Source: Candidatus Heimdallarchaeota archaeon (GTDB lineage Archaea; Asgardarchaeota; Heimdallarchaeia; Heimdallarchaeales; Heimdallarchaeaceae). Taken from it: a stretch of 64,000 nt of DNA. A program made the position numbers and the translations under genes. Below, piece by piece: positions 1-64,000 of this stretch. Location: assembly GCA_016840095.1 (NCBI GenBank), contig JAEOSZ010000040.1, positions 1 to 64,000 of the forward strand. The letters are read 5' to 3'. Positions within the stretch are counted from its first letter, which is position 1. Every line of letters starts with the position of its first letter. The notes under the pieces were generated by a model, which saw only the letters and a program-made list of their open reading frames with translations, had not been told where the DNA came from and made no database searches.

Positions 1-2
1 AT

Positions 3-977
3 GGAATTCTAGATAAGGAGAAAACAGGTGGTTTAGAACTTAATTGGGGAAATCAAGAAGCTGCCATGGAGTTGCTCCACCAAATGGCTAGAGGAGAAGG
101 TTTCGGTTTGATTGTAGGTCAAGGAGTAAAAAGAATGAAGAAGATTTTTGCTGAGAAATTTGGTGGAGATCCTAAACTTCTTGATGATATTGGAATGGAA
201 TCAAAGGGATTGGAATTCAGTGAATATATGACTAAAGAATCCCTCGCTCAACAGGGTGGATATGGTTTAGCCTTGAAAGGAGCACAACACGATGAAGCTT
301 GGTTAATCTTCGAGGATATGGTACGTGGTAATTTACCTACCTTCGAGAAAAAAGCAGAAGCACTACACTGGTTCCCAATGTGGAGAACTTCATTTGGTTT
401 GCTTGGTCTGTGTAAGTTACCTTGGAATGATATCGTTCCAGAAGATAACAGAGATTATGCAGCTGGAAAAGTTCGTAAAGATGGTGCTTTTGTTCCTGAT
501 GATTTAGCAGATCCTGCTAAGATACCAGAACATGTTCAAAATTATGTTACTTATTATACAGCTGTAACTGGCAACGAGATTGATTCAGTCGAATATATTA
601 GAATGAGTGAAAGAGTATATAATTTCCAAAGAACACTCAATTTGATGCTTTTACCACCAAGTGTTACATTCAAAGATATAGATTGTATTCCTTACAGAGC
701 AATGGGACCAGTGACTAAAGAAGAATTCATATCTCGAGAAGAACAATATTACAATAAACAGCTTAAAGATGAAATCAAAGTCAATCTAGAAGAGATGAGT
801 ATTTCAGAAAAGATGACTGCATTAAGAGAGTTCAGAGAAGCTAATTATGAGAAACTCAGGAAAACTGTTTATGAACGCAGAGGTTGGGATAAGAATGGAA
901 TTCCTACAATTAAGAAGTTGAAAGAACTTGGAATGGATTTCCCAGAATTAATCGAATTAATTCAACAAAACCAATAA
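3..977 (+). CDS. Aldehyde ferredoxin oxidoreductase family protein, C-terminal part (5' truncated by window edge)
   Basis: Frame open from nt 3 (GILDKEKTGGLELNWGNQEAAMELLHQMARGEGFG...) through the listed ORF at 66; 'REGFG..GQGVKR' and 'KGLE' motifs typical of the AOR C-terminal domain. Confidence 0.8.
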   Translation, partial: GILDKEKTGGLELNWGNQEAAMELLHQMARGEGFGLIVGQGVKRMKKIFAEKFGGDPKLLDDIGMESKGLEFSEYMTKESLAQQGGYGLALKGAQHDEAWLIFEDMVRGNLPTFEKKAEALHWFPMWRTSFGLLGLCKLPWNDIVPEDNRDYAAGKVRKDGAFVPDDLADPAKIPEHVQNYVTYYTAVTGNEIDSVEYIRMSERVYNFQRTLNLMLLPPSVTFKDIDCIPYRAMGPVTKEEFISREEQYYNKQLKDEIKVNLEEMSISEKMTALREFREANYEKLRKTVYERRGWDKNGIPTIKKLKELGMDFPELIELIQQNQ

Positions 978-1134
978 ACTTCTCCTTTTTTTCTTATTTT
1001 TTATTCGCTTTTATAGTGGATTATTCTACTAGGAATATCCTAAAGATTAAATACTTCGTTTTAACATATATTTAAACTAGAAGTGTTAGTTGGGGTATTA
1101 TTTCTAGCATTTTTAGTAAAGGGGTATAGCTAAA

Positions 1135-1686
1135 ATGAGTTTCCTGGCAAATTTGTTCTCAAGGACTAAAACAGAGAAAAAAGCAAAAGTACTGATATTG
1201 GGGTTAGCGGCTGCAGGCAAGACCACATTAACCAAATATCTACGATATGGGGAGTATGTTAAGGACACAATACCAACTATCGGGCAAAACATTGATTCAC
1301 TAGAATACGAAGGGTGGAAAATTACCACAATAGATGTTGCAGGGCAACAAGATTTTAGATTCTTATGGGATGCACATTATCCTGGAACATCCGCTGTGAT
1401 ATTTGTAATAGATGCAGCTGATATTGAAACTCTTCCAGAAGCTAGGGATATCTTCAGAAAACATGTTTTCAATAACCCAGCACTTAGTAGCGTTCCAGTA
1501 TTAATATTAGCAAATAAACAAGATCTTGAAGGAGCAGTTGAAGCTCCCTTGTTAATACAATTGCTAGGGTTACATTTAGATATGCAAGACCGTACATTTG
1601 CTGTATTCGATTCAAGTATTCTTTATGGGAGAGGTGTAGTTGAAGCTTTCAGTTGGATAGTAAATCAACTAGAAGTAAATGATTAA
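1135..1686 (+). CDS. Arf/Arl-like small GTPase
   Basis: G1 GLAAAGKTT, G2 TIPT, G3 DVAGQQ, G4 NKQD; length 183 aa. Confidence 0.92.
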   Translation: MSFLANLFSRTKTEKKAKVLILGLAAAGKTTLTKYLRYGEYVKDTIPTIGQNIDSLEYEGWKITTIDVAGQQDFRFLWDAHYPGTSAVIFVIDAADIETLPEARDIFRKHVFNNPALSSVPVLILANKQDLEGAVEAPLLIQLLGLHLDMQDRTFAVFDSSILYGRGVVEAFSWIVNQLEVND

Positions 1687-1765
1687 ACCTACCCTCATAT
1701 TTTTCATTTAATCACATTTATTAATGCATATGATGATATTTTCTTAATTTCGCTAGAAATCTTGA

Positions 1766-3859
1766 GTGGGTTGTATATTGAAAAATAATATATTATCTAA
1801 GCACGGAATTAATTTTATTGCTTTTTTGTTTGTAGCTTTCATGTTCATTTCTCCAAGCTTCATTTCTCAAGCAAATAGCTATAATTTCAAAGATCTGAAT
1901 TCTAGTTATTTTACCAATATTGAAAATACTGCACCTTTTCAAACATCATTAAATGACTTGAATAACATTACTGAATTTGAAGAGTTTGTTGATTCGATAA
2001 TCACTCAACAGCTGTTGGATTACAATATTGTTGGAGCAACTTTCACCGCAGTTAATAATGGTAGTTTCTATCTTTCCAAGGGGTACGGCTATAGAAAAAA
2101 GTATCCCCATATTGGTGTAGATCCTAATTCCACTCTTTTCAGAATAGGCTCTGTTTCAAAAACCTTTACTGCTATAGCTGTCTTACAACTTGTTGAGGAT
2201 GGTTTATTGAATCTTGATGAAGATATTAATGAATATCTTACAGCTTTTCAAATTCCAGATACTTACATTGAACCAATTACTCTTAGACATATTCTTACTC
2301 ATACAGCAGGTTTTGAAGAATGGCGTGTAAGTATCGTAGTTCCTACATTCAGTGATGTTCCAGATGTAGAAACTCTCTTAAAAGACTATATCCCTGCACG
2401 GGTTCATCCTCCTGGAGAAATCAGTGCTTATTCAAACTATGGCTTAGGACTAGCAGCATATATTGTTGAAGAAATTTCTGGAAAAGCATTTGAGGATTAC
2501 ATCTATGATGAAATTGCTTCTCCTTTAGGTATGGACTATACTTCATTTGAACAACCTCTTCCAGTAGCTTTGGAAGCTAATATGTCTGATGCTTATGATG
2601 GTGATGGAAACATACAATTTTTTGAAAATGTAATTCTACCAGGTGCAGGTGCTGGATCTTCTTCATCTGGAGATATGGCTAGGTTAATGCTTGCTCTATT
2701 AAATAACGGAACATATGACGGAAGTAGAATCCTAAATAATGAAACTGTAGCTCTTATGTTTGAAAGTCACTTTCAACCTCCTCATCCTTCTTTTATTCCT
2801 GGAGTTGGATTAGGATTATATGAGATGGACGTTATTAATGAGAGTATTATAGGTCATGAAGGAGATACTATTTACTTCCACAGTGGAATGGTACTTTTTC
2901 CCGAGTATGATTTTGGGTATTTTGTTTCTTATAATAGTCAAACTGGTGGATATGCTAGATCTGAGCTGTTATTGGAATTCATTGACTATTTTCTTCCTAA
3001 AGAAAAAGAAGATTTCACTAATCATATAACTGAAAATCTTAGAGATTTTGATGGGATATATCTACTCTCAAGGAGATTGTACTATAAGTACTATACTGCT
3101 TCTCCTCATATATGGTTCGGCTATAGATTTACAATGAAAACAAATTCAACACATCTGATGATTGAAGGAATAAGTGCTCCTTTTACTCAGATTTCTGAAG
3201 ACTTTTTCTGGGCAAAAATTCCTGAATATCCTTATGACTTCTTTGTAGTTTTTATTAGAAATTTAAAAGGAGATGTGACTAATTTTTATGCAAACTTTTT
3301 CCGATCTTTAACTTCGTATGAGAAAATTAATTCAATTTATGCGAATAATCCAATGCAGTTAGTTTTTGCAATAATAATTGGAATTGTATACATCATCATT
3401 CTTGCTTTCTGGGGAATAGATAGAATGTTCAAAACAAAAAGAAAAGATGAGAAGAGATTAAGTATTAAAAGAATATTCAAATGGGGGACTTTTGGTGCAT
3501 CTATTTTTGGAGTCATACCAATGCTTTACTTTGCTATAAAATCACAAAATATCATATTTCTAGCAGCTGATACCAAGGAATACTTAGGATGGTTAATAGC
3601 ACTTCCTTATATAGGTACAGTTCTGTTTGGAGGATTAGTGTTACTTTCTGCTCTAAGCTGGTATGAATTCCGTTCAAAACCAAGTGAATCAAAACAAGAA
3701 GAAAAAACAACAATTAAAAATATTGAAATAGAAAAGACATTTGAGAACAGGAGTAAGAAAGAAAAACCTTTGATGACGAATATTCAATTTACAGTGATAG
3801 CACTGTTTGGAATCTTCGTTATTGTTCTATTCAGTGTTTGGAGAATGTATGGATTCTAA
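1766..3859 (+). CDS. Serine beta-lactamase/PBP-like hydrolase with C-terminal transmembrane helices
   Basis: SVSK (SxxK) and YSNYGLG (YxN) motifs, signal peptide-like N-terminus, hydrophobic C-terminal segments; GTG start. Confidence 0.85.
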   Translation: MGCILKNNILSKHGINFIAFLFVAFMFISPSFISQANSYNFKDLNSSYFTNIENTAPFQTSLNDLNNITEFEEFVDSIITQQLLDYNIVGATFTAVNNGSFYLSKGYGYRKKYPHIGVDPNSTLFRIGSVSKTFTAIAVLQLVEDGLLNLDEDINEYLTAFQIPDTYIEPITLRHILTHTAGFEEWRVSIVVPTFSDVPDVETLLKDYIPARVHPPGEISAYSNYGLGLAAYIVEEISGKAFEDYIYDEIASPLGMDYTSFEQPLPVALEANMSDAYDGDGNIQFFENVILPGAGAGSSSSGDMARLMLALLNNGTYDGSRILNNETVALMFESHFQPPHPSFIPGVGLGLYEMDVINESIIGHEGDTIYFHSGMVLFPEYDFGYFVSYNSQTGGYARSELLLEFIDYFLPKEKEDFTNHITENLRDFDGIYLLSRRLYYKYYTASPHIWFGYRFTMKTNSTHLMIEGISAPFTQISEDFFWAKIPEYPYDFFVVFIRNLKGDVTNFYANFFRSLTSYEKINSIYANNPMQLVFAIIIGIVYIIILAFWGIDRMFKTKRKDEKRLSIKRIFKWGTFGASIFGVIPMLYFAIKSQNIIFLAADTKEYLGWLIALPYIGTVLFGGLVLLSALSWYEFRSKPSESKQEEKTTIKNIEIEKTFENRSKKEKPLMTNIQFTVIALFGIFVIVLFSVWRMYGF

Positions 3860-4680
3860 GTTAACTTCAAATATTCTCTCTTCTTTCTTTCATAATAGTC
3901 AGCCATTTTTTCTGCTTCTTCTTTTGGAAAAACTCCCAATTCTTGAAATTTATTTTTAAGGAAAGTATCAAAATATAGATTAATAACATCCATTGCTCTG
4001 AATAACTCCTTTCGTGTAGTTTCCTTCACAAGAGTTTGTTCAAACAATTCAAGTCTGCTGGAGTCAAGCTTAATCTCTATTCTTCTATACCCCTCTCTTT
4101 TTCTCTGTGCAAGAATATCTTCAAACATTAAGAGATTTTTTCTATACCAATCTATACAATCCTCTCCATCCCACAATTCACCTCTACCAAACTTAGCAAC
4201 AGTATAGCTAAACCCTAGAAAATGATGAGCGACTCTGTTTTTCAGAAAATCCATATCTATTTCCCATTCTAGATTCTTACTCTTTTCTATCACTTCTTTC
4301 AAGTGACTAGCAGGATCGTAAAGTGCATCTATGAATGCTCTGTCGGGTCTTGCTTGTAATGGTAATTTTCCATAAGAAAAATCAACTTTGATTTCTTCTT
4401 CTTTGTAAAATACAACTAACATTCGATCACTTACAGGAGGAATTGCTGCACACAAATACTCTCCTACTTGTTCAGCTATTTTATATCTATCCTCTAGGAG
4501 GCTCTGTAGAGTATCTTCATCACACAAAATTGTTAAATCTACATCTGAGTACTCATCAGCACTCATTGAACCACTAAGATAAATAGCTTTAACTCTTGAA
4601 TCTTTGCTCAAAAATTCACAAGCTCTAGTTGTTAAAGATTGATGATTAGGAAGGTTTCTAAATCGCTCAACAGTGTACAT
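3856..4680 (-). CDS. Nucleotidyltransferase-domain protein (MNT/KNTase-like)
   Basis: GSMSADEYSDVDLTIL matches GS-x(n)-S-D-x-D. Confidence 0.75.
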   Translation of the reverse strand: MYTVERFRNLPNHQSLTTRACEFLSKDSRVKAIYLSGSMSADEYSDVDLTILCDEDTLQSLLEDRYKIAEQVGEYLCAAIPPVSDRMLVVFYKEEEIKVDFSYGKLPLQARPDRAFIDALYDPASHLKEVIEKSKNLEWEIDMDFLKNRVAHHFLGFSYTVAKFGRGELWDGEDCIDWYRKNLLMFEDILAQRKREGYRRIEIKLDSSRLELFEQTLVKETTRKELFRAMDVINLYFDTFLKNKFQELGVFPKEEAEKMADYYERKKREYLKLT

Positions 4681-4749
4681 ATGATTGATTTAAATTCATG
4701 TTAAATAAATCTTTATACGAATTTTATTATTGAATTTAACATAATAGAG

Positions 4750-4851
4750 CTAGCAACACCACATACCTCCAGCAATAATAGCTGCAATTGCGGTTAGAAT
4801 TATTAGAGCAATTATTATTACTAATAGAACTATACCTGTAATAATAATCAT
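4750..4851 (-). CDS. Candidate hydrophobic micropeptide (33 aa)
   Basis: Manual translation: MIIITGIVLLVIIIALIILTAIAAIIAGGMWCC*; ATG start, single predicted TM, absent from the ORF track because of length. Confidence 0.3.
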   Translation of the reverse strand: MIIITGIVLLVIIIALIILTAIAAIIAGGMWCC

Positions 4852-4866
4852 TTTAGAAGCTGGTAC

Positions 4867-5169
4867 TTATTTGTTGTTACCAATTGCAGCTTGAACAGAG
4901 CTAGAACCTACAATTATGGATGAAAGAGATATCATGAATAATATAATACCAATAACAATCAGGCCTGCAACTCCAGTATTCACTACTATTGCAATAGCTA
5001 ATAAAATTACAAAAACAACTAAACTAATTGTAAAGTAATATTGATTGAATTTCTGCAGTTTATCACTTACTAAAAGTGGAGTTTCAACAATTTCCTTTTT
5101 TGCTTGAAATTCATCTGAATCTGTAATAACATCGTACTTAAGAAATATTCTTCTTAAATTTTTGTTAAA
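4867..5169 (-). pseudogene. Open frame without usable start encoding a two-helix membrane segment; possible truncated gene
   Basis: Manual translation: FNKNLRRIFLKYDVITDSDEFQAKKEIVETPLLVSDKLQKFNQYYFTISLVVFVILLAIAIVVNTGVAGLIVIGIILFMISLSSIIVGSSSVQAAIGNNK*; in-frame TGA just upstream and no ATG/GTG/TTG before the first helix. Confidence 0.35.
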
Positions 5170-5253
5170 TCATGATCAAAAGAATTGAATGCAATGGATA
5201 ACTTTAGTTTTTTTGATATTAATATTTAATAAATATCATACACTCTTACACTC

Positions 5254-5769
5254 ATGAAGAAATCTGTGAAAATCATTCTAATCACTACAATACCAATATT
5301 ACTCGGAGTTGCTGCTTTTGGAGGAACAATACTTTATTCATACCTACAAGTAGATTATTTCATTGGAGATACTAATATAGCATTTGACATTACTCCAGAT
5401 TTTGTGGAAGGTTATATAGGTTTCATAACTTTGACCATACCTGCAGAAATCAGTAATAACGGAGTATATGCTATAAGAGAACTTAATATTACAATAGTCG
5501 TTGAGGGAGAAAATTTCACTCTCTCAACTCTAAATACAGAGTTACTGGCTAAAGGAGAGAACATTCTAGGTGATATTAAGACTGGAGATATTTGGTCAGA
5601 TGATATAGTAGTACAATTAACTTATTACATACCTTTACTTGCAGTTGATGATGGGGATTTTGTTATTAGTATATTCATTAGTCTGAAAGTTGATTTCGCT
5701 ATCTTTAAGGTTCCACTAAACATTGAAGTTGTTGAATTTGTTGGATGGGATTCCCCATTTGGCATCTAA
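5254..5769 (+). CDS. N-terminally anchored extracytoplasmic protein of unknown function
   Basis: Signal/TM N-terminus then beta-rich sequence. Confidence 0.6.
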   Translation: MKKSVKIILITTIPILLGVAAFGGTILYSYLQVDYFIGDTNIAFDITPDFVEGYIGFITLTIPAEISNNGVYAIRELNITIVVEGENFTLSTLNTELLAKGENILGDIKTGDIWSDDIVVQLTYYIPLLAVDDGDFVISIFISLKVDFAIFKVPLNIEVVEFVGWDSPFGI

Positions 5770-5825
5770 TTCACTTTATTTAGAAATCTTAATAATAAGA
5801 ATCATATATTGCTATTTGAAGAATT

Positions 5826-6935
5826 ATGAGTGCTAATGAAAGTTATATTGATATTGATACTCTTCAAAACTTTATGAAAGATGTTTTTGTAGGTTTAGGT
5901 TATCCTGAAGAACAAGCTCAAATTAGTACAGATGTACTTATTGAGTCAGATCTTAGAGGAATTCGATCACATGGTGTTCAGAGATTGAAATATTATTATG
6001 TAAGAGTTAAAGCAGGACAACATTTGGTGAGTGATTACGAAATTGTAAAAGATGAGGGAGCAACAGCTGTTATAGATGGTAACCATGGAAATGGACACTA
6101 TATCTCCTACAAAGCAATGGAATTAGCTATAGTAAAAGCAAAGAAATTTGGCTTAGGAATGGTTGTTGTTAGAAATAGTACTCATTATGGAATAGCTGGT
6201 TATTATCCTCTAATGGCGATAAAAGAAGGATGTTTAGGTATGACAGGTACCAATGCAAGACCAGCAGTAGCACCAACGTTTGGGGGAGAACCTATGTTTG
6301 GAACAAATCCACTAACTTTCGGTTTTCCAACAGATGAGGAATTTCCGTTTGTTTTAGATTGTGCAACTTCTATCATTCAAAGAGGAAAAGTTGAGATTGC
6401 AGCAAGAGATGGAACTCCTTTACCTGAAGGAGTAGTAATTGATAGAGAAACAGGTCAGATTAGAACTGATGCTGAACAGCTGCTAAAAGATTTTGTAAAG
6501 AATAAAGCAGCTTTGTTAGCCTTAGGTGGTGCAGGAGAGAAACTATCGGGACACAAAGGATATGGATATGCTACAGTTGTAGAAATTCTTTCATCAGCTT
6601 TGCAGGATGGAGTCTTCCTGAAAGATTTATCTGGTCTTGATCAAAACGGAGAACAAACTCATTTCAGAGTAGGTCACTTTTTTATTGCAATTGATCCAGA
6701 ATTCTTCATGGGTTTGGATATTTTCAAAACAATTGCTGGAAATATTTGCAGAGGTCTTAGAAACTCTGACAAAGTTCCTGATGCTATCCGAATTTATACC
6801 GCAGGTGAAAAAGAGTTTGAAGCAGAAAATATTGTCAGAGAACAAGGTGTTCCAATTAGCAAAAGTATACAAGAAGATCTTATTTTCATGAGAGATGAAC
6901 TTAATTTATCTCAGTATCAATTTGATTTTGAATGA
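5826..6935 (+). CDS. Malate/L-lactate dehydrogenase (LDH2/MDG2) family oxidoreductase
   Basis: 'SDLRGIRSHGVQRL', 'NSTHYGIAGYY', 'FGTNPLTFGFP' and 'SGHKGYG' motifs of this family. Confidence 0.88.
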   Translation: MSANESYIDIDTLQNFMKDVFVGLGYPEEQAQISTDVLIESDLRGIRSHGVQRLKYYYVRVKAGQHLVSDYEIVKDEGATAVIDGNHGNGHYISYKAMELAIVKAKKFGLGMVVVRNSTHYGIAGYYPLMAIKEGCLGMTGTNARPAVAPTFGGEPMFGTNPLTFGFPTDEEFPFVLDCATSIIQRGKVEIAARDGTPLPEGVVIDRETGQIRTDAEQLLKDFVKNKAALLALGGAGEKLSGHKGYGYATVVEILSSALQDGVFLKDLSGLDQNGEQTHFRVGHFFIAIDPEFFMGLDIFKTIAGNICRGLRNSDKVPDAIRIYTAGEKEFEAENIVREQGVPISKSIQEDLIFMRDELNLSQYQFDFE

Positions 6936-7062
6936 TTCAAAATTACTTCTTCTTCTATCTTTTTTATATTTTTATATGCCTTTATAAATCAATACAAAAA
7001 CATTAAATATCTTCCGTTTTATCTTTATTAATTTCGCTTGAGGTTAAGATTTCAAGAGAAAG

Positions 7063-9276
7063 GTGAAAAATATGATTTTAAAGAAAAAAAAACTGCTACT
7101 ATCTCTTTTTCTCACTGTAACTACTTTACTTACATTCAATCTCTATAACGGAACTACTGTAGTAAAAGCTGCCTTGATACCTCATGGACCTATTGTAATT
7201 CAACAAGATGCTGACTTTGCTCTTTATGGGTTTCCAGGAACAGGAGATCCTTCTACTCCATACATAATTGAAAACTATGAGATTATTACTTCAAACTATG
7301 CAGGGATATTCATTACGCATACAACAAAGAGTTTCATTATTCGTAATTGCTATGTTGATGCCTTTAACAATGGTATTTACATTTATGAAACATATGGAGG
7401 AATTATTGAGGTTGTAAATAACACTTGTGAGTATAACAACCACGTTGGTGTCAGAATCGAATTTGTAGATTCGCCAATCATATCAGAAAACAAATGCTAC
7501 TTCAATCTAGAAAATGGTCTTCGATTTTGGGAAGTCTTATCACCAACAATTATTGATAATAGATGTCAATTCAACCAATACAGTGGTTTACTACTTCTTC
7601 ATTCTGAAAATTCCATTGTAAGGAATAATATTCTCAGTGATAATGGTGGTGATGCAATGGAAGTTAAATTTGCACCAAACTCTGTTTTTACTGATAATAT
7701 ATGTAACAATAACCAATGGCATGGAATCGATATTGCAGATTCTGAAATGTGTACTATAGTTGGAAACGAAGCAAATGGAAATTCAGCTGTAGGAATAATA
7801 CTTATCACATCACCATATGCTACATTAACAGATAATACCTGTAATATCAACCTTGGTGATGGAATAATATTACATGAATCTTCTAATTCTGTTCTTACTG
7901 ATAACACAGCTAATTTCAATCAATATTCAGGGATAGGTACTTCTCGATCATCAAGTATGATTATTCAAGGAAGTTTCTGCTCAAATAATGGATATCTAGG
8001 AATAAGTGTTTTCGATGGATCAAATTTTGAAATTCTAAATAATTATTGCACAGATAATGGCATTTGGGGAATAGAAACTGTCAAGATGGATTATCTAACT
8101 GTACTGAATAATTTCTGCTCGAATAATGGAGTCTGGGGATTTACAACTGATCTATCTAGCAATATTCTAGTAGCTGAAAACGAGTGTACATACAATGGTT
8201 ACAAAGGCATGTTCATAACAAGAGTCAATGAAGGAGATATAACTGATAATTATTGTAGTTATCAATATCGTGAAGATGGAATTTCTGTAGAACAATCATC
8301 TGATTTATACATTGCAGATAATCTCTGTGAATACAACATTGATTTAGGCATCACTATAGGAAGTTCTGATACAATAGTTGTTGAAAGCAATTCATTAGTT
8401 AACAATTACAACTGGGGACTATTTGTTCCTCACTCAACAAATATTGATATCTTCAATAATAATTGTAGCAACAATGCTAACAGAGGTATCTATACAGTTG
8501 AATCAAGATATTTAACAATAATAAACAATATTTGTAACGATAATACTGGAAATGGTGGTATTTTCATTGATGTCACAACCTATTCAACAATTGAAAACAA
8601 TATTGCCAACAATAATAGGTATGGTTTAGCAGCTGTTTACTCAAACTTTACAACTGTATCCAATAATGAATTCAGTTACAATATAATCAATGGAATTGCT
8701 ACTTTAGAATACAGAAATTCAACAATTTCGAATAATATCTGTAACTACAATGGAAATTCAGGTATAATGTTTTATTGGGATACCTATTTCGTTGATGTAA
8801 TTGAAAATGAGTGCAGTTACAACGCACTTTATGGAATTTATTTGAGATCATCCGATTACAACAATATTCTCTCTAATACCCTAGTAGAAAATGTTGGATA
8901 TGGTGTTGTGTTAAACGAATCCAGCGATAACAATTTCATACATCTGAACTACTTTATTGATAATAACTTAGGCTACACCTACTTACAATATTATGAGAGT
9001 CAGGGATATGATGGTTCAGGAACAAACCTTTGGTTTGATGAAGACACTAAAAAAGGAAACTATTACTCAGACTGGAAGAAAAGAGTATCATTCCCAATCC
9101 CTCCAGCTAATACACCACCCCCTCCACCTCCTCCCCCTCCGGCACCACCAACACAAATTCCACCTCCTGATATCCCTCCACCTCCACCTCCACCACCACC
9201 TGCAGCTGTAGGTTATCCAATAGATGGACCTTGGAATGTAGTAGACGAATATCCGTTGAAAATCAAAATTAAATAA
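7063..9276 (+). CDS. Secreted right-handed parallel beta-helix (NosD-like) protein with proline-rich C-terminal linker
   Basis: Signal peptide; about 22 rungs of consensus [I/V]xxNxCxxNxxxG; PPPPPPPPPAPPTQIPPPDIPPPPPPPPP near the C-terminus. Confidence 0.85.
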   Translation: MKNMILKKKKLLLSLFLTVTTLLTFNLYNGTTVVKAALIPHGPIVIQQDADFALYGFPGTGDPSTPYIIENYEIITSNYAGIFITHTTKSFIIRNCYVDAFNNGIYIYETYGGIIEVVNNTCEYNNHVGVRIEFVDSPIISENKCYFNLENGLRFWEVLSPTIIDNRCQFNQYSGLLLLHSENSIVRNNILSDNGGDAMEVKFAPNSVFTDNICNNNQWHGIDIADSEMCTIVGNEANGNSAVGIILITSPYATLTDNTCNINLGDGIILHESSNSVLTDNTANFNQYSGIGTSRSSSMIIQGSFCSNNGYLGISVFDGSNFEILNNYCTDNGIWGIETVKMDYLTVLNNFCSNNGVWGFTTDLSSNILVAENECTYNGYKGMFITRVNEGDITDNYCSYQYREDGISVEQSSDLYIADNLCEYNIDLGITIGSSDTIVVESNSLVNNYNWGLFVPHSTNIDIFNNNCSNNANRGIYTVESRYLTIINNICNDNTGNGGIFIDVTTYSTIENNIANNNRYGLAAVYSNFTTVSNNEFSYNIINGIATLEYRNSTISNNICNYNGNSGIMFYWDTYFVDVIENECSYNALYGIYLRSSDYNNILSNTLVENVGYGVVLNESSDNNFIHLNYFIDNNLGYTYLQYYESQGYDGSGTNLWFDEDTKKGNYYSDWKKRVSFPIPPANTPPPPPPPPPAPPTQIPPPDIPPPPPPPPPAAVGYPIDGPWNVVDEYPLKIKIK

Positions 9277-9279
9277 TTA

Positions 9280-9311
9280 ATTGTGAAGCAATTTCACAAT
9301 TTTTCTTTTTT
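9280..9311 (+). terminator. Hairpin plus T-rich tract after the beta-helix gene
   Basis: ATTGTGAA (9280-9287) / TTCACAAT (9293-9300) stem followed by TTTTCTTTTTTC; convergent with the next gene. Confidence 0.5.
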
Positions 9312-10451
9312 CTAATCATGTACAATTTCCTCTGGAGGAACGAAAGGAAATACTTGTCTTACAATATCGCTTGCTTTTTCAAACTGTGCGACATTTCCAT
9401 TGAATTCTCTGATTGCTTCTTGGAATTGCTCACAGAAACTTTCTGTGAAATGTTGAGCAGCCATTTGAAGGATCCATGCATCACTATCACTGATAATTAA
9501 AGTTGCCACATTTCTATCAGCATTCTCAACTACAATCATCTTTTTGTCTCTAAAACTTACCTTTCTCAGATCCGTTTGAGCTCCTGTAGTTTCAGAAATA
9601 AGTGATTTCAGAGCTGTAACTGTTCCAGTTACTAAGATATCTTGATGTGCTATAGTATCTTGTTCTCTTCCTATACTGACTGAATAAAGTAATAATCCAG
9701 AGTCATTAAAAATGAGGATTTTATTGATCTTTGCAGGTAAGAGATAGACATAGAATGGATTAAGTATAAAAGCCAGAGCTAGAATTCCAAAAGTTACGCT
9801 GAAAGGAATTGCTCCATAAACCCAGAACCCAAGATCTACTGTCCATCTTTCAAATATTTTTAGAAAAGCAGCACCAAACCCAATTCCTGTAGCTATAGAA
9901 ATTATTAAGCTCACACGTTTTAGCTTTTTGTATTCTGCTTTTATAGTGTCTTTAACATAGACATAGAAAGCTTCTCCTAGAACAAAAGCCTGAAAGATGT
10001 TTAGAATAACTCTTGAAACTCTGTATTCAGGATCAACTACACCTAGTTCAAGTTTAAATACAAGTTCTAGAATTAATACAATCAAATAACTTCCAAGAAG
10101 AGTTGATGATATAGCTAATAGGATTGTATTTGGTTTCTCATGACGCATGAATTCTAAATAAAGAAAGAGGACGAAAAGTGCAATTGCTGAGGGAATCATA
10201 TGAATCTCAAAAACTGAACTTGCATTAACTTCATTTCCTGTAGTATATTCCAGAATACCAAAAACATACCAAAGAATGAATATAATAATTTCGAATATTC
10301 CTTGTAAAATTACTAAGCCAAAAAGCCAAATAAACCATGTAAAACCAGTAATTTTATCTTTATATCTTCTATAGAGGAAATAACCCAAAATTAAACCTAA
10401 AATAACCATCTGGACTACTTTAATCCACAGTTCTGTCATACTTGATGCCAT
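9312..10451 (-). CDS. Polytopic membrane protein with C-terminal longin/roadblock-like domain
   Basis: Multiple TM segments then KINKILIFNDSGLLLYSVSIG...LRKVSFRDKKMIVVENADRNVATLIISD..., alignable to the C-terminus of the ORF at 32915-34951. Confidence 0.65.
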   Translation of the reverse strand: MASSMTELWIKVVQMVILGLILGYFLYRRYKDKITGFTWFIWLFGLVILQGIFEIIIFILWYVFGILEYTTGNEVNASSVFEIHMIPSAIALFVLFLYLEFMRHEKPNTILLAISSTLLGSYLIVLILELVFKLELGVVDPEYRVSRVILNIFQAFVLGEAFYVYVKDTIKAEYKKLKRVSLIISIATGIGFGAAFLKIFERWTVDLGFWVYGAIPFSVTFGILALAFILNPFYVYLLPAKINKILIFNDSGLLLYSVSIGREQDTIAHQDILVTGTVTALKSLISETTGAQTDLRKVSFRDKKMIVVENADRNVATLIISDSDAWILQMAAQHFTESFCEQFQEAIREFNGNVAQFEKASDIVRQVFPFVPPEEIVHD

Positions 10452-10632
10452 TGGGTTTATATATCCAACTTCTCATATAAAAATAGTTGTAGTATTTAGG
10501 GAAAAGATACTAAACAAATATAGGGAAAGAAATGTTGGAAATTGAGTAAGTACTCCCATTAGTGAGTGTAATGGATACTCTAAAAAAACTCAAAAAAACC
10601 AAGTTTATGTCAAATGACTAAGGTTATGAGTT

Positions 10633-10730
10633 GGAAGGGTTGGGGTTCCCTTCCTAAAGCTCTGCTGGTGGTTAAAAAACTAGCGAGGATGCTAGTGATG
10701 ATATGTGGAGCATATCACTGATTCATATGA
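10633..10730. ncRNA. Candidate structured RNA: three consecutive hairpins, strand unresolved
   Basis: GGAAGGG/CCCTTCC (10633-10639/10648-10654), ACTAGC/GCTAGT (10679-10684/10691-10696), GATATG/CATATC (10700-10705/10711-10716), then palindrome TCATATGA (10723-10730); no plausible ORF. Confidence 0.4.
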
Positions 10731-10861
10731 GAGAAAATACTATTTAAACACCAAGAAATTATGTGTATGATTAAAACTGACGATTTATCAGTTAAATCCT
10801 TCCTAAATTGCAGTTTGTGTAGATGTTGACACAATAACCCCTATATGTTTGTGATGGAAAT

Positions 10862-10869
10862 TTTATATA
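10862..10869 (+). promoter_or_regulatory. Putative archaeal TATA box for the 10892 gene
   Basis: TTTATATA located about 23-30 nt upstream of the ATG, consistent with leaderless transcription. Confidence 0.4.
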
Positions 10870-10891
10870 GGTCGGTTCATAAGATATCCCG

Positions 10892-11260
10892 ATGGATTCT
10901 GAAGTAGAGAAACTGGACTATGAATTGTTACTATTGATGAGTACTTTAGGAGCAAACAAGATACGAGCAGTACTGATATTAGCTCATCTCTACCCAAAAG
11001 CCATAACCGCAACACAATTGTCCACACTACTTGGATATTCAATGAAGGCTAGAACAATCTATCGGGGAATATTAGATGATCTACAAGAAAGAGAACTCAT
11101 CTTTCTTGATAAATTAACTCCAAAAGTAGCAAGTATTAGGCTGAATCATGAAAATGTTTTGTTAAAACGTTTGATTGAGCTATCTAAATCTTATGGGACT
11201 GATTACCTGAAAGTGATAGATGAATTAATAGGGAAGCAAGATAGAAATGAAGACTATTGA
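10892..11260 (+). CDS. Winged-helix/HTH DNA-binding protein
   Basis: 'LILAHLYPKAITATQLSTLLGYSMKARTIYRGILDDLQERELI' helix-turn-helix pattern. Confidence 0.6.
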   Translation: MDSEVEKLDYELLLLMSTLGANKIRAVLILAHLYPKAITATQLSTLLGYSMKARTIYRGILDDLQERELIFLDKLTPKVASIRLNHENVLLKRLIELSKSYGTDYLKVIDELIGKQDRNEDY

Positions 11261-11867
11261 AATAAATGCAGCATTGAGAACAAACGAAAAACTGTCTAGA
11301 AATTGGGTGAAATTTTCTGCATATGTTTTGTTAGTTTTATCATCAGTTCTATTAATTATTTTCTTAGTATCAATGTTTGCAATTACTCCTGATCTATCCT
11401 ATATCGAATTATCAGGAGACTATATCTTCTTTGAATCAATTACTGAACTATATAGTCAGCATTTTCCAGATTTCTTTCAACCACCTATTATAGAGGGTTT
11501 AGCAAGCTTTTTATCAGAATGGATATATTTTCCCTTAATCTTTGCTGTAGTTGGATTCTTATCTTTTATAGCAGTAACTTATGTGGATGGGTCAATGATT
11601 CTGGAGAACAAATCATGGTTGGTAGATTTACAAGAACAGGGATTGATAGATAATTTTAGTACATACAAGAATCTTGTAATATTAACAGAAGTCGGTAAAA
11701 TTACTATCTCAAAAAATAATATGAAATATAAAGTTAAGCTGCCTAAGCTTGACAATTATGACTTGTCAAGATTTGGACTTGTTTCAGAAGACAATTTGAT
11801 AACTTGTTTGTGTTCAAAGAAAGAACTCACAGGCATTCTACATATTTTTCTTTCAAAGGTTAACTGA
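11247..11867 (+). CDS. Membrane protein of unknown function, translationally coupled to the HTH protein
   Basis: Two hydrophobic segments; overlaps the upstream ORF by 14 nt. Confidence 0.6.
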   Translation: MKTIEINAALRTNEKLSRNWVKFSAYVLLVLSSVLLIIFLVSMFAITPDLSYIELSGDYIFFESITELYSQHFPDFFQPPIIEGLASFLSEWIYFPLIFAVVGFLSFIAVTYVDGSMILENKSWLVDLQEQGLIDNFSTYKNLVILTEVGKITISKNNMKYKVKLPKLDNYDLSRFGLVSEDNLITCLCSKKELTGILHIFLSKVN

Positions 11868-11921
11868 ATCACTTATCTAAACACACTTTCTGTGTTAACC
11901 TACTTTCATTAGTGACATAAA

Positions 11922-11941
11922 CTACCTGAATTAGCAGGTAG
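11922..11941. repeat. Inverted repeat/hairpin
   Basis: CTACCTG-AATTAG-CAGGTAG, perfect 7-bp stem, in a convergent intergenic gap; a second hairpin AACACA-CTTTC-TGTGTT lies at 11880-11896. Confidence 0.45.
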
Positions 11942-11997
11942 ACTTACGTCTTTCCTATGAGGAGATTTCTCTCCGAATCGATCACTTGTGTTGTTAC

Positions 11998-13386
11998 TTA
12001 ATCTCCACTTGCGGGTATTTCAGCTGGTGGACTAGCTGCTGATGCGGATTTAGTTCCATTACCGTTTACGATGTGTTTTCGAAGGTATTTTGCATCTCTT
12101 AAATCTTCATCATCTTTAACCCTACCAAATTGACCATTGTTAAGTTTGTCATTGATTCTTTCAATAACACTTTCATACATCCACTGATCATCTGTTCTCC
12201 AACCGTTACTAGCGAAGTCATAGCTATCAAATTCGAAAGTCCAATAAACACCATGTTTGCCAAAGAAATCTAATGAATAGATGTCATAGTCCTTAAAAGT
12301 ACTCCAAATGAGATAATTCAACTTGGAATCATAGTAAGGTGGCAGTGAGATTCTAAAGAATATTCCCTTATTAAAGAGTTCAAAAGCTGTTTGGAAGGGT
12401 ATTTTTTCCTCATTTAGGAAGTGGAAGAATTGAGCTTTCTCTTGCTCAGGAATATTCTCAATAACGAATGCTCTTGTAACATATGGTTCAGATGTCTTTC
12501 TGCTTAAGTTCCATCGAGGATTGGTTATCAAATGATTAACTACAAGACTGTAGTATTTTCTACCAAATTCTACTTTGGCTGCGTCAGAGACCTTGAATTT
12601 ACCGTTTTCGTTTCGTGGCATATTCTTGGTATCGAAAAATGCACTTAAATTATAGAGACAGGCTTCTTCCCAATCTTCCAATTTAATTTTCTTTACCAAA
12701 CTATCGTAGTAGTGTTTGTAGTGTTCAATAAGCTTAGTCTGCTTAGTTCGGATATCGATAGTTATACCATTTCGAATGGATGTAGTTAGATCTCGTAGCA
12801 TAAGGAGATGTAATGGTTCAATAAGTTCAGAATCTATTGGAGAGGGAAGGCGTGGTAGTTTGGTGCTCTTACTGAGTCTCTTCTCCCAGAAGGAGATTAC
12901 ATCAAAGGATCCAGGGGTGGAAGAATAGGCTTTTAGTGGTTCTGGTTGAGAATCACGATAACCCATAGATTTCATGATAGAATAGCTATCACAATATTCC
13001 TGATCCAAGAGATATTCTAGATATTTTTTGAAAATTGCATCAGTATTCACTGGAAGATCAAAGTGGGCATATATGCCGAATTTTTCCCCATAGAAGCGAT
13101 TATACGCTCGGATATACTTGTGTTCAGATAAAGCGTTTTGTAACAATGTAAACTGGTGGAGAGATGAAATTGAAAACATCACACCATATCTGAAGAGGGA
13201 AATTCTTTCAGGAATGAAGGAAGCAATAGGAAATCGTAGAATACCTCTCTCTTTGAGAGAATCAACTCGACGAATCATAGTTTGAGGAGAAATGTTTAGC
13301 ATTTCAGCCTGTTTAGAATATGGTTCAAGTGTATAGTTCTGCAACACATTAATGATTTTTTGATCAAGTATGTTCAGTTGTTCCAT
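11998..13386 (-). CDS. Large Lrp/AsnC-like HTH transcriptional regulator
   Basis: N-terminal 'LDQKIINVLQNYTLEPYSKQAEMLNISPQTMIRRVDSLKERGIL' wHTH; long C-terminal extension. Confidence 0.65.
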   Translation of the reverse strand: MEQLNILDQKIINVLQNYTLEPYSKQAEMLNISPQTMIRRVDSLKERGILRFPIASFIPERISLFRYGVMFSISSLHQFTLLQNALSEHKYIRAYNRFYGEKFGIYAHFDLPVNTDAIFKKYLEYLLDQEYCDSYSIMKSMGYRDSQPEPLKAYSSTPGSFDVISFWEKRLSKSTKLPRLPSPIDSELIEPLHLLMLRDLTTSIRNGITIDIRTKQTKLIEHYKHYYDSLVKKIKLEDWEEACLYNLSAFFDTKNMPRNENGKFKVSDAAKVEFGRKYYSLVVNHLITNPRWNLSRKTSEPYVTRAFVIENIPEQEKAQFFHFLNEEKIPFQTAFELFNKGIFFRISLPPYYDSKLNYLIWSTFKDYDIYSLDFFGKHGVYWTFEFDSYDFASNGWRTDDQWMYESVIERINDKLNNGQFGRVKDDEDLRDAKYLRKHIVNGNGTKSASAASPPAEIPASGD

Positions 13387-13752
13387 TTATGTTCCTCTTG
13401 TTTTTGTTGTTCAAGAAACAACAGGGTAAGAGATTGAAGCCCGTACAAAGTATAGCTTGTAGTATAGTTTTTACATGCGATATCTTGTACGAAGTTCATC
13501 TCTTTTTCCCCATTTGAGAGAACCCATGTATAGACCTCTAAATTTTGTTTCTTATGGTTTGACCCCTTGCTATTTGAGTTCAGTTTAACTGGTGTGCCAG
13601 ATCCTTTCCAGAGGAAGAACCTGTGGGCGTCGTGACCTCGTGACGCCCCCAAGTTTCCCATTTTCTCGCCGAGAATTTGAGGAAAGGGGGTGGGGTTTTC
13701 TGGCGATTATTATTTTTTGATTTTTATCAGCGTGATTGTGTCTTTTTTCCCC

Positions 13753-14037
13753 TTAATTGACACCGTTACCGATTGGTTCATCGGTTACTGGGCCTGCTCC
13801 GCCGGCCTGATCCATGCCATTACCGATTGGTTCATCAGTTACTGGACCTGCTCCGCCGGCTTGATCCATGCCATTACCGATTGGTTCGTCTGTCACTGGA
13901 CCTGCTCCGCCGGCCTGATCCATGCCATTACCGATTGGTTCGTCTGTCACTGGACCTGAAAAGACCAGGATTGTGCTTGCTGTTAAAGCAAACAATGATG
14001 CAACAAGTAATACCCCAATTATTTTCTTTGTTTTCAT
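13753..14037 (-). CDS. Small secreted tandem-repeat protein
   Basis: Signal peptide MKTKKIIGVLLVASLFALTASTILVFS followed by 3.x copies of GPVTDEPIGNGMDQAGGA. Confidence 0.6.
   Translation of the reverse strand: MKTKKIIGVLLVASLFALTASTILVFSGPVTDEPIGNGMDQAGGAGPVTDEPIGNGMDQAGGAGPVTDEPIGNGMDQAGGAGPVTDEPIGNGVN
13766..13959. repeat. 54-bp tandem repeat (about 3.6 copies)
   Basis: 'TTACCGATTGGTTC' recurs at 13766, 13820, 13874 and 13928: exact 54-nt period. Confidence 0.95.
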
Positions 14038-14529
14038 TTAACTCTTCCACCAGCTAAATTTTGAACTCAAGATTACAGTTTTCTAAACTCTTATTTAAAT
14101 CTTGTTACGATTTTCCATTTACCTATTTTACTTTAAAATTTTAATGTTTAAGCCTGAATTAGCGTTTTTATGCTCTGAGAAATGCAGTTTTAGGCGAAAT
14201 TAAGCAATATGCAAAAATTGTCGGTGGAAAAAAGTAACATTGAACTTTTCATGTTGCATTACAATAAAGTTAGAAAAGTTTTGTTAGTATTTTTGTCGGG
14301 ACTTTACTTTACTTAGTTATTCTTCTAAGTGTAAGGCAGAGAATACATTTGGAATACTTTCGATTTAAAAAAGGAGAAAATACCTGGGTATATGTGCAAT
14401 ACTCTGCACACATATCTGTTTTGAGTCGAAAATACTTTCAATCATCTCTCCAACCGAATCATTTCTCATGAAGAAAATTCAATGTTTTCATTATGAAAGA
14501 TATAAATAATTGAAAACTAGATATTCTCC

Positions 14530-15072
14530 TTGATTATGCACGTAGCAAGATGTAAAAGATGTGGTAGCAGGGAGATTGATTCAAAGTATCTAAATACACA
14601 ACTATATATTGGTACAGCTTCACCATTAGGGAAGATTAGATATTATTATTGCTCTGAATACTGTTATACAATTGAAAATGCAGAAAAGAATCTAACTTAC
14701 AGTATTTTCTTGTTTTTTATTGGTTTAATTATTATAGCTTTTTGGATTTTTTATCTGAATTTGGCTATTAAAGGTTTCAAACATAGAAAAGCATTAGGAA
14801 ATTGGAAAGAAAAGAAATCTGAATATTGCTACTTTTGTCAAGCTGAAATAACTGAAATTCCAGAAGGTAAAGGAGTATGTATGAGCTGTGGAGAGATTAT
14901 ACACTATTGTGATATCTGTCAAGATCATATCTTCCTTGGTGATACCATTCTTCAACTTGAACCCTGTGGTCATATCTTCCATAAGAATGAATTACTAGAT
15001 TGGATTGATAGTAACAATGTTTGTCCTAAATGTGCTATAGAAGTAGAATTTGTAGATGTTAACCCTGATTAA
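14530..15072 (+). CDS. Transmembrane protein with cytosolic RING-H2-like zinc finger
   Basis: CDIC-x13-CGHIFHKNELLDWIDSNNVCPKC; additional CxxC pairs and a central hydrophobic segment. Confidence 0.65.
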   Translation: MIMHVARCKRCGSREIDSKYLNTQLYIGTASPLGKIRYYYCSEYCYTIENAEKNLTYSIFLFFIGLIIIAFWIFYLNLAIKGFKHRKALGNWKEKKSEYCYFCQAEITEIPEGKGVCMSCGEIIHYCDICQDHIFLGDTILQLEPCGHIFHKNELLDWIDSNNVCPKCAIEVEFVDVNPD

Positions 15073-15084
15073 TTCTTCTTAAGA

Positions 15085-15912
15085 TTAAGGTATGTTTGAA
15101 GGATTCCAAGTACATCTATAATTCTCATTCAAGTTATCCAATCTTTGCATATCTTCTGATTTAATTTTAAAATCAAATACATTAGCATTCTCAATTATTC
15201 TTTCTCTGTTAGATGATTTTGGAATAACAACTACTTCTTGTTCAAGATTCCATCTAATTAACATCTGAGCAGGAGATCGATTGTATTCTTTAGCAATTAC
15301 TGCAAGTTTCTCATCGTTTATTCTGTTACCTTTTGTTAGAGGACTATATGATTCAAGAACAATATCCTTACTTCTACAGTAATCTCTCAATTCCTTTTGA
15401 TACAAGAATGGATGATATTCTACTTGATTAACAGTTGGAGGAATATTACATACTTTCAGTAATTCTTCTAGATGTCTAATTGTGTAATTACTTACTCCTA
15501 TAGCTCTAACTAAACCTTCATCATAGATTTTCTCTAATGCTTTCCAAGTCTCATTTCTAAGTTTTTCCACAGGCCAATGAATCAGATAAAGGTCAATATA
15601 TTCCAAATTTAATTTCTTGAAGCTTAAATCGAAAGCTTTGAGAGCACTATCATATCCATGATCTGAATTCCACAATTTGGTTGTTACAAAAAGATCTCTT
15701 CTATCAAAACCACTATCTCTGATGGCTCTTCCAACGCTCTCTTCATTGAAGTAGAAAGCTGCTGTATCAAAATGCCTGTAACCAGCTTCTAAAGCATAAT
15801 TAATAGCATCTACCGCCTGTTTTCCTTCTTCTGCTAGATATGTACCTAATCCGAAAATTGGAATGTCAATTCCATTATTGAGTTTAATAGTTGAATTAAT
15901 ATCTATTTTCAT
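15085..15912 (-). CDS. Aldo/keto reductase
   Basis: GLGTY, 'GYRHFDTAAFYFNEESVGRAI', 'YIDLYLIHWP', 'NQVEYHPF', 'IPKSSNRERI' motifs. Confidence 0.95.
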   Translation of the reverse strand: MKIDINSTIKLNNGIDIPIFGLGTYLAEEGKQAVDAINYALEAGYRHFDTAAFYFNEESVGRAIRDSGFDRRDLFVTTKLWNSDHGYDSALKAFDLSFKKLNLEYIDLYLIHWPVEKLRNETWKALEKIYDEGLVRAIGVSNYTIRHLEELLKVCNIPPTVNQVEYHPFLYQKELRDYCRSKDIVLESYSPLTKGNRINDEKLAVIAKEYNRSPAQMLIRWNLEQEVVVIPKSSNRERIIENANVFDFKIKSEDMQRLDNLNENYRCTWNPSNIP

Positions 15913-16031
15913 CTTATTCTCCCCATCAATTCCAAATTATGAAGTAAACGGATAATAAAAAACCTTTCAGTTTCTCAAAATGCTGCTTCTAGTTTTTGTG
16001 GATACCTTACAAATAAATACTAAAACAATTA

Positions 16032-16715
16032 TTGTTGATTATGAATAAGAACAAGTTAATACTATTTTCAGTGACAGGTGTTATTATTCTTTCAGTTTCT
16101 ATTTCATTATTGGTTGTCTTTATACCAAGAGCTCCTCCAGGAGGAGCAGAATATGAAATATCATTTGCAGCTTTCTGGAGCGAATCTACTCACCCATATG
16201 ATTTTCCTCCAGCTCCTCATTGGTCAGGACTAATTGGTGCTACTCATGCAGCTAATATTACTTTTTGGGAGATAGGTGGATTGGCTTCTTTAGGAATTAA
16301 GAACGTAGCTGAAACAGGAAGTAAAACAGCTCTAATTGATGAGGTAAACATTGCTATTACAAACAATACTGCTTTCTCTTTGATCTCAGGTCCTGGAATT
16401 AATCCTTCTCCAGGAATTGCAAAAACTGAGTTTACAATTAGCAGAGATTTTCCATTAGTTACTATAGTATCTATGATTGCTCCTAGTCCAGATTGGTTTA
16501 TAGGCATCAACTCAGTCAACTTACTTGATGATGGTGAATGGGTGGATGAACTTGTTCTACTAGTATATCTTTATGATGCTGGAACTGACAGTGGTTTAAC
16601 TTATACTGCTTCTAATAATGCCACTATTCCACAAGTACCAATTGTTCTAATTACTGATTCTGATTTACCTGGTAGTAATTTAGCTTTCGGAACATTCACA
16701 TTCACAAAAATTTAA
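16032..16715 (+). CDS. Secreted Spondin_N domain protein
   Basis: 'FAAFWSESTHPYDFPPAPHWSGLIGATHAANITFW..G..ASLGIKNVAETG' and 'VSMIAPSPDWFIGINSVNL...DAGTDSGLTYTASN' match the spondin N-terminal domain consensus; N-terminal signal/anchor. Confidence 0.88.
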   Translation: MLIMNKNKLILFSVTGVIILSVSISLLVVFIPRAPPGGAEYEISFAAFWSESTHPYDFPPAPHWSGLIGATHAANITFWEIGGLASLGIKNVAETGSKTALIDEVNIAITNNTAFSLISGPGINPSPGIAKTEFTISRDFPLVTIVSMIAPSPDWFIGINSVNLLDDGEWVDELVLLVYLYDAGTDSGLTYTASNNATIPQVPIVLITDSDLPGSNLAFGTFTFTKI

Positions 16716-16770
16716 GCCACTTTTTGTTGGCTTTTTATACTTTCATCAAACTCAGTATTGTGAAAGTAAT

Positions 16771-17034
16771 ATGATTTTAGAATCACCTAGAGCAGATGAG
16801 GAATATTCTGAATATACTTTAGACTATATTTTGGCTGAATCCTTCAAATCTTATTACGCTACAATTGATGGATTAACAATTGAACCTGTTTGGATTCCTA
16901 AATCATGTGTTGATAAAAAATATCGGATTAAGAACTGGTGGATTAACCAATTCAAGTCTGGTAAATCTACCTGGAAAAAACTAGAAACAAAGGTTGTTCA
17001 GAAAAAGCTAAAACATTTTCTGTTGAATAGATAG
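16771..17034 (+). CDS. Small hypothetical protein
   Basis: 87 aa ORF in otherwise intergenic space. Confidence 0.4.
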   Translation: MILESPRADEEYSEYTLDYILAESFKSYYATIDGLTIEPVWIPKSCVDKKYRIKNWWINQFKSGKSTWKKLETKVVQKKLKHFLLNR

Positions 17035-17114
17035 AAAATAAGATTCTCTAAGCAAGGCTAATGAAACCTATTTCTATAGAAATTTAGTTCTTATTTCCAA
17101 GTGTAAGTCAGTGT

Positions 17115-18029
17115 TTAACTTCCTTCTACAAGTATTCTCCGTTCTTCCTCTAGTAGCCGTATTTCTTCCTCTATCTCTCTGATATCCTCTTCAAGAGCTT
17201 CGTCTCTTGCAGCTTCTAACTCACTTTGTCTTTGTGATAATAGAACATCTGCTCTAACTTCAACTAAGGATCGTTGTTCTTCTGCTGGAATGAACATATT
17301 CGCATGGTGAAAGAACAATGTCTGATCATAATCCCTTTTCTTACCAGCTAAACGAAAAGTATAGGTTATGGTTTCTCTTTCATCTTTTGGTCTGTTAGGT
17401 CCTGCTGGAGGATGACTAAAATGCTGTTTCAAAATGTAGATTTTGATAGGTTCACCTGGAGGATCTATAACCTTTGTATAAAATCTTCGAATTCTTGTCA
17501 ATCTTTTTCTCTTTGAGGATTCTAACATCAAAGGTCTATGTTCTGGTTGATTTGTTTTCTTTTTTAGAACTCTAGTAACTCTCTTTGATGATTCCTCGAT
17601 TTCTTTTCCGGTTTCATCGTCTTTGTACCTAGTAACTATTGGTTCATAGGTTTTGAAAATCTGTACAAAAGGATATCTACGTTTACTTCTTCTCCTTCTG
17701 TCTCCTTGTCTGGCACTAAAAGCAATGATCAACTCCCATTCATGATCAATTTCCATATCATTGTTTGTGATTTCAATTTGTATGGTACATCGTTTACGAT
17801 TTTTCTTAGAGTTCAGTCTCTTTTTTCTCTTCCTAACTGGTCTTCCTCCTAAAGCTATGTAATCATATTTGTAATAATCTTGCAAAGATGCTTCAGCATC
17901 ATGTCTTACTATGGCTCCAGTAATGTTGAGTTTAGCATCACACAAACTCTTTAGCTTGTCAGTGTAACAGGATTTGACTGGGGATAAACTAAAAACTAAA
18001 TTTGGTTTTTGAGGGTCAAGTCCACTCAT
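17115..18029 (-). CDS. Hypothetical Arg/Lys-rich protein with acidic C-terminal coiled coil
   Basis: Basic core (RKRKKRLNSKKNRKR, RRRRSKRR) and C-terminal EARDEALEEDIREIEEEIRLLEEERRI. Confidence 0.6.
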   Translation of the reverse strand: MSGLDPQKPNLVFSLSPVKSCYTDKLKSLCDAKLNITGAIVRHDAEASLQDYYKYDYIALGGRPVRKRKKRLNSKKNRKRCTIQIEITNNDMEIDHEWELIIAFSARQGDRRRRSKRRYPFVQIFKTYEPIVTRYKDDETGKEIEESSKRVTRVLKKKTNQPEHRPLMLESSKRKRLTRIRRFYTKVIDPPGEPIKIYILKQHFSHPPAGPNRPKDERETITYTFRLAGKKRDYDQTLFFHHANMFIPAEEQRSLVEVRADVLLSQRQSELEAARDEALEEDIREIEEEIRLLEEERRILVEGS

Positions 18030-18123
18030 AAATTCTAGCTATCTTTTGAGAATATAAAAGAGTTTTTGTCTTTAAGAGTAACTACATTAACTGCTTTCTT
18101 TTTGGATTATTCTTCCAGTAGTT

Positions 18124-19299
18124 TTAGTTATTATTCTTTTTACTTTTTCTCAGAACGAAACTAGAAGTTATTACGAAAGATAAAATGATTAAAGTAGATT
18201 CAAATGATGTCTCCTCAATATACCCTTCTGCTGCAGCTTGAATGATATAATCAACAATCAAAGTAACAAATGGCCATTGACTTTCTGAAAGGCTTGAAGT
18301 GAAAACTGCAACAATATCAAACTCAGGTATAATTTGTATAATCTGTCCTGCCCACCCTAAGGCAAGATAGGAATTAATCTGAGGATAAACCCACCACTGA
18401 TAACCATAACTTGACCAATCACTAACTGCTACTGAATCATTTGATGCATTGATTACCCATTCCTCTGGTACAAGCTGTGTTCCATTCCATGATCCATTAT
18501 TTAGAAAAAGAAATCCGAATTTCGCCATATCTTGAGGTAAAAGATGCAAATCACTTCCTCCAAAGTAAAGTCCTTGTGGATCTTGCTCCCAGAAGTATCT
18601 AGAAATCCCTAACGGATCGAAAATGTGATCCTTCAGATATTGAAGAGATGTATCTCCAGTTGCATTTTCTATAATTGCAGATAAAAGATGAGATGCTCCA
18701 GAGTTGTACTTAAAAGCTGTTCCTGGTTCATTAGCCATCTCCCTACTAAGAATAAATTCTATCCAATTGTCACTTTCTTTCATTTGTCTGAAACTATTTT
18801 CTGGTAATAAGTAAGATATGTCTTCTTCCCATTCTATTCCTGATGTCATTGTGAGTAAATGAGCTATAGTGATATTCTCTTTGGATTCTATATTAGGAAC
18901 TGTCACATTTTGAAAAAAATCCATTATCCTTTGATTGACACTATCTATATAGCCTTCTTCAATTGCAATTCCGATTAGAGTAGACATAAAACTCTTTGTT
19001 ACTGAATATACTATATGCATAGTATTAGAAGTATAATATCTAGGATATTCTTCAACAACTAGATATCCATTCTTAACAAGTAGAATACTATCTATATCAA
19101 AATCATTTGTAGCAATGTACTCTAACATGCTCTCAATTGTCTGTTGATTCAAGTCTACTTCACTGAATGTCGCATCTTGCCAGCTATTTGTAGGCCAATA
19201 ATCTCTTTCTATAGAAATACTACTTGCATTGTAGTTGTAACTGGAATGCAATAGGAAAATACAAATCACTAAAGCAAACACAGTCTTCTTCAGCTTCAT
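18124..19299 (-). CDS. Secreted serine beta-lactamase-like hydrolase
   Basis: YSVTKSFMS (SxxK), YNSGASHL (YxS/N), signal peptide and C-terminal TM. Confidence 0.85.
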   Translation of the reverse strand: MKLKKTVFALVICIFLLHSSYNYNASSISIERDYWPTNSWQDATFSEVDLNQQTIESMLEYIATNDFDIDSILLVKNGYLVVEEYPRYYTSNTMHIVYSVTKSFMSTLIGIAIEEGYIDSVNQRIMDFFQNVTVPNIESKENITIAHLLTMTSGIEWEEDISYLLPENSFRQMKESDNWIEFILSREMANEPGTAFKYNSGASHLLSAIIENATGDTSLQYLKDHIFDPLGISRYFWEQDPQGLYFGGSDLHLLPQDMAKFGFLFLNNGSWNGTQLVPEEWVINASNDSVAVSDWSSYGYQWWVYPQINSYLALGWAGQIIQIIPEFDIVAVFTSSLSESQWPFVTLIVDYIIQAAAEGYIEETSFESTLIILSFVITSSFVLRKSKKNNN

Positions 19300-19400
19300 A
19301 GGTCATTCACTTCTAAAAATGGACTATATACATTAATAAATCTCATCAAATGACTGTAAATCCTTCTTTCATGTTTTTATAATCAATTCTAACTGATTCT

Positions 19401-19775
19401 TTGATTGACATGGCTCTAATATGGGGAAGTACGAAAGAAATCCAAGAAGCAGCAAAAAACTCTTTCGAGGAGAATATAGAGCGTATTTTGAAGGAGAAAG
19501 GAAAAATCAAACTCGATGATTTGATCAAACTAATTAGTCATGATAGTAATCTATTAACTGATTACCAAAGACTCATAAAAGGGATAGAACAGCTGCTAGA
19601 AGAAGGAAAGATAATTGTGGATGAGAAGAAAAACATTCGAATGACAACATTATCTGTTCTAGGATCTAATGGTGTCGACGAAATACCAGTTTGGGATCTT
19701 ATTCACAAGGAAGAAGATATAGAGCTAAAAAAGGAGATAATTAGAAGATATAATGAAATTAATCCATTGCTCTAA
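19401..19775 (+). CDS. Hypothetical helical, HTH-like protein
   Basis: 124 aa helical ORF in a strand gap. Confidence 0.5.
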   Translation: MIDMALIWGSTKEIQEAAKNSFEENIERILKEKGKIKLDDLIKLISHDSNLLTDYQRLIKGIEQLLEEGKIIVDEKKNIRMTTLSVLGSNGVDEIPVWDLIHKEEDIELKKEIIRRYNEINPLL

Positions 19776-19777
19776 CA

Positions 19778-20611
19778 TTATACTTTCCTTTTCCATTCTT
19801 TTGGTGATACTACTGGAGGGTGAATATATCTGATATTTCTTTCAAGAGCATCTATTTTCTTAATGTCCTCATCAGGAAGTTGTATGTTTAAAGCTTTAAA
19901 ATTATCAACCAAATGCTCTAAACTAGTTGCTTTTGGAATTGGGTAAGCTCCTTTACTAATCACCCAAGCTAGGCAAACTTGAGCAGGAGAAATCTTATTC
20001 TTTTCAGCTACTTCTTTGATAACTGGATCTTTCAAAACATGAGCTCTTCCTAAAGGAGAATAAGAAACTTGATGAATCTTATTTTTCTTATGGTATTCTA
20101 ATACTTCTGGCTGTTGAAGATATGGATGATGTTCGATTTGGTTGGCATAGATCTTCTTATCGATAACCTCATGTGCATCAGTAATCATTTTAGGAGTGAA
20201 ATTTGAAACTCCTATGTGCTTTATAATCCCTTCATCAACCAGAACACCTAAAGCACCAAGTGATTTTTCATGAGAATAACCTAATGCAAATGCTGGATAA
20301 TGAATATACATTATATCAATATAATCTAATTGAAGTTTAGTCAATGATTTGTAAGTTGACTTCACAGCACGTTTTGCTCTGACAGACAAAGGAAAAACTT
20401 TAGTTGCAACAATAACTTCATCTCTTTTTGTAATCCCTGTCTCGAAAACTTCTTTTAACCCATCTCCAACTCCTTCCTCGTTTCGATAAGCCTGAGCTGT
20501 ATCAATGAATCTATAACCCATTTTTAGAGCTTGAATAGTAGAATATCTTGCTTCGTAAGGTTTGAGAACCCAAGTACCTAGTCCAATTTTTGGGAGTTCC
20601 ACATCAGTCAT
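19778..20611 (-). CDS. Aldo/keto reductase
   Basis: 'GYRFIDTAQAYRNEEGVGDGLKE', 'YIDIMYIHYP', 'NQIEHHPYLQ', 'IPKATSLEHL'. Confidence 0.95.
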   Translation of the reverse strand: MTDVELPKIGLGTWVLKPYEARYSTIQALKMGYRFIDTAQAYRNEEGVGDGLKEVFETGITKRDEVIVATKVFPLSVRAKRAVKSTYKSLTKLQLDYIDIMYIHYPAFALGYSHEKSLGALGVLVDEGIIKHIGVSNFTPKMITDAHEVIDKKIYANQIEHHPYLQQPEVLEYHKKNKIHQVSYSPLGRAHVLKDPVIKEVAEKNKISPAQVCLAWVISKGAYPIPKATSLEHLVDNFKALNIQLPDEDIKKIDALERNIRYIHPPVVSPKEWKRKV

Positions 20612-20709
20612 GAGTTCTTTAAAATTCAGTTCTAAATAAAATTTTAGTATTAGGTCTTAAAAGATAATTTCTACTAAATATTTAAAATCTTGATATCTAA
20701 AGAATTTCC

Positions 20710-22275
20710 ATGGAATATCGACTTGTTTTTGATGCAGGTTCAATAGCATTGAAGTGCGCTATTGCTGATGAGACCAATTCCATCATAGCCCTGGAAAGTA
20801 TTATACCTAATGTTATTCATGCTCAGGATGGTTTTGGTAGATCCTGGGAATCAACCAATTACTGGAAAAAGTTAATCCAACTAGCAGAAAAAACAATCAA
20901 GAAGGCTGGAATTGAATCACAGAAAATCAGATACATAACTTCCAGTACAATCAGACCAAGTTGTGTTTTCACTGACGAAGAACTGAATCCTTTGTATATC
21001 GGTTCCAGTTTTGATATCTTGGGAATTCATTATGGAGACGAGATAGAAGAGCAATTCTTAGAATTGTCAGGAGAAGAGATGTTTCCTACAACTGGTCACT
21101 TCCCAATTTTTCTCATGCCTCCAGCAAGACTAGAATGGTTGAGAAATAACACTGAAACTATTAATAATAAGATTATAACAAACTATCTTCCTTTAGATAG
21201 TTGGATACTAGTTAAATTTGGAGGAGAATTGCATACTAATTATACTAGTGCTATGGAATCAGGATTCCTTGACATAAGAAGTAAACTTTGGCATAATGAG
21301 TGGCATACAATATTTGATGTAGATGATGATTTCTTCCCTTTCCCAGTTCAGTCTGGAGAAATAATAGGGAACGTTTCTAAAGCAATTGCAGAGAAATTAG
21401 ATTTAAATACAGAAGTTGAAATTGTTGCAGGAATAACAGATACTCAAGCAGCTCTTTTAGCTTCTGACTCAATTAAGCCAGGAGATATTAGTATAGTTTT
21501 AGGGAGTACGACTCCTGTTCAAGCAGTAGCAGAAAAATTCCATCTAAGTGAGAAAGAGCGAACTTGGACCACTGGAATATCCGTCAAAAATCTGTGTGAT
21601 AATTACGTGATTGAATCGAATGCAGGGATTACTGGACAAGTTATCAAATGGGCAGTACATTTGTTTGGATCCAAAAGCTCTGCTGATTTTAAGGAACCAA
21701 AATCCAAACAATATGATTTACTTAAAGAAAAGTATATTGAATTTGATAATTTTGAAGAAAAGGAATCTTTAGAATCTATCTCATCACAAAGTGTTTATGC
21801 AAACCTTGGTCCTTCTACTTTGGAGGCTTCTAGTAGTGAAAGATCTGGGGGAGAATTTTATTTTCCAAGTCCAGGAGGAGTAAATGAATTTTATATTAAT
21901 CAGAATCAGATGATAGGGGCTGTCTTTGATAACATTATGTTTGCTTCTACAAGGAATGTAGAGATTGCAAAGGAAATAGCTCAAATTGAGAATTACTCTC
22001 TTTCAGTTTTGGGCGGACCTTCTAGATTCAATCTTTTGGTTCAGAGAACAGCTGATTTACACAATGTTCAAACAAAATATCTTACTAGTCATGAAGCATC
22101 GATTAAAGGAATGCTAGTCTTATGTGATGTTGCAAGTGGAGAGATAAAAAACAAAACAGATTTACAAAGAAAACTAAAAGATAAAGGTGAATTGAAACAT
22201 CTAATCCCAAGAACTTCAATGCATAAGAAATTAGTTGAGAAATATAAGAAATGGGTGAGTATCACAAAAATCTAG
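20710..22275 (+). CDS. FGGY-like carbohydrate kinase
   Basis: N-terminal 'LVFDAGSIALKCAIAD', 'VEIVAGITDTQAALLASDSIKPGDISIVLGSTTPVQA', 'LSVLGGPSRFNLLVQRTAD'. Confidence 0.8.
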   Translation: MEYRLVFDAGSIALKCAIADETNSIIALESIIPNVIHAQDGFGRSWESTNYWKKLIQLAEKTIKKAGIESQKIRYITSSTIRPSCVFTDEELNPLYIGSSFDILGIHYGDEIEEQFLELSGEEMFPTTGHFPIFLMPPARLEWLRNNTETINNKIITNYLPLDSWILVKFGGELHTNYTSAMESGFLDIRSKLWHNEWHTIFDVDDDFFPFPVQSGEIIGNVSKAIAEKLDLNTEVEIVAGITDTQAALLASDSIKPGDISIVLGSTTPVQAVAEKFHLSEKERTWTTGISVKNLCDNYVIESNAGITGQVIKWAVHLFGSKSSADFKEPKSKQYDLLKEKYIEFDNFEEKESLESISSQSVYANLGPSTLEASSSERSGGEFYFPSPGGVNEFYINQNQMIGAVFDNIMFASTRNVEIAKEIAQIENYSLSVLGGPSRFNLLVQRTADLHNVQTKYLTSHEASIKGMLVLCDVASGEIKNKTDLQRKLKDKGELKHLIPRTSMHKKLVEKYKKWVSITKI

Positions 22276-22279
22276 ATAC

Positions 22280-24016
22280 TCAAATATTCATATCTTTCAT
22301 TATATCATAAATCTCTCTTTCTTCTTCTTCAGCTTCTTCAGGTATTGCATAAATAGTTCCAAGTAGTGAAGCTTTGTATTGTATCATAGCAGCCATTTCT
22401 ACTTGCTGACATACAGTCCATGCTTGTTCAAGAGATGACCCACATGCAACATTTCCATGATTTGCAATAAATACAGAAAGATTATCACCTAATGCTTCTA
22501 CAGCATTGTTAGCTAAATCATCAGAACCTGCCATTCCGAATTCTGCAACTTCACATCCACCAATGAAAGGAATTACCTCATCAACTATAGGACCAATAGG
22601 CATTCGAGCAATAGATAAAGCAGTAGAATAAGGAGCATGTGAATGTACTATGGCTTTGATATTTTTTCTAGCTTTGTAGATAGCTAAATGCAATCGTCTT
22701 TCAGATGTAGGATTTCTATGACCAGCTATTACGTCACCTTTTGCATCTATCAAAACCATATCTTCAATTCCCATCTCCTCATAATTTACAGAACTAGGTG
22801 TAACTAAGAAAGCTTCATCCATATTAGGTAAAGTTACTCTAGCAGAAACATTACCTGCGGTTCCTATGATAAAGCCTTTTTCAATCATCTCTATACAGAT
22901 GTCTATTATCTTTTGAATTGTACTCTTGTATAAACCCAAAGTCGGAATAATATCTTCGAACTCATTGGGTTGATCAGTTGTTTTGGGAGGAGGGATACCT
23001 TCAAGAACTTCCGGATTTTTGATGTTCTCTGGAATCTTATTATTGATAATTTTTTCAATACCATCGACCATCATCATAGAGTGGCGGTGATTTGTATCAT
23101 GTGTATCTCCACCAATATGAGGTGTAACTATTACGTTTTCAAGCTCAAGAAATTCATTATCTTGGTCAACAGGTTCTACTGAAAAAACATCAAGTGCAGC
23201 TCCAGCTATTTTGTTTTCTTTTAGTGCATCAAGAAGTGCATACTCATCAGTAACAGAAGCTCTAGCTGTGTTAATGAAATAAGCACTTCTCTTCATCAAC
23301 GCAATTTGTTCTTCACCGATCAAATCATCAGTTTCATCTGTTGGAGGACAATGTATTGTTACAATATCTGAATTAGCCATGAGATAGTTTAGATCAACAG
23401 ATTCTCCTTGAATAGCATTTAATCTTGCAGGAAATACATAGGGATCATATACAAGAAAATTTACTCCAAATGGAAGTAACAATTTAGCAACATTGAAACC
23501 TATTCTTCCCAAACCTACAATTCCAACAGTTTTACCTTTAAGTTCAAAGCCTTCAAATTCATTATAATATTTGATGTAATCTTCAAATTCATTTACTTCA
23601 AACTCACCTTCAGAATGTAAAATTCTTTCAACTGAATGCAATTTTCTAGCAAGGCTCAAAATCAGCCCTACAGTAAGCTCAGCTACTGAAACGGTGTTTC
23701 TATTAGGTGCATAAAGAACAGGAATTTTCTTGGCTGTGGCTGTTTCTAAATCAATATTGTTTGGATCTCCTCTAGTAGAACCTATTATCTTCAGATCGGT
23801 TTGTTCAATAACAGATTTTTTTACGTTATCACCTTCACAAATGAGTATTTCTGCCCCGATTTCCTTGATTTTTTGAATTAGATCTTCATCATTGAAATAG
23901 AGATTGCTAGTATCTCTCCAACTCTCATATACTACTTCATCTTTGAGTAAATTCCTTAACTTTTCAAGAGCTTCTAGCGAGAATTCAGCAGTAACATACG
24001 CTTTCATTTTCTTCAC
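22280..24016 (-). CDS. Fusion: D-2-hydroxyacid dehydrogenase + class II aldolase/adducin domain
   Basis: GIVGLGRIGFNVAK, INTARASVTDEYALLDAL, ALDVFSVEP, VTPHIGGDTH; then GNVSARVTLP, TPSSVNYEEM, IVHSHAPYSTALS, ANHGNVACG in one 578-aa frame. Confidence 0.9.
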   Translation of the reverse strand: MKKMKAYVTAEFSLEALEKLRNLLKDEVVYESWRDTSNLYFNDEDLIQKIKEIGAEILICEGDNVKKSVIEQTDLKIIGSTRGDPNNIDLETATAKKIPVLYAPNRNTVSVAELTVGLILSLARKLHSVERILHSEGEFEVNEFEDYIKYYNEFEGFELKGKTVGIVGLGRIGFNVAKLLLPFGVNFLVYDPYVFPARLNAIQGESVDLNYLMANSDIVTIHCPPTDETDDLIGEEQIALMKRSAYFINTARASVTDEYALLDALKENKIAGAALDVFSVEPVDQDNEFLELENVIVTPHIGGDTHDTNHRHSMMMVDGIEKIINNKIPENIKNPEVLEGIPPPKTTDQPNEFEDIIPTLGLYKSTIQKIIDICIEMIEKGFIIGTAGNVSARVTLPNMDEAFLVTPSSVNYEEMGIEDMVLIDAKGDVIAGHRNPTSERRLHLAIYKARKNIKAIVHSHAPYSTALSIARMPIGPIVDEVIPFIGGCEVAEFGMAGSDDLANNAVEALGDNLSVFIANHGNVACGSSLEQAWTVCQQVEMAAMIQYKASLLGTIYAIPEEAEEEEREIYDIMKDMNI

Positions 24017-24022
24017 TTCAAT

Positions 24023-24832
24023 TTAGAACATTAATTTTCTCAACTTTAACATGTTTTTCATTTCACCTTTGACTTCAAGACTACCACTTGAATATGCTTT
24101 AATTGGGTTAATCTGTTTAGTCATCATTTTAACGAAAATTGTTGAATCCATTTTCACTTGAACAGCAGCTTCTTCATCAGTACCTTCTGAAAGATTTATT
24201 CCTTCATCACCATTTATAACAAACAAGTAGGATTTTGAGATATCAGGAAAAGTCATCATTAGCGTATTATACCAATTTCGAAATGCTTTCTTAACTTTTT
24301 CAGTATTATATCTGTCAACAATATTCTGAAGACCATCTTCATAGGAGAAATCTCCAATATCAATGTCTTCTTTTTTTGATACTTTTGCTGGCTCAGATTT
24401 CTCTGTAGGTTTTCCGACAGACTTTGTTACAGGTTTCTTTTCCTCTTTGACTGATGATTTCTTTACAACTCGTTCTTCTTGTACAGCTGTATCAGTAGTT
24501 CGAACAGTTCCTGGTCTAACAATTTGTAGACCTCCACGTCCTGCAGATGGGCTGAAATCTGTTAGTTCTTTTTCAATTTCATGACTCATTCCTTTCATCT
24601 GCAAGTTCTTAATTGCTCCATAACAACCTAACACTATTAGAAGGAAGCCTAATGATGCACTCACAAGAAGGAAGACAAAAAGTAGAGTAACATATTGAGG
24701 TACAGAAGCACCATATTCTAGTAATCGTGTAATTAGAACTACTGCTAACCCTATTAATCCCAAACCTGTGATCAAGAGACTAAAAACTGTCAACTGATTA
24801 TTGACAATTTTGTGTTTAATTCTTTGAACCAT
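24023..24832 (-). CDS. Membrane-anchored SCP2-like (sterol carrier) domain protein
   Basis: Two TM helices, low-complexity linker, C-terminal 'WYNTLMMTFPDISKSYLFVINGDEGINLSEGTDEEAAVQVKMDSTIFVKMMTKQINPIKAYSSGSLEVKGEMKNMLKL'. Confidence 0.72.
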   Translation of the reverse strand: MVQRIKHKIVNNQLTVFSLLITGLGLIGLAVVLITRLLEYGASVPQYVTLLFVFLLVSASLGFLLIVLGCYGAIKNLQMKGMSHEIEKELTDFSPSAGRGGLQIVRPGTVRTTDTAVQEERVVKKSSVKEEKKPVTKSVGKPTEKSEPAKVSKKEDIDIGDFSYEDGLQNIVDRYNTEKVKKAFRNWYNTLMMTFPDISKSYLFVINGDEGINLSEGTDEEAAVQVKMDSTIFVKMMTKQINPIKAYSSGSLEVKGEMKNMLKLRKLMF

Positions 24833-25012
24833 AAGTTATTCTTGATTTTGAGTTTATAAAGTTTAATCCGAAACTACTATTTCCTATAATTGTGAGAAAT
24901 TTTTGCCGAGTTTATATTCTAAACTGATTAATATATATCAGAGGAAGCTAGTAAACTATCCTAATAGCTGCTTTATCCCCATCCTTTATTTCTTCTGCTA
25001 GCTTCTCTCCCC

Positions 25013-25303
25013 TTATCCCCCTGAGATAAAAGGAATAATAGAAATTACTTGATTGTGTTTGAGGATAAACCCGTCAAGATCTTCTTTGGCTAAGTTATCT
25101 TTATCGACTTGAATAAAATAAAATTCTCGAATCTTTCCATCTGTATAAAGCAACTTTTCCAGTTCAGGACCAAATTTAGTTACAAATATATCCAATGCTT
25201 CAGTAACAGTTGTAGATTCATCAACATCAAGTAGAACATATCTTTCTTTAGTTATTGACCTAACTTGACCAAAGCATTGAATAGAAATTTCCATAATTAA
25301 CAC
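25013..25303 (-). CDS. MoaD/ThiS/Urm1-like beta-grasp protein with C-terminal Gly-Gly
   Basis: ISIQCFGQVRSIT...TVTEALDIFVTKFGPELEKLLYTDGKIREFYFIQVDKDN...DGFILKHNQVISIIPFISGG*. Confidence 0.85.
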   Translation of the reverse strand: MLIMEISIQCFGQVRSITKERYVLLDVDESTTVTEALDIFVTKFGPELEKLLYTDGKIREFYFIQVDKDNLAKEDLDGFILKHNQVISIIPFISGG

Positions 25304-25331
25304 AGTATGTTGAATTATTTAAGAACTCTCA

Positions 25332-25895
25332 TCATTCAAAATTCTCAATAAACTTCTCTTTTATTTCTATAGGATGCCAAGGAATATTTTCTAAGTTTTC
25401 AATATCATCCTCAACAATAATATGGAGAACAGCTGTTTGCTTACTGGTTAGGAGAATCTCAAATGCTTCATTTAGAGATAAAGGGCTTGTAATTGAATTT
25501 AAACTCCCATAATGTTGAATGCCCAAACCTTCCAGAAGTTTAAGATAATCTAAAGATGATGAAACTGTTTCTTGTCCTCCTGTGGTTGCATAGGATTGGT
25601 TATCAATTATTATCATTTTGAGGTTTGATGGTAGAATATTTCCAATGGTTGTCATCGAACTTAAACCCATCAAGAAATTTCCATCTCCTGTAATTACTAA
25701 CGTTTGTTTTTTTGGTTGAGCTAAAGCTAAACCTAATCCAATAGACATAGGCAAACCCATCGACCCTCGGAGATACACTTGAGGTTGCGGGAGAAAATTA
25801 TAGACTTGTCTACTAACATTACCATTGGAACTAACAATAAGAATGTCATCAGTGATGAATTCTTTGAGAGATGAAATTACTTCTTCTCCTCTCAT
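25332..25895 (-). CDS. TPP-dependent decarboxylase, C-terminal half (sulfopyruvate/phosphonopyruvate decarboxylase beta-like)
   Basis: 'LRGSMGLPMSIGLGLALAQPK', TPP motif 'ITGDGNFLMGLSSMTTIG...NLKMIIIDNQSYATTGGQETV'. Confidence 0.8.
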   Translation of the reverse strand: MRGEEVISSLKEFITDDILIVSSNGNVSRQVYNFLPQPQVYLRGSMGLPMSIGLGLALAQPKKQTLVITGDGNFLMGLSSMTTIGNILPSNLKMIIIDNQSYATTGGQETVSSSLDYLKLLEGLGIQHYGSLNSITSPLSLNEAFEILLTSKQTAVLHIIVEDDIENLENIPWHPIEIKEKFIENFE

Positions 25896-26452
25896 CAGAT
25901 TATAACCTCCTTTTCAACAAGAATACAGACAACAGAAAAATCTTTGTTCATGCTTTCGATAGCTGCATCTAGAGTACTCTTCCAATCATCTCCTTTCAGA
26001 TACCAAAATGGAACTCCATAAGCATCAAGAACAGCTTCAGTTACATCACCCATGAGAATGTGTTCAGGAAAGGTTTTATCAGGTTCTAAACCTCGATAGC
26101 TAACAAACATAAGTAAAGGAATCCTATACAATTGAGCTAGAGATGTGAGTGCATCTCCAATAGTTGCAAGTCCAGAATTTTGCATGATTACGAAACAATT
26201 CTGTTTCCCCAAATAATACCCACAAGCTATTCCCACAGCTTCATCTTCTCGAGTTGCAGGGATATATCTGATTTCTCCATTGTCTTGAATTTCCAGTAGA
26301 AATTCTCTGAAATACGAGCAAGGAACTCCTGTTGAAAGAGTGAAATGTTTTGAAGCAAGATAATGAACTAAATCTGATGAATCTATCATTAGTTTAACTC
26401 CACACAAGTGAGAAGTTAACTGAGATATATATAAATTAGTATTAGAAAACAA
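25895..26452 (-). CDS. TPP-dependent decarboxylase, N-terminal half (sulfopyruvate/phosphonopyruvate decarboxylase alpha-like)
   Basis: 'TGVPCSYFREF', 'ATREDEAVGIACGYYLGKQNCFVIMQNSGLATIGDALTSL'; overlaps beta gene by one nt. Confidence 0.78.
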   Translation of the reverse strand: MFSNTNLYISQLTSHLCGVKLMIDSSDLVHYLASKHFTLSTGVPCSYFREFLLEIQDNGEIRYIPATREDEAVGIACGYYLGKQNCFVIMQNSGLATIGDALTSLAQLYRIPLLMFVSYRGLEPDKTFPEHILMGDVTEAVLDAYGVPFWYLKGDDWKSTLDAAIESMNKDFSVVCILVEKEVII

Positions 26453-26469
26453 AAAAGATAGATGAAAAA

Positions 26470-27033
26470 TTACTGATTTTCAACAGTCATTTTTTCGAAA
26501 TACGCTGAAATATTGTCAGTTAAAACATTGAAAACTGTTTCAACATTCAAACCAGTTTTGGCAGAGGTTTCAATATAAGGAATGTAGAAACCTGACCATT
26601 CAGAAAGTTGATCAGCATACTCTTGAGCATATTCTTTAGGAACAGCATTAGGAGTACTATCACGAAGATCAGCTTTGTTACCAATCAATACCAGAGGAAC
26701 AATGCGATTCTTGTTATTTCGAATAAGCTCATGAAGCCAATTTGGAAGAATAGAATAAGTCTCAGGTCGAGAAATGTCAAAACATAACAAAGCTCCAGCA
26801 GTACCACGATAATAAACCTCACGAACAGCAGAAAATCTTTGCTGACCAGCTAAATCCCATATCTGGAGAGTATACTCAACGTTCTTATGGACCATCTTCT
26901 TAACGGCGAAATCAGCGCCTATAGTCATCATATAGCCTTCTTTGAAACTCTCTCCTAAATATGTACGACGAATGCTTGTCTTGCCTACTGCGCCTTCCCC
27001 TAATAATGAAATTTTGAAAATTCTCTGGCTCAC
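26470..27033 (-). CDS. Rab/Ras-like small GTPase
   Basis: G1 GEGAVGKTS, G3 WDLAGQQRF, G4 NKADL, G5 ETSAKTG; no C-terminal cysteine for prenylation. Confidence 0.93.
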   Translation of the reverse strand: MSQRIFKISLLGEGAVGKTSIRRTYLGESFKEGYMMTIGADFAVKKMVHKNVEYTLQIWDLAGQQRFSAVREVYYRGTAGALLCFDISRPETYSILPNWLHELIRNNKNRIVPLVLIGNKADLRDSTPNAVPKEYAQEYADQLSEWSGFYIPYIETSAKTGLNVETVFNVLTDNISAYFEKMTVENQ

Positions 27034-27211
27034 TATAACACCACTTTCCTGTATTATTTTCTCTCTTCCATACTTTTAAATGATTTGTTAGAGGGAACTT
27101 AATAATTTTCTATTAATATAAATATTACTTACTCATTAGTTCTGAATATCAATCTAGAAAGAAGTTACTAAGGTGAAAAAAAGTAAGGATGGAAATTTAC
27201 CAGATGATATG

Positions 27212-28054
27212 TTATTTCCTTTTCTTTCTGTATAAATTGATAACTCCAGCTATGATCAGAACTGCAATTCCTCCAATCCATTCAAAGGGTGCGATCAAAA
27301 TGTCTTCATTTGTTATTTCAAGTAGTAGTTCTGCTTTTGCAATTTCTTCACCTTCATCCAGTTTGAAGTCAAGTTCGTAAGAGCTTAAAACTCCCCAAGC
27401 CTTATTGTAAGTTACTGTTGTAACTTGGTCTACTTTATAGGTTTCTCCAGGAAAGAATCCAGACAGTTTCACATGAACCTCTGTTTGGATTGTAAATTCA
27501 TCTCCTTTGTTTGTTATCTTATACTTTGCTTGTGGTATAGACATCTCATTTTGTTGTAAATCTGTATAAAGATAATCAAAAGTAGTCATGACTGTTCCAT
27601 TTGCCAAAACCATTTCTGGAAAAATGAATCTAACTGGAAAGACATCAAAGTCTACATTAGGTTGTATCATATTCCAAGAAATTTCACTTGCATCAGCAGT
27701 AAGCAGAACTGTATTAAGTCTGAACTCTCCCCAAGGATGAGTAGTTGTATATAAATCATCATAATGAGCTAGTGTTACATTATCTGGATCATCTGTAAAT
27801 TTTATTTTGAAAATATCTCCTTGACTCATGTTTGTAGATGGATTAATTTCCCAAATAAAATCCTCTGGACATGCATAATCTGTTACAGAACATTTCTTCA
27901 TTTCCCAAGATAGTTCTAATGGGGGAACGAGATTATCACTATATGTAAAATCTGTCATACCTGATAAAGCATAATTAGGCTTGATGTTAATTGCAGTTAG
28001 AACTAAAATTATAGAAAGTGATAGTATAATTATTTTCTTTTTGCTTATTTTCAA
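27212..28054 (-). CDS. Secreted protein with C-terminal membrane anchor, unknown function
   Basis: N-terminal signal sequence and C-terminal 'WIGGIAVLIIAGVINLYRKKRK'. Confidence 0.6.
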   Translation of the reverse strand: MKISKKKIIILSLSIILVLTAINIKPNYALSGMTDFTYSDNLVPPLELSWEMKKCSVTDYACPEDFIWEINPSTNMSQGDIFKIKFTDDPDNVTLAHYDDLYTTTHPWGEFRLNTVLLTADASEISWNMIQPNVDFDVFPVRFIFPEMVLANGTVMTTFDYLYTDLQQNEMSIPQAKYKITNKGDEFTIQTEVHVKLSGFFPGETYKVDQVTTVTYNKAWGVLSSYELDFKLDEGEEIAKAELLLEITNEDILIAPFEWIGGIAVLIIAGVINLYRKKRK

Positions 28055-28152
28055 AACCTCCTAGGTTTCTAAATCGTACACTACATTTCGAGGCTATATA
28101 AACTGTTGGTAGGAGAATTAACAGCCACAAAAAAAATATAGTACAAAAATAA

Positions 28153-28623
28153 GTGCAATTCATGGAAATAACTATAAAGCCTATTGGATTCATTGAATCT
28201 CCATTTACTGACCAGGATGAAGTACCAATTCAACCTAGCTTCTCAGAAGCTTTTGGTACTGTAAACGTTGATGTTGATTTAATCGAGGGTCTTGAGGAAA
28301 TAGATGGTTTTTCTCATCTTATTTTGCTCTATTACTTTGATAGAGCAGAAGAAGTTGATATGAAGGTTGTTCCATATTTAGATGATAAACCTAAAGGAAT
28401 TTTTGCAATTCGTCATCCTAGAAGACCGAACAAAATAGGCTTATCTATAGTTCAATTAGTAAGTGTTGAGAAAAATAAACTTCTAGTTAAAGGTATAGAT
28501 GTCTTGAACAACACTCCATTGTTAGATATCAAACCTTTTGTACCTGAATTTGATATCCAAGGTATAGAAGATACTCGAATTGGTTGGTTAACTGAAAGAT
28601 TTCGTAAAGAAGAAGGTGAATGA
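28153..28623 (+). CDS. TsaA/TrmO-like tRNA methyltransferase family protein
   Basis: 'KPIGFIESPFTDQDEVPIQ', 'LEEIDGFSHLILLYYFDRA', 'GIFAIRHPRRPNKIGLSIVQL', 'VLNNTPLLDIKPFVPEFD'. Confidence 0.9.
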   Translation: MQFMEITIKPIGFIESPFTDQDEVPIQPSFSEAFGTVNVDVDLIEGLEEIDGFSHLILLYYFDRAEEVDMKVVPYLDDKPKGIFAIRHPRRPNKIGLSIVQLVSVEKNKLLVKGIDVLNNTPLLDIKPFVPEFDIQGIEDTRIGWLTERFRKEEGE

Positions 28624-29710
28624 CATTTCCAAAGTAGATTGTGCTATAATCCTTGCAGGTGGGAAAGGAACCAGATTGCAACCCTTAACTACAAACAAAC
28701 CTAAACCTTTAGTTCCTGTAGCTCTTACACCAATGATTGACTATGCAATTAAACAGATCACTGATGCAGGTATTTCTAAAATCGTTGTAGCAGTGAAATA
28801 CTTAGGGGAACAGATAATAGACTATCTTAATCATTCGTCTAAATTTTCTAATTTAGAGATCATTATTCCTGATATAGACCCCCTTGGAACAGCTGATGCG
28901 GTTAGAAGTGTTGCAGACATTATTGAAGGTGATTTCGTTGTTTCTATGGCTGATATTGTTTGTGACTTATCGATTACAAAAATGCAAAAATTCTTCTATT
29001 CTACCGATGCTTATGCCACTATAAGTTTGAAGAACATAGATTTTCCTACAAAGAAATTTGGAGTTATACTTCTAGATGAAGAACAAAATATAGAGATTTT
29101 TCTAGAGAAACCCAAACCAGAAGAGATGTTATTTACAACCATGGCTTTTGCTTATAGACCAGTTGCTGAATTCCACCTAAATCTAGTGAATACAGGAATT
29201 TATCTCTTTAAACATAAAGCTTTGGAAATACTAGATAACTTCAAGGATATAGTAGATTTTGGTCAAGATATGTTTCCATATTTATTACAAGAGAAGTTTA
29301 AACTCAATGGATTTGTCGATGAATATTATTGGATAGATGCTGGAAATGTTAGAAGTTACCTATGGGCAAATTACGATGTACTTCGAGGATTTGTTGATAG
29401 TTTTTCTCCACCAGGAAAGCAGAAAAATGGCAATTGGATAGGAGAAAATGTATCTATTGATGAAACAGCTGAAATCATCTCTCCTGTTGTTATAGGGGAC
29501 AATGTTGAGATATCAAAAAATTCTTCTGTTGGACCATTTTCAATTTTACATAATGATGTTAAGATAAAAGAAAATGTTAGAGTAGAGAGAAGTGTAATAT
29601 GGGAAAATTCTATTTTGAACTCAAACTCATTAGTTCAGAATTCTGTTATTTGTGATAATGTTGAAATTGAGGAAGACAGAAAAATAATTAAGTATTCAGC
29701 GATTAGCTGA
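28616..29710 (+). CDS. NDP-sugar pyrophosphorylase (nucleotidyltransferase + left-handed beta-helix)
   Basis: 'AIILAGGKGTRLQPLTTNKPKPLVPV', hexapeptide-like C-terminus; GTG start overlapping the upstream stop. Confidence 0.9.
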   Translation: MNDISKVDCAIILAGGKGTRLQPLTTNKPKPLVPVALTPMIDYAIKQITDAGISKIVVAVKYLGEQIIDYLNHSSKFSNLEIIIPDIDPLGTADAVRSVADIIEGDFVVSMADIVCDLSITKMQKFFYSTDAYATISLKNIDFPTKKFGVILLDEEQNIEIFLEKPKPEEMLFTTMAFAYRPVAEFHLNLVNTGIYLFKHKALEILDNFKDIVDFGQDMFPYLLQEKFKLNGFVDEYYWIDAGNVRSYLWANYDVLRGFVDSFSPPGKQKNGNWIGENVSIDETAEIISPVVIGDNVEISKNSSVGPFSILHNDVKIKENVRVERSVIWENSILNSNSLVQNSVICDNVEIEEDRKIIKYSAIS

Positions 29711-29728
29711 AGCAAGAGAATGATATAA

Positions 29729-30349
29729 ATGATCTCAAAAGATAGGACTTCTAAGATTGTTATTACTTTCTATTTAGCAATTTTACTTTGTTTTTCAATT
29801 TTAGGAGTCATGGCAGTGAGTGTTAATATTACATATTGGGATATGGAAGATGAACTTGCTGATGTGATAGATCATGATGGAATACGAGTAGTAGTATTCT
29901 TCCTACCTACATGTCCTCATTGTATAGATGAATTACCAGTACTCAAACAAATTGATTCCAATTACAATGTTTCTATATTTATGTTAGACATAACATATGA
30001 GTCAACAAACCAGACTCTCATTGATTTTAAAACAAATCATGTACTTTCAGATAACTGGACATTTGGATATACTACAGCAGATACAAATGCATATTTTGAT
30101 CTATTTTCAGTTCCAAGAATAGTAATTCTAGATAATATCAGCCGAGTAGTAGATTATATGAGAGGATTAAAAACCTATGAAACTCTAGAAATAAAAATAC
30201 TAGATGCTTTGAACTACAATACTGAGAATTATAATCCTGATTATAATGATGACTCTTCAAAATTGATTAGAAACCTTTTCATAATTATTGGAGTTGGAAT
30301 ATCAGCTGTTGTTGTTTACTTTCTTGTGAAAACATTTGTGAAAAAATAG
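29729..30349 (+). CDS. Membrane-anchored thioredoxin-like protein
   Basis: 'VVVFFLPTCPHCIDELPVLKQI' (CPHC), N- and C-terminal TM. Confidence 0.75.
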   Translation: MISKDRTSKIVITFYLAILLCFSILGVMAVSVNITYWDMEDELADVIDHDGIRVVVFFLPTCPHCIDELPVLKQIDSNYNVSIFMLDITYESTNQTLIDFKTNHVLSDNWTFGYTTADTNAYFDLFSVPRIVILDNISRVVDYMRGLKTYETLEIKILDALNYNTENYNPDYNDDSSKLIRNLFIIIGVGISAVVVYFLVKTFVKK

Positions 30350-30356
30350 AAGAGAT

Positions 30357-31265
30357 TCAACTCTCAGTTTTTTTCCTGCAGTTAACACAACCTAAAGAAG
30401 GTTCATGAATTACTACTCCACATTTTTCACAGAAAACTGACTTGGAGGTTGTGTAAGAGGTAATGATTGGATCTTCAGCACTATCAAAATAACTCAATGA
30501 TTCTCCTTCATAAGGCTTTGAAGTACCTTCTTTTTCTTCAAGACCAAGTAGAAGCTGCGCTCTTCTTATTCTGCGAATATCACCTAATAGAACAACGAAA
30601 AATCCAATGGCAATGACAGATGAAATATAAGTCATAACTACTTCAGAATATGCTATAAACAGATATGGACTGATAGTTAAGATAGGAACCATAAACAACA
30701 TAATGAATGAAGCTAAATATCTTATAGCTGGGTTCAAAGCAAACAGTGAGTAAAACAAATTTTCTCCAGCTGTTACTCGCTTATATCTACCAACAATTGT
30801 AATGATGTTTTTTACTGTGTTCATTCCATAAAAGTGTGCAAATATCATTAACATAAAAGGAACAGTAAGATCACTTTGATGACTATAGGCTAGATCTTTT
30901 TGAAGTACTAGTAATGCTTCATATAGACCTAAAGCTACAGCTGTTACAAGTAAAGCAAGAACAGCATTTCTTGCTTTCTTCTTATTTTCAAGACCTATGT
31001 TAAGCTGTCTCCATTGAAGAATTTGAATAGCAATCACAATGAACATTAGAGCATAAAAAACTGAATCAGCTATTCTCCAGAAATCCATAGCTTCTTCAGA
31101 AATGATTGGATTACCTGTCTGATCCTCCCAAAAAAATACAAAAATTATTCTGTTTATCATCTCGACTAAGTAGTAGATCATCATACCAAAAACAGCGACA
31201 AACATAAAGAAGAATGAAAACCTTTCATCCCCATAAACTTTGACAGGATATTTATCATTGACCAT
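30357..31265 (-). CDS. Polytopic membrane protein with C-terminal zinc ribbon
   Basis: Multiple TM helices; CEKCGVVIHEPSLGCVNCRKK. Confidence 0.65.
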   Translation of the reverse strand: MVNDKYPVKVYGDERFSFFFMFVAVFGMMIYYLVEMINRIIFVFFWEDQTGNPIISEEAMDFWRIADSVFYALMFIVIAIQILQWRQLNIGLENKKKARNAVLALLVTAVALGLYEALLVLQKDLAYSHQSDLTVPFMLMIFAHFYGMNTVKNIITIVGRYKRVTAGENLFYSLFALNPAIRYLASFIMLFMVPILTISPYLFIAYSEVVMTYISSVIAIGFFVVLLGDIRRIRRAQLLLGLEEKEGTSKPYEGESLSYFDSAEDPIITSYTTSKSVFCEKCGVVIHEPSLGCVNCRKKTES

Positions 31266-31308
31266 TTGCTTCCAACAGAAGGAGAGTTGAGATATTTATT
31301 TACTTTAC

Positions 31309-32787
31309 TCATTCTGTCTTTTCTTCATCTTTCTTAAATTCTTTAACTGACTTCTTCTTGTCATCTGATTTCAGATCATCAGGCAATTCTTTTGGAACAG
31401 GTATTGTTTCTGTATCAGTAGGTTTACCTATGTATCCTTGTGCATCTTTAACTACACCTTCAGCTTTAGTTTTAATAGGCTCAACAAGTGGATCCATTTT
31501 TGGTTGAGTTTCTATTGCTTCAACAAGTGGATCCATTTTCGGTTGAGTTTCTATTGCTTCAATATCTGGTTTGACAGAATCCTCAGTAATTATAGAATCG
31601 AATTCGGGTTTTACTGAAGTAGATGATTCCATAGCTTTTGATTTTACTAATACACCAGTTGAATCATCTCCAACTGAATCAATTTCATCTCTGAATTTTA
31701 TACCTTCTTCATGTTGAAGCTGGATACCTTCTTCAATTTTCTTCTTCAGTTCTTCCTTATCAGTAATCTCTTCTGCTATAGGTCTACTGACTTGTATCTC
31801 CTCTCCAATATCATAGGAAAGTTGAAGTCTATTTGCAAACTGTGGTATCAGCTTCTGATAAAGCTTATTTGATCCTTCCTTCCAGTTAATAATCTCTTTT
31901 TCTGCATCATATGAAAAATTCATATCATTTTTGCTGAATTTCTGGAGTGTTGCAGAAATGGTACTCGATGTAGTTTTTATTGACCCTCTTTTTGGATTGT
32001 CCGTTAGTCCAAGTTCATAGATAAATTTAACATGTTTATCATCAAGATTAGAAATAAAAGCAAGTAAGGAAATTGCTGTTACGAATATTCCAATTGGAAG
32101 AACATAATCAGGAAAAATAGTTGTAGTAGGTATTGTTAAAGCAATAAGCACAATACCACTCAAAGCTCCAATTATTTTGAGGAAAAGAAAGATTATGCTC
32201 TCTTTTACATAAGTATTAGGACCATATAGTGAGTAAAAAGTCCAGTAGTTTAATGACTGAGGATTAATGTAAGGTTTTGACAACATGCCAAGAAAATTGC
32301 TTCTCTCTACTTGCTTTAGGTCTTCTATTTCTCTAATCTGAGAAAATTCAAAATTTGCAGTTAGATAAACTTCTTTCTTCTCATACACTAACAATTGGAA
32401 ATAATTCTTTCCTTGTTTTATCGAACTTACAAAGGATACATCTCTGAACCAAACCTCTTCAGGTTGAAGAGTTATGGTTTCAAGTTTCTTGGTTTTTTCA
32501 TGTTTCCTTAAGTCACTAAACCAGCCAACAATTGAATATTTTATAGTTAGAGTAATAGGTTGACTTTCATTATTGGTTAAGAAAATTCTTACAATACCTT
32601 TTTTGTTTTCTGGAATCTGATCAACTATGGGTAACATGACATAAGATAAAGCTTTAACCGATTCCATTTCGATATTATCTCTAAAATCTTTGTCTAATTC
32701 GGTATAATGTGTGAACTTAGAAATAAATTTTGAAGCAAAAATAGGATTTTCAAGAATCTCATTGGTCATGTTGTTCATGTAAAACAT
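31309..32787 (-). CDS. Membrane protein with N-terminal beta domain, two TMs and disordered repeat-containing tail
   Basis: Central TM pair; tail contains IETQPKMDPLVEA repeated at a 39-nt period. Confidence 0.6.
   Translation of the reverse strand: MFYMNNMTNEILENPIFASKFISKFTHYTELDKDFRDNIEMESVKALSYVMLPIVDQIPENKKGIVRIFLTNNESQPITLTIKYSIVGWFSDLRKHEKTKKLETITLQPEEVWFRDVSFVSSIKQGKNYFQLLVYEKKEVYLTANFEFSQIREIEDLKQVERSNFLGMLSKPYINPQSLNYWTFYSLYGPNTYVKESIIFLFLKIIGALSGIVLIALTIPTTTIFPDYVLPIGIFVTAISLLAFISNLDDKHVKFIYELGLTDNPKRGSIKTTSSTISATLQKFSKNDMNFSYDAEKEIINWKEGSNKLYQKLIPQFANRLQLSYDIGEEIQVSRPIAEEITDKEELKKKIEEGIQLQHEEGIKFRDEIDSVGDDSTGVLVKSKAMESSTSVKPEFDSIITEDSVKPDIEAIETQPKMDPLVEAIETQPKMDPLVEPIKTKAEGVVKDAQGYIGKPTDTETIPVPKELPDDLKSDDKKKSVKEFKKDEEKTE
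31482..31559. repeat. 39-bp tandem duplication (2 copies) inside the 31309-32787 ORF
   Basis: 'CAACAAGTGGATCCATTTT' starts at 31482 and 31521; 13-aa in-frame repeat. Confidence 0.85.
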
Positions 32788-32914
32788 TTATTTTAACTAT
32801 AAAAAAACTTCGTCAATATGCAATGATAAATGCAATTTCTGGAGAAAGATAGTATTGCTAGTACTGTAAGAATCTTTAATAAATCTTTCAACTACTTCAA
32901 TAGTGTGAAATAGT

Positions 32915-34951
32915 TTGAGATCAGATAATTTTGATTTACCAAATGAATTTTCTAGATTCGAGAAATTCATTAAGTCTGATTTTGAACAATTTTACCCAGT
33001 TTTTCAAAAATACCAAGATATGGAATATAGTTTCTTTCAGTCTATAGTTTATGCTTCAGATGATCTTGCAAATACTCCTAAAATTCCTGAATTTACTAGG
33101 ATAAACTATACCCAGATTGCGATGATAGGTTACTTCCTTCTCTCACAGTTCAAGAAAGTGTTAACCTTTCCCATACCTGAAGATAACTTCGAGGCTATGT
33201 ATTTCCGAATGAAATCTGCGAAATTTACAGGAGATAGAGAAGTTGTGTCAGCTCTTCTAGCCAATACAATTGCATTAATGGTTGAATTGAAGAAATCAGA
33301 CCCATCAATGCACAAGGCTTTCTCGGTAATTTTATCAATGGAAATAGCATCAATGAACTCTGATGTTCAGACAGTTCAACAATATTCTAAGGTTTTTAGA
33401 ACCAATCTTTTCGACACTGTTCTGATTGAAAAATACCCTCTTCTTACTCTCCAAGTAGTTAGTGATCTAGCTTACAGAGAATTTCGAACAGGAGATGAAA
33501 CATATTCAGGTTGGTTAGAAATTTACAAAGAATTAGCTGAAGCTTTGAATATGGACACAAAGAGACTTGATTGTTATACTATGCTTGGAGGACTATATAG
33601 ATTCAAAGGTTATCTAGAAGAAGCTTCTGAATATTATAGTAAAGCAATTGTAATTGCAGAAAAAATTGGCAATAAAGAATTCATTGCATCACTAATAGCT
33701 AATATGGCAGATTTAGAACATACTAGAGGTAATTTAGAAAAAGCCCTTTCATTATGTTTAGAAGCTCTTAAGGATCCAGAAATCTCACAATCTAAACCAA
33801 CTATTTACGTTAATATTGCTGAAGTACTAATCAAGAAAGAAGAGTTCAAAGAAGCATTAGAATATTTAGATAAAGCTCAGAAATTAACCAATAGAAATTC
33901 ACCTATTGTCAATTTGCTCTATGGATATGCGCTTACAAAAATCCCAGGAAAAGGCAATCTTCAGGAAGGTATAAAGTATCTAGAAAAGGGTGGTAATCTT
34001 AGCGAAAAATCAAAAAATCAAAGGTGGTTAACTACTTACTACTATTACATGGGAAGAATATATCTAGATACTTACGATCTTTCATCTTCAATTGAATCTT
34101 TTGAAAAATGTTATGAAATGGCAATCATAAGTGAATTTCAGTACGTTGTTTTATCACAATTATATTTAGCAGAAGCTTATTTACATAGATATAAGATCTC
34201 ACAGTCAGAAGGTGACTTAACTAACTCAGAGCGGTATTTGGCAAATGTTATTTCTATTTGTCAAGAACAAGATTTACCTATCTTAGCGGAGGTCCTCTAC
34301 ATTAGTGGACAATTACTTGTTGCACTAAACGAATTAGTTGATGCTGAGTTTGTTTTTGATCAAGCAATGGATTTAGCAGAGAAAAATGTTAACGCTCCAT
34401 TAGTGAAGAAGTGTGAAAATAGTATCTTAATGATTCAAAGTAATGAAATTGAGAAACCAATGGTAATCATTCATGAAATAACTGATGTCATTAATGATCT
34501 TGCTAAGCATTCTTACATCAAGAAAACTAAACGAATGCCTCAAGTTTATTTCCTAAACATCTTTACTGATGAAGGATCATATATTTATTCTTATTACTTC
34601 AACAGACAATTTCCAATAAATGATGTATTGATTTCAGGTTTAATTTCTGCAATAAGAACAATGTCTTCAGAAGTTTTTGGAAGCGGACTAAGGGGAATAG
34701 ATTTCGAAGGTAAAAAGTTGCTCGTGGAGAGTTTTGGTAGATTTTGTGGAATTCTTGCTTGTGATAGAGACAGTTTCAATGCGCGAACAAAATTATACAA
34801 TTATGTTCAGAGATTCAACCAAAAATTTGAAGATGTATACCAAAACATTGCTGCTGGACAGACATTGGATCAACTTCAAAAGGAAGCCGACTTATTAATT
34901 GAAATTATTTTTGAGAAATCTGATAGAGCATTTGTTGCACCTCCAGAATAG
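32915..34951 (+). CDS. TPR-repeat protein with C-terminal longin/roadblock-like domain
   Basis: TPR-like 'ASEYYSKAIVIAEKIGNKEFIASLIANMADLEHTRGNLEKAL...'; C-terminal 'VYFLNIFTDEGSYIYSYYFN...LRGIDFEGKKLLVESFGRFCGILACDRD'. Confidence 0.72.
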   Translation: MRSDNFDLPNEFSRFEKFIKSDFEQFYPVFQKYQDMEYSFFQSIVYASDDLANTPKIPEFTRINYTQIAMIGYFLLSQFKKVLTFPIPEDNFEAMYFRMKSAKFTGDREVVSALLANTIALMVELKKSDPSMHKAFSVILSMEIASMNSDVQTVQQYSKVFRTNLFDTVLIEKYPLLTLQVVSDLAYREFRTGDETYSGWLEIYKELAEALNMDTKRLDCYTMLGGLYRFKGYLEEASEYYSKAIVIAEKIGNKEFIASLIANMADLEHTRGNLEKALSLCLEALKDPEISQSKPTIYVNIAEVLIKKEEFKEALEYLDKAQKLTNRNSPIVNLLYGYALTKIPGKGNLQEGIKYLEKGGNLSEKSKNQRWLTTYYYYMGRIYLDTYDLSSSIESFEKCYEMAIISEFQYVVLSQLYLAEAYLHRYKISQSEGDLTNSERYLANVISICQEQDLPILAEVLYISGQLLVALNELVDAEFVFDQAMDLAEKNVNAPLVKKCENSILMIQSNEIEKPMVIIHEITDVINDLAKHSYIKKTKRMPQVYFLNIFTDEGSYIYSYYFNRQFPINDVLISGLISAIRTMSSEVFGSGLRGIDFEGKKLLVESFGRFCGILACDRDSFNARTKLYNYVQRFNQKFEDVYQNIAAGQTLDQLQKEADLLIEIIFEKSDRAFVAPPE

Positions 34952-34990
34952 GAAACATTTTTTAGCTGTTCTTCGGAAGGAAAATTACTC

Positions 34991-36178
34991 ATGAGTAAAT
35001 TAGATTATGAAAATCTTACTTCAACTGCATTTCAATTAAGATGCACTGCTTGTGGAGACATTCACAATATTGACTCAAAGCATAGATTGTGTTCTTGTGG
35101 GAAGGTTTTATTCGCTGATTATGACTTGGAAAAAGCTAAAGAGACTCTGGATAAATCAACCTTTTACAACCGAAGATATGATATATGGAGAATGGCAGAA
35201 ATTATGCCTGTTTTTAAAAATAAATACCGTTTCACTCTTGGAGAAGGTTGGACACCCTTAGTGAAAATAGTCAATCTTGGGGAAAAACTTGGTTTGAAGA
35301 ATCTTTATTTGAAAGATGAAAGCTTCAATCCAACAGGCTCATTCAAAAGTAGAGGTTTATGTGCAGCAGTTTCAAGAGCTGTAGAGTTAGGAATAAAGGA
35401 ATTTGTCATACCAACAGCTGGAAATGCTGGAGCTGCTCTAGCTGCTTATGCTACAAGATCTAATTCGAAAGCTCATGTGTTCATGCCAGAGGATACACCT
35501 CCTTTTATTGTAAGAGAAATCAAAGCTCTCGGTGCTGATGCACGTCTGATTGAAGGATTAATAACAGATGCAGGCAAGATGGCTAGAAAGGAAGCAGAAG
35601 AAAATGATTGGTTCGACGTATCGACTTTAAAGGAACCTTACAGAGTTGAAGGAAAGAAGACTATGGGACTTGAACTAGCAGAGCAATTTGACTGGTCATT
35701 ACCAGATGTTATAGTTTATCCAACTGGTGGAGGAACAGGTATTATAGGCATGTGGAAAGCATTTGATGAACTTGAACAACTTGGATTTATTGATAGTCAT
35801 AGGCCTAGGATGATATCCGTTCAATCAAGTACTTGTGCACCTATTGTCAAAGCATTTGAGGAGGGAAAAGATTATGCTGAATTCTGGGAAAATGCACATA
35901 CAATTGCTGCAGGATTACGCGTTCCAGCAGCTATAGCTGACTATCTCATTCTGAAAACTATAAGAGATTCAAAAGGAACAGCTGTTGCAGTTGATGATTT
36001 AACTATCAAAATAGCTATGAATCAACTTGCCAAAGAAGAAGGCATAATGTTATCACCTGAAGCAGCAGCTACTGTAGCATCTTTGGACATACTAATAGAC
36101 AATAAAGATATCTCTAAAGATGAAACAATAGTTATATTCGGTACAGGTTCTGGATTAACTACTCCTGAAGAATGGTAG
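34991..36178 (+). CDS. thrC: Threonine synthase
   Basis: 'LRCTACG', 'GEGWTPLV', PLP lysine context 'ESFNPTGSFKSRG', 'PTAGNAGAALAAYA', 'PTGGGTGIIGMWKA'. Confidence 0.9.
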   Translation: MSKLDYENLTSTAFQLRCTACGDIHNIDSKHRLCSCGKVLFADYDLEKAKETLDKSTFYNRRYDIWRMAEIMPVFKNKYRFTLGEGWTPLVKIVNLGEKLGLKNLYLKDESFNPTGSFKSRGLCAAVSRAVELGIKEFVIPTAGNAGAALAAYATRSNSKAHVFMPEDTPPFIVREIKALGADARLIEGLITDAGKMARKEAEENDWFDVSTLKEPYRVEGKKTMGLELAEQFDWSLPDVIVYPTGGGTGIIGMWKAFDELEQLGFIDSHRPRMISVQSSTCAPIVKAFEEGKDYAEFWENAHTIAAGLRVPAAIADYLILKTIRDSKGTAVAVDDLTIKIAMNQLAKEEGIMLSPEAAATVASLDILIDNKDISKDETIVIFGTGSGLTTPEEW

Positions 36179-36180
36179 AA

Positions 36181-37128
36181 TTAAACATGTGGAAGAATTT
36201 CTTCTACTAATATCTTCATTTGTTCAATTTCCTTATCTTGAGGAAACATGAAAATAAACTGTTCAATTCCTAATTTTGAATAAGCTTTCAACCATTCACG
36301 AATTTCTTCTATTGTACCATGCATAGAACCCTTGTTTCTCTCTTCCATTTCTTCTAAAGTGAAACCTCTTTTTTCAGCTATCTCTTTCCAGATTCTTTTC
36401 TTCTCTTCATCTGATTCAAAAATTCTAGTCCAGACACCGTAGGTTCGTCTTAGAGAGCTAGGTTTTCTCTCATACTTCTCACATAGTTCATCTAATTGGT
36501 TCATCTTATCTTCAAAATCTTCTAGAGTATATGACCATGCTAAGTTGATACCATCAGCATATTTAGCTGCAATATTGAGCATTTTTGGTCGTCCATACAT
36601 AGTTCCAACAAAGATAGGTGGATAGGGTTTTTGTAAAGGTTTGGGAAATGATACTGCATTGTTTAATTGGTAATATTCTCCTTGATAATTAGCTCTCTCT
36701 TGAGTCCATAATTCTCTAATTACTTCAATACCTTCAACCATTTGTTTAAGTCTAATTCCTGTAGATGGAAACTCTATCCCATATTGTTTATATTCTACTT
36801 CTTTCCATCCTCCACCGTAACCAAATTCTATCCTTCCATTTGAATAGTGATCCAAGGATGCAATCTGCTTTGCAAGAACGGTTGGATGTCTATAATTATT
36901 ACAAAATACTAAGGAACCAATTCGTAGCTTCTCAGTGTAGGAAACTGCTGCCATCATTGCAGTAAAACACTCATATGCTAACGTTTCGGTTGAATCACCT
37001 GTTACCATAAAATGATCTGAAAACCAAGCATGACTAAAACCAATTTTTTCAGCATATTGAGTCATATCTTTTATCTGTTCGAAATCAAAACCAAATTGAG
37101 GTTCTACTTGTAACCCATATGAAACCAT
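36181..37128 (-). CDS. LLM-class (luciferase-like, F420/FMN) oxidoreductase
   Basis: 'FSHAWFSDHFM', 'RIGSLVFCNNYRHPTVLAKQIASLDHYSNGRIEFGYGGGWKEVEY'. Confidence 0.9.
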   Translation of the reverse strand: MVSYGLQVEPQFGFDFEQIKDMTQYAEKIGFSHAWFSDHFMVTGDSTETLAYECFTAMMAAVSYTEKLRIGSLVFCNNYRHPTVLAKQIASLDHYSNGRIEFGYGGGWKEVEYKQYGIEFPSTGIRLKQMVEGIEVIRELWTQERANYQGEYYQLNNAVSFPKPLQKPYPPIFVGTMYGRPKMLNIAAKYADGINLAWSYTLEDFEDKMNQLDELCEKYERKPSSLRRTYGVWTRIFESDEEKKRIWKEIAEKRGFTLEEMEERNKGSMHGTIEEIREWLKAYSKLGIEQFIFMFPQDKEIEQMKILVEEILPHV

Positions 37129-37173
37129 GAAAGAAGTTAGATTCTCTAATTAATAAATTGTTAGGTAAAAAAA

Positions 37174-38121
37174 TTAGATTTTTGGCATGATTTTATCCGC
37201 AAAAATCTTTATTTGTTGAACTTCTTCATTTTGAGGGAAAAACATTATGAAATGATCTACACCAATTTTCTTGTAATCCTTCAATTTAGCTACAATTTCA
37301 TCTGGAGTCCCATGAACAATGTTAGCCAAACGCTTCTCCAGCTCCTCAACAGAAACTTTTTGATGTTCAGCAGTTTCTTTCAGATGTTTCTTCTTCTCAT
37401 CTTCATCCTTGTAAATCTGCGACCAAGCTCCATAAGATTTTTTCATAATTTTTGGATCTCTTCCGTGTTCAACCATCATATTATCAAGTTTGTAGAATTT
37501 CTGTTCTAAATCATCAACAGATACTGCCCATGCAAAGTTTACTCCTTCCCCATATTTTGCTGTAAGATTGAGAATCTTATCTTTACCACTACCTACACCA
37601 ATCCAGATAGTAGGATGAGGTTTTTGTAAAGGTTTAGGTGCTGCTACTGCATCCTTAATTTTGTAGTATTTTCCATCAAAAGTTGTTCTTTCTTCAGTCC
37701 AAAGACTCTTAATAATCTGAAGAGCTTCTTCAAACATTGCTAAACGAACACCACCACTTGGGAATTCTATTCCATACTGATTGAATTCCACTTCTTTCCA
37801 TCCTGTTCCAAATCCAAACTCTATTCTCCCATTGCTGAAGTGATCAAGTGTTGCTATTTGTTTAGCTAATACAGCTGGATATCTATATAGATTGCAAAGA
37901 ACTAAAGGACCTATTCTTAGTTTCTCTGTTTTCGCAGCTGCTCCCATCATAGCTGCTATACATTCGAAGCAATTCTGGTCTACTGAATCAGCTCTAAGAA
38001 GAAAATGATCTGAAAACCAGGTATGAGTAAAGCTATTTTTCTCAGCTGCTTGAACTATATCGTAAATTTCTTTCCAATTATACCCCATCTGAGGTTCAAT
38101 TTGTACTCCGAAAGTAGTCAT
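37174..38121 (-). CDS. LLM-class oxidoreductase, tandem paralog
   Basis: 'FTHTWFSDHFLL', 'RIGPLVLCNLYRYPAVLAKQIATLDHFSNGRIEFGFGTGWKEVEF'; collinear with the preceding ORF. Confidence 0.9.
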   Translation of the reverse strand: MTTFGVQIEPQMGYNWKEIYDIVQAAEKNSFTHTWFSDHFLLRADSVDQNCFECIAAMMGAAAKTEKLRIGPLVLCNLYRYPAVLAKQIATLDHFSNGRIEFGFGTGWKEVEFNQYGIEFPSGGVRLAMFEEALQIIKSLWTEERTTFDGKYYKIKDAVAAPKPLQKPHPTIWIGVGSGKDKILNLTAKYGEGVNFAWAVSVDDLEQKFYKLDNMMVEHGRDPKIMKKSYGAWSQIYKDEDEKKKHLKETAEHQKVSVEELEKRLANIVHGTPDEIVAKLKDYKKIGVDHFIMFFPQNEEVQQIKIFADKIMPKI

Positions 38122-38218
38122 AGTTTTTACTTTTATTGGATTTTAATAAGTTTTTAGTAAAATTTGATAGCTGGACAGTGAAAAGGAATAATTAAATAAT
38201 AGTACCCGTAAAATATTA

Positions 38219-38632
38219 TTGATGTCAGTTATAAAATTCTTTGATGACATGGAAGTAGATAACTTCCTATGGTTATCAGCAGCATTCGTAATCTTATTCG
38301 CTTCTGGTTTTGTCATAGGATTCATTAGAGACTATTTATGGATGGTAATTCTAGCAGCTGTAGTAGCAGGATTATTCCTTATTTGGTGTTCAATGTATGT
38401 GATTATCAACAGAAAAGAATGGAAAAAGGAAAAGGAAATTCTAGTAGAATTACCAAGCTTTCCTGAACCTGATTTCTGTGACATGTGCAGTAAAGAATTG
38501 GAGGGAGGAGAAAGAAGAACTGATGGAGAGTTCTTGATAATCATATGCCCTCATTGTAAAGCTGAAAATATTGTATCAAGTGAAGCTAAGATACAAGAAG
38601 TAGAGAAAACAATAGAGGGAGAAGAAGAGTAA
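38219..38632 (+). CDS. Small two-TM protein with C-terminal zinc ribbon
   Basis: Two hydrophobic helices then CDMCSKELEGGERRTDGEFLIIICPHC. Confidence 0.65.
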   Translation: MMSVIKFFDDMEVDNFLWLSAAFVILFASGFVIGFIRDYLWMVILAAVVAGLFLIWCSMYVIINRKEWKKEKEILVELPSFPEPDFCDMCSKELEGGERRTDGEFLIIICPHCKAENIVSSEAKIQEVEKTIEGEEE

Positions 38633-38634
38633 AT

Positions 38635-39879
38635 ATGCCCAGAGAATTTCCAATAGTTAAACCTATGATTATAACTTATGCAGTTTCTATGCTAGTTCTT
38701 GTACTAACAGCAGGATATCATCATACTCAAGGATTTATTGAGATGTTTGCTGTTATTTTCATAACTCCAGTGTGTATAATAGCTCTAGTAGGTTTTGAAT
38801 GGACTTTCAAACCTATTAGCAGATGGTTTAAGAGGAATCGTTACAATTTTGACTATAGTATATTAGAATTAGTTTGGGTAATCATACTACAAGCAGCTTT
38901 TTGTTTTGGTTTACTGCTTTCCTGGAGCAATTTCTTTTCTATAGGTAGAATAGAAGTTTTAGTTTTTAGTCTTACTACTATATTTCCTTCATCTTTCTTT
39001 ATTTTCTATCTTATATCTTGGATAAGGTATAGAAGGAAAGATGTTGTTACCAGTGATTTAGATGTAATTATCAAGAAAACTTCCTGGTTAGAATCAAAAA
39101 AGAAAATCGAAACTGAATATGATTTCGAAAGCAAAATCTTAATTCCGGGGTTAACTTCTGAGAATATTATTGATCAAGATAAACTTAGTATCACATACGA
39201 AGTTCCCTCCAAGCACAGGTATTATGATGTATTTACTAAACTCAAAATTGATTATATAGATTATCTGAAAGCTTTACGTCTTACTATGAAATTAAAGTCA
39301 GATTCTTTGCTTTCACTTAGTATTAAAAGAAGAGACACTGCATTTTCACATTTAAAAGAGGAACTAGTGATTCCTCGTTTATCTAATGTATATGTACTAG
39401 ATAGTTCAACTCCAGAGGTGTGGGGTAATCTCTTTAATGATACTTTATTTAGACAAAGCTTACTCATGCTCAGACCACATTTGGATCAATTTTCATTGAA
39501 AGGAGAATATGTTGAAGTTGTAATTTATTCAGAGAAAGCAATTCTAAAAGTTCTTGATTGGGTGATGGATCTTAATCCTTCAATGGAAAAGTTAACTGGA
39601 GAACTAGAAGTAACAAGAGCAGAAAAAATGCTTTGTTATAGTTGTCAAGATCCGTTTGACCCATTTGAAGAAATTTGTGGTAAATGCGGAAGTCCTAGAC
39701 CTAGATGCATTATTTGCTTCCAAGATCTCAAACCTGAAGTTGATATTGATGTAGTCATCTTACCTTGCTGTAAGATTTATGCCCACAAAGATCATATGAC
39801 TCTTTGGTTTACTCGAAAAACAAATTGTCCTAATTGTCATGCTGATCTTAGCAGATGGGCAAATGAAATAAGAATATAA
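38635..39879 (+). CDS. Membrane protein with zinc ribbon + RING-like finger (paralog 1)
   Basis: About 4 TMs; CYSC-x10-CGKCGSPRPRCIICFQDL...PCCKIYAHKDHMTLWFTRKTNCPNC. Confidence 0.72.
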   Translation: MPREFPIVKPMIITYAVSMLVLVLTAGYHHTQGFIEMFAVIFITPVCIIALVGFEWTFKPISRWFKRNRYNFDYSILELVWVIILQAAFCFGLLLSWSNFFSIGRIEVLVFSLTTIFPSSFFIFYLISWIRYRRKDVVTSDLDVIIKKTSWLESKKKIETEYDFESKILIPGLTSENIIDQDKLSITYEVPSKHRYYDVFTKLKIDYIDYLKALRLTMKLKSDSLLSLSIKRRDTAFSHLKEELVIPRLSNVYVLDSSTPEVWGNLFNDTLFRQSLLMLRPHLDQFSLKGEYVEVVIYSEKAILKVLDWVMDLNPSMEKLTGELEVTRAEKMLCYSCQDPFDPFEEICGKCGSPRPRCIICFQDLKPEVDIDVVILPCCKIYAHKDHMTLWFTRKTNCPNCHADLSRWANEIRI

Positions 39880-39920
39880 AAAAAGGTGTATGTACATATA
39901 AGATTCAAGCAGAAAAGGAG

Positions 39921-40862
39921 TTGAATGTGGTGGTTGATGTTACAGATTTTCTATATTTGATTTTTTTAGTTGTTATTGCTTTTATTGCAATTCCTATAAG
40001 TAGATCGAGAAAGAAAAAAAGAGAACAAAGAGCAAGACAACATCAAACGTATAAAAGCTATACTCAACCTCAGCCAGGATATGCTGCTTATCAACAAAAA
40101 AAAGCGATAGATTTTGACAGTATTTTGCGTAATCTTAGGATTACTGATACTTCTTCTGTCGATAGAGCTCTTAACGGAATTCAATTAGTACTTCCAAAAG
40201 ACAATCCCTATTCATTATTTTCAGATATTAAAATCATTCAACATAGAAATAATGCCATCAAAATTTATGCAACTTTATCTAGAGTTATTCCTTCTGATTT
40301 GGAAGTGAGAAATAAGCAGAAAGTTTTTTCTTCGGGCGTAAATGAAATACGAGTACCTCAATTAGCTAGTACATACAATATCTCAACAGAAAAAGGAGAA
40401 ATGTGGGCAAGCATACTATCTATCGATAAGTCTGTAGATCACTTGTTATCCTTACAGTATGAACTAGAATATTTCTACCTAAGAGAAGATTATTTTGAAT
40501 CAGTAGTTTATTCTGAAGCTGGTGTTTTCAGTGTGCTCAATTTTATCAAATTTCTACATTTCAATATCAAGAATCTTTTTGTTGATGTGAAAGATTATGA
40601 CGTTGAGCAACTAAAATGTTACAATTGTGAAGATCCATTTGATCCATTGGAAGAAATATGCGATAAATGCGGAGCACCACGACCTCGTTGCTTGATCTGT
40701 TATCAAGATTTGAAACCTTCAGAAAAACAAGAAGTAGTTCAGGTACCTTGTTGTAGTATTTATACTCACAAAGACCATATGTTAGCTTGGTTAAAGAAAA
40801 ATAAAAAATGTCCAAATTGTCACCAAGATCTAAGTCATTGGGCAAATAAGCTAATGCTGTAA
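39921..40862 (+). CDS. Membrane-anchored zinc ribbon + RING-like finger protein (paralog 2)
   Basis: One N-terminal TM; CYNC-x10-CDKCGAPRPRCLICYQDL...PCCSIYTHKDHMLAWLKKNKKCPNC. Confidence 0.72.
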   Translation: MNVVVDVTDFLYLIFLVVIAFIAIPISRSRKKKREQRARQHQTYKSYTQPQPGYAAYQQKKAIDFDSILRNLRITDTSSVDRALNGIQLVLPKDNPYSLFSDIKIIQHRNNAIKIYATLSRVIPSDLEVRNKQKVFSSGVNEIRVPQLASTYNISTEKGEMWASILSIDKSVDHLLSLQYELEYFYLREDYFESVVYSEAGVFSVLNFIKFLHFNIKNLFVDVKDYDVEQLKCYNCEDPFDPLEEICDKCGAPRPRCLICYQDLKPSEKQEVVQVPCCSIYTHKDHMLAWLKKNKKCPNCHQDLSHWANKLML

Positions 40863-41001
40863 AAGCAAAATCATCTAAGAGAAATCTATTTGTTAAACAA
40901 TTTTTAAAATATGGTTTATCTCTTAAAGTAGAACTTATAATAACTTACAAAGCTTGTTAGGATTTATTAAGATAGTATTTTAAAGCTGGAAATACATATT
41001 T

Positions 41002-41946
41002 TTGGTGCAGATGAATTGGTTAGGGATATTTGCTTTAATTTTATGTTCAATATTGTTATTAGTTTTTATTGTGTTAATTCGGTTGAGGTTATTGGATAGA
41101 AGTTATGAAAAATCTCTTAGAAGTCGAAATGAATCAGAATTTTTGGGAATCGAAAAACAGACTTCAAAATCTCTAAAACCAATTATGAATCAACTTAGAA
41201 AATTGGAATTCTTTAATGTAATAATTAATAAGAACACTATAAGAATAGAAGTTGAGGAACATCATAAATTTTCCATTTTTAGGAGAATAAGAATTAAAAA
41301 GAATTTTCTAGGTAGTATAGATATTAATGCTACACTAAGTAAGAGTTTTCCTGATCGGTTAATAATTTTTGCTCGAGGTTACCCAATGTATCATGATCTT
41401 TCAAAATTTACTATAGGTGGATTAGAAAAACTATATGATTTTTATTCAAATGATCCATCTTTCTGGGAAGTGATTCTGAATAATACTGTTAGTCAAACAT
41501 GTTTGATGAATCTTGGTTTAAACATGAAGCAATTATACATAACAGAAGACATGATTGAAACAAGTTTAGTGAAAAAGACAGATTTTGAAAATTTTGCTAA
41601 ACTGATAATAAGTTTAGAAGTAAAAATACTAACTTCTCACAAGGTTTTTGAAGAGACCGTAATAGAAGATTTGGTTTGTTATTCCTGTGGAAATCCGTTT
41701 GATCCTTTGGAGGAAGTTTGTGAAGAGTGTGGAGCTCCAAGACCAAGATGTATAATTTGTTATCAGAAGCTAGACACGCTTGAAAAAGATATTGTAGAAC
41801 TAGCATGTTGTAACATTTATGCACACAAAGAACATCTGATTCAATGGTTAAATACTAGACCAAAATGTCCAAATTGCCAGAAAAACATTCAAAAGTGGTT
41901 TAACGAGTTCATTCGATTTGAAGATCTCAAACAACTTTCAATCTAG
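41002..41946 (+). CDS. Membrane-anchored zinc ribbon + RING-like finger protein (paralog 3)
   Basis: One N-terminal TM; CYSC-x10-CEECGAPRPRCIICYQKL...ACCNIYAHKEHLIQWLNTRPKCPNC. Confidence 0.72.
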   Translation: MVQMNWLGIFALILCSILLLVFIVLIRLRLLDRSYEKSLRSRNESEFLGIEKQTSKSLKPIMNQLRKLEFFNVIINKNTIRIEVEEHHKFSIFRRIRIKKNFLGSIDINATLSKSFPDRLIIFARGYPMYHDLSKFTIGGLEKLYDFYSNDPSFWEVILNNTVSQTCLMNLGLNMKQLYITEDMIETSLVKKTDFENFAKLIISLEVKILTSHKVFEETVIEDLVCYSCGNPFDPLEEVCEECGAPRPRCIICYQKLDTLEKDIVELACCNIYAHKEHLIQWLNTRPKCPNCQKNIQKWFNEFIRFEDLKQLSI

Positions 41947-42110
41947 ATATGGAATTACACATAAAAATATGAAATTATCATTTCCAACATTTTTGTATCC
42001 ATGAGGTTTCAATAATAAAATATGCTTTCTCAATTTTTCAGAAGTAGTTTAAGGCAAAGGCTTATTTATTTCTGAATCAAAATTACGCTAGAAAATAATG
42101 GTGAATTTAA

Positions 42111-42899
42111 ATGAGTGAAGGATTTTGTCCAGACCATTCTCCTGAATATTATGAGGAATTCTTGCGTGAAATAGAGTATACTAAGGAATTTAGAAAGAAA
42201 ATCTACGAACAAGTAGGAATAAAAGGTGCTAGAAGAGTTCTAGAAGTTGGCTGTAGAAACGGAGTAATAAGTCAGGAATTACGAGATGCTACGAAGGCTC
42301 AGATTACAGCAATAGATGCTGATCATATAAGTATTGCAGATGCTTCTCAAAGAATAAAAGGAATAGAATTTTTTAGAGAAGTAGGAGACAAACTGTCAAT
42401 GCGAGATAATTCTTTTGATATAGTATTTTGTCATTATTTCTTTATCTGGAAACCCAAACCTTTTGGTGTTTTAATGGAATTAAAAAGAGTAGTTAAAGAG
42501 GGAGGTTATGTAGTTGCTCTTGCTGAACCTGATTATCGTGGATGGATAGAAAATCCAGATTTAGGTCTAGGTAAAAATCACATGAAGGCTCTTGAAGAAC
42601 AAGGTGGAAATCCAGGTGTTGGAAGAAGGCTGCTTTCTATATTCTCATCGGGTGGATTAGAAACTGAAATACACATTAACACAAGAATATGGACACAAGA
42701 TGAATTAGAAGGATGTATCGGGCATGAATGGCAAAATGTTTTCGAACAAGGCTTGATAACTGAAGATGAATACAAAGCTAAAGTTGAGGAAGAGAATAAA
42801 ATAATTGCAGAAAAACTACGAGTAGTAGCTCTACCAGTTTTCAGTGCTATAGGTAAGAAAGTAGTTCTTCCTGATGAAGTAATCGACCCATATGATTAA
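42111..42899 (+). CDS. SAM-dependent methyltransferase
   Basis: 'RVLEVGCRNGVISQEL', 'ITAIDADHISI', 'NSFDIVFCHYFFIW'. Confidence 0.85.
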   Translation: MSEGFCPDHSPEYYEEFLREIEYTKEFRKKIYEQVGIKGARRVLEVGCRNGVISQELRDATKAQITAIDADHISIADASQRIKGIEFFREVGDKLSMRDNSFDIVFCHYFFIWKPKPFGVLMELKRVVKEGGYVVALAEPDYRGWIENPDLGLGKNHMKALEEQGGNPGVGRRLLSIFSSGGLETEIHINTRIWTQDELEGCIGHEWQNVFEQGLITEDEYKAKVEEENKIIAEKLRVVALPVFSAIGKKVVLPDEVIDPYD

Positions 42900-43688
42900 C
42901 TAATCTTTTTCAAAAATGACAACTAAGTCATTACTCTCTTTTTCTTTAAACTCGTTTTTTTCATAATCTCCATAAATGCTTAAATGAAGCCTATTTGATG
43001 TGAAATCAGAGAAATCACTATTAGAAGTAACAAAAAATTCAGTTCTTTTTTTATTCAGATCAAACTCTTCAGTTTCAAACCCTCTTTGAAGAATTTTATG
43101 AACATACATTGTTATTTTGTCATACTTATTTTTCCATTCCATCATTCTTACATGGAAGATTAAAGCTCCATCTGAATTTCTTTTTAGACTTGGATTGTAG
43201 AACCATTGTTCATCATCCCTGTGTGAAAGATAATTAACAATCTGAAGAAGCACTATTCCATTATCATTTAGAAGATTGAGCATCTGATTGACTATATTTC
43301 TCCTTTCATCTTTATCAAATATAGAAAGTGTATTTCCAATACAAAAAATAAAATCAAATTTTTCATTGGAGAAATTTTTTTCTAAGTCAAGGATATCTCC
43401 TAAAACGAAATCTATTTTCTCATTACAGTTATTATTTCGAGCAAGCAATCTAGCTTGTTCAACATTCTGTTCTGATATGTCAATGCCTTTACCTGTAAAT
43501 CCCCATTTCGCAAGCATGACCATATGATCTCCAGTTCCACAAGATACATCCAAAATTCTTGCATCTTTCTTTTGCAGTTTCGACAGAATTCCTTGAAAGA
43601 AAGGAGCTTCACGTTTTAATCTAGTATCCCAAGAAACAAGTTCTTTGTAGAGGATTTCATCTTTCCAATCAATATCCATTTCTAACAT
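42900..43688 (-). CDS. SAM-dependent methyltransferase
   Basis: 'ARILDVSCGTGDHMVMLAKWGFTGKGIDIS', 'FDFIFCIGNTLS'. Confidence 0.88.
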   Translation of the reverse strand: MLEMDIDWKDEILYKELVSWDTRLKREAPFFQGILSKLQKKDARILDVSCGTGDHMVMLAKWGFTGKGIDISEQNVEQARLLARNNNCNEKIDFVLGDILDLEKNFSNEKFDFIFCIGNTLSIFDKDERRNIVNQMLNLLNDNGIVLLQIVNYLSHRDDEQWFYNPSLKRNSDGALIFHVRMMEWKNKYDKITMYVHKILQRGFETEEFDLNKKRTEFFVTSNSDFSDFTSNRLHLSIYGDYEKNEFKEKESNDLVVIFEKD

Positions 43689-43748
43689 GAATCAAATCTC
43701 AAAGTAATTATTAATCTTATTCATAAAGCAAAAATGGGATGAGATTAA

Positions 43749-45143
43749 CTAAACTAGATCATTTAGCTTCTTAGTTATTTCATCCTTATTCAATCGGTCT
43801 GTTTGCTCAATAAAAGTTTCAACTTTTTCTGCATATTCAGAAGTTGTTTCATCATTATCTATGTTACAGATGAAAATCCTGCTATGCTGGGATAACTCTG
43901 GTTTTTCAAATTCATGGAATAATTCTTCAGTTAGTTTTTCACCTGGACGAACGCCAATTATCTCAATTTTTATATCCTCTTTGTCGTAACCATAAATTTG
44001 AAACAATCTATAAATAATATCAAGCATTTTGTAAGGTTTTCCCATATCCAGAACAAATAATTCTCCACCTTGACCTAAAATTGAAGCTTGAACAACTAAT
44101 TGAGCAGCTTCAGTGATAGTCATGAAGAACCTCTCCATCCTTTCATCTGTTAGGAGTACAGGACCGCCATTTTCGATCTGATTTTTGAAAATAGGAATAG
44201 CGCTCCCACTGCTTTCTAAAACATTGCCAAATCTCACTATCATGAATTTTGTAATAGTTGAAGTCTGAGCAAGAATATATTTCTCAATTATTCTCTTTGA
44301 AATCCCCATTACATTGATAGGATGAACTGCTTTATCTGTAGAAACGAAAACGAATTTCTTGATTTCTTCTTCTAGTGCTACTTTAATGAGATTGATTGAG
44401 CCCTGAATATTGTTTTTGACACATTCGTGAGGAAAAAGTTCCATCATACCAACATGTTTGAAAGCTGCGCAATGATAGATAATATCTGGTTTATATTTTC
44501 GAATAATCTTGCTTAATCGTTTCTCATCTCTAATATTGGTTAGAACTGGAATAAAGTTAATATCCTTATAGTTTTGAATCATAGAATTCTTAAGTTCAAA
44601 AAGTGGTGTTTCAGCAACATCTAATCCGATGATTTTTTTTGGAAAACATCCAGCTAATTGATAACAGATTTCAGATCCGATTGAACCTGCAGCACCTGTA
44701 ATTAAAATTGTATAATTTCCAATTTCTTTCATTGAATCTTCAGTTAGAACATTTTCAATAGGTGCTCGTATTAGATCATGCACACTAATTTCTCTTGGTG
44801 CTGAAATTGTATTTATTCTTAGGTTCTGGAATATTGGAGGAACAATCATGAAACTAGAATTTGTCTGATAAATGATGTCAACTATACGTGTTATGGTTTT
44901 TCCAGGAGCGGAAGGTATAGCAATAATTGATAAGTCTATATTGAACATTTTAATTATTTCTGGTATTTGCTCTGTATTTCCTAGAATATCCAGATTTTCT
45001 ATTTTTTCTCCCATCTTTTTTGGATCATCATCTATAAAACCAACAACTCGGTAATTCTTGTATCTGGGTTGGGTAAGTTCTGCTAAAAGCAATACACCAG
45101 CTTTTCCTGCACCAATAATTAAAACATTAGAAGATTGGCTCAT
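43749..45143 (-). CDS. CapD/FlaA1-type nucleoside-diphosphate-sugar 4,6-dehydratase-like protein
   Basis: N-terminal 'NVLIIGAGKAGVLL' and second Rossmann 'ILITGAAGSIGSEICYQL', 'YHCAAFKHVGMMELFPHECVKNNIQGS', 'FVFVSTDKAVHPINVMGISKR'. Confidence 0.88.
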   Translation of the reverse strand: MSQSSNVLIIGAGKAGVLLLAELTQPRYKNYRVVGFIDDDPKKMGEKIENLDILGNTEQIPEIIKMFNIDLSIIAIPSAPGKTITRIVDIIYQTNSSFMIVPPIFQNLRINTISAPREISVHDLIRAPIENVLTEDSMKEIGNYTILITGAAGSIGSEICYQLAGCFPKKIIGLDVAETPLFELKNSMIQNYKDINFIPVLTNIRDEKRLSKIIRKYKPDIIYHCAAFKHVGMMELFPHECVKNNIQGSINLIKVALEEEIKKFVFVSTDKAVHPINVMGISKRIIEKYILAQTSTITKFMIVRFGNVLESSGSAIPIFKNQIENGGPVLLTDERMERFFMTITEAAQLVVQASILGQGGELFVLDMGKPYKMLDIIYRLFQIYGYDKEDIKIEIIGVRPGEKLTEELFHEFEKPELSQHSRIFICNIDNDETTSEYAEKVETFIEQTDRLNKDEITKKLNDLV

Positions 45144-45194
45144 TGTAATTGAGTTTGTATTTGATGTTTTTTAAAGTTTTGAAAGCAATTGATG

Positions 45195-46082
45195 TTAGTC
45201 AAAAATCGATTTAATGGAATCCTCAATAGTATACTTGGGTTGATAACTGCAACATTTAGCCAGTTTTGTGTTATCTATCCAACTTTTTGTTGGAGCTCTT
45301 TCAGAATCGGTGTATGTGATTATTGAACGTTTTTCAAAGATTTGTTCATATTTATTTATTAGATCAATGTTTGAAATCGGTTGATTAGCAGAAATATTGA
45401 AAACTTCTCCTTCTATTCCAGTCATTTCTTGTAGTAAAATCAAAGCTGAACAAGTGTCCCTCACATCAATATAATCTCTTACATCTTCAGGATGGGATAT
45501 TTCAATTTTAAGTGTCTTTTCATGTTCATAGAATTTATCGTTCAAGTAGCCTGACAGTAGTTGGTTGGAAACACCTTTTCCGATGAATGAAGCAGGTCTT
45601 GTACAGATTACATCGATACCATATTTTTCGTGGAAGTTAAGAGCTAGATTCTCTTGTTCCTGTTTAGTTTTCCCATAGATGCTCATTGGGTTAATTCGAT
45701 CTTCTTCCCTAAGTGGTTTGTCTATTTCCTCAAAGGTTCCATATTGAGCAGAAGAACCTAAGATTAATAATCTACTCTCTATTTCAGCATCTCTAAATCC
45801 TTCTATGAATCTTTGAAAAGATTCAACATTGGTTGCGTACATTTCTTCTTTTGTTCCCCGGAATAAACCTATTAGATGAAAAACTAAATCTGGTTCTATC
45901 GATTTGATTTTCTCTTTCCAGCTGATTTCAGAGTTAAAGTTCAACGTCTCAAAATTATAATCAATTCCTTCAATTGCATTGAGATCAAAACCGTTTATTT
46001 CCCAATCAGGTCTCATGGATTTAATGTGACTTACTAAATTCTGTCCTAGAAATCCAGTTGAACCAGAGATTAATACTCTCAT
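45195..46082 (-). CDS. NAD-dependent sugar epimerase/dehydratase (start moved to internal Met)
   Basis: 'MRVLISGSTGFLGQNL', 'YGKTKQEQE'; the ORF-track start at 46196 overlaps the upstream gene, while Met39 at 46082 precedes the Rossmann fold. Confidence 0.85.
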   Translation of the reverse strand: MRVLISGSTGFLGQNLVSHIKSMRPDWEINGFDLNAIEGIDYNFETLNFNSEISWKEKIKSIEPDLVFHLIGLFRGTKEEMYATNVESFQRFIEGFRDAEIESRLLILGSSAQYGTFEEIDKPLREEDRINPMSIYGKTKQEQENLALNFHEKYGIDVICTRPASFIGKGVSNQLLSGYLNDKFYEHEKTLKIEISHPEDVRDYIDVRDTCSALILLQEMTGIEGEVFNISANQPISNIDLINKYEQIFEKRSIITYTDSERAPTKSWIDNTKLAKCCSYQPKYTIEDSIKSIFD

Positions 46083-46131
46083 CAGAAGAGGATTAATTAC
46101 TTGCTTTAATAAATTTATCCAAAATGGAAGG

Positions 46132-47061
46132 TTATTTCTTCTTTGGATTATAAAGACTGAGACAAATCTCATCAAATTTCTTGAGAAATTTATCATAGTG
46201 AAATTGCTTGTTGAATAGTTCTATTCCCTTTTTGTTCACTACATTATCATTTTGAATTTTGATTAATTCATATACTACATCTTCATTTGTTTCACAAAGA
46301 ATTACTCCAGGTAGAGGATAATTATGAATTACATACCTTCCTTTGGAATAAGCTTCAACAATTATTTTTGGAAAACCATCATGTTCTGTCATTCTTACAA
46401 TTACGCTTATTTTTGGCCATAATTCGTTCAAGTCTACATAGCCAAGAAAATGGAGATTGACTTTATCATACTTCTTCTTATACTTCTCTGGTTTGAAATG
46501 TCCAACAAAATAGAAATCTATATAATCGAGATTTTCGGAGATTTCAACAACTCTTTTAACGCCATAGAGTTTTTCTCGTCCTTCAATAAAATAGACTAAA
46601 GCTCCTACTCGTTTTGGCATTTGTATTTCCTCAGGTTCTATATCTGAACCATGAAAAAGTTCTATGCTTTCAATTCCTTTGTCCGTTAATTCATCCTTTA
46701 TCCTACTAGAAACTGCGATGTGCAAGTCTATAAATTTTGAAAAAATCTTTGTTTGTAATTTTCTTTTTAAACCTTGATTTGCTAGAACAGAGTCAGAACC
46801 AACCCAATGACATATCGTTTTTTTCCTCTTTAGTTTCCCAATAACAAACCAAGGCCAAGCTGATTGAAAGTATGCTCCTAAAATGATGTCAACATTTTTG
46901 ATTAATTTTCCTTTAGGTAAATGTGTAGTTGGTAAAAGAATTGTATTATATCCTCTCTTTGAAAGTGCTTGATTTAGTGATTCTGTATGTGCTCCAACTA
47001 GAGCTATTTTTACATCTTTAACTGAACTAGGAATAGTCACTAATTTCAACTCTTTTTGCAA
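46132..47061 (-). CDS. Glycosyltransferase-like protein
   Basis: GT-B-like layout: 'ADIILGAYFQSAWPWFVIGKLKRKKTICHWVGSD', 'VRMTEHDGFPKIIVEAYSKGRYVI'. Confidence 0.7.
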   Translation of the reverse strand: MQKELKLVTIPSSVKDVKIALVGAHTESLNQALSKRGYNTILLPTTHLPKGKLIKNVDIILGAYFQSAWPWFVIGKLKRKKTICHWVGSDSVLANQGLKRKLQTKIFSKFIDLHIAVSSRIKDELTDKGIESIELFHGSDIEPEEIQMPKRVGALVYFIEGREKLYGVKRVVEISENLDYIDFYFVGHFKPEKYKKKYDKVNLHFLGYVDLNELWPKISVIVRMTEHDGFPKIIVEAYSKGRYVIHNYPLPGVILCETNEDVVYELIKIQNDNVVNKKGIELFNKQFHYDKFLKKFDEICLSLYNPKKK

Positions 47062-47132
47062 TCAGAGCTATCATAAACTAGCTTATTAAATTTATTGATA
47101 AACAGTGTTCATTATAGTAATTGAATCTAGTT

Positions 47133-47657
47133 CTATAGAGAATAACTCTTGAGTTTATTCATCTCCGAATTCATCAGATTCTTCGCTTCTGATAGTCCCT
47201 TATTCATTTTAAGTGCATTTTTATAGCAATTAATTGCTTCCTCTCCGGTGTGAATCTTTCCTAAATTCAACCAATCAACACTTGATTGAGGTTTCTTATC
47301 ATCAAGTACATATTTCAAACAATCACATGGTTCCCCAAATTCAACAAATACCATTTCTTGATCAATGAATTGTGTTGAACCAGGAGGTAAAACTGATGTA
47401 AAAAACTCATCTTTATACTGAGGATGTTGATGTTTTTTGGATACCAACCATATCCATCTTGGAGGATCCATGTATGTAAGTAAGACATGTGTCTTATGCT
47501 CAATTTTTGTCTTACATTTAGGACAATAAGAAAAGTTAATTTTCCCTTCAATAACATCATTAATGACTCTCGGATTTTCAGATAAATTGATAGCTTCCCC
47601 GATTCTCTTCTTTACTTTAGCACCACACTTATGACACCCAATCTCTTTTAACGGCAA
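47133..47657 (-). CDS. CpXC-like zinc-binding domain protein
   Basis: 'CHKCGAKVKKRIGEAINLSENPRVINDVIEGKINFSYCPKCKTKI'. Confidence 0.7.
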   Translation of the reverse strand: MPLKEIGCHKCGAKVKKRIGEAINLSENPRVINDVIEGKINFSYCPKCKTKIEHKTHVLLTYMDPPRWIWLVSKKHQHPQYKDEFFTSVLPPGSTQFIDQEMVFVEFGEPCDCLKYVLDDKKPQSSVDWLNLGKIHTGEEAINCYKNALKMNKGLSEAKNLMNSEMNKLKSYSL

Positions 47658-47739
47658 TTTGAACCCCTACTTCTATTTTATTATCAATAATTACATAAGT
47701 TAACATCATTTATATAATTTATTATTCACTTCTACTAGA

Positions 47740-48231
47740 ATGGAAAACAAAAAACAAGGTAGACGACTACTACAAGCCTCTATAGTGGTTTCCTTGATAG
47801 GTTTCTTAGATGCACTTTATCTTTTCTATATGGAAATTACTGGAAAATTCCAATGTTTGATCAATAAGGGTGTTTTTCAATGTGAAACGGTGAATTCAAG
47901 TCCTTATGCTAAGTTTCTTGGTGTCCATGTAAGTCTGTGGGGAATGATCTTCTATATCTTGGTTATTGTTTTGCTATTTTTGTCACTGATTTCTAAGAAC
48001 GAATACTTCCTTAGTTTCTTTCTTCCAATTGCCTCTCTCTTCGGTTTGGGATTTTCTATTTATCTCACAATAGTAGAAATTTTCATAATTAAACTCGTTT
48101 GTGAATTTTGTCTACTCTCAGCAATTTGCTCAATAGTATTGATTGTTTTAATTATGCTTGCTAAATATATGAAACACTCTACAATTTTTGCTAAATTAGA
48201 TTTCTGGAACATTTTGAAAAAGAATCAGTAA
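47740..48231 (+). CDS. Vitamin K epoxide reductase (VKOR) family protein
   Basis: 'FQCETVNSSPYAKFLGVHVSLWGMIFY' and active-site 'CEFC'; multiple TMs. Confidence 0.9.
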   Translation: MENKKQGRRLLQASIVVSLIGFLDALYLFYMEITGKFQCLINKGVFQCETVNSSPYAKFLGVHVSLWGMIFYILVIVLLFLSLISKNEYFLSFFLPIASLFGLGFSIYLTIVEIFIIKLVCEFCLLSAICSIVLIVLIMLAKYMKHSTIFAKLDFWNILKKNQ

Positions 48232-48294
48232 AAATAAGTAATTAGACATGTATATAAATGACTGAACATTAAATATTTAAATCAGGAGTGTCAC

Positions 48295-50535
48295 TTGATG
48301 AGAACTAAATATAAAATCAGTTTTTTTATCGTCATAACACTTGTTTTTCTGACTCAGAATTTCAATTCAGAAATAGAAGCTTTGGATGAAGAAAACTTTA
48401 TCTTTGAAAAAGAATTTGAAGAAAGAATTTCAATGTTAGTTAATTCTCCTCCAATCAATATATTTTCAGATACAGACTTTGTTTCATTAGGTTTACCCGG
48501 AAATGGAAGTCAAGAAAATCCGTATAGAATAGAAAATTTACTTATTCAAGATTCATTTGGTTATGGAATTTATGTCAGTGGTGTATCTTCATACTTTGTT
48601 GTTCAAAACTGTGTAATTCGCAACTCTCTGTATGAAGGAATGATTATCAACAATATCCATTTTGGTAATGGAAATATCAGCAATAATCTTATTGAAGACT
48701 GTGGAAATGTTGGAATGTTAGTGATAAATACAGATGGAATTTTAGTTGAAGATAACATTTGTATCAACAATGAAATTGGAATTGAGATGCGTTACTCAGA
48801 CAATGGATATATTTTCAATAATACATGTGAAGAAAATAGAGAAAGTGGAATGTATTTGAGAAATGAGCTACAAACTTGTACATATGAGAATAACACCCTA
48901 ATTAACAATAACATTTATGGAATGGATTTTCTCCAGGCAAATGGCTCTTTTGTTTATAATAACTCATTCATCAACAATGGTCTTCATATCTCTGAACTTG
49001 TATTTGAGAATTATCTAAATTATGTAATTCTTGATAACACTTTAAATAATCAAAAAATCGGGTATTTCACAAATGATGATTCTGTTTCGCTTACTGATAC
49101 AGAATACGGTCAGATATTTTTATTCAATTGCTCAAATTTTCTGATTGAAAATCAAATATTCGAGAAATCATTATTCGGTATTTACTCATATGAAAGTAAT
49201 AATTGTACTTTCAGAAATAACACATTTGATAACAACTTAGCTCATGGAATTGATTTATATTACTCGAATGAAATTATAATTGACGCAAACACATTTTATA
49301 ACAATTCTAATGGACTGAATTTCATTGACACTTATGATATGATAATTTGTAATAACAGATTCTACAGTGATGGTTTGGTAATTGAGAGTGCAGATGTGGA
49401 GATGCTAGCTACTTTTGAGGTTACAAATAATACTGTGAATGATAAACCCTTAGGATTTTTCATTAATGAGCATAATCTAGATTTATCTAGTTCAGTTCAG
49501 TATGGAGAACTACTGATTCTAAACTCTACAAATATTCATGTTTCTAACCAAAATATATCTGATACACAAGCTGGTTTCATTATCGCTTTCTCCAATTCAT
49601 GTTCTCTTCAAGAATCAATATTTTCAAACATCATTACAGCTATTCTTGTTTATGGATGCAACGATATAACAATTTCAAATAATGTGATCGAAGAAAATTC
49701 CGATGGAATTATAGCACTATATGTTGACCACTTGGATATAAAGAACAATGTTATTTCAAATAACCTAGATGATGCTCTTGAAATACAGTATTGCACCCAA
49801 ATCCTTGTTGATAATAATACTTGTGAATATAATGCTCAGTGGGCTTTTATTTTCTTGTACAACTCTTTCTTGAATATAACCAATTCAATCATTCAGTATA
49901 ACACATTTGGGAATATCTTTGTGAGATTTACAGATAATTTACTGGTTTACAACACTACAAGTACTAATTCAGAATGGGGTATTTATCTTGCAGATATTAC
50001 AGATAGTGAGATTCGTGAATCAAAGATTAGAGATCATAACGTTGATGGGATTTATATGATAAATAGTTTGAATGTATATTTCTATGCAAACAATATCAGT
50101 GGTAGTTTCTTTGGAATAAAGGTAAAAATAACTGATTACTGTACTTTTACTCACAATACTATTCGAGATAATCACCAACGAGGAATCTCATTTGACGCTC
50201 AATGCGATCATAATCTTATTTATCAGAACTATTTCATTAATAATCAGCTAGATGATACAACAGGTAGATTGTCTTACGGATATGATGACGGCTATAATAA
50301 CACCTGGTACAATATAGCTACACAAACAGGAAATTGGTGGTCAAATATAGAAAGTTATGCTTACAGAATTGGCGGTTATGGATATTCAGTAGATATTTAT
50401 CCATTGAATCCAAAAGATCCCCCAACACCAACGAATACTCCAACTACAACAACTAATTTGACCTTTATTATTCCAACTATTTTTGGGTTTAGTATGATGG
50501 TCATTTTTAGATTAAGAAAACGATTGAGAATCTAA
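48295..50535 (+). CDS. Secreted NosD-like beta-helix protein with C-terminal Thr/Pro-rich stalk and TM anchor
   Basis: Repeated 'NNTxxxNxxG' rungs; 'PTPTNTPTTTTNLTFIIPTIFGFSMMVIFRLRKRLRI'. Confidence 0.85.
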   Translation: MMRTKYKISFFIVITLVFLTQNFNSEIEALDEENFIFEKEFEERISMLVNSPPINIFSDTDFVSLGLPGNGSQENPYRIENLLIQDSFGYGIYVSGVSSYFVVQNCVIRNSLYEGMIINNIHFGNGNISNNLIEDCGNVGMLVINTDGILVEDNICINNEIGIEMRYSDNGYIFNNTCEENRESGMYLRNELQTCTYENNTLINNNIYGMDFLQANGSFVYNNSFINNGLHISELVFENYLNYVILDNTLNNQKIGYFTNDDSVSLTDTEYGQIFLFNCSNFLIENQIFEKSLFGIYSYESNNCTFRNNTFDNNLAHGIDLYYSNEIIIDANTFYNNSNGLNFIDTYDMIICNNRFYSDGLVIESADVEMLATFEVTNNTVNDKPLGFFINEHNLDLSSSVQYGELLILNSTNIHVSNQNISDTQAGFIIAFSNSCSLQESIFSNIITAILVYGCNDITISNNVIEENSDGIIALYVDHLDIKNNVISNNLDDALEIQYCTQILVDNNTCEYNAQWAFIFLYNSFLNITNSIIQYNTFGNIFVRFTDNLLVYNTTSTNSEWGIYLADITDSEIRESKIRDHNVDGIYMINSLNVYFYANNISGSFFGIKVKITDYCTFTHNTIRDNHQRGISFDAQCDHNLIYQNYFINNQLDDTTGRLSYGYDDGYNNTWYNIATQTGNWWSNIESYAYRIGGYGYSVDIYPLNPKDPPTPTNTPTTTTNLTFIIPTIFGFSMMVIFRLRKRLRI

Positions 50536-50601
50536 TAAAATTCTCTTTAATCCTCTTTTTTCTTAAACACATTTAAAAATATAAGATTTAATTTTACTTG
50601 A

Positions 50602-51993
50602 ATGACAGTCAATGATTCTGATTTTTCTGATTTAATTCGTAAAAACAGACTTGCTGGTTCAGCAAGTGAACTATCTCCAGAAAGAGCTGCAACACTTGGA
50701 GCAATCTTGGGAAGTTATCTTGGTGGAGAAGAAGCAGTTGTTGTCTCAGCAAGAGATTTCAGAAAAGATACAAGGATGATTAGCAGAGCTTTTAATGCAG
50801 GATTAATCAGTGTAGGAACTACTGTGTTTGAGCTTCATGCTTGTTCATTACCTGTCGTACAATTTGCAATAAGACGTTTCAGTGCTCATGCAGGAATCCA
50901 TCTTGCAGCAGCTCATAGAACATCAAATAAGATAAATGTAAGGATTTTTGATCAAACAGGAGTTGAAATTCCTTTCCATGACATTTTTTCAAAAAATAAG
51001 GTATCACAAATAAAAATCAGGAGATCTGAACCTCAGAAAATAGCTGATATTCTTTCAGTGAAACAAGCAAATGATCTTTATCGAGCAGCTATAGGTTCAG
51101 CTTTAGGAACAGAGATTCTCAAACAGCAGAATTATTCAGTAGTTGTTGACTGTGCTTTTGGACCAGTAGCAGAAGTTTTCCCAAATATACTTGCTGAGCA
51201 AGGGTGCAATGTTCTCACATTGAATTCGTTTAAACCTGAAGGAATACCTGAATCGTTACCCAGCCCTAATTCTCTGTCAATATTGTCTCGAACAACTGTA
51301 GCTGCTAATGCTGATTTAGGTATAGCATTTGATCCAAGTGGTTCAAGGGCAATTTACTTGGAAGAACATGGAAGAATAATTGATCCTTGTATAATAATCA
51401 AAATACTTTTGGAAAATAAAATGATAGGTAGACAGAAAGGAAAAGTTGTCCTATCTCATACTCTCTGGCCTCTAGAAGATTGGTTAAGTAAAAACAATAT
51501 TGAAGTAGTTTATTCTGGTGAATCTCCGGGAGAGCTCTCCAAAACTCTACAATTTAATAGAGCGATGTTTGGAGGTAATGAGCAAGGTAATTATATCCAT
51601 CCAACAATTTCGAATGAATCTGAACCCTTTGTTTCTACTTTGTTACTTCTTTCTTCCTTTGCCAGGGATGAGAAACATAAGTACTTCTCAACATTCGCAG
51701 AAGCTCATGATATTTGTAATAAAGAGATATTTGAGGAAAAATCGTATTCTCTTGTAGCTAACCCAGAATTGTTCTTAAAAAAGATTTATGAAATGGATGA
51801 GCAAAATAAAATTATAAACACTTTGAACGGTGTGAAAATCATTCACGAAGATAGACAATGGAGTCATATCTTTAGCACAATAATTCCAAGTAGAATAACA
51901 ATTCGAGTTTGTGCTGAGAACAGTGATGATAGAGAAAGAATAGTGAATGAAACTTATCAAATGGTCGAAACACTAGATGGTGAGCTGTCTTGA
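50602..51993 (+). CDS. Phosphoglucomutase/phosphomannomutase-like protein with degenerate catalytic motifs
   Basis: Family layout preserved (PERAATLGAILGSYL; DLGIAFDPSGSRAIYLEEHGRII; FGGNEQGNYIHP), but the serine loop reads AAAHRTSNK and the metal loop DPSGSR. Confidence 0.8.
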   Translation: MTVNDSDFSDLIRKNRLAGSASELSPERAATLGAILGSYLGGEEAVVVSARDFRKDTRMISRAFNAGLISVGTTVFELHACSLPVVQFAIRRFSAHAGIHLAAAHRTSNKINVRIFDQTGVEIPFHDIFSKNKVSQIKIRRSEPQKIADILSVKQANDLYRAAIGSALGTEILKQQNYSVVVDCAFGPVAEVFPNILAEQGCNVLTLNSFKPEGIPESLPSPNSLSILSRTTVAANADLGIAFDPSGSRAIYLEEHGRIIDPCIIIKILLENKMIGRQKGKVVLSHTLWPLEDWLSKNNIEVVYSGESPGELSKTLQFNRAMFGGNEQGNYIHPTISNESEPFVSTLLLLSSFARDEKHKYFSTFAEAHDICNKEIFEEKSYSLVANPELFLKKIYEMDEQNKIINTLNGVKIIHEDRQWSHIFSTIIPSRITIRVCAENSDDRERIVNETYQMVETLDGELS

Positions 51994-52142
51994 AGAGAAC
52001 TGTGGATGAAAAAAAGGATGAAGCTGATAAATTCAATGTCTGTTTGAAATGTGCTAGACCTATAGCAAAAAAAGAAAAATTTTGTATGAGCTGTGGAATT
52101 GTGCTCAATATCCGTCAGCATTATCCACATAATCTTTTGTGA
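51990..52142 (+). CDS. 50-aa zinc-ribbon microprotein (TTG start), overlapping the stop of the upstream gene
   Basis: Manual translation: (M)KRTVDEKKDEADKFNVCLKCARPIAKKEKFCMSCGIVLNIRQHYPHNLL*; CxxC...CxxC; absent from the ORF track. Confidence 0.6.
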   Translation: MKRTVDEKKDEADKFNVCLKCARPIAKKEKFCMSCGIVLNIRQHYPHNLL

Positions 52143-52203
52143 GCTACTAAAAATTAGTCGAGATTCAAAAAAATTAAAGAATGAGTAATATTAGCATCTC
52201 TTA

Positions 52204-53928
52204 ATGACCAAAGGATATCTCAATTTCGTTTTGCATGGACATTTACCATGGGTATTGGAAGCAGGAACATGGCCTCATGGAGAAGTCTGGTTACATGAAG
52301 CTGCAGCTGAAACATACACTCCTACTCTATCTATGTTAACTGACCTTTCTGAAAAAGAAGGTTTTACTAACATGTTAACTGTTGGTTTGACACCAGTTTT
52401 AAGTGAACAACTCGCTCATCCAAGTTTTAAAGCAGGTTTTGTTGAGTATCTTGATAACAGAATAGATGCTAGTTATAAAGATAAAGATCACTTTAACTGG
52501 GTTGGAGAAACAGACACTGCACATCTTGCAGAAAGATGGGCTAATTTTTATTCTTCGATTAAACAGCAATTTAATGAGAGATTTAATCAAGATCTTTTAG
52601 AAGGTTATAAAAATCTCCAAGATAAAGGAGCAATTGAGATTATTACTTGCGGACTAACTCATGGATATCTTCCTTTACTCGGAAAAGAAGAAACTGTAAG
52701 TGCTCAAATAAAAGGTGGTCAAAGTATCTATAAGCACAGATTTGGAGGAAATGATTCTCAAGGAATTTGGTTACCTGAATTAGCTTATAGACCAGGGTAT
52801 AAATGGAAAAATCCAGTTACTGGAGAGGAAATAGATAGAAAAGGTGTAGATTATTATCTACAGAAAAACAATATTGAATATTTCATTGTTGATACACCTT
52901 TGTTGAAAGGTGGGAAAGGTATAGGAGCTTATCTAGATAGGTTTGATGCTTTGAAACTACTATGGAATCAATTTGAAAAAGAAAAACCAGAGATAGAAGG
53001 TTCAGATCTCACTCCTTACAGACCTTACAAAGTTAAAGATTCAAAAGATTATGATAAAGAAGTAACCTTTTTCACAAGAGATAGCAAAACAGGAATTTTA
53101 GTCTGGTCTGGTGACATTGGTTTTCCAGGTGATGAATACTATCTTGAGTTTCATAAGAAGCATTTTCCAAGTGGAAACAGGTATTGGAGATTAACAGGAA
53201 AAGATGTAGATTTAGGAGAAAAAGAACTCTATAATGATCTAAAAACAATTGAAAGACTAGATGAAAACTCTGAATACTTCTTCAAAATTGTAAAAGAATC
53301 TTTGCTAGAAAATTATTCAAATAACAAGAAGCCAGGTATAGTACTAAGTCCATATGATTTCGAATTACTAGGACACTGGTGGTTTGAAGGTATTGGTTTT
53401 CTAGAAAGAGTTATCAAGCATGTAAAGAATGATGATGAAATTGAAACTACTACTAGCAAGAAATATCTTGAAATGTATCCTCCAGACAAGAAAACATATG
53501 TTTCTTTACCAGAAGGATCTTGGGGTGAAGGTAATTTCCATTGGATATGGTTAAATGACAATACAACTTGGTGCTGGAAGTATATCTATGAAACTGAAAA
53601 ATTATATTTAGAAGCAATTGAAGAATTTAAAGCTACAAATTACAAGGATTTTGGAACAGCTAAGAGGTTGATCAATCAACTTGGTAGAGAACTCTTCTTA
53701 CTGTCTTCTTCTGACTGGGAATTTCTAATATCCACTTGGGCAGCTAGAGATTATGCTGAGCATAGAGTAACAACTCACTATGAAAATTTCAAGAAGTTAC
53801 TTGTTTTGTTCAAAAAATGCAATATTGAATCAATTTCAGATTCTGAATATAAATTGTTAGAAAAGATAGAAAAGGAAGATAGTATCGCTTGGGAACAAGA
53901 TGTTTACAAGTGGTTCGAACTACCTTAA
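52204..53928 (+). CDS. GH57 family glycoside hydrolase, probable 1,4-alpha-glucan branching enzyme type
   Basis: 'YLNFVLHGHLPWV', 'GIWLPELAYRPG', 'SPYDFELLGHWWFEGIGFLERVI', 'STWAARDYAEHRVTTHYENF'. Confidence 0.88.
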   Translation: MTKGYLNFVLHGHLPWVLEAGTWPHGEVWLHEAAAETYTPTLSMLTDLSEKEGFTNMLTVGLTPVLSEQLAHPSFKAGFVEYLDNRIDASYKDKDHFNWVGETDTAHLAERWANFYSSIKQQFNERFNQDLLEGYKNLQDKGAIEIITCGLTHGYLPLLGKEETVSAQIKGGQSIYKHRFGGNDSQGIWLPELAYRPGYKWKNPVTGEEIDRKGVDYYLQKNNIEYFIVDTPLLKGGKGIGAYLDRFDALKLLWNQFEKEKPEIEGSDLTPYRPYKVKDSKDYDKEVTFFTRDSKTGILVWSGDIGFPGDEYYLEFHKKHFPSGNRYWRLTGKDVDLGEKELYNDLKTIERLDENSEYFFKIVKESLLENYSNNKKPGIVLSPYDFELLGHWWFEGIGFLERVIKHVKNDDEIETTTSKKYLEMYPPDKKTYVSLPEGSWGEGNFHWIWLNDNTTWCWKYIYETEKLYLEAIEEFKATNYKDFGTAKRLINQLGRELFLLSSSDWEFLISTWAARDYAEHRVTTHYENFKKLLVLFKKCNIESISDSEYKLLEKIEKEDSIAWEQDVYKWFELP

Positions 53929-54025
53929 TACTCTTTCTTTCTCATTCTTAGTGTAAACCTTGTTAGTTTGTTTGAAATTCAAGAAAATCCGACTAATTGA
54001 TCAATAGATTACATATTTTTTAATG

Positions 54026-54041
54026 CTTTCTAGTTAGAAAG
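54026..54041. repeat. Short inverted repeat
   Basis: CTTTCTA-GT-TAGAAAG, perfect dyad upstream of the 54157 gene. Confidence 0.4.
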
Positions 54042-54156
54042 AGAATACATATTAATTAAGAATAGACAGATTAAAGATGAATTTAAGCTACTAAAAAGAC
54101 CAATAAAATTGCGAATACCAATACCGTTATTATGATGTTTCTCTAATCAGTTTATT

Positions 54157-54783
54157 ATGTCTCGCAAGAAGAAAATCTTCGTCATTGTATTCAGTATATT
54201 CTTTGCAATTGCTGCAAGTTTTGGAGGTTTTGTTCTATACAAATTATGGCCTGCTACTTTGGAAAGAGGTCCTCCCAGTATGGATTTTCCAATTCAAGAT
54301 CCAGATGTCATACACATTCTTGGAGGTTATGGTTATGTTCCGTGGGGTATAGATACTCACAATGGCATTGATTATGGGTGTAATGCTTCTGTTTACATTG
54401 TTGCTTGGTGTGACTTACGTGTAACTGGATTGAAAACTTGGTTTAATGATGGTGGAGGGCACTGGCAGACAAATGTTGGTCTTTCATATAATTGGAAATA
54501 CACTTTCGATTGTGTCTTTGAATCATGGGCACTAAACGAGACTTATGGAAATCTCCAACGAGCTGATATTTATGTAAAAGTTGGTCAAAAAATTTCAAGA
54601 GGAGACATCATTGGTAAACTACTTTATCATGGTGAAGGTACTCATATTCATTTTGGAATGAAAGAAAGTGGAAATGATGTTTGCCCGTACTTATTCCTCT
54701 CTCCATCTGCTAAGCTTCAATTCGATTCCTTGTGGATTAATTATGGTTCATGTCCAATTGTATGTAATACCACACTTAGCTAA
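54157..54783 (+). CDS. Membrane-anchored extracytoplasmic M23/LytM-like metallopeptidase-fold protein
   Basis: N-terminal TM; HNGIDYG (HxGxD-type), 'VGQKISRGDIIGKLLYHGEGTHIHFGM' with HxH. Confidence 0.7.
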   Translation: MSRKKKIFVIVFSIFFAIAASFGGFVLYKLWPATLERGPPSMDFPIQDPDVIHILGGYGYVPWGIDTHNGIDYGCNASVYIVAWCDLRVTGLKTWFNDGGGHWQTNVGLSYNWKYTFDCVFESWALNETYGNLQRADIYVKVGQKISRGDIIGKLLYHGEGTHIHFGMKESGNDVCPYLFLSPSAKLQFDSLWINYGSCPIVCNTTLS

Positions 54784-54929
54784 CATTAAATGTAATTTAT
54801 ACTATTAAACTGGGAATTGATTTTATTCTTATTAAAACCATCCTTAAACACCTTTAACATCTAAAGACAACCCTAGTTTAGATAACTTATATATTGTCGA
54901 AACTTTTCCTTATATCCTTCATCAGTACG

Positions 54930-54986
54930 AAAAAGGAAGATAGTATTGCTTGGGAGCAAGATGTCTATAAATGGTTCGAGCACTAA
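54930..54986 (+). pseudogene. Relic of a GH57 gene 3' end
   Basis: AAA AAG GAA GAT AGT ATT GCT TGG GAG CAA GAT GTC TAT AAA TGG TTC GAG CAC TAA = KKEDSIAWEQDVYKWFEH*, versus EKEDSIAWEQDVYKWFELP* at the end of the 52204-53928 gene. Confidence 0.85.
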
Positions 54987-54994
54987 TTTTAAAC

Positions 54995-56461
54995 TTACAT
55001 CTTGATCTTCTTTATTTTTGCTTTTAGATAGACCTTTTGCCATTGTTTAGCTGCATTGTTCCAAGAGAAATCTTTGTTCATAATATTTTTCTGAAGTTTA
55101 ACAAATTTAGCTTTATCTTTTTTGTAAAGATTAACTGCTCTTTCAATTGCATCAAACATATCATCAGCATTTATCCTATCAAACACAAACCCAGAACCTT
55201 CTCCTGTTTCCTCATTATAATTCTGAACTGTATCTGATAAACCACCTGTATTTCTTACAATTGGTACAGTTCCATAAAGCATTGAATAAAGTTGGTTTAA
55301 ACCACAAGGTTCGTATCTACTTGGCATTAGGAAGAAGTCTGCTCCTGCTTCGATTTGGTGAGCTAATCTATTATCAAATTCAATGTTGATTGAACAATCT
55401 TGACTATATTTCTTTTCTCTGTTTTTGAAATTCTTTTCGATTTTGGAATCACCAGTACCTAAAAGAACAAACTGCACACCTAAATCCATAATTTTCTTGA
55501 ATTTCTTCGAAACTAAATCCAATCCTTTTTGAGTAGCTAATCTAGAAATTATTCCTATCATTGGTTTATCTGAAACATCTAGATTGAGTTTATCTTGTAA
55601 ATAGTTTTTACATTCTTCTTTTCCTTTCAAACTCCTTGAATCATAATTTTTTGGAATTAACTCATCTGTTTTAGGATTCCACTCAGTTAGGTCTATTCCA
55701 TGAACAATACCATAAAGATCATCCTTTCTTGTCTTAATTACCTTCTCTAATCCATAGCCAAATTGCTTGGTTTGAATTTCTTCTGCATATTTAGAACTTA
55801 CTGTAGTCAGAACATCTGTATAAACTATTCCAGCTTTCATGAAATTAAAGACACCATGAAATCCTAGAAGATCATCATTAAGATAGATTTCTGGAATATT
55901 TGCGTCTTTAATTGTTTCAAATCCATACACGCCTTGGTAACCAATGTTGTGAATAGTGAAAACTGACTTTGCATCCTTGAATAATTCATGTTCTTTGTAA
56001 TCAGTTTTTAGGAAGAATGGAAGTAATCCTGAATGCCAATCATTTACATGAAATATGTCAACAGGTGCTTCAATAAGTTCTAAAGCTGTGAAAATTGATT
56101 TCACAAAACTAATGAATCTAATTGGGCTATCTGGGTAATCTTCACCATCTTCTCCAACATAAATGCCTTTTCTATACAAGTAAGCATTTTTGATGAAATA
56201 AACAGGAATTGTACTATCTGGGTGAATAGTTTCGTACAAATCAAAAATAACTTCTGATTCATTTCCTATCGGTGCTAAAAGATCTTTTTTTACCAGTTTG
56301 ATATCATGTTTTTTAACATCTACACTTTTGTAGAGAGGTGTAAATATGATTACTTTGTGCCCTAATTTTTCCATTGCTTTTGGAATAGCAGATGAAACAT
56401 CTCCTAAACCACCAGTTTTTGAGTAAGGTACAACTTCAGCAGATACAAATACTATCTTCAT
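54995..56461 (-). CDS. glgA: Glycogen/starch synthase (GT5, GlgA-like)
   Basis: 'VSAEVVPYSKTGGLGDVSSAIPKAMEKLGHKV', 'SRLATQKGLDLV', 'PSRYEPCGLNQLYSMLYGTVPIVRNTGGLSDTV'. Confidence 0.95.
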   Translation of the reverse strand: MKIVFVSAEVVPYSKTGGLGDVSSAIPKAMEKLGHKVIIFTPLYKSVDVKKHDIKLVKKDLLAPIGNESEVIFDLYETIHPDSTIPVYFIKNAYLYRKGIYVGEDGEDYPDSPIRFISFVKSIFTALELIEAPVDIFHVNDWHSGLLPFFLKTDYKEHELFKDAKSVFTIHNIGYQGVYGFETIKDANIPEIYLNDDLLGFHGVFNFMKAGIVYTDVLTTVSSKYAEEIQTKQFGYGLEKVIKTRKDDLYGIVHGIDLTEWNPKTDELIPKNYDSRSLKGKEECKNYLQDKLNLDVSDKPMIGIISRLATQKGLDLVSKKFKKIMDLGVQFVLLGTGDSKIEKNFKNREKKYSQDCSINIEFDNRLAHQIEAGADFFLMPSRYEPCGLNQLYSMLYGTVPIVRNTGGLSDTVQNYNEETGEGSGFVFDRINADDMFDAIERAVNLYKKDKAKFVKLQKNIMNKDFSWNNAAKQWQKVYLKAKIKKIKM

Positions 56462-57606
56462 TTCTGTTCCTCTATTTTAGATACTATATCTATTATCCTT
56501 TTAATTATGTCGTTTGATAGATTAAAAATTATTTGTTGCGAATCTTCAGATAAATCTTCTATCATCTTACCTAAAGCATTTCGTTGGTATTTCAAACCTG
56601 TATGAATTAACTCTTGACTCCAGCTGTATCTAGAAGCCCACCAAAATTGACAAGAATACTGAGCAGCATGATATTCATCCAGCCAGTCTCCAGTGGTCAA
56701 ATATTGTTTTATCTGGTCTAATAACCGGATATGAGTGTGTTGTAGCTGATGTATTGGGTTTCTAGAATCATCCCAAAGAGGATATGGAATACTCTCTTTA
56801 AGATCTTCCTCGGAAGTTGACCAGGATGTAGGAGTTATATCTGTTATCACTCTAGTTATAGGATAATTTGCTGCACATTTGGATAATGTGAGTGTATCAA
56901 CCACAGCTGCTAATCCAAAGAAAAATTCAAAATAGTCTTCATGGTGTTCTCCGAAAGTTTCTAAATCCATAGCTAAAACTATAGGGTAATTCCTCATCTT
57001 AAATTTAATCTGAAGTTCTCTAAGACCTAATGATACATCTCTTTTGAAGTGATCAAATGAAATTTTGTTACTAATTTCTTTATCTCGTTTGATTGTTAGA
57101 ATGGACTTTCCATTTTCTAGAAAATAATTTCCGCCAACTAATTGGTAATAACTATTATCTGGGACAACCATAATTTCATACTTTTTCTCTATAATTTGAG
57201 GAATAATATCTTTTGAGATTGCTAGTTCTGGGGGAAAGAAAACTCTGGTATTTAATCCTAATATATTCTGAATGAATTCTTTCTGTTTTCCTATTTGGTA
57301 TTTCTGATTATCAATAGAAATCAAAGGTAAAAGAGGATGATAAAATGCTGATCCCATCAACTCAATTTGTCCAGTCAAAATCGCTTTTTCAATTAATGTT
57401 AAAACATCTGGGTAATCAACAGCTAATTTCTCTAATAAGCAACCTGAGATGTTCAGTGTGATTCTAATATTTTTATTGTTTAACAAGTTTTCAAAAAATG
57501 GAATGTAACAATTAGTAATGATTCTTTCAAGAATCTCTCTTTTCTGAGTTATAGGTTGGTAAGCATGTAGAATAAAGACTACTGGAACAGATCCTCTGAT
57601 TGCCAT
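56458..57606 (-). CDS. GH57-family polysaccharide hydrolase/transferase-like protein
   Basis: 'VVFILHAYQPITQKREILERIITNCYIPFFENL', 'FFPPELAISKDIIPQI', 'PIVLAMDLETFGEHHEDYFEFF'. Confidence 0.8.
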   Translation of the reverse strand: MAIRGSVPVVFILHAYQPITQKREILERIITNCYIPFFENLLNNKNIRITLNISGCLLEKLAVDYPDVLTLIEKAILTGQIELMGSAFYHPLLPLISIDNQKYQIGKQKEFIQNILGLNTRVFFPPELAISKDIIPQIIEKKYEIMVVPDNSYYQLVGGNYFLENGKSILTIKRDKEISNKISFDHFKRDVSLGLRELQIKFKMRNYPIVLAMDLETFGEHHEDYFEFFFGLAAVVDTLTLSKCAANYPITRVITDITPTSWSTSEEDLKESIPYPLWDDSRNPIHQLQHTHIRLLDQIKQYLTTGDWLDEYHAAQYSCQFWWASRYSWSQELIHTGLKYQRNALGKMIEDLSEDSQQIIFNLSNDIIKRIIDIVSKIEEQK

Positions 57607-57627
57607 TACTATTCCCCAATATTTGGC

Positions 57628-58830
57628 TTATTTAGTCTCTTTTAAGCTTTCTCTCATAATTTCTGCAACATCTTCAGGAAACATTGTAGCTATTCTATAG
57701 GTTTCCATAATCTCAGCACCACCAATTCTCTGAATTGGTATGATGTCAATTATCATGTGCATTCCAGAATCATAACCAATATTATCCTGTCTAAACAAGA
57801 TGTTTCTATCTTGTAAGAGATGCATACTTGGGCTAGTTCCTTTAATGAAATTATCAAGAGCTTTGTTTGCATAAACTAGTGCTTCTGCTAAATCAGTTAT
57901 TTGCTTATCATCAAGATAAATAAATTGAGATACATGTCTTTTGGGAAAAATTCTAAGTTGACCATCTCTTTCTGGTGAAAAAGCTGTAACTACTAACCAT
58001 TCTCCATTTTCAAACACTTTTCTTTCTTTAACAAGTAAATCCTGACCAATTGGATCTATTACCTTTTTATCAGCTTTTGATAATTCACAAGCTAAGCAAT
58101 AGTTGAGATTGTTTTTCAGCTTCTTATGGAAACCTGGAACACTTAGGAAACCTAATGAAGTCCACCCATGTCCGATTTCATTAGCGTAGATGTATGTCTG
58201 TGAATGTAGATGGCATATACTCGCTCCTGCTTCTTCTCCTATATTAAAGAAGTGCAAAATAGTTAACTTATCTGTATCATATTTTGCTTTTAGTTCAGAA
58301 ATAGAATTCTTTTGAGCTAAACGTGTTGTTAAAAGAAGCTGTTCTACCTCAGAAATTGGTACTTCAGATAGAGTATCATAATGATTTACAAGAAGATGAA
58401 CTAAACCGACTCCAACACTCTTATCTCTAACTGAAGTTATTTGCTGAACATTGTCATAAAGAACCCTAGCCATTGGTGTGAATAAGTTAACTATGGAAAT
58501 GGCGTTAAATTCACTTAAAATAGCTTTTGAAGAGTTTATACTTAGAGCATCTTCCTCCTTAGAAGTGTCTTTAGAAATGATAACAGCTGGAAGTTTTCCT
58601 TCCACAACTTTGCAGAAAGAATCATCTCGTGGAGAATGGATGATTTCCTCTTTGTCATTATTATGTTCAAATGGTCGTTTTCCTCTAACAGGAGAAAATT
58701 GTGTAATATGCCCTACCTTTGTGCTAAATTCGTTAATTATTGTTCTGAAAGAATCGAACCTTTCCAAAGGCATGTTTTCTATGTTTTTGTAAATACCCCA
58801 GTGACCTTCCTCTACCAAATAGTTCACCAT
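57628..58830 (-). CDS. Galactose-1-phosphate uridylyltransferase-like (HIT superfamily) protein
   Basis: 'SICHLHSQTY' (HxHxQ), 'CLACELSK', C-terminal 'MHMIIDIIPIQRIGGAEIMETY'. Confidence 0.75.
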   Translation of the reverse strand: MVNYLVEEGHWGIYKNIENMPLERFDSFRTIINEFSTKVGHITQFSPVRGKRPFEHNNDKEEIIHSPRDDSFCKVVEGKLPAVIISKDTSKEEDALSINSSKAILSEFNAISIVNLFTPMARVLYDNVQQITSVRDKSVGVGLVHLLVNHYDTLSEVPISEVEQLLLTTRLAQKNSISELKAKYDTDKLTILHFFNIGEEAGASICHLHSQTYIYANEIGHGWTSLGFLSVPGFHKKLKNNLNYCLACELSKADKKVIDPIGQDLLVKERKVFENGEWLVVTAFSPERDGQLRIFPKRHVSQFIYLDDKQITDLAEALVYANKALDNFIKGTSPSMHLLQDRNILFRQDNIGYDSGMHMIIDIIPIQRIGGAEIMETYRIATMFPEDVAEIMRESLKETK

Positions 58831-58936
58831 TAACTAGACACATTGCCAAAAGTATGGTTCTTAAAATTGGCGATAGGACTCCTTTTTGTTATCTCTTCGT
58901 AAAATAAGATTTTTAAACTCAAATGATGAACTAGAC

Positions 58937-59587
58937 ATGAAATGTTGTGAGGTTATGCTAGGAAAGACTCATACTATTAATCCAATTCTCTTCAAAGATA
59001 TGATGATAAAAAGTGAAGAACAAATCTTGAAAGAAAAAGAAAACATCAATGCAATCAATGTTTTTCCAATACCTGATGGTGATACTGGATCCAATATCTA
59101 TTACACTCTACGAGCAATTGTAGAAGAAGTAAAATCGATTGATGAAGGAAGTGTGGACAAAGTCTTCCAAGCAATTAGCAAGGGGAGTTTTATTGGAGCT
59201 AAAGGAAACTCAGGAGTAATTTACTCACAATTTCTGATAGGTGTAGTTGATTACCTTGATACCGTCGATAGTGTCACTCCAACATCTTTTACACATGCTC
59301 TTAAGGATGGAACAGAGTTTGCCTATGAATCTGTTCTAAACCCAACTGAAGGAACTATACTAACTGTAATGAAAGAGGTAACTACAAAAGCAGCTGAACT
59401 TATTGCAGATAATCCTGAGATTGGATGGGCTGATTTTATCAATGGTCTAGTTGAGATAAGCTGGGATTGTCTCGAACGAACCAAAGAAATGCTGGATGTT
59501 CTAAAAGAAGCAAATGTTGTGGATGCAGGAGCAAAAGGTTTTGTACATATACTAGAATCATGGCGAGACATCATTGTCAGAGAATAA
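58937..59587 (+). CDS. DAK2/DhaL-domain protein (start probably at internal Met, 58937)
   Basis: 'INAINVFPIPDGDTGSNIYYTLRAIVEE', 'ISKGSFIGAKGNSGVIYSQFLIG'. Confidence 0.85.
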   Translation: MKCCEVMLGKTHTINPILFKDMMIKSEEQILKEKENINAINVFPIPDGDTGSNIYYTLRAIVEEVKSIDEGSVDKVFQAISKGSFIGAKGNSGVIYSQFLIGVVDYLDTVDSVTPTSFTHALKDGTEFAYESVLNPTEGTILTVMKEVTTKAAELIADNPEIGWADFINGLVEISWDCLERTKEMLDVLKEANVVDAGAKGFVHILESWRDIIVRE

Positions 59588-59605
59588 TCTATAAAAGCTG
59601 ATTCG

Positions 59606-60121
59606 ATGCGTTTTTTCATTATTACAGGTAGAAGACATATAGGAAAAACAACTTTTGTCAAACAATTAATAGAAGAACTCAAGGAATTTTACACTATTGG
59701 AGGATTGCTTACAGTAGGTGTGAAAGAAAAAATGTTTTTGAACCTGAAGAATGACAAAAGTTTCCCTTATTACCAATCAAATGAGATAATTAAAGATCAG
59801 ATTGGAGATTATAAAATATCTGAAAAAGCAATTATGTTTGCAGAAGAAGCATTAAAGAAAGCTTCAGATGTAAAACTAGCAATCATAGATGAATTTGGAA
59901 GACTAGAGAGAGAGAAAAGAGGGCTGTATGAGGGTGTAAAAAAACTAGTAGAACTTATTCGAGACAAGCAAGAGACAGTACTGTTAATGATAGTCCAAAT
60001 TGATGTAATAGAAGATGCGAAAGTTTTACTTGAGTTAGAACCTGAAAAGATTTGGGAACTAAAAAAAGATTCCAGTAATGAGAAAGTAAAATTTGAGATT
60101 AAAAAAATGATAGAAAATTAA
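59606..60121 (+). CDS. P-loop NTPase (THEP1/NTPase_1-like)
   Basis: 'ITGRRHIGKTTFVKQL', 'LAIIDEFGRLEREKRGLYEGV'. Confidence 0.75.
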   Translation: MRFFIITGRRHIGKTTFVKQLIEELKEFYTIGGLLTVGVKEKMFLNLKNDKSFPYYQSNEIIKDQIGDYKISEKAIMFAEEALKKASDVKLAIIDEFGRLEREKRGLYEGVKKLVELIRDKQETVLLMIVQIDVIEDAKVLLELEPEKIWELKKDSSNEKVKFEIKKMIEN

Positions 60122-60138
60122 GCTAATGAGGGAGGGAG

Positions 60139-60171
60139 GGTTGTGAGAAATAAAACAAATTACTCACAACC
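60139..60171. terminator. Long intergenic hairpin, terminator-like or processing element
   Basis: GGTTGTGAG (60139-60147) / CTCACAACC (60163-60171), perfect 9-bp stem, 15-nt A-rich loop. Confidence 0.4.
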
Positions 60172-60308
60172 AATCCATTAGTATCTTGGACTTATATAAA
60201 TTGATTCATTCTTATTATTTTCTAATAATAAATCTCACTCGTCTTTGTGATATTGTAGTTTTATTAAAAGGAGAAATATTTATTAGATATTGATTCTTCC
60301 AATGGAAT

Positions 60309-61607
60309 ATGAAGAGAGCAAAAACATATTTTATTATACTAATTATAGTCTTTCCACTGATTCTTAGCAAAATCAGTATAAATATAGGAACAGCAATATC
60401 TGTTGACAATCCAAATAATTCTCAAGAACTTGATTATATTCCTGTAGGAACACCAGCTCCTGATTTCAATATCACTGATGTTACCACTCATGTTTCATAT
60501 AATTTATCAGATTTTGTTGGCAAAATTGTAGTTGTATTCTTCTTTACAACTTGGTGTCCATACTGTAAATATGAGTACCCATATCTTCAAGAGTTATATA
60601 AAATGTACACACCAGATTTGATGGAAATTATTTTTGTTGATCCCGATGAAAGCGAAACCCAAAGTCAGGTTTCAAGTTTCAGAAACAATTGGGATATGGA
60701 TTGGATAGTTGGTTTAGATGATAACGACACAATTGCTAATGCATATGATGTTGGGGGATATCCTACAATGTTTATCTTGGATCAAACTCAAGAAGTTGTT
60801 CATGTTGAATATGGATGGGGTGAAGACAATTGGCCAGGACTTGTTTATTCAGTTTTTGCTTCACTAATGCCTGATGACGTTACTACACCATCTTTCAATT
60901 CAGTAACAATTTACAACGAAACTGAATTATCAATTTTCAATCCAACAATACGAGTTATTGCTAACATATCTGAAGACAGAACATTAGATTATGCTACATT
61001 ACGAGTTGATACTACTGAAGGATTAGATGAATTTTCTCTATATTTCACTAAAGAAGAAGGTTACTATTTAGTAAACCGAATCATAGAATTTGAACCTGAA
61101 TTTATCTATCTCATAGATGAAATGACGGTATCAATCAAAGTTGGAGATTTTTGGTCACATACTAATACTTCAGTAACCTCGTTACTCCCTATAACACAAT
61201 ATGTAGATGCTGCGGTACCAACATATTCAGATGTTTCAGTAGGTTATGTGCAAACTAGTTCAACTATATACAATGTAACAGTTTATGCAAGAATAGAAGA
61301 TGACTTAATGCTAACAAGAGCTGATTTACAATTGAAGAAAGGAACATCAACAGTAAGAGCAGTCTCTTTCGAGGATTATAATGGGACACATATGGTTGCA
61401 TCAGGAACTTTAATGAATAGTCTTGCAGAACCTTATGAATTAGTAGCTAGACTTGTACTTGAAGATGTTGCAGGAAATGAAGTGATTGGTGAATTTACGG
61501 TAGCTGATGCTCCTGAAACAGAAGAATCTAGTATGGAGCTTGCTCTAGTCTTTATAGGATTCATTTTCTCAGTTGTGGTGTTGAGAGAATTTAGAAAAAG
61601 AAAGTAA
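60309..61607 (+). CDS. Secreted TlpA/thioredoxin-like protein with C-terminal beta domain and TM
   Basis: 'PAPDFNITDVTTHVSYNLSDFVGKIVVVFFFTTWCPYCKYEYP' (CPYC). Confidence 0.85.
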   Translation: MKRAKTYFIILIIVFPLILSKISINIGTAISVDNPNNSQELDYIPVGTPAPDFNITDVTTHVSYNLSDFVGKIVVVFFFTTWCPYCKYEYPYLQELYKMYTPDLMEIIFVDPDESETQSQVSSFRNNWDMDWIVGLDDNDTIANAYDVGGYPTMFILDQTQEVVHVEYGWGEDNWPGLVYSVFASLMPDDVTTPSFNSVTIYNETELSIFNPTIRVIANISEDRTLDYATLRVDTTEGLDEFSLYFTKEEGYYLVNRIIEFEPEFIYLIDEMTVSIKVGDFWSHTNTSVTSLLPITQYVDAAVPTYSDVSVGYVQTSSTIYNVTVYARIEDDLMLTRADLQLKKGTSTVRAVSFEDYNGTHMVASGTLMNSLAEPYELVARLVLEDVAGNEVIGEFTVADAPETEESSMELALVFIGFIFSVVVLREFRKRK

Positions 61608-61677
61608 CACATTACTTTTCTTCTTTATTTTTTAGTAAACCAGATATTTTTTAAATGACCTTACTTCTTCCTTTTTC

Positions 61678-63132
61678 GTGAAGAGAGGACAAATAGCTTT
61701 AATCATAACTTTTGTAGTTATTATTGGTGGAGGTGTAGGAGTATATTTTCTCATTGAGTCCTTAGGGACCAAGACAACGATTGCACCAGATTATCAGCTT
61801 CAGAGTCTTAATGGTACAGATTTTACTATCTCTTCTCTCCAACCAAAAACAATTTTGTTGGATTTCATGAGCATTCCTTGCATTCCTTGCAAGGAGATGA
61901 ATCAGAGAATGATTGATTTACAAGCTGACACTGATCTTCAAGGAAAATTCACTGTTATTTCAATTGAAACATATACAAATACCTCTCTTATTGACCTTCA
62001 AAATCATGCAACTACTGAAAACATGACTTGGGCAGTTGCTATTGCTCCTGAAGGTATGCAAGCTGAGTACGGTGTTACTTTAATCCCAACTTTTGTAATA
62101 ATTAATGATGAAGGAAAAATAACCTATTTTCAAGAAGGATTAATAGCTTATGATACTCTTAAACAAGAACTACTGGATACTATTGAAGGTAGAAGTCAAG
62201 GTATAGAAATAACAAGCTATCAAGGCTTCATCATAGGTTTTGCAATTATAACAGCTTTTTCATCCTTTTTCTCTCCATGTTCTTTTCCATTGCTTCCAGG
62301 ATATGTAGCACATATCATGGGTATGGATATTAAGAAGAAAAAAGAAACAGAAGAAGAAATTGAGAAAAAACGTAATAAAGGTCGTATATTGGTCTATCCT
62401 CTGTTGGGTTTAAGCAGTGGAATAGGTATTCTTGTTAGTTATCTAATTCTTGGAGTGGTTGTCAGCTCAGTTGGAAATACAGTTCTTCCTTATGTTACAT
62501 ATTTTATGCCAATAATCGGTGGAATTTTTATAGTTCTAGGAATTCTGATGTTTACTCCATTGCAGTTTTCATTTTCTAGATTATTAGGATGGATTAGAAA
62601 AAGACAAATTTCTGCTGAAGACAAAAAAGAAGGTTCAAACTTCACAAACTTCTCAAGTACTTTTCTTTATGGACTAGGGTATGGAATTGCTTCCTTAGGT
62701 TGTAATGCTCCAATTTTTCTAGCTTTCAGTTTACAAGTTTCTTCCCAAGAGAAAGCAATTCAAATGGTATTTGCTTATGTAGCTTTTTCAGTAACAATCA
62801 TAGCTTTAATGGTAGGAGCTACAATCCTTATTAGCACCTCTAAAGATGCTTTTCTCCAAAAACTCAAAGCAAGCACAGAAACAATAAAGAAAATAAGTGG
62901 AGTGGTAATCGTAGCTGTTGGTATTTACCTCATCTTAGAATTCACTGTAGGGTCTTTATTTGGTATCGGAGTAGCATTAATGTTTGTAGGTTTAGCAGCA
63001 TTTACAGATCTCATATTCAGAGTGATTAAAAGAAAGTTTGAGCTATATTTAGGATTAGTAGAATTCATTTTAGGAGGGACTCTATTAGGGTTAGGAATAA
63101 CCTTATTATTAAGACATATACTAGGTGGATAG
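61678..63132 (+). CDS. Thioredoxin-like + CcdA/DsbD-type transmembrane fusion
   Basis: 'TILLDFMSIPCIPCKEMNQRM' (CIPC); TM domain with 'FFSPCSFPLLPGY' and 'GIASLGCNAPIFLAF'; GTG start. Confidence 0.85.
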   Translation: MKRGQIALIITFVVIIGGGVGVYFLIESLGTKTTIAPDYQLQSLNGTDFTISSLQPKTILLDFMSIPCIPCKEMNQRMIDLQADTDLQGKFTVISIETYTNTSLIDLQNHATTENMTWAVAIAPEGMQAEYGVTLIPTFVIINDEGKITYFQEGLIAYDTLKQELLDTIEGRSQGIEITSYQGFIIGFAIITAFSSFFSPCSFPLLPGYVAHIMGMDIKKKKETEEEIEKKRNKGRILVYPLLGLSSGIGILVSYLILGVVVSSVGNTVLPYVTYFMPIIGGIFIVLGILMFTPLQFSFSRLLGWIRKRQISAEDKKEGSNFTNFSSTFLYGLGYGIASLGCNAPIFLAFSLQVSSQEKAIQMVFAYVAFSVTIIALMVGATILISTSKDAFLQKLKASTETIKKISGVVIVAVGIYLILEFTVGSLFGIGVALMFVGLAAFTDLIFRVIKRKFELYLGLVEFILGGTLLGLGITLLLRHILGG

Positions 63133-63136
63133 AATA

Positions 63137-63682
63137 ATGAAAATTAAGTATAAATCTTTGGTATTATTGGTTATTGGCTTACTAGCTTTAGCAACTATTA
63201 CTAATGTAGAAGTAAGTGCATCAATTGATTACGGAATTAGTGAAATCACACATTCTCCTGAAACTTTGCAGAAAGGTCAAAACATGACTGTTGAAGTAAT
63301 TTTTGACAATACTACAGATGTAGATATTGTAAGACTTTTGATTTGTACTCTTAGTCCTAGTTTTGTTTGTGAACCTCAACCAATAGTCATGGATAATATT
63401 TCTGCTATAACCTATTCTGCTGATTTTCTTATTGAATATGATGAAGGCACTGAAGTGGGATACCATATCCAAATAATCTATCTAAATGCTACATCAATAT
63501 TGATCCCAGATACATCAGATTTCCTTGGTAAGGAGATAGTTGAACCAATAACAGATGAATTCTTTTTTAGTGCTGGAGTAGTTGGTGGAATAAATAAAAC
63601 TGGTTGTTGTGGAATATTTAGTACTGTTCTAGCAGTAGTAGCTTCAACAATTATACTCAAAAAGAAAAAGAAACACAACTAG
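63137..63682 (+). CDS. Secreted protein with C-terminal TM anchor, unknown function
   Basis: Signal peptide MKIKYKSLVLLVIGLLALATI; C-terminal 'TVLAVVASTIILKKKKKHN'; Met5 of the listed ORF preferred. Confidence 0.6.
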   Translation: MKIKYKSLVLLVIGLLALATITNVEVSASIDYGISEITHSPETLQKGQNMTVEVIFDNTTDVDIVRLLICTLSPSFVCEPQPIVMDNISAITYSADFLIEYDEGTEVGYHIQIIYLNATSILIPDTSDFLGKEIVEPITDEFFFSAGVVGGINKTGCCGIFSTVLAVVASTIILKKKKKHN

Positions 63683-63714
63683 ATATTTAATGATCATTTG
63701 AGAATTGATGATAT

Positions 63715-64000
63715 ATGAGCAATCCTGAAGAAATTTTTTCTCACACCTCTGAACAAAAGGAAATTATTCAGAATTTCTTGAAACAAGGTAGAAGAGATGT
63801 TCCAACATATTTAGAAGGAGGAGCTGAAGCTAAATATGTGGAAATTGATGATGGAGAACTAAGATATTTCCATCATAAACCTGATAACATTCAAACAAAA
63901 AGACCTGTTGTTTTCATTCCTGGTTATGTGGCTGCACCAATTAGTTGGGTAGACTTTTCACTTCCACTACATGGTATTGGAGAATACTACTATCTGGAAA
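63715..64000 (+). CDS. Alpha/beta-hydrolase-like protein, N-terminal part (truncated by window end)
   Basis: Manual translation MSNPEEIFSHTSEQKEIIQNFLKQGRRDVPTYLEGGAEAKYVEIDDGELRYFHHKPDNIQTKRPVVFIPGYVAAPISWVDFSLPLHGIGEYYYLE... Confidence 0.6.
   Translation, partial: MSNPEEIFSHTSEQKEIIQNFLKQGRRDVPTYLEGGAEAKYVEIDDGELRYFHHKPDNIQTKRPVVFIPGYVAAPISWVDFSLPLHGIGEYYYLE

What the first reader, a model, noticed from the sequence alone, without database searches (positions are those of the whole stretch)
38219..41946. Tandem array of three membrane-anchored zinc-ribbon + RING-like proteins with a small zinc/membrane partner
Seen: three same-strand paralogs share the order TM(s), about 150-200 aa uncharacterised middle domain, C-x2-C-x10-C-x2-C-GxPRPR ribbon, then C-x2-C ... 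CC-x-IY-x-H-K-x-H ... W ... C-P-N-C. A fourth gene (38219) immediately upstream carries two TMs and a zinc ribbon. Knowledge: membrane RING fingers in eukaryotes are typically ubiquitin ligases, and ubiquitin-like components exist in some Asgard archaea. Inference: a lineage-specific family of membrane-associated E3-like or scaffold proteins, possibly working as a set. The shared middle domain looks like a candidate undescribed domain.
Basis: partly seen in the sequence, partly recalled or inferred. Interest (0 to 1): 0.8.

Follow-up and report, generated by a model that had tools for sequence, protein, structure and literature searches.

The report
Membrane RING ligase-like gene array, Asgard
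Three neighbouring genes of an Asgard (Heimdall) archaeon encode membrane-anchored proteins that join a membrane-protein-chaperone-like (CCDC47-like) domain to a zinc-ribbon/RING unit otherwise known from eukaryotic nutrient-sensing and ciliary complexes, which makes them likely, but untested, ubiquitin ligases for membrane proteins.

Summary
Three same-strand paralogs (P1 38635-39879, P2 39921-40862, P3 41002-41946) share TM(s), a ~163-aa middle domain, a zinc ribbon and a RING; S (38219-38632) ends 2 nt before P1. The C-terminus is a predicted RING (Pfam zf-RING_2; Foldseek to RNF165).
(2) The "undescribed" middle domain is unannotated and restricted to one genus, but has a CCDC47/TtfA-like fold; Asgards also encode free-standing CCDC47 homologues. 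(3) Across Asgards this RING tracks E2 genes (155 both, 56 neither, 17 discordant).
Best explanation: membrane-tethered RING E3-like proteins acting on membrane proteins (confidence 0.5). Main rival: a GATOR2-like assembly module. Against E3 activity, the "linchpin" Arg/Lys is His, Gln or Leu. S predates the array: two sister genera have it there without P genes. No activity has been measured.

The parts
38219..38632 (+). S: small 2-TM protein with a C-terminal CxxC...CxxC zinc knuckle (137 aa; probable start ATG 38222)
   Evidence: 64-90% identical in relatives; found without P genes in sister genera
38635..39879 (+). P1: four TMs + CCDC47-like middle domain + zinc ribbon-RING (414 aa); begins 2 nt after S
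39118..39606 (+). CCDC47-like middle domain of P1
   Evidence: profile match
39616..39873 (+). zinc ribbon-RING module of P1 (linchpin position His)
   Evidence: profile match; zf-RING_2 24.8 bits
39921..40862 (+). P2: one TM with a basic stretch after it + middle domain + zinc ribbon-RING (313 aa; probable start near 39930); the array member found at every related locus
39942..39998 (+). TM helix of P2 (residues 8-26), followed by SRSRKKKR, so the rest is predicted cytosolic by the positive-inside rule
   Evidence: and sequence
40104..40592 (+). middle domain of P2 (residues 62-224), CCDC47/TtfA-like fold
   Evidence: AF2 pLDDT 91.9, pTM 0.87; Foldseek CCDC47 7e-5, TtfA 1.6e-4; hhalign to Asgard CCDC47 family
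40617..40670 (+). zinc ribbon of P2 (C233-x2-C236-x10-C247-x2-C250)
40689..40820 (+). RING of P2 (C257...C300), with I259, W290, P298 at E2-contact positions; the next residue, H301, is at the linchpin position
   Evidence: zf-RING_2 29.2 bits vs cut-off 27.3
41002..41946 (+). P3: one TM + divergent middle domain + zinc ribbon-RING (314 aa), linchpin position Gln
41167..41649 (+). CCDC47-like middle domain of P3
   Evidence: profile match
41662..41910 (+). zinc ribbon-RING module of P3
   Evidence: profile match

Best explanation
P1-P3 are membrane-tethered RING E3-like proteins. The N-terminal helix or helices hold the protein in the membrane with the rest in the cytosol (from sequence: basic residues follow the TM). 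The CCDC47-like domain sits against the membrane and binds clients, probably other membrane proteins or the machinery that inserts them (inferred from fold only). The C-terminal zinc ribbon-RING recruits a charged E2 from the genome's ubiquitin-like pathway and promotes transfer to the client, which could then go to ESCRT sorting or the proteasome (inferred). The tandem copies would be paralogous client-specific versions. Shown here: architecture, RING prediction, homologies, presence of E1/E2/ubiquitin-like/Rpn11/ESCRT genes, and module-E2 co-occurrence. Not shown: zinc binding, E2 binding, catalysis, topology, clients.
For: RING by sequence and predicted fold. All ligands and the E2-contact positions invariant: I/V at C1+2, Trp and CP Pro, each 21/21. 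In C. subterraneum srfp the mutants I30Q and W58A abolish or impair E3 activity, and that active E3 also has its third and fourth ligands displaced by two residues with an extra Cys (PMC5654768); I equate those residues with I259 and W290 by spacing, without an alignment to srfp. The genome has a Ubl-E1-E2-Rpn11 cluster with its own multi-TM RING (Pfam) and two E2s whose sequences keep YP[FY]KPP and [ST]PA, the usual RING-contact loops (sequences; role from general knowledge of UbcH5). Across 228 Asgard genomes the module and E2 co-occur: 155 both, 8 RING only, 9 E2 only, 56 neither; Fisher 9e-35, and 1.7e-6 after removing the large block of genomes that lacks both. CCDC47-like middle domain on a membrane anchor.
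Against: The linchpin residue, Arg69 in srfp and needed there for full activity, is His in 17, Leu in 3 and Gln in 1 of 21 P-family proteins, never Arg/Lys. The array is not linked to any E1, E2 or ubiquitin-like gene: those lie on contigs C159, C118 and C49. In yeast SEA the homologous C-terminal RINGs are needed for complex assembly (PMC8534245), so the module need not be catalytic. The co-occurrence test is about the module in general, not the P family, and genomes are not phylogenetically independent.
Confidence: 0.5

Rival explanations
1. The ribbon-RING is an assembly module, as in GATOR2/SEA: P1, P2 and P3 pair through their C-termini into a membrane scaffold and do not ligate ubiquitin.
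For: End-to-end homology with GATOR2 and IFT-A C-terminal modules; yeast SEA subunits lose their partners without the RING (PMC8534245); tandem paralogs sharing the module suit hetero-oligomers; no Arg/Lys linchpin.
Against: The module tracks E2 genes across Asgards, which a pure assembly role does not predict. E2-contact residues and canonical CPxC are invariant here. Six of the ten related loci that cover the site have only P2, with no second array member, although other family members are encoded elsewhere in such genomes.
Confidence: 0.33
2. Accessory factors of membrane-protein insertion: the CCDC47-like domain does the work beside the translocon and the zinc module only binds the ribosome or stabilises the protein.
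For: Middle domain best matches CCDC47, a ribosome- and Sec61-associated factor of the multipass translocon; free-standing Asgard CCDC47 homologues exist; one middle-domain gene has no RING (L053:6470-7318).
Against: The family lacks the basic coiled-coil tail that CCDC47 puts at the ribosome tunnel exit; no recognisable translocon genes nearby (my reading of the flanking ORFs); the invariant RING surface would be unexplained.
Confidence: 0.12
3. Only a structural zinc-ribbon protein family with chance RING resemblance.
For: Zinc ribbons are abundant in this genome and short Cys-rich matches can mislead; the top PDB hit is a designed zinc-finger protein made of several sub-threshold repeats.
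Against: Curated zf-RING_2 cut-off passed by P2, predicted fold matches RNF165, eight-ligand spacing invariant.
Confidence: 0.05

Closest known systems
Archaeal small RING finger protein (srfp) E3 of the Caldiarchaeum ubiquitin operon (PMC5654768)
   Same: RING of an off-register type, with Ile, Trp and linchpin positions at matching spacing (inferred from residue numbers); archaeal E1/E2 present
   Different: srfp is operon-encoded and has the Arg linchpin; P proteins are membrane-anchored, carry a ribbon and a CCDC47-like domain, and have His/Gln/Leu there
GATOR2/SEA subunits MIOS, WDR24, WDR59 and IFT-A subunits WDR19, IFT122
   Same: Tandem zinc ribbon + RING at the C-terminus with matching ligands, C-x2-C...C-x2-C-x4-H-x2-H-x3-W in GATOR2
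   Different: Those have beta-propellers and alpha-solenoids, no TM or CCDC47-like domain; P has adjacent C3C4 and a canonical CPNC end
CCDC47 (PAT complex, multipass translocon)
   Same: TM followed by a cytosolic globular domain of the same predicted fold
   Different: CCDC47 has a lumenal N-terminal region and a C-terminal coiled coil; P has a ribbon-RING in that place; sequence similarity only detectable through the Asgard homologues
TtfA (mycobacterial MmpL3 partner)
   Same: Middle-domain fold (Foldseek 1.6e-4)
   Different: No RING, bacterial, lipid transport; 7% identity
Multi-TM RING of this genome's own Ub cluster (L048:8204-9316)
   Same: Membrane RING of the C-x2-C-x4-H type
   Different: No CCDC47-like domain and no zinc ribbon

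Membership tests
RING finger (zf-RING_2, PF13639) | profile score above the curated cut-off | tested here: met
   P2 29.2 bits vs 27.3; P1 24.8 and P3 26.6 fall just below; all three over the cut-off in the genome search
RING finger (zf-RING_2, PF13639) | eight ordered zinc ligands and a RING fold | tested here: met
   ligands 21/21; AF2 model matches RNF165; zinc cross-brace itself not observed, since the model has no zinc
RING-type E3 ligase | E2-contact residues | tested here: met
   I/V, Trp, Pro invariant in 21/21
RING-type E3 ligase | Arg/Lys linchpin after C8 | tested here: not met
   His 17, Leu 3, Gln 1; not universal in RING E3s (general knowledge), so I do not file P as an established E3
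RING-type E3 ligase | E2 binding and ubiquitin transfer | not testable with these tools
   needs biochemistry
GATOR2/IFT-A-type zinc ribbon-RING module | both halves align continuously with matching ligands | tested here: met
   WDR24 2e-4, MIOS 4e-4 from a P-based profile; WDR19 1.2e-7, MIOS 2.9e-7, WDR24 1.6e-6 from a profile with no P sequence; alignments
GATOR2/IFT-A subunits | beta-propeller plus alpha-solenoid | tested here: not met
   absent from P1-P3; only the module is shared
CCDC47 (PF07946) | Pfam profile match above cut-off | tested here: not met
   one of 27 middle domains at E 0.0058, rest none
CCDC47 (PF07946) | same fold of the globular domain | tested here: met
   Foldseek E 7e-5, prob 1.00, TM 0.56 on query; after TtfA the next hit is 0.17; rmsd is modest, 5.5 A
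CCDC47 (PF07946) | C-terminal basic coiled coil | tested here: not met
   replaced by ribbon-RING
Prok-RING_1 (PF14446) | score above cut-off 29.1 | tested here: not met
   P2 8.6 bits, C-terminus alone 15.7

The most novel reading that the evidence does not exclude
The Asgard zinc ribbon-RING is the direct ancestor of the C-terminal modules of GATOR2 and IFT-A, worked with E2 enzymes before it became an assembly part in eukaryotes, and in this genus was joined to a CCDC47-like domain to make an ERAD-like, membrane-protein-directed ubiquitin ligase in a prokaryote.
Probability: 0.25. Interest if true: 0.92.

Novelty: new variant of a known kind. Interest (0 to 1): 0.7.

Why it matters
Eukaryotic GATOR2 and IFT-A carry C-terminal ribbon-RINGs whose origin and ligase role are, to my knowledge, unsettled. 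A pan-Asgard family of the same tandem module that tracks E2 genes gives a prokaryotic comparison in which the ligase-or-scaffold question can be tested on small soluble domains. The CCDC47-like domain, and the Asgard CCDC47 homologues found on the way, bear on the origin of the eukaryotic multipass translocon. I found no paper in the held library joining Asgard with GATOR2 or with CCDC47; subscription papers are mostly not covered.

Tried and rejected
The single Pfam CCDC47 hit is too weak alone. The Asgard CCDC47 alignment against the PDB did not recover CCDC47 itself, only designed coiled coils and weak ribosomal hits, and against the single human sequence gave 8% probability, so Asgard CCDC47 rests on Pfam (11/16 members, best 1.1e-9) plus architecture. 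Prok-RING_1 rejected below cut-off. S as an obligate partner rejected. The tree of P1-P3 has long branches; I do not use it to date duplications. A specificity control with other RING profiles against GATOR2 was not run, nor a composition control for the Cys-rich module profiles.
Full report
What is there. The window contains four + strand ORFs in a row: S (38219-38632), P1 (38635-39879), P2 (39921-40862) and P3 (41002-41946). P1-P3 are paralogs, 26-33% identical where they overlap. Gaps are 2, 41 and 139 nt, compatible with co-transcription but not proof of it. P2 and P3 have one N-terminal TM, P1 four, S two. In P2 and P3 basic residues follow the TM, so by the positive-inside rule the remainder is cytosolic (inference).

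Where it occurs. Eleven related loci came from a scan of named genomes, ten of them titled Heimdallarchaeota and one Asgard group archaeon. The neighbourhood is conserved around them: a TPR protein, threonine-synthase-like and luciferase-like genes upstream, methyltransferases downstream (names for the last three are my reading of sequence; TPR). P2 is present in all eleven loci; S is next to it in ten, and in the eleventh (L038) the contig ends inside P1, so S is off the contig. P1 is present in five and a third copy in three. In L041 P1 lies upstream of S. The middle domain is found in 20 of 21 genomes of the window's genus and none of 207 other Asgard genomes. S also occurs in two sister genera in the same place, but with no P gene beside it. 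So S is the older resident and the P genes most simply came later in this genus; their adjacency is not strong evidence of partnership.

The RING. P2 passes the Pfam zf-RING_2 cut-off, P1 and P3 fall just short as full proteins but pass in the genome search. A profile of the family finds eukaryotic RING E3s in the PDB (ARK2C/Arkadia/RNF165 about 1e-7). The AF2 model of P2 (pLDDT 79.9, pTM 0.57) matches RNF165 over about 50 columns at 1.3-2.1 A. Ligands are C-x2-C-x16-C-C-x4-H-x2-H-x10-C-x2-C, invariant in 21 proteins. This differs from RING-H2 in having Cys-Cys at positions 3-4. The active archaeal E3 srfp also has ligands 3 and 4 out of register by two with an extra Cys (PMC5654768).

The module. 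The ribbon and RING form one unit. A profile of it matches 163 of 228 Asgard genomes and 46 of 62 genera, up to 25 copies per genome; some of these matches cover only the RING half. I took 25 tandem modules from genomes outside the genus, with no P sequence, and aligned them. They sit behind winged-helix arrays, HEAT-like repeats, propeller-like repeats with a TM, and a helicase (my reading of the sequences). Against the PDB this profile finds, in continuous alignments over both halves, WDR19 (1.2e-7), MIOS (2.9e-7), a Leishmania IFT-A subunit (4.8e-7), WDR24 (1.6e-6), WDR59 (1.1e-5) and IFT122 (1.7e-5); apart from these and their orthologues, the only other match spanning both halves in the listed top 60 is RCHY1 (1.2e-4). 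RING-only E3s score as well or better on the RING half alone, so the specific signal is the ribbon half plus its fixed spacing. A profile truncated before the last ligands puts MIOS, WDR24 and WDR59 near the top, and the printed MIOS and WDR24 alignments match ligand for ligand. The P family itself gives the same result more weakly.

The middle domain. It has no Pfam annotation. Its own AF2 model is confident (pLDDT 91.9, pTM 0.87). Foldseek gives PDB 7tm3 chain 4 at 7e-5 and TtfA at 1.6e-4; the next hit is 0.17. Chain 4 is CCDC47. Following this up, I found a 302-aa protein in the same genome (G000:C25:27929-28834, minus strand) with an N-terminal TM, a globular part and a charged tail, and relatives in 30 of 119 Asgard genomes. 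Eleven of sixteen members match Pfam CCDC47, best 1.1e-9. The P middle domain aligns to this family by hhalign at score 39.0, against a maximum of 21.6 in 100 column shuffles, 12.3 for the reversed family and 10-12 for unrelated alignments. I read the middle domain as a divergent CCDC47-like domain; it does not meet the Pfam cut-off for that family and TM-scores are moderate.

The ubiquitin pathway. The genome has four UQ_con matches and three strong ThiF matches. Two E2s have a Cys in the catalytic region; one of the others is a Vps23/Vps28-like ESCRT-I protein by Pfam, and the last also lacks that Cys in its sequence. One cluster carries E2, Rpn11/JAB, a multi-TM RING, a ubiquitin-like protein and E1; another carries ESCRT genes, an E1-like and a ubiquitin-like protein ending KGGL. 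The array is on a different contig from all of these.

Ligase or scaffold. Comparing, 155 genomes have both module and E2, 8 only the module (several are incomplete assemblies), 9 only E2, 56 neither. Removing the block G180-G226, which lacks both, leaves 155/8/9/9, Fisher 1.7e-6. Within one family (f25) one genome has both and one neither; in f23 one has both, one E2 only, four neither. Genomes are related and the tests are not corrected for that. This favours a link to ubiquitin conjugation for the module as a class. For P itself, E2-contact residues are invariant but the linchpin is His, Gln or Leu. In srfp the linchpin mutant R69A impaired activity. In yeast SEA the equivalent RINGs are required for assembly. 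I therefore hold E3-like function at 0.5 and assembly at 0.33.

Novelty. RING proteins and ubiquitin operons in Asgards are known (PMC5654768), as is their ubiquitin-ESCRT link (PMC9192718). What I did not find in the held literature is the tandem ribbon-RING link to GATOR2 or a CCDC47 link; I did not search for IFT-A with Asgard. The library omits most subscription papers. I class it as a new variant of a known kind.

Noticed in passing
G000:C25:27929-28834 (-), L120; relatives L121-L149: Free-standing Asgard homologues of CCDC47 (TM, globular domain, charged tail in close relatives), 11 of 16 aligned members matching PF07946 up to 1.1e-9. No held paper mentions Asgard and CCDC47 together.
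   Followed up: partly
window 14530-15072 (+): Another membrane RING in the window: N-terminal Cys cluster, TM, ribbon and a strong RING (zf-RING_2 37.0 bits); similar proteins on C49 (L001) and C18 (L013).
   Followed up: partly
L053:6470-7318 (-) beside L053:7267-8532 (-): A gene with the same middle domain but no RING lies next to a RING-bearing P paralog on contig C22; some other genomes have a 199-aa middle-domain ORF as well.
   Followed up: no
L048:10947-11303 (+): Ubiquitin-like protein of the Ub cluster ends in ...STAG rather than Gly-Gly, while the one in the ESCRT cluster (L049:11334-11570) ends KGGL.
   Followed up: no
L049:8700-10109 (-): Single protein with E2-variant, Vps23 core and VPS28 matches, i.e. 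a fused ESCRT-I.
   Followed up: no
L007 (G000:C49:12301) and L113 (G008): Helicase-like proteins carrying the RING or ribbon-RING, at the C-terminus in one and the N-terminus in the other.
   Followed up: no
G177:C7:443687-443914 (L111): A ribbon-RING match inside a 3558-aa open frame.
   Followed up: no
window 32915-34951 (+): 678-aa TPR protein, conserved upstream of the array in the loci that reach it, with an unassigned C-terminal domain.
   Followed up: no
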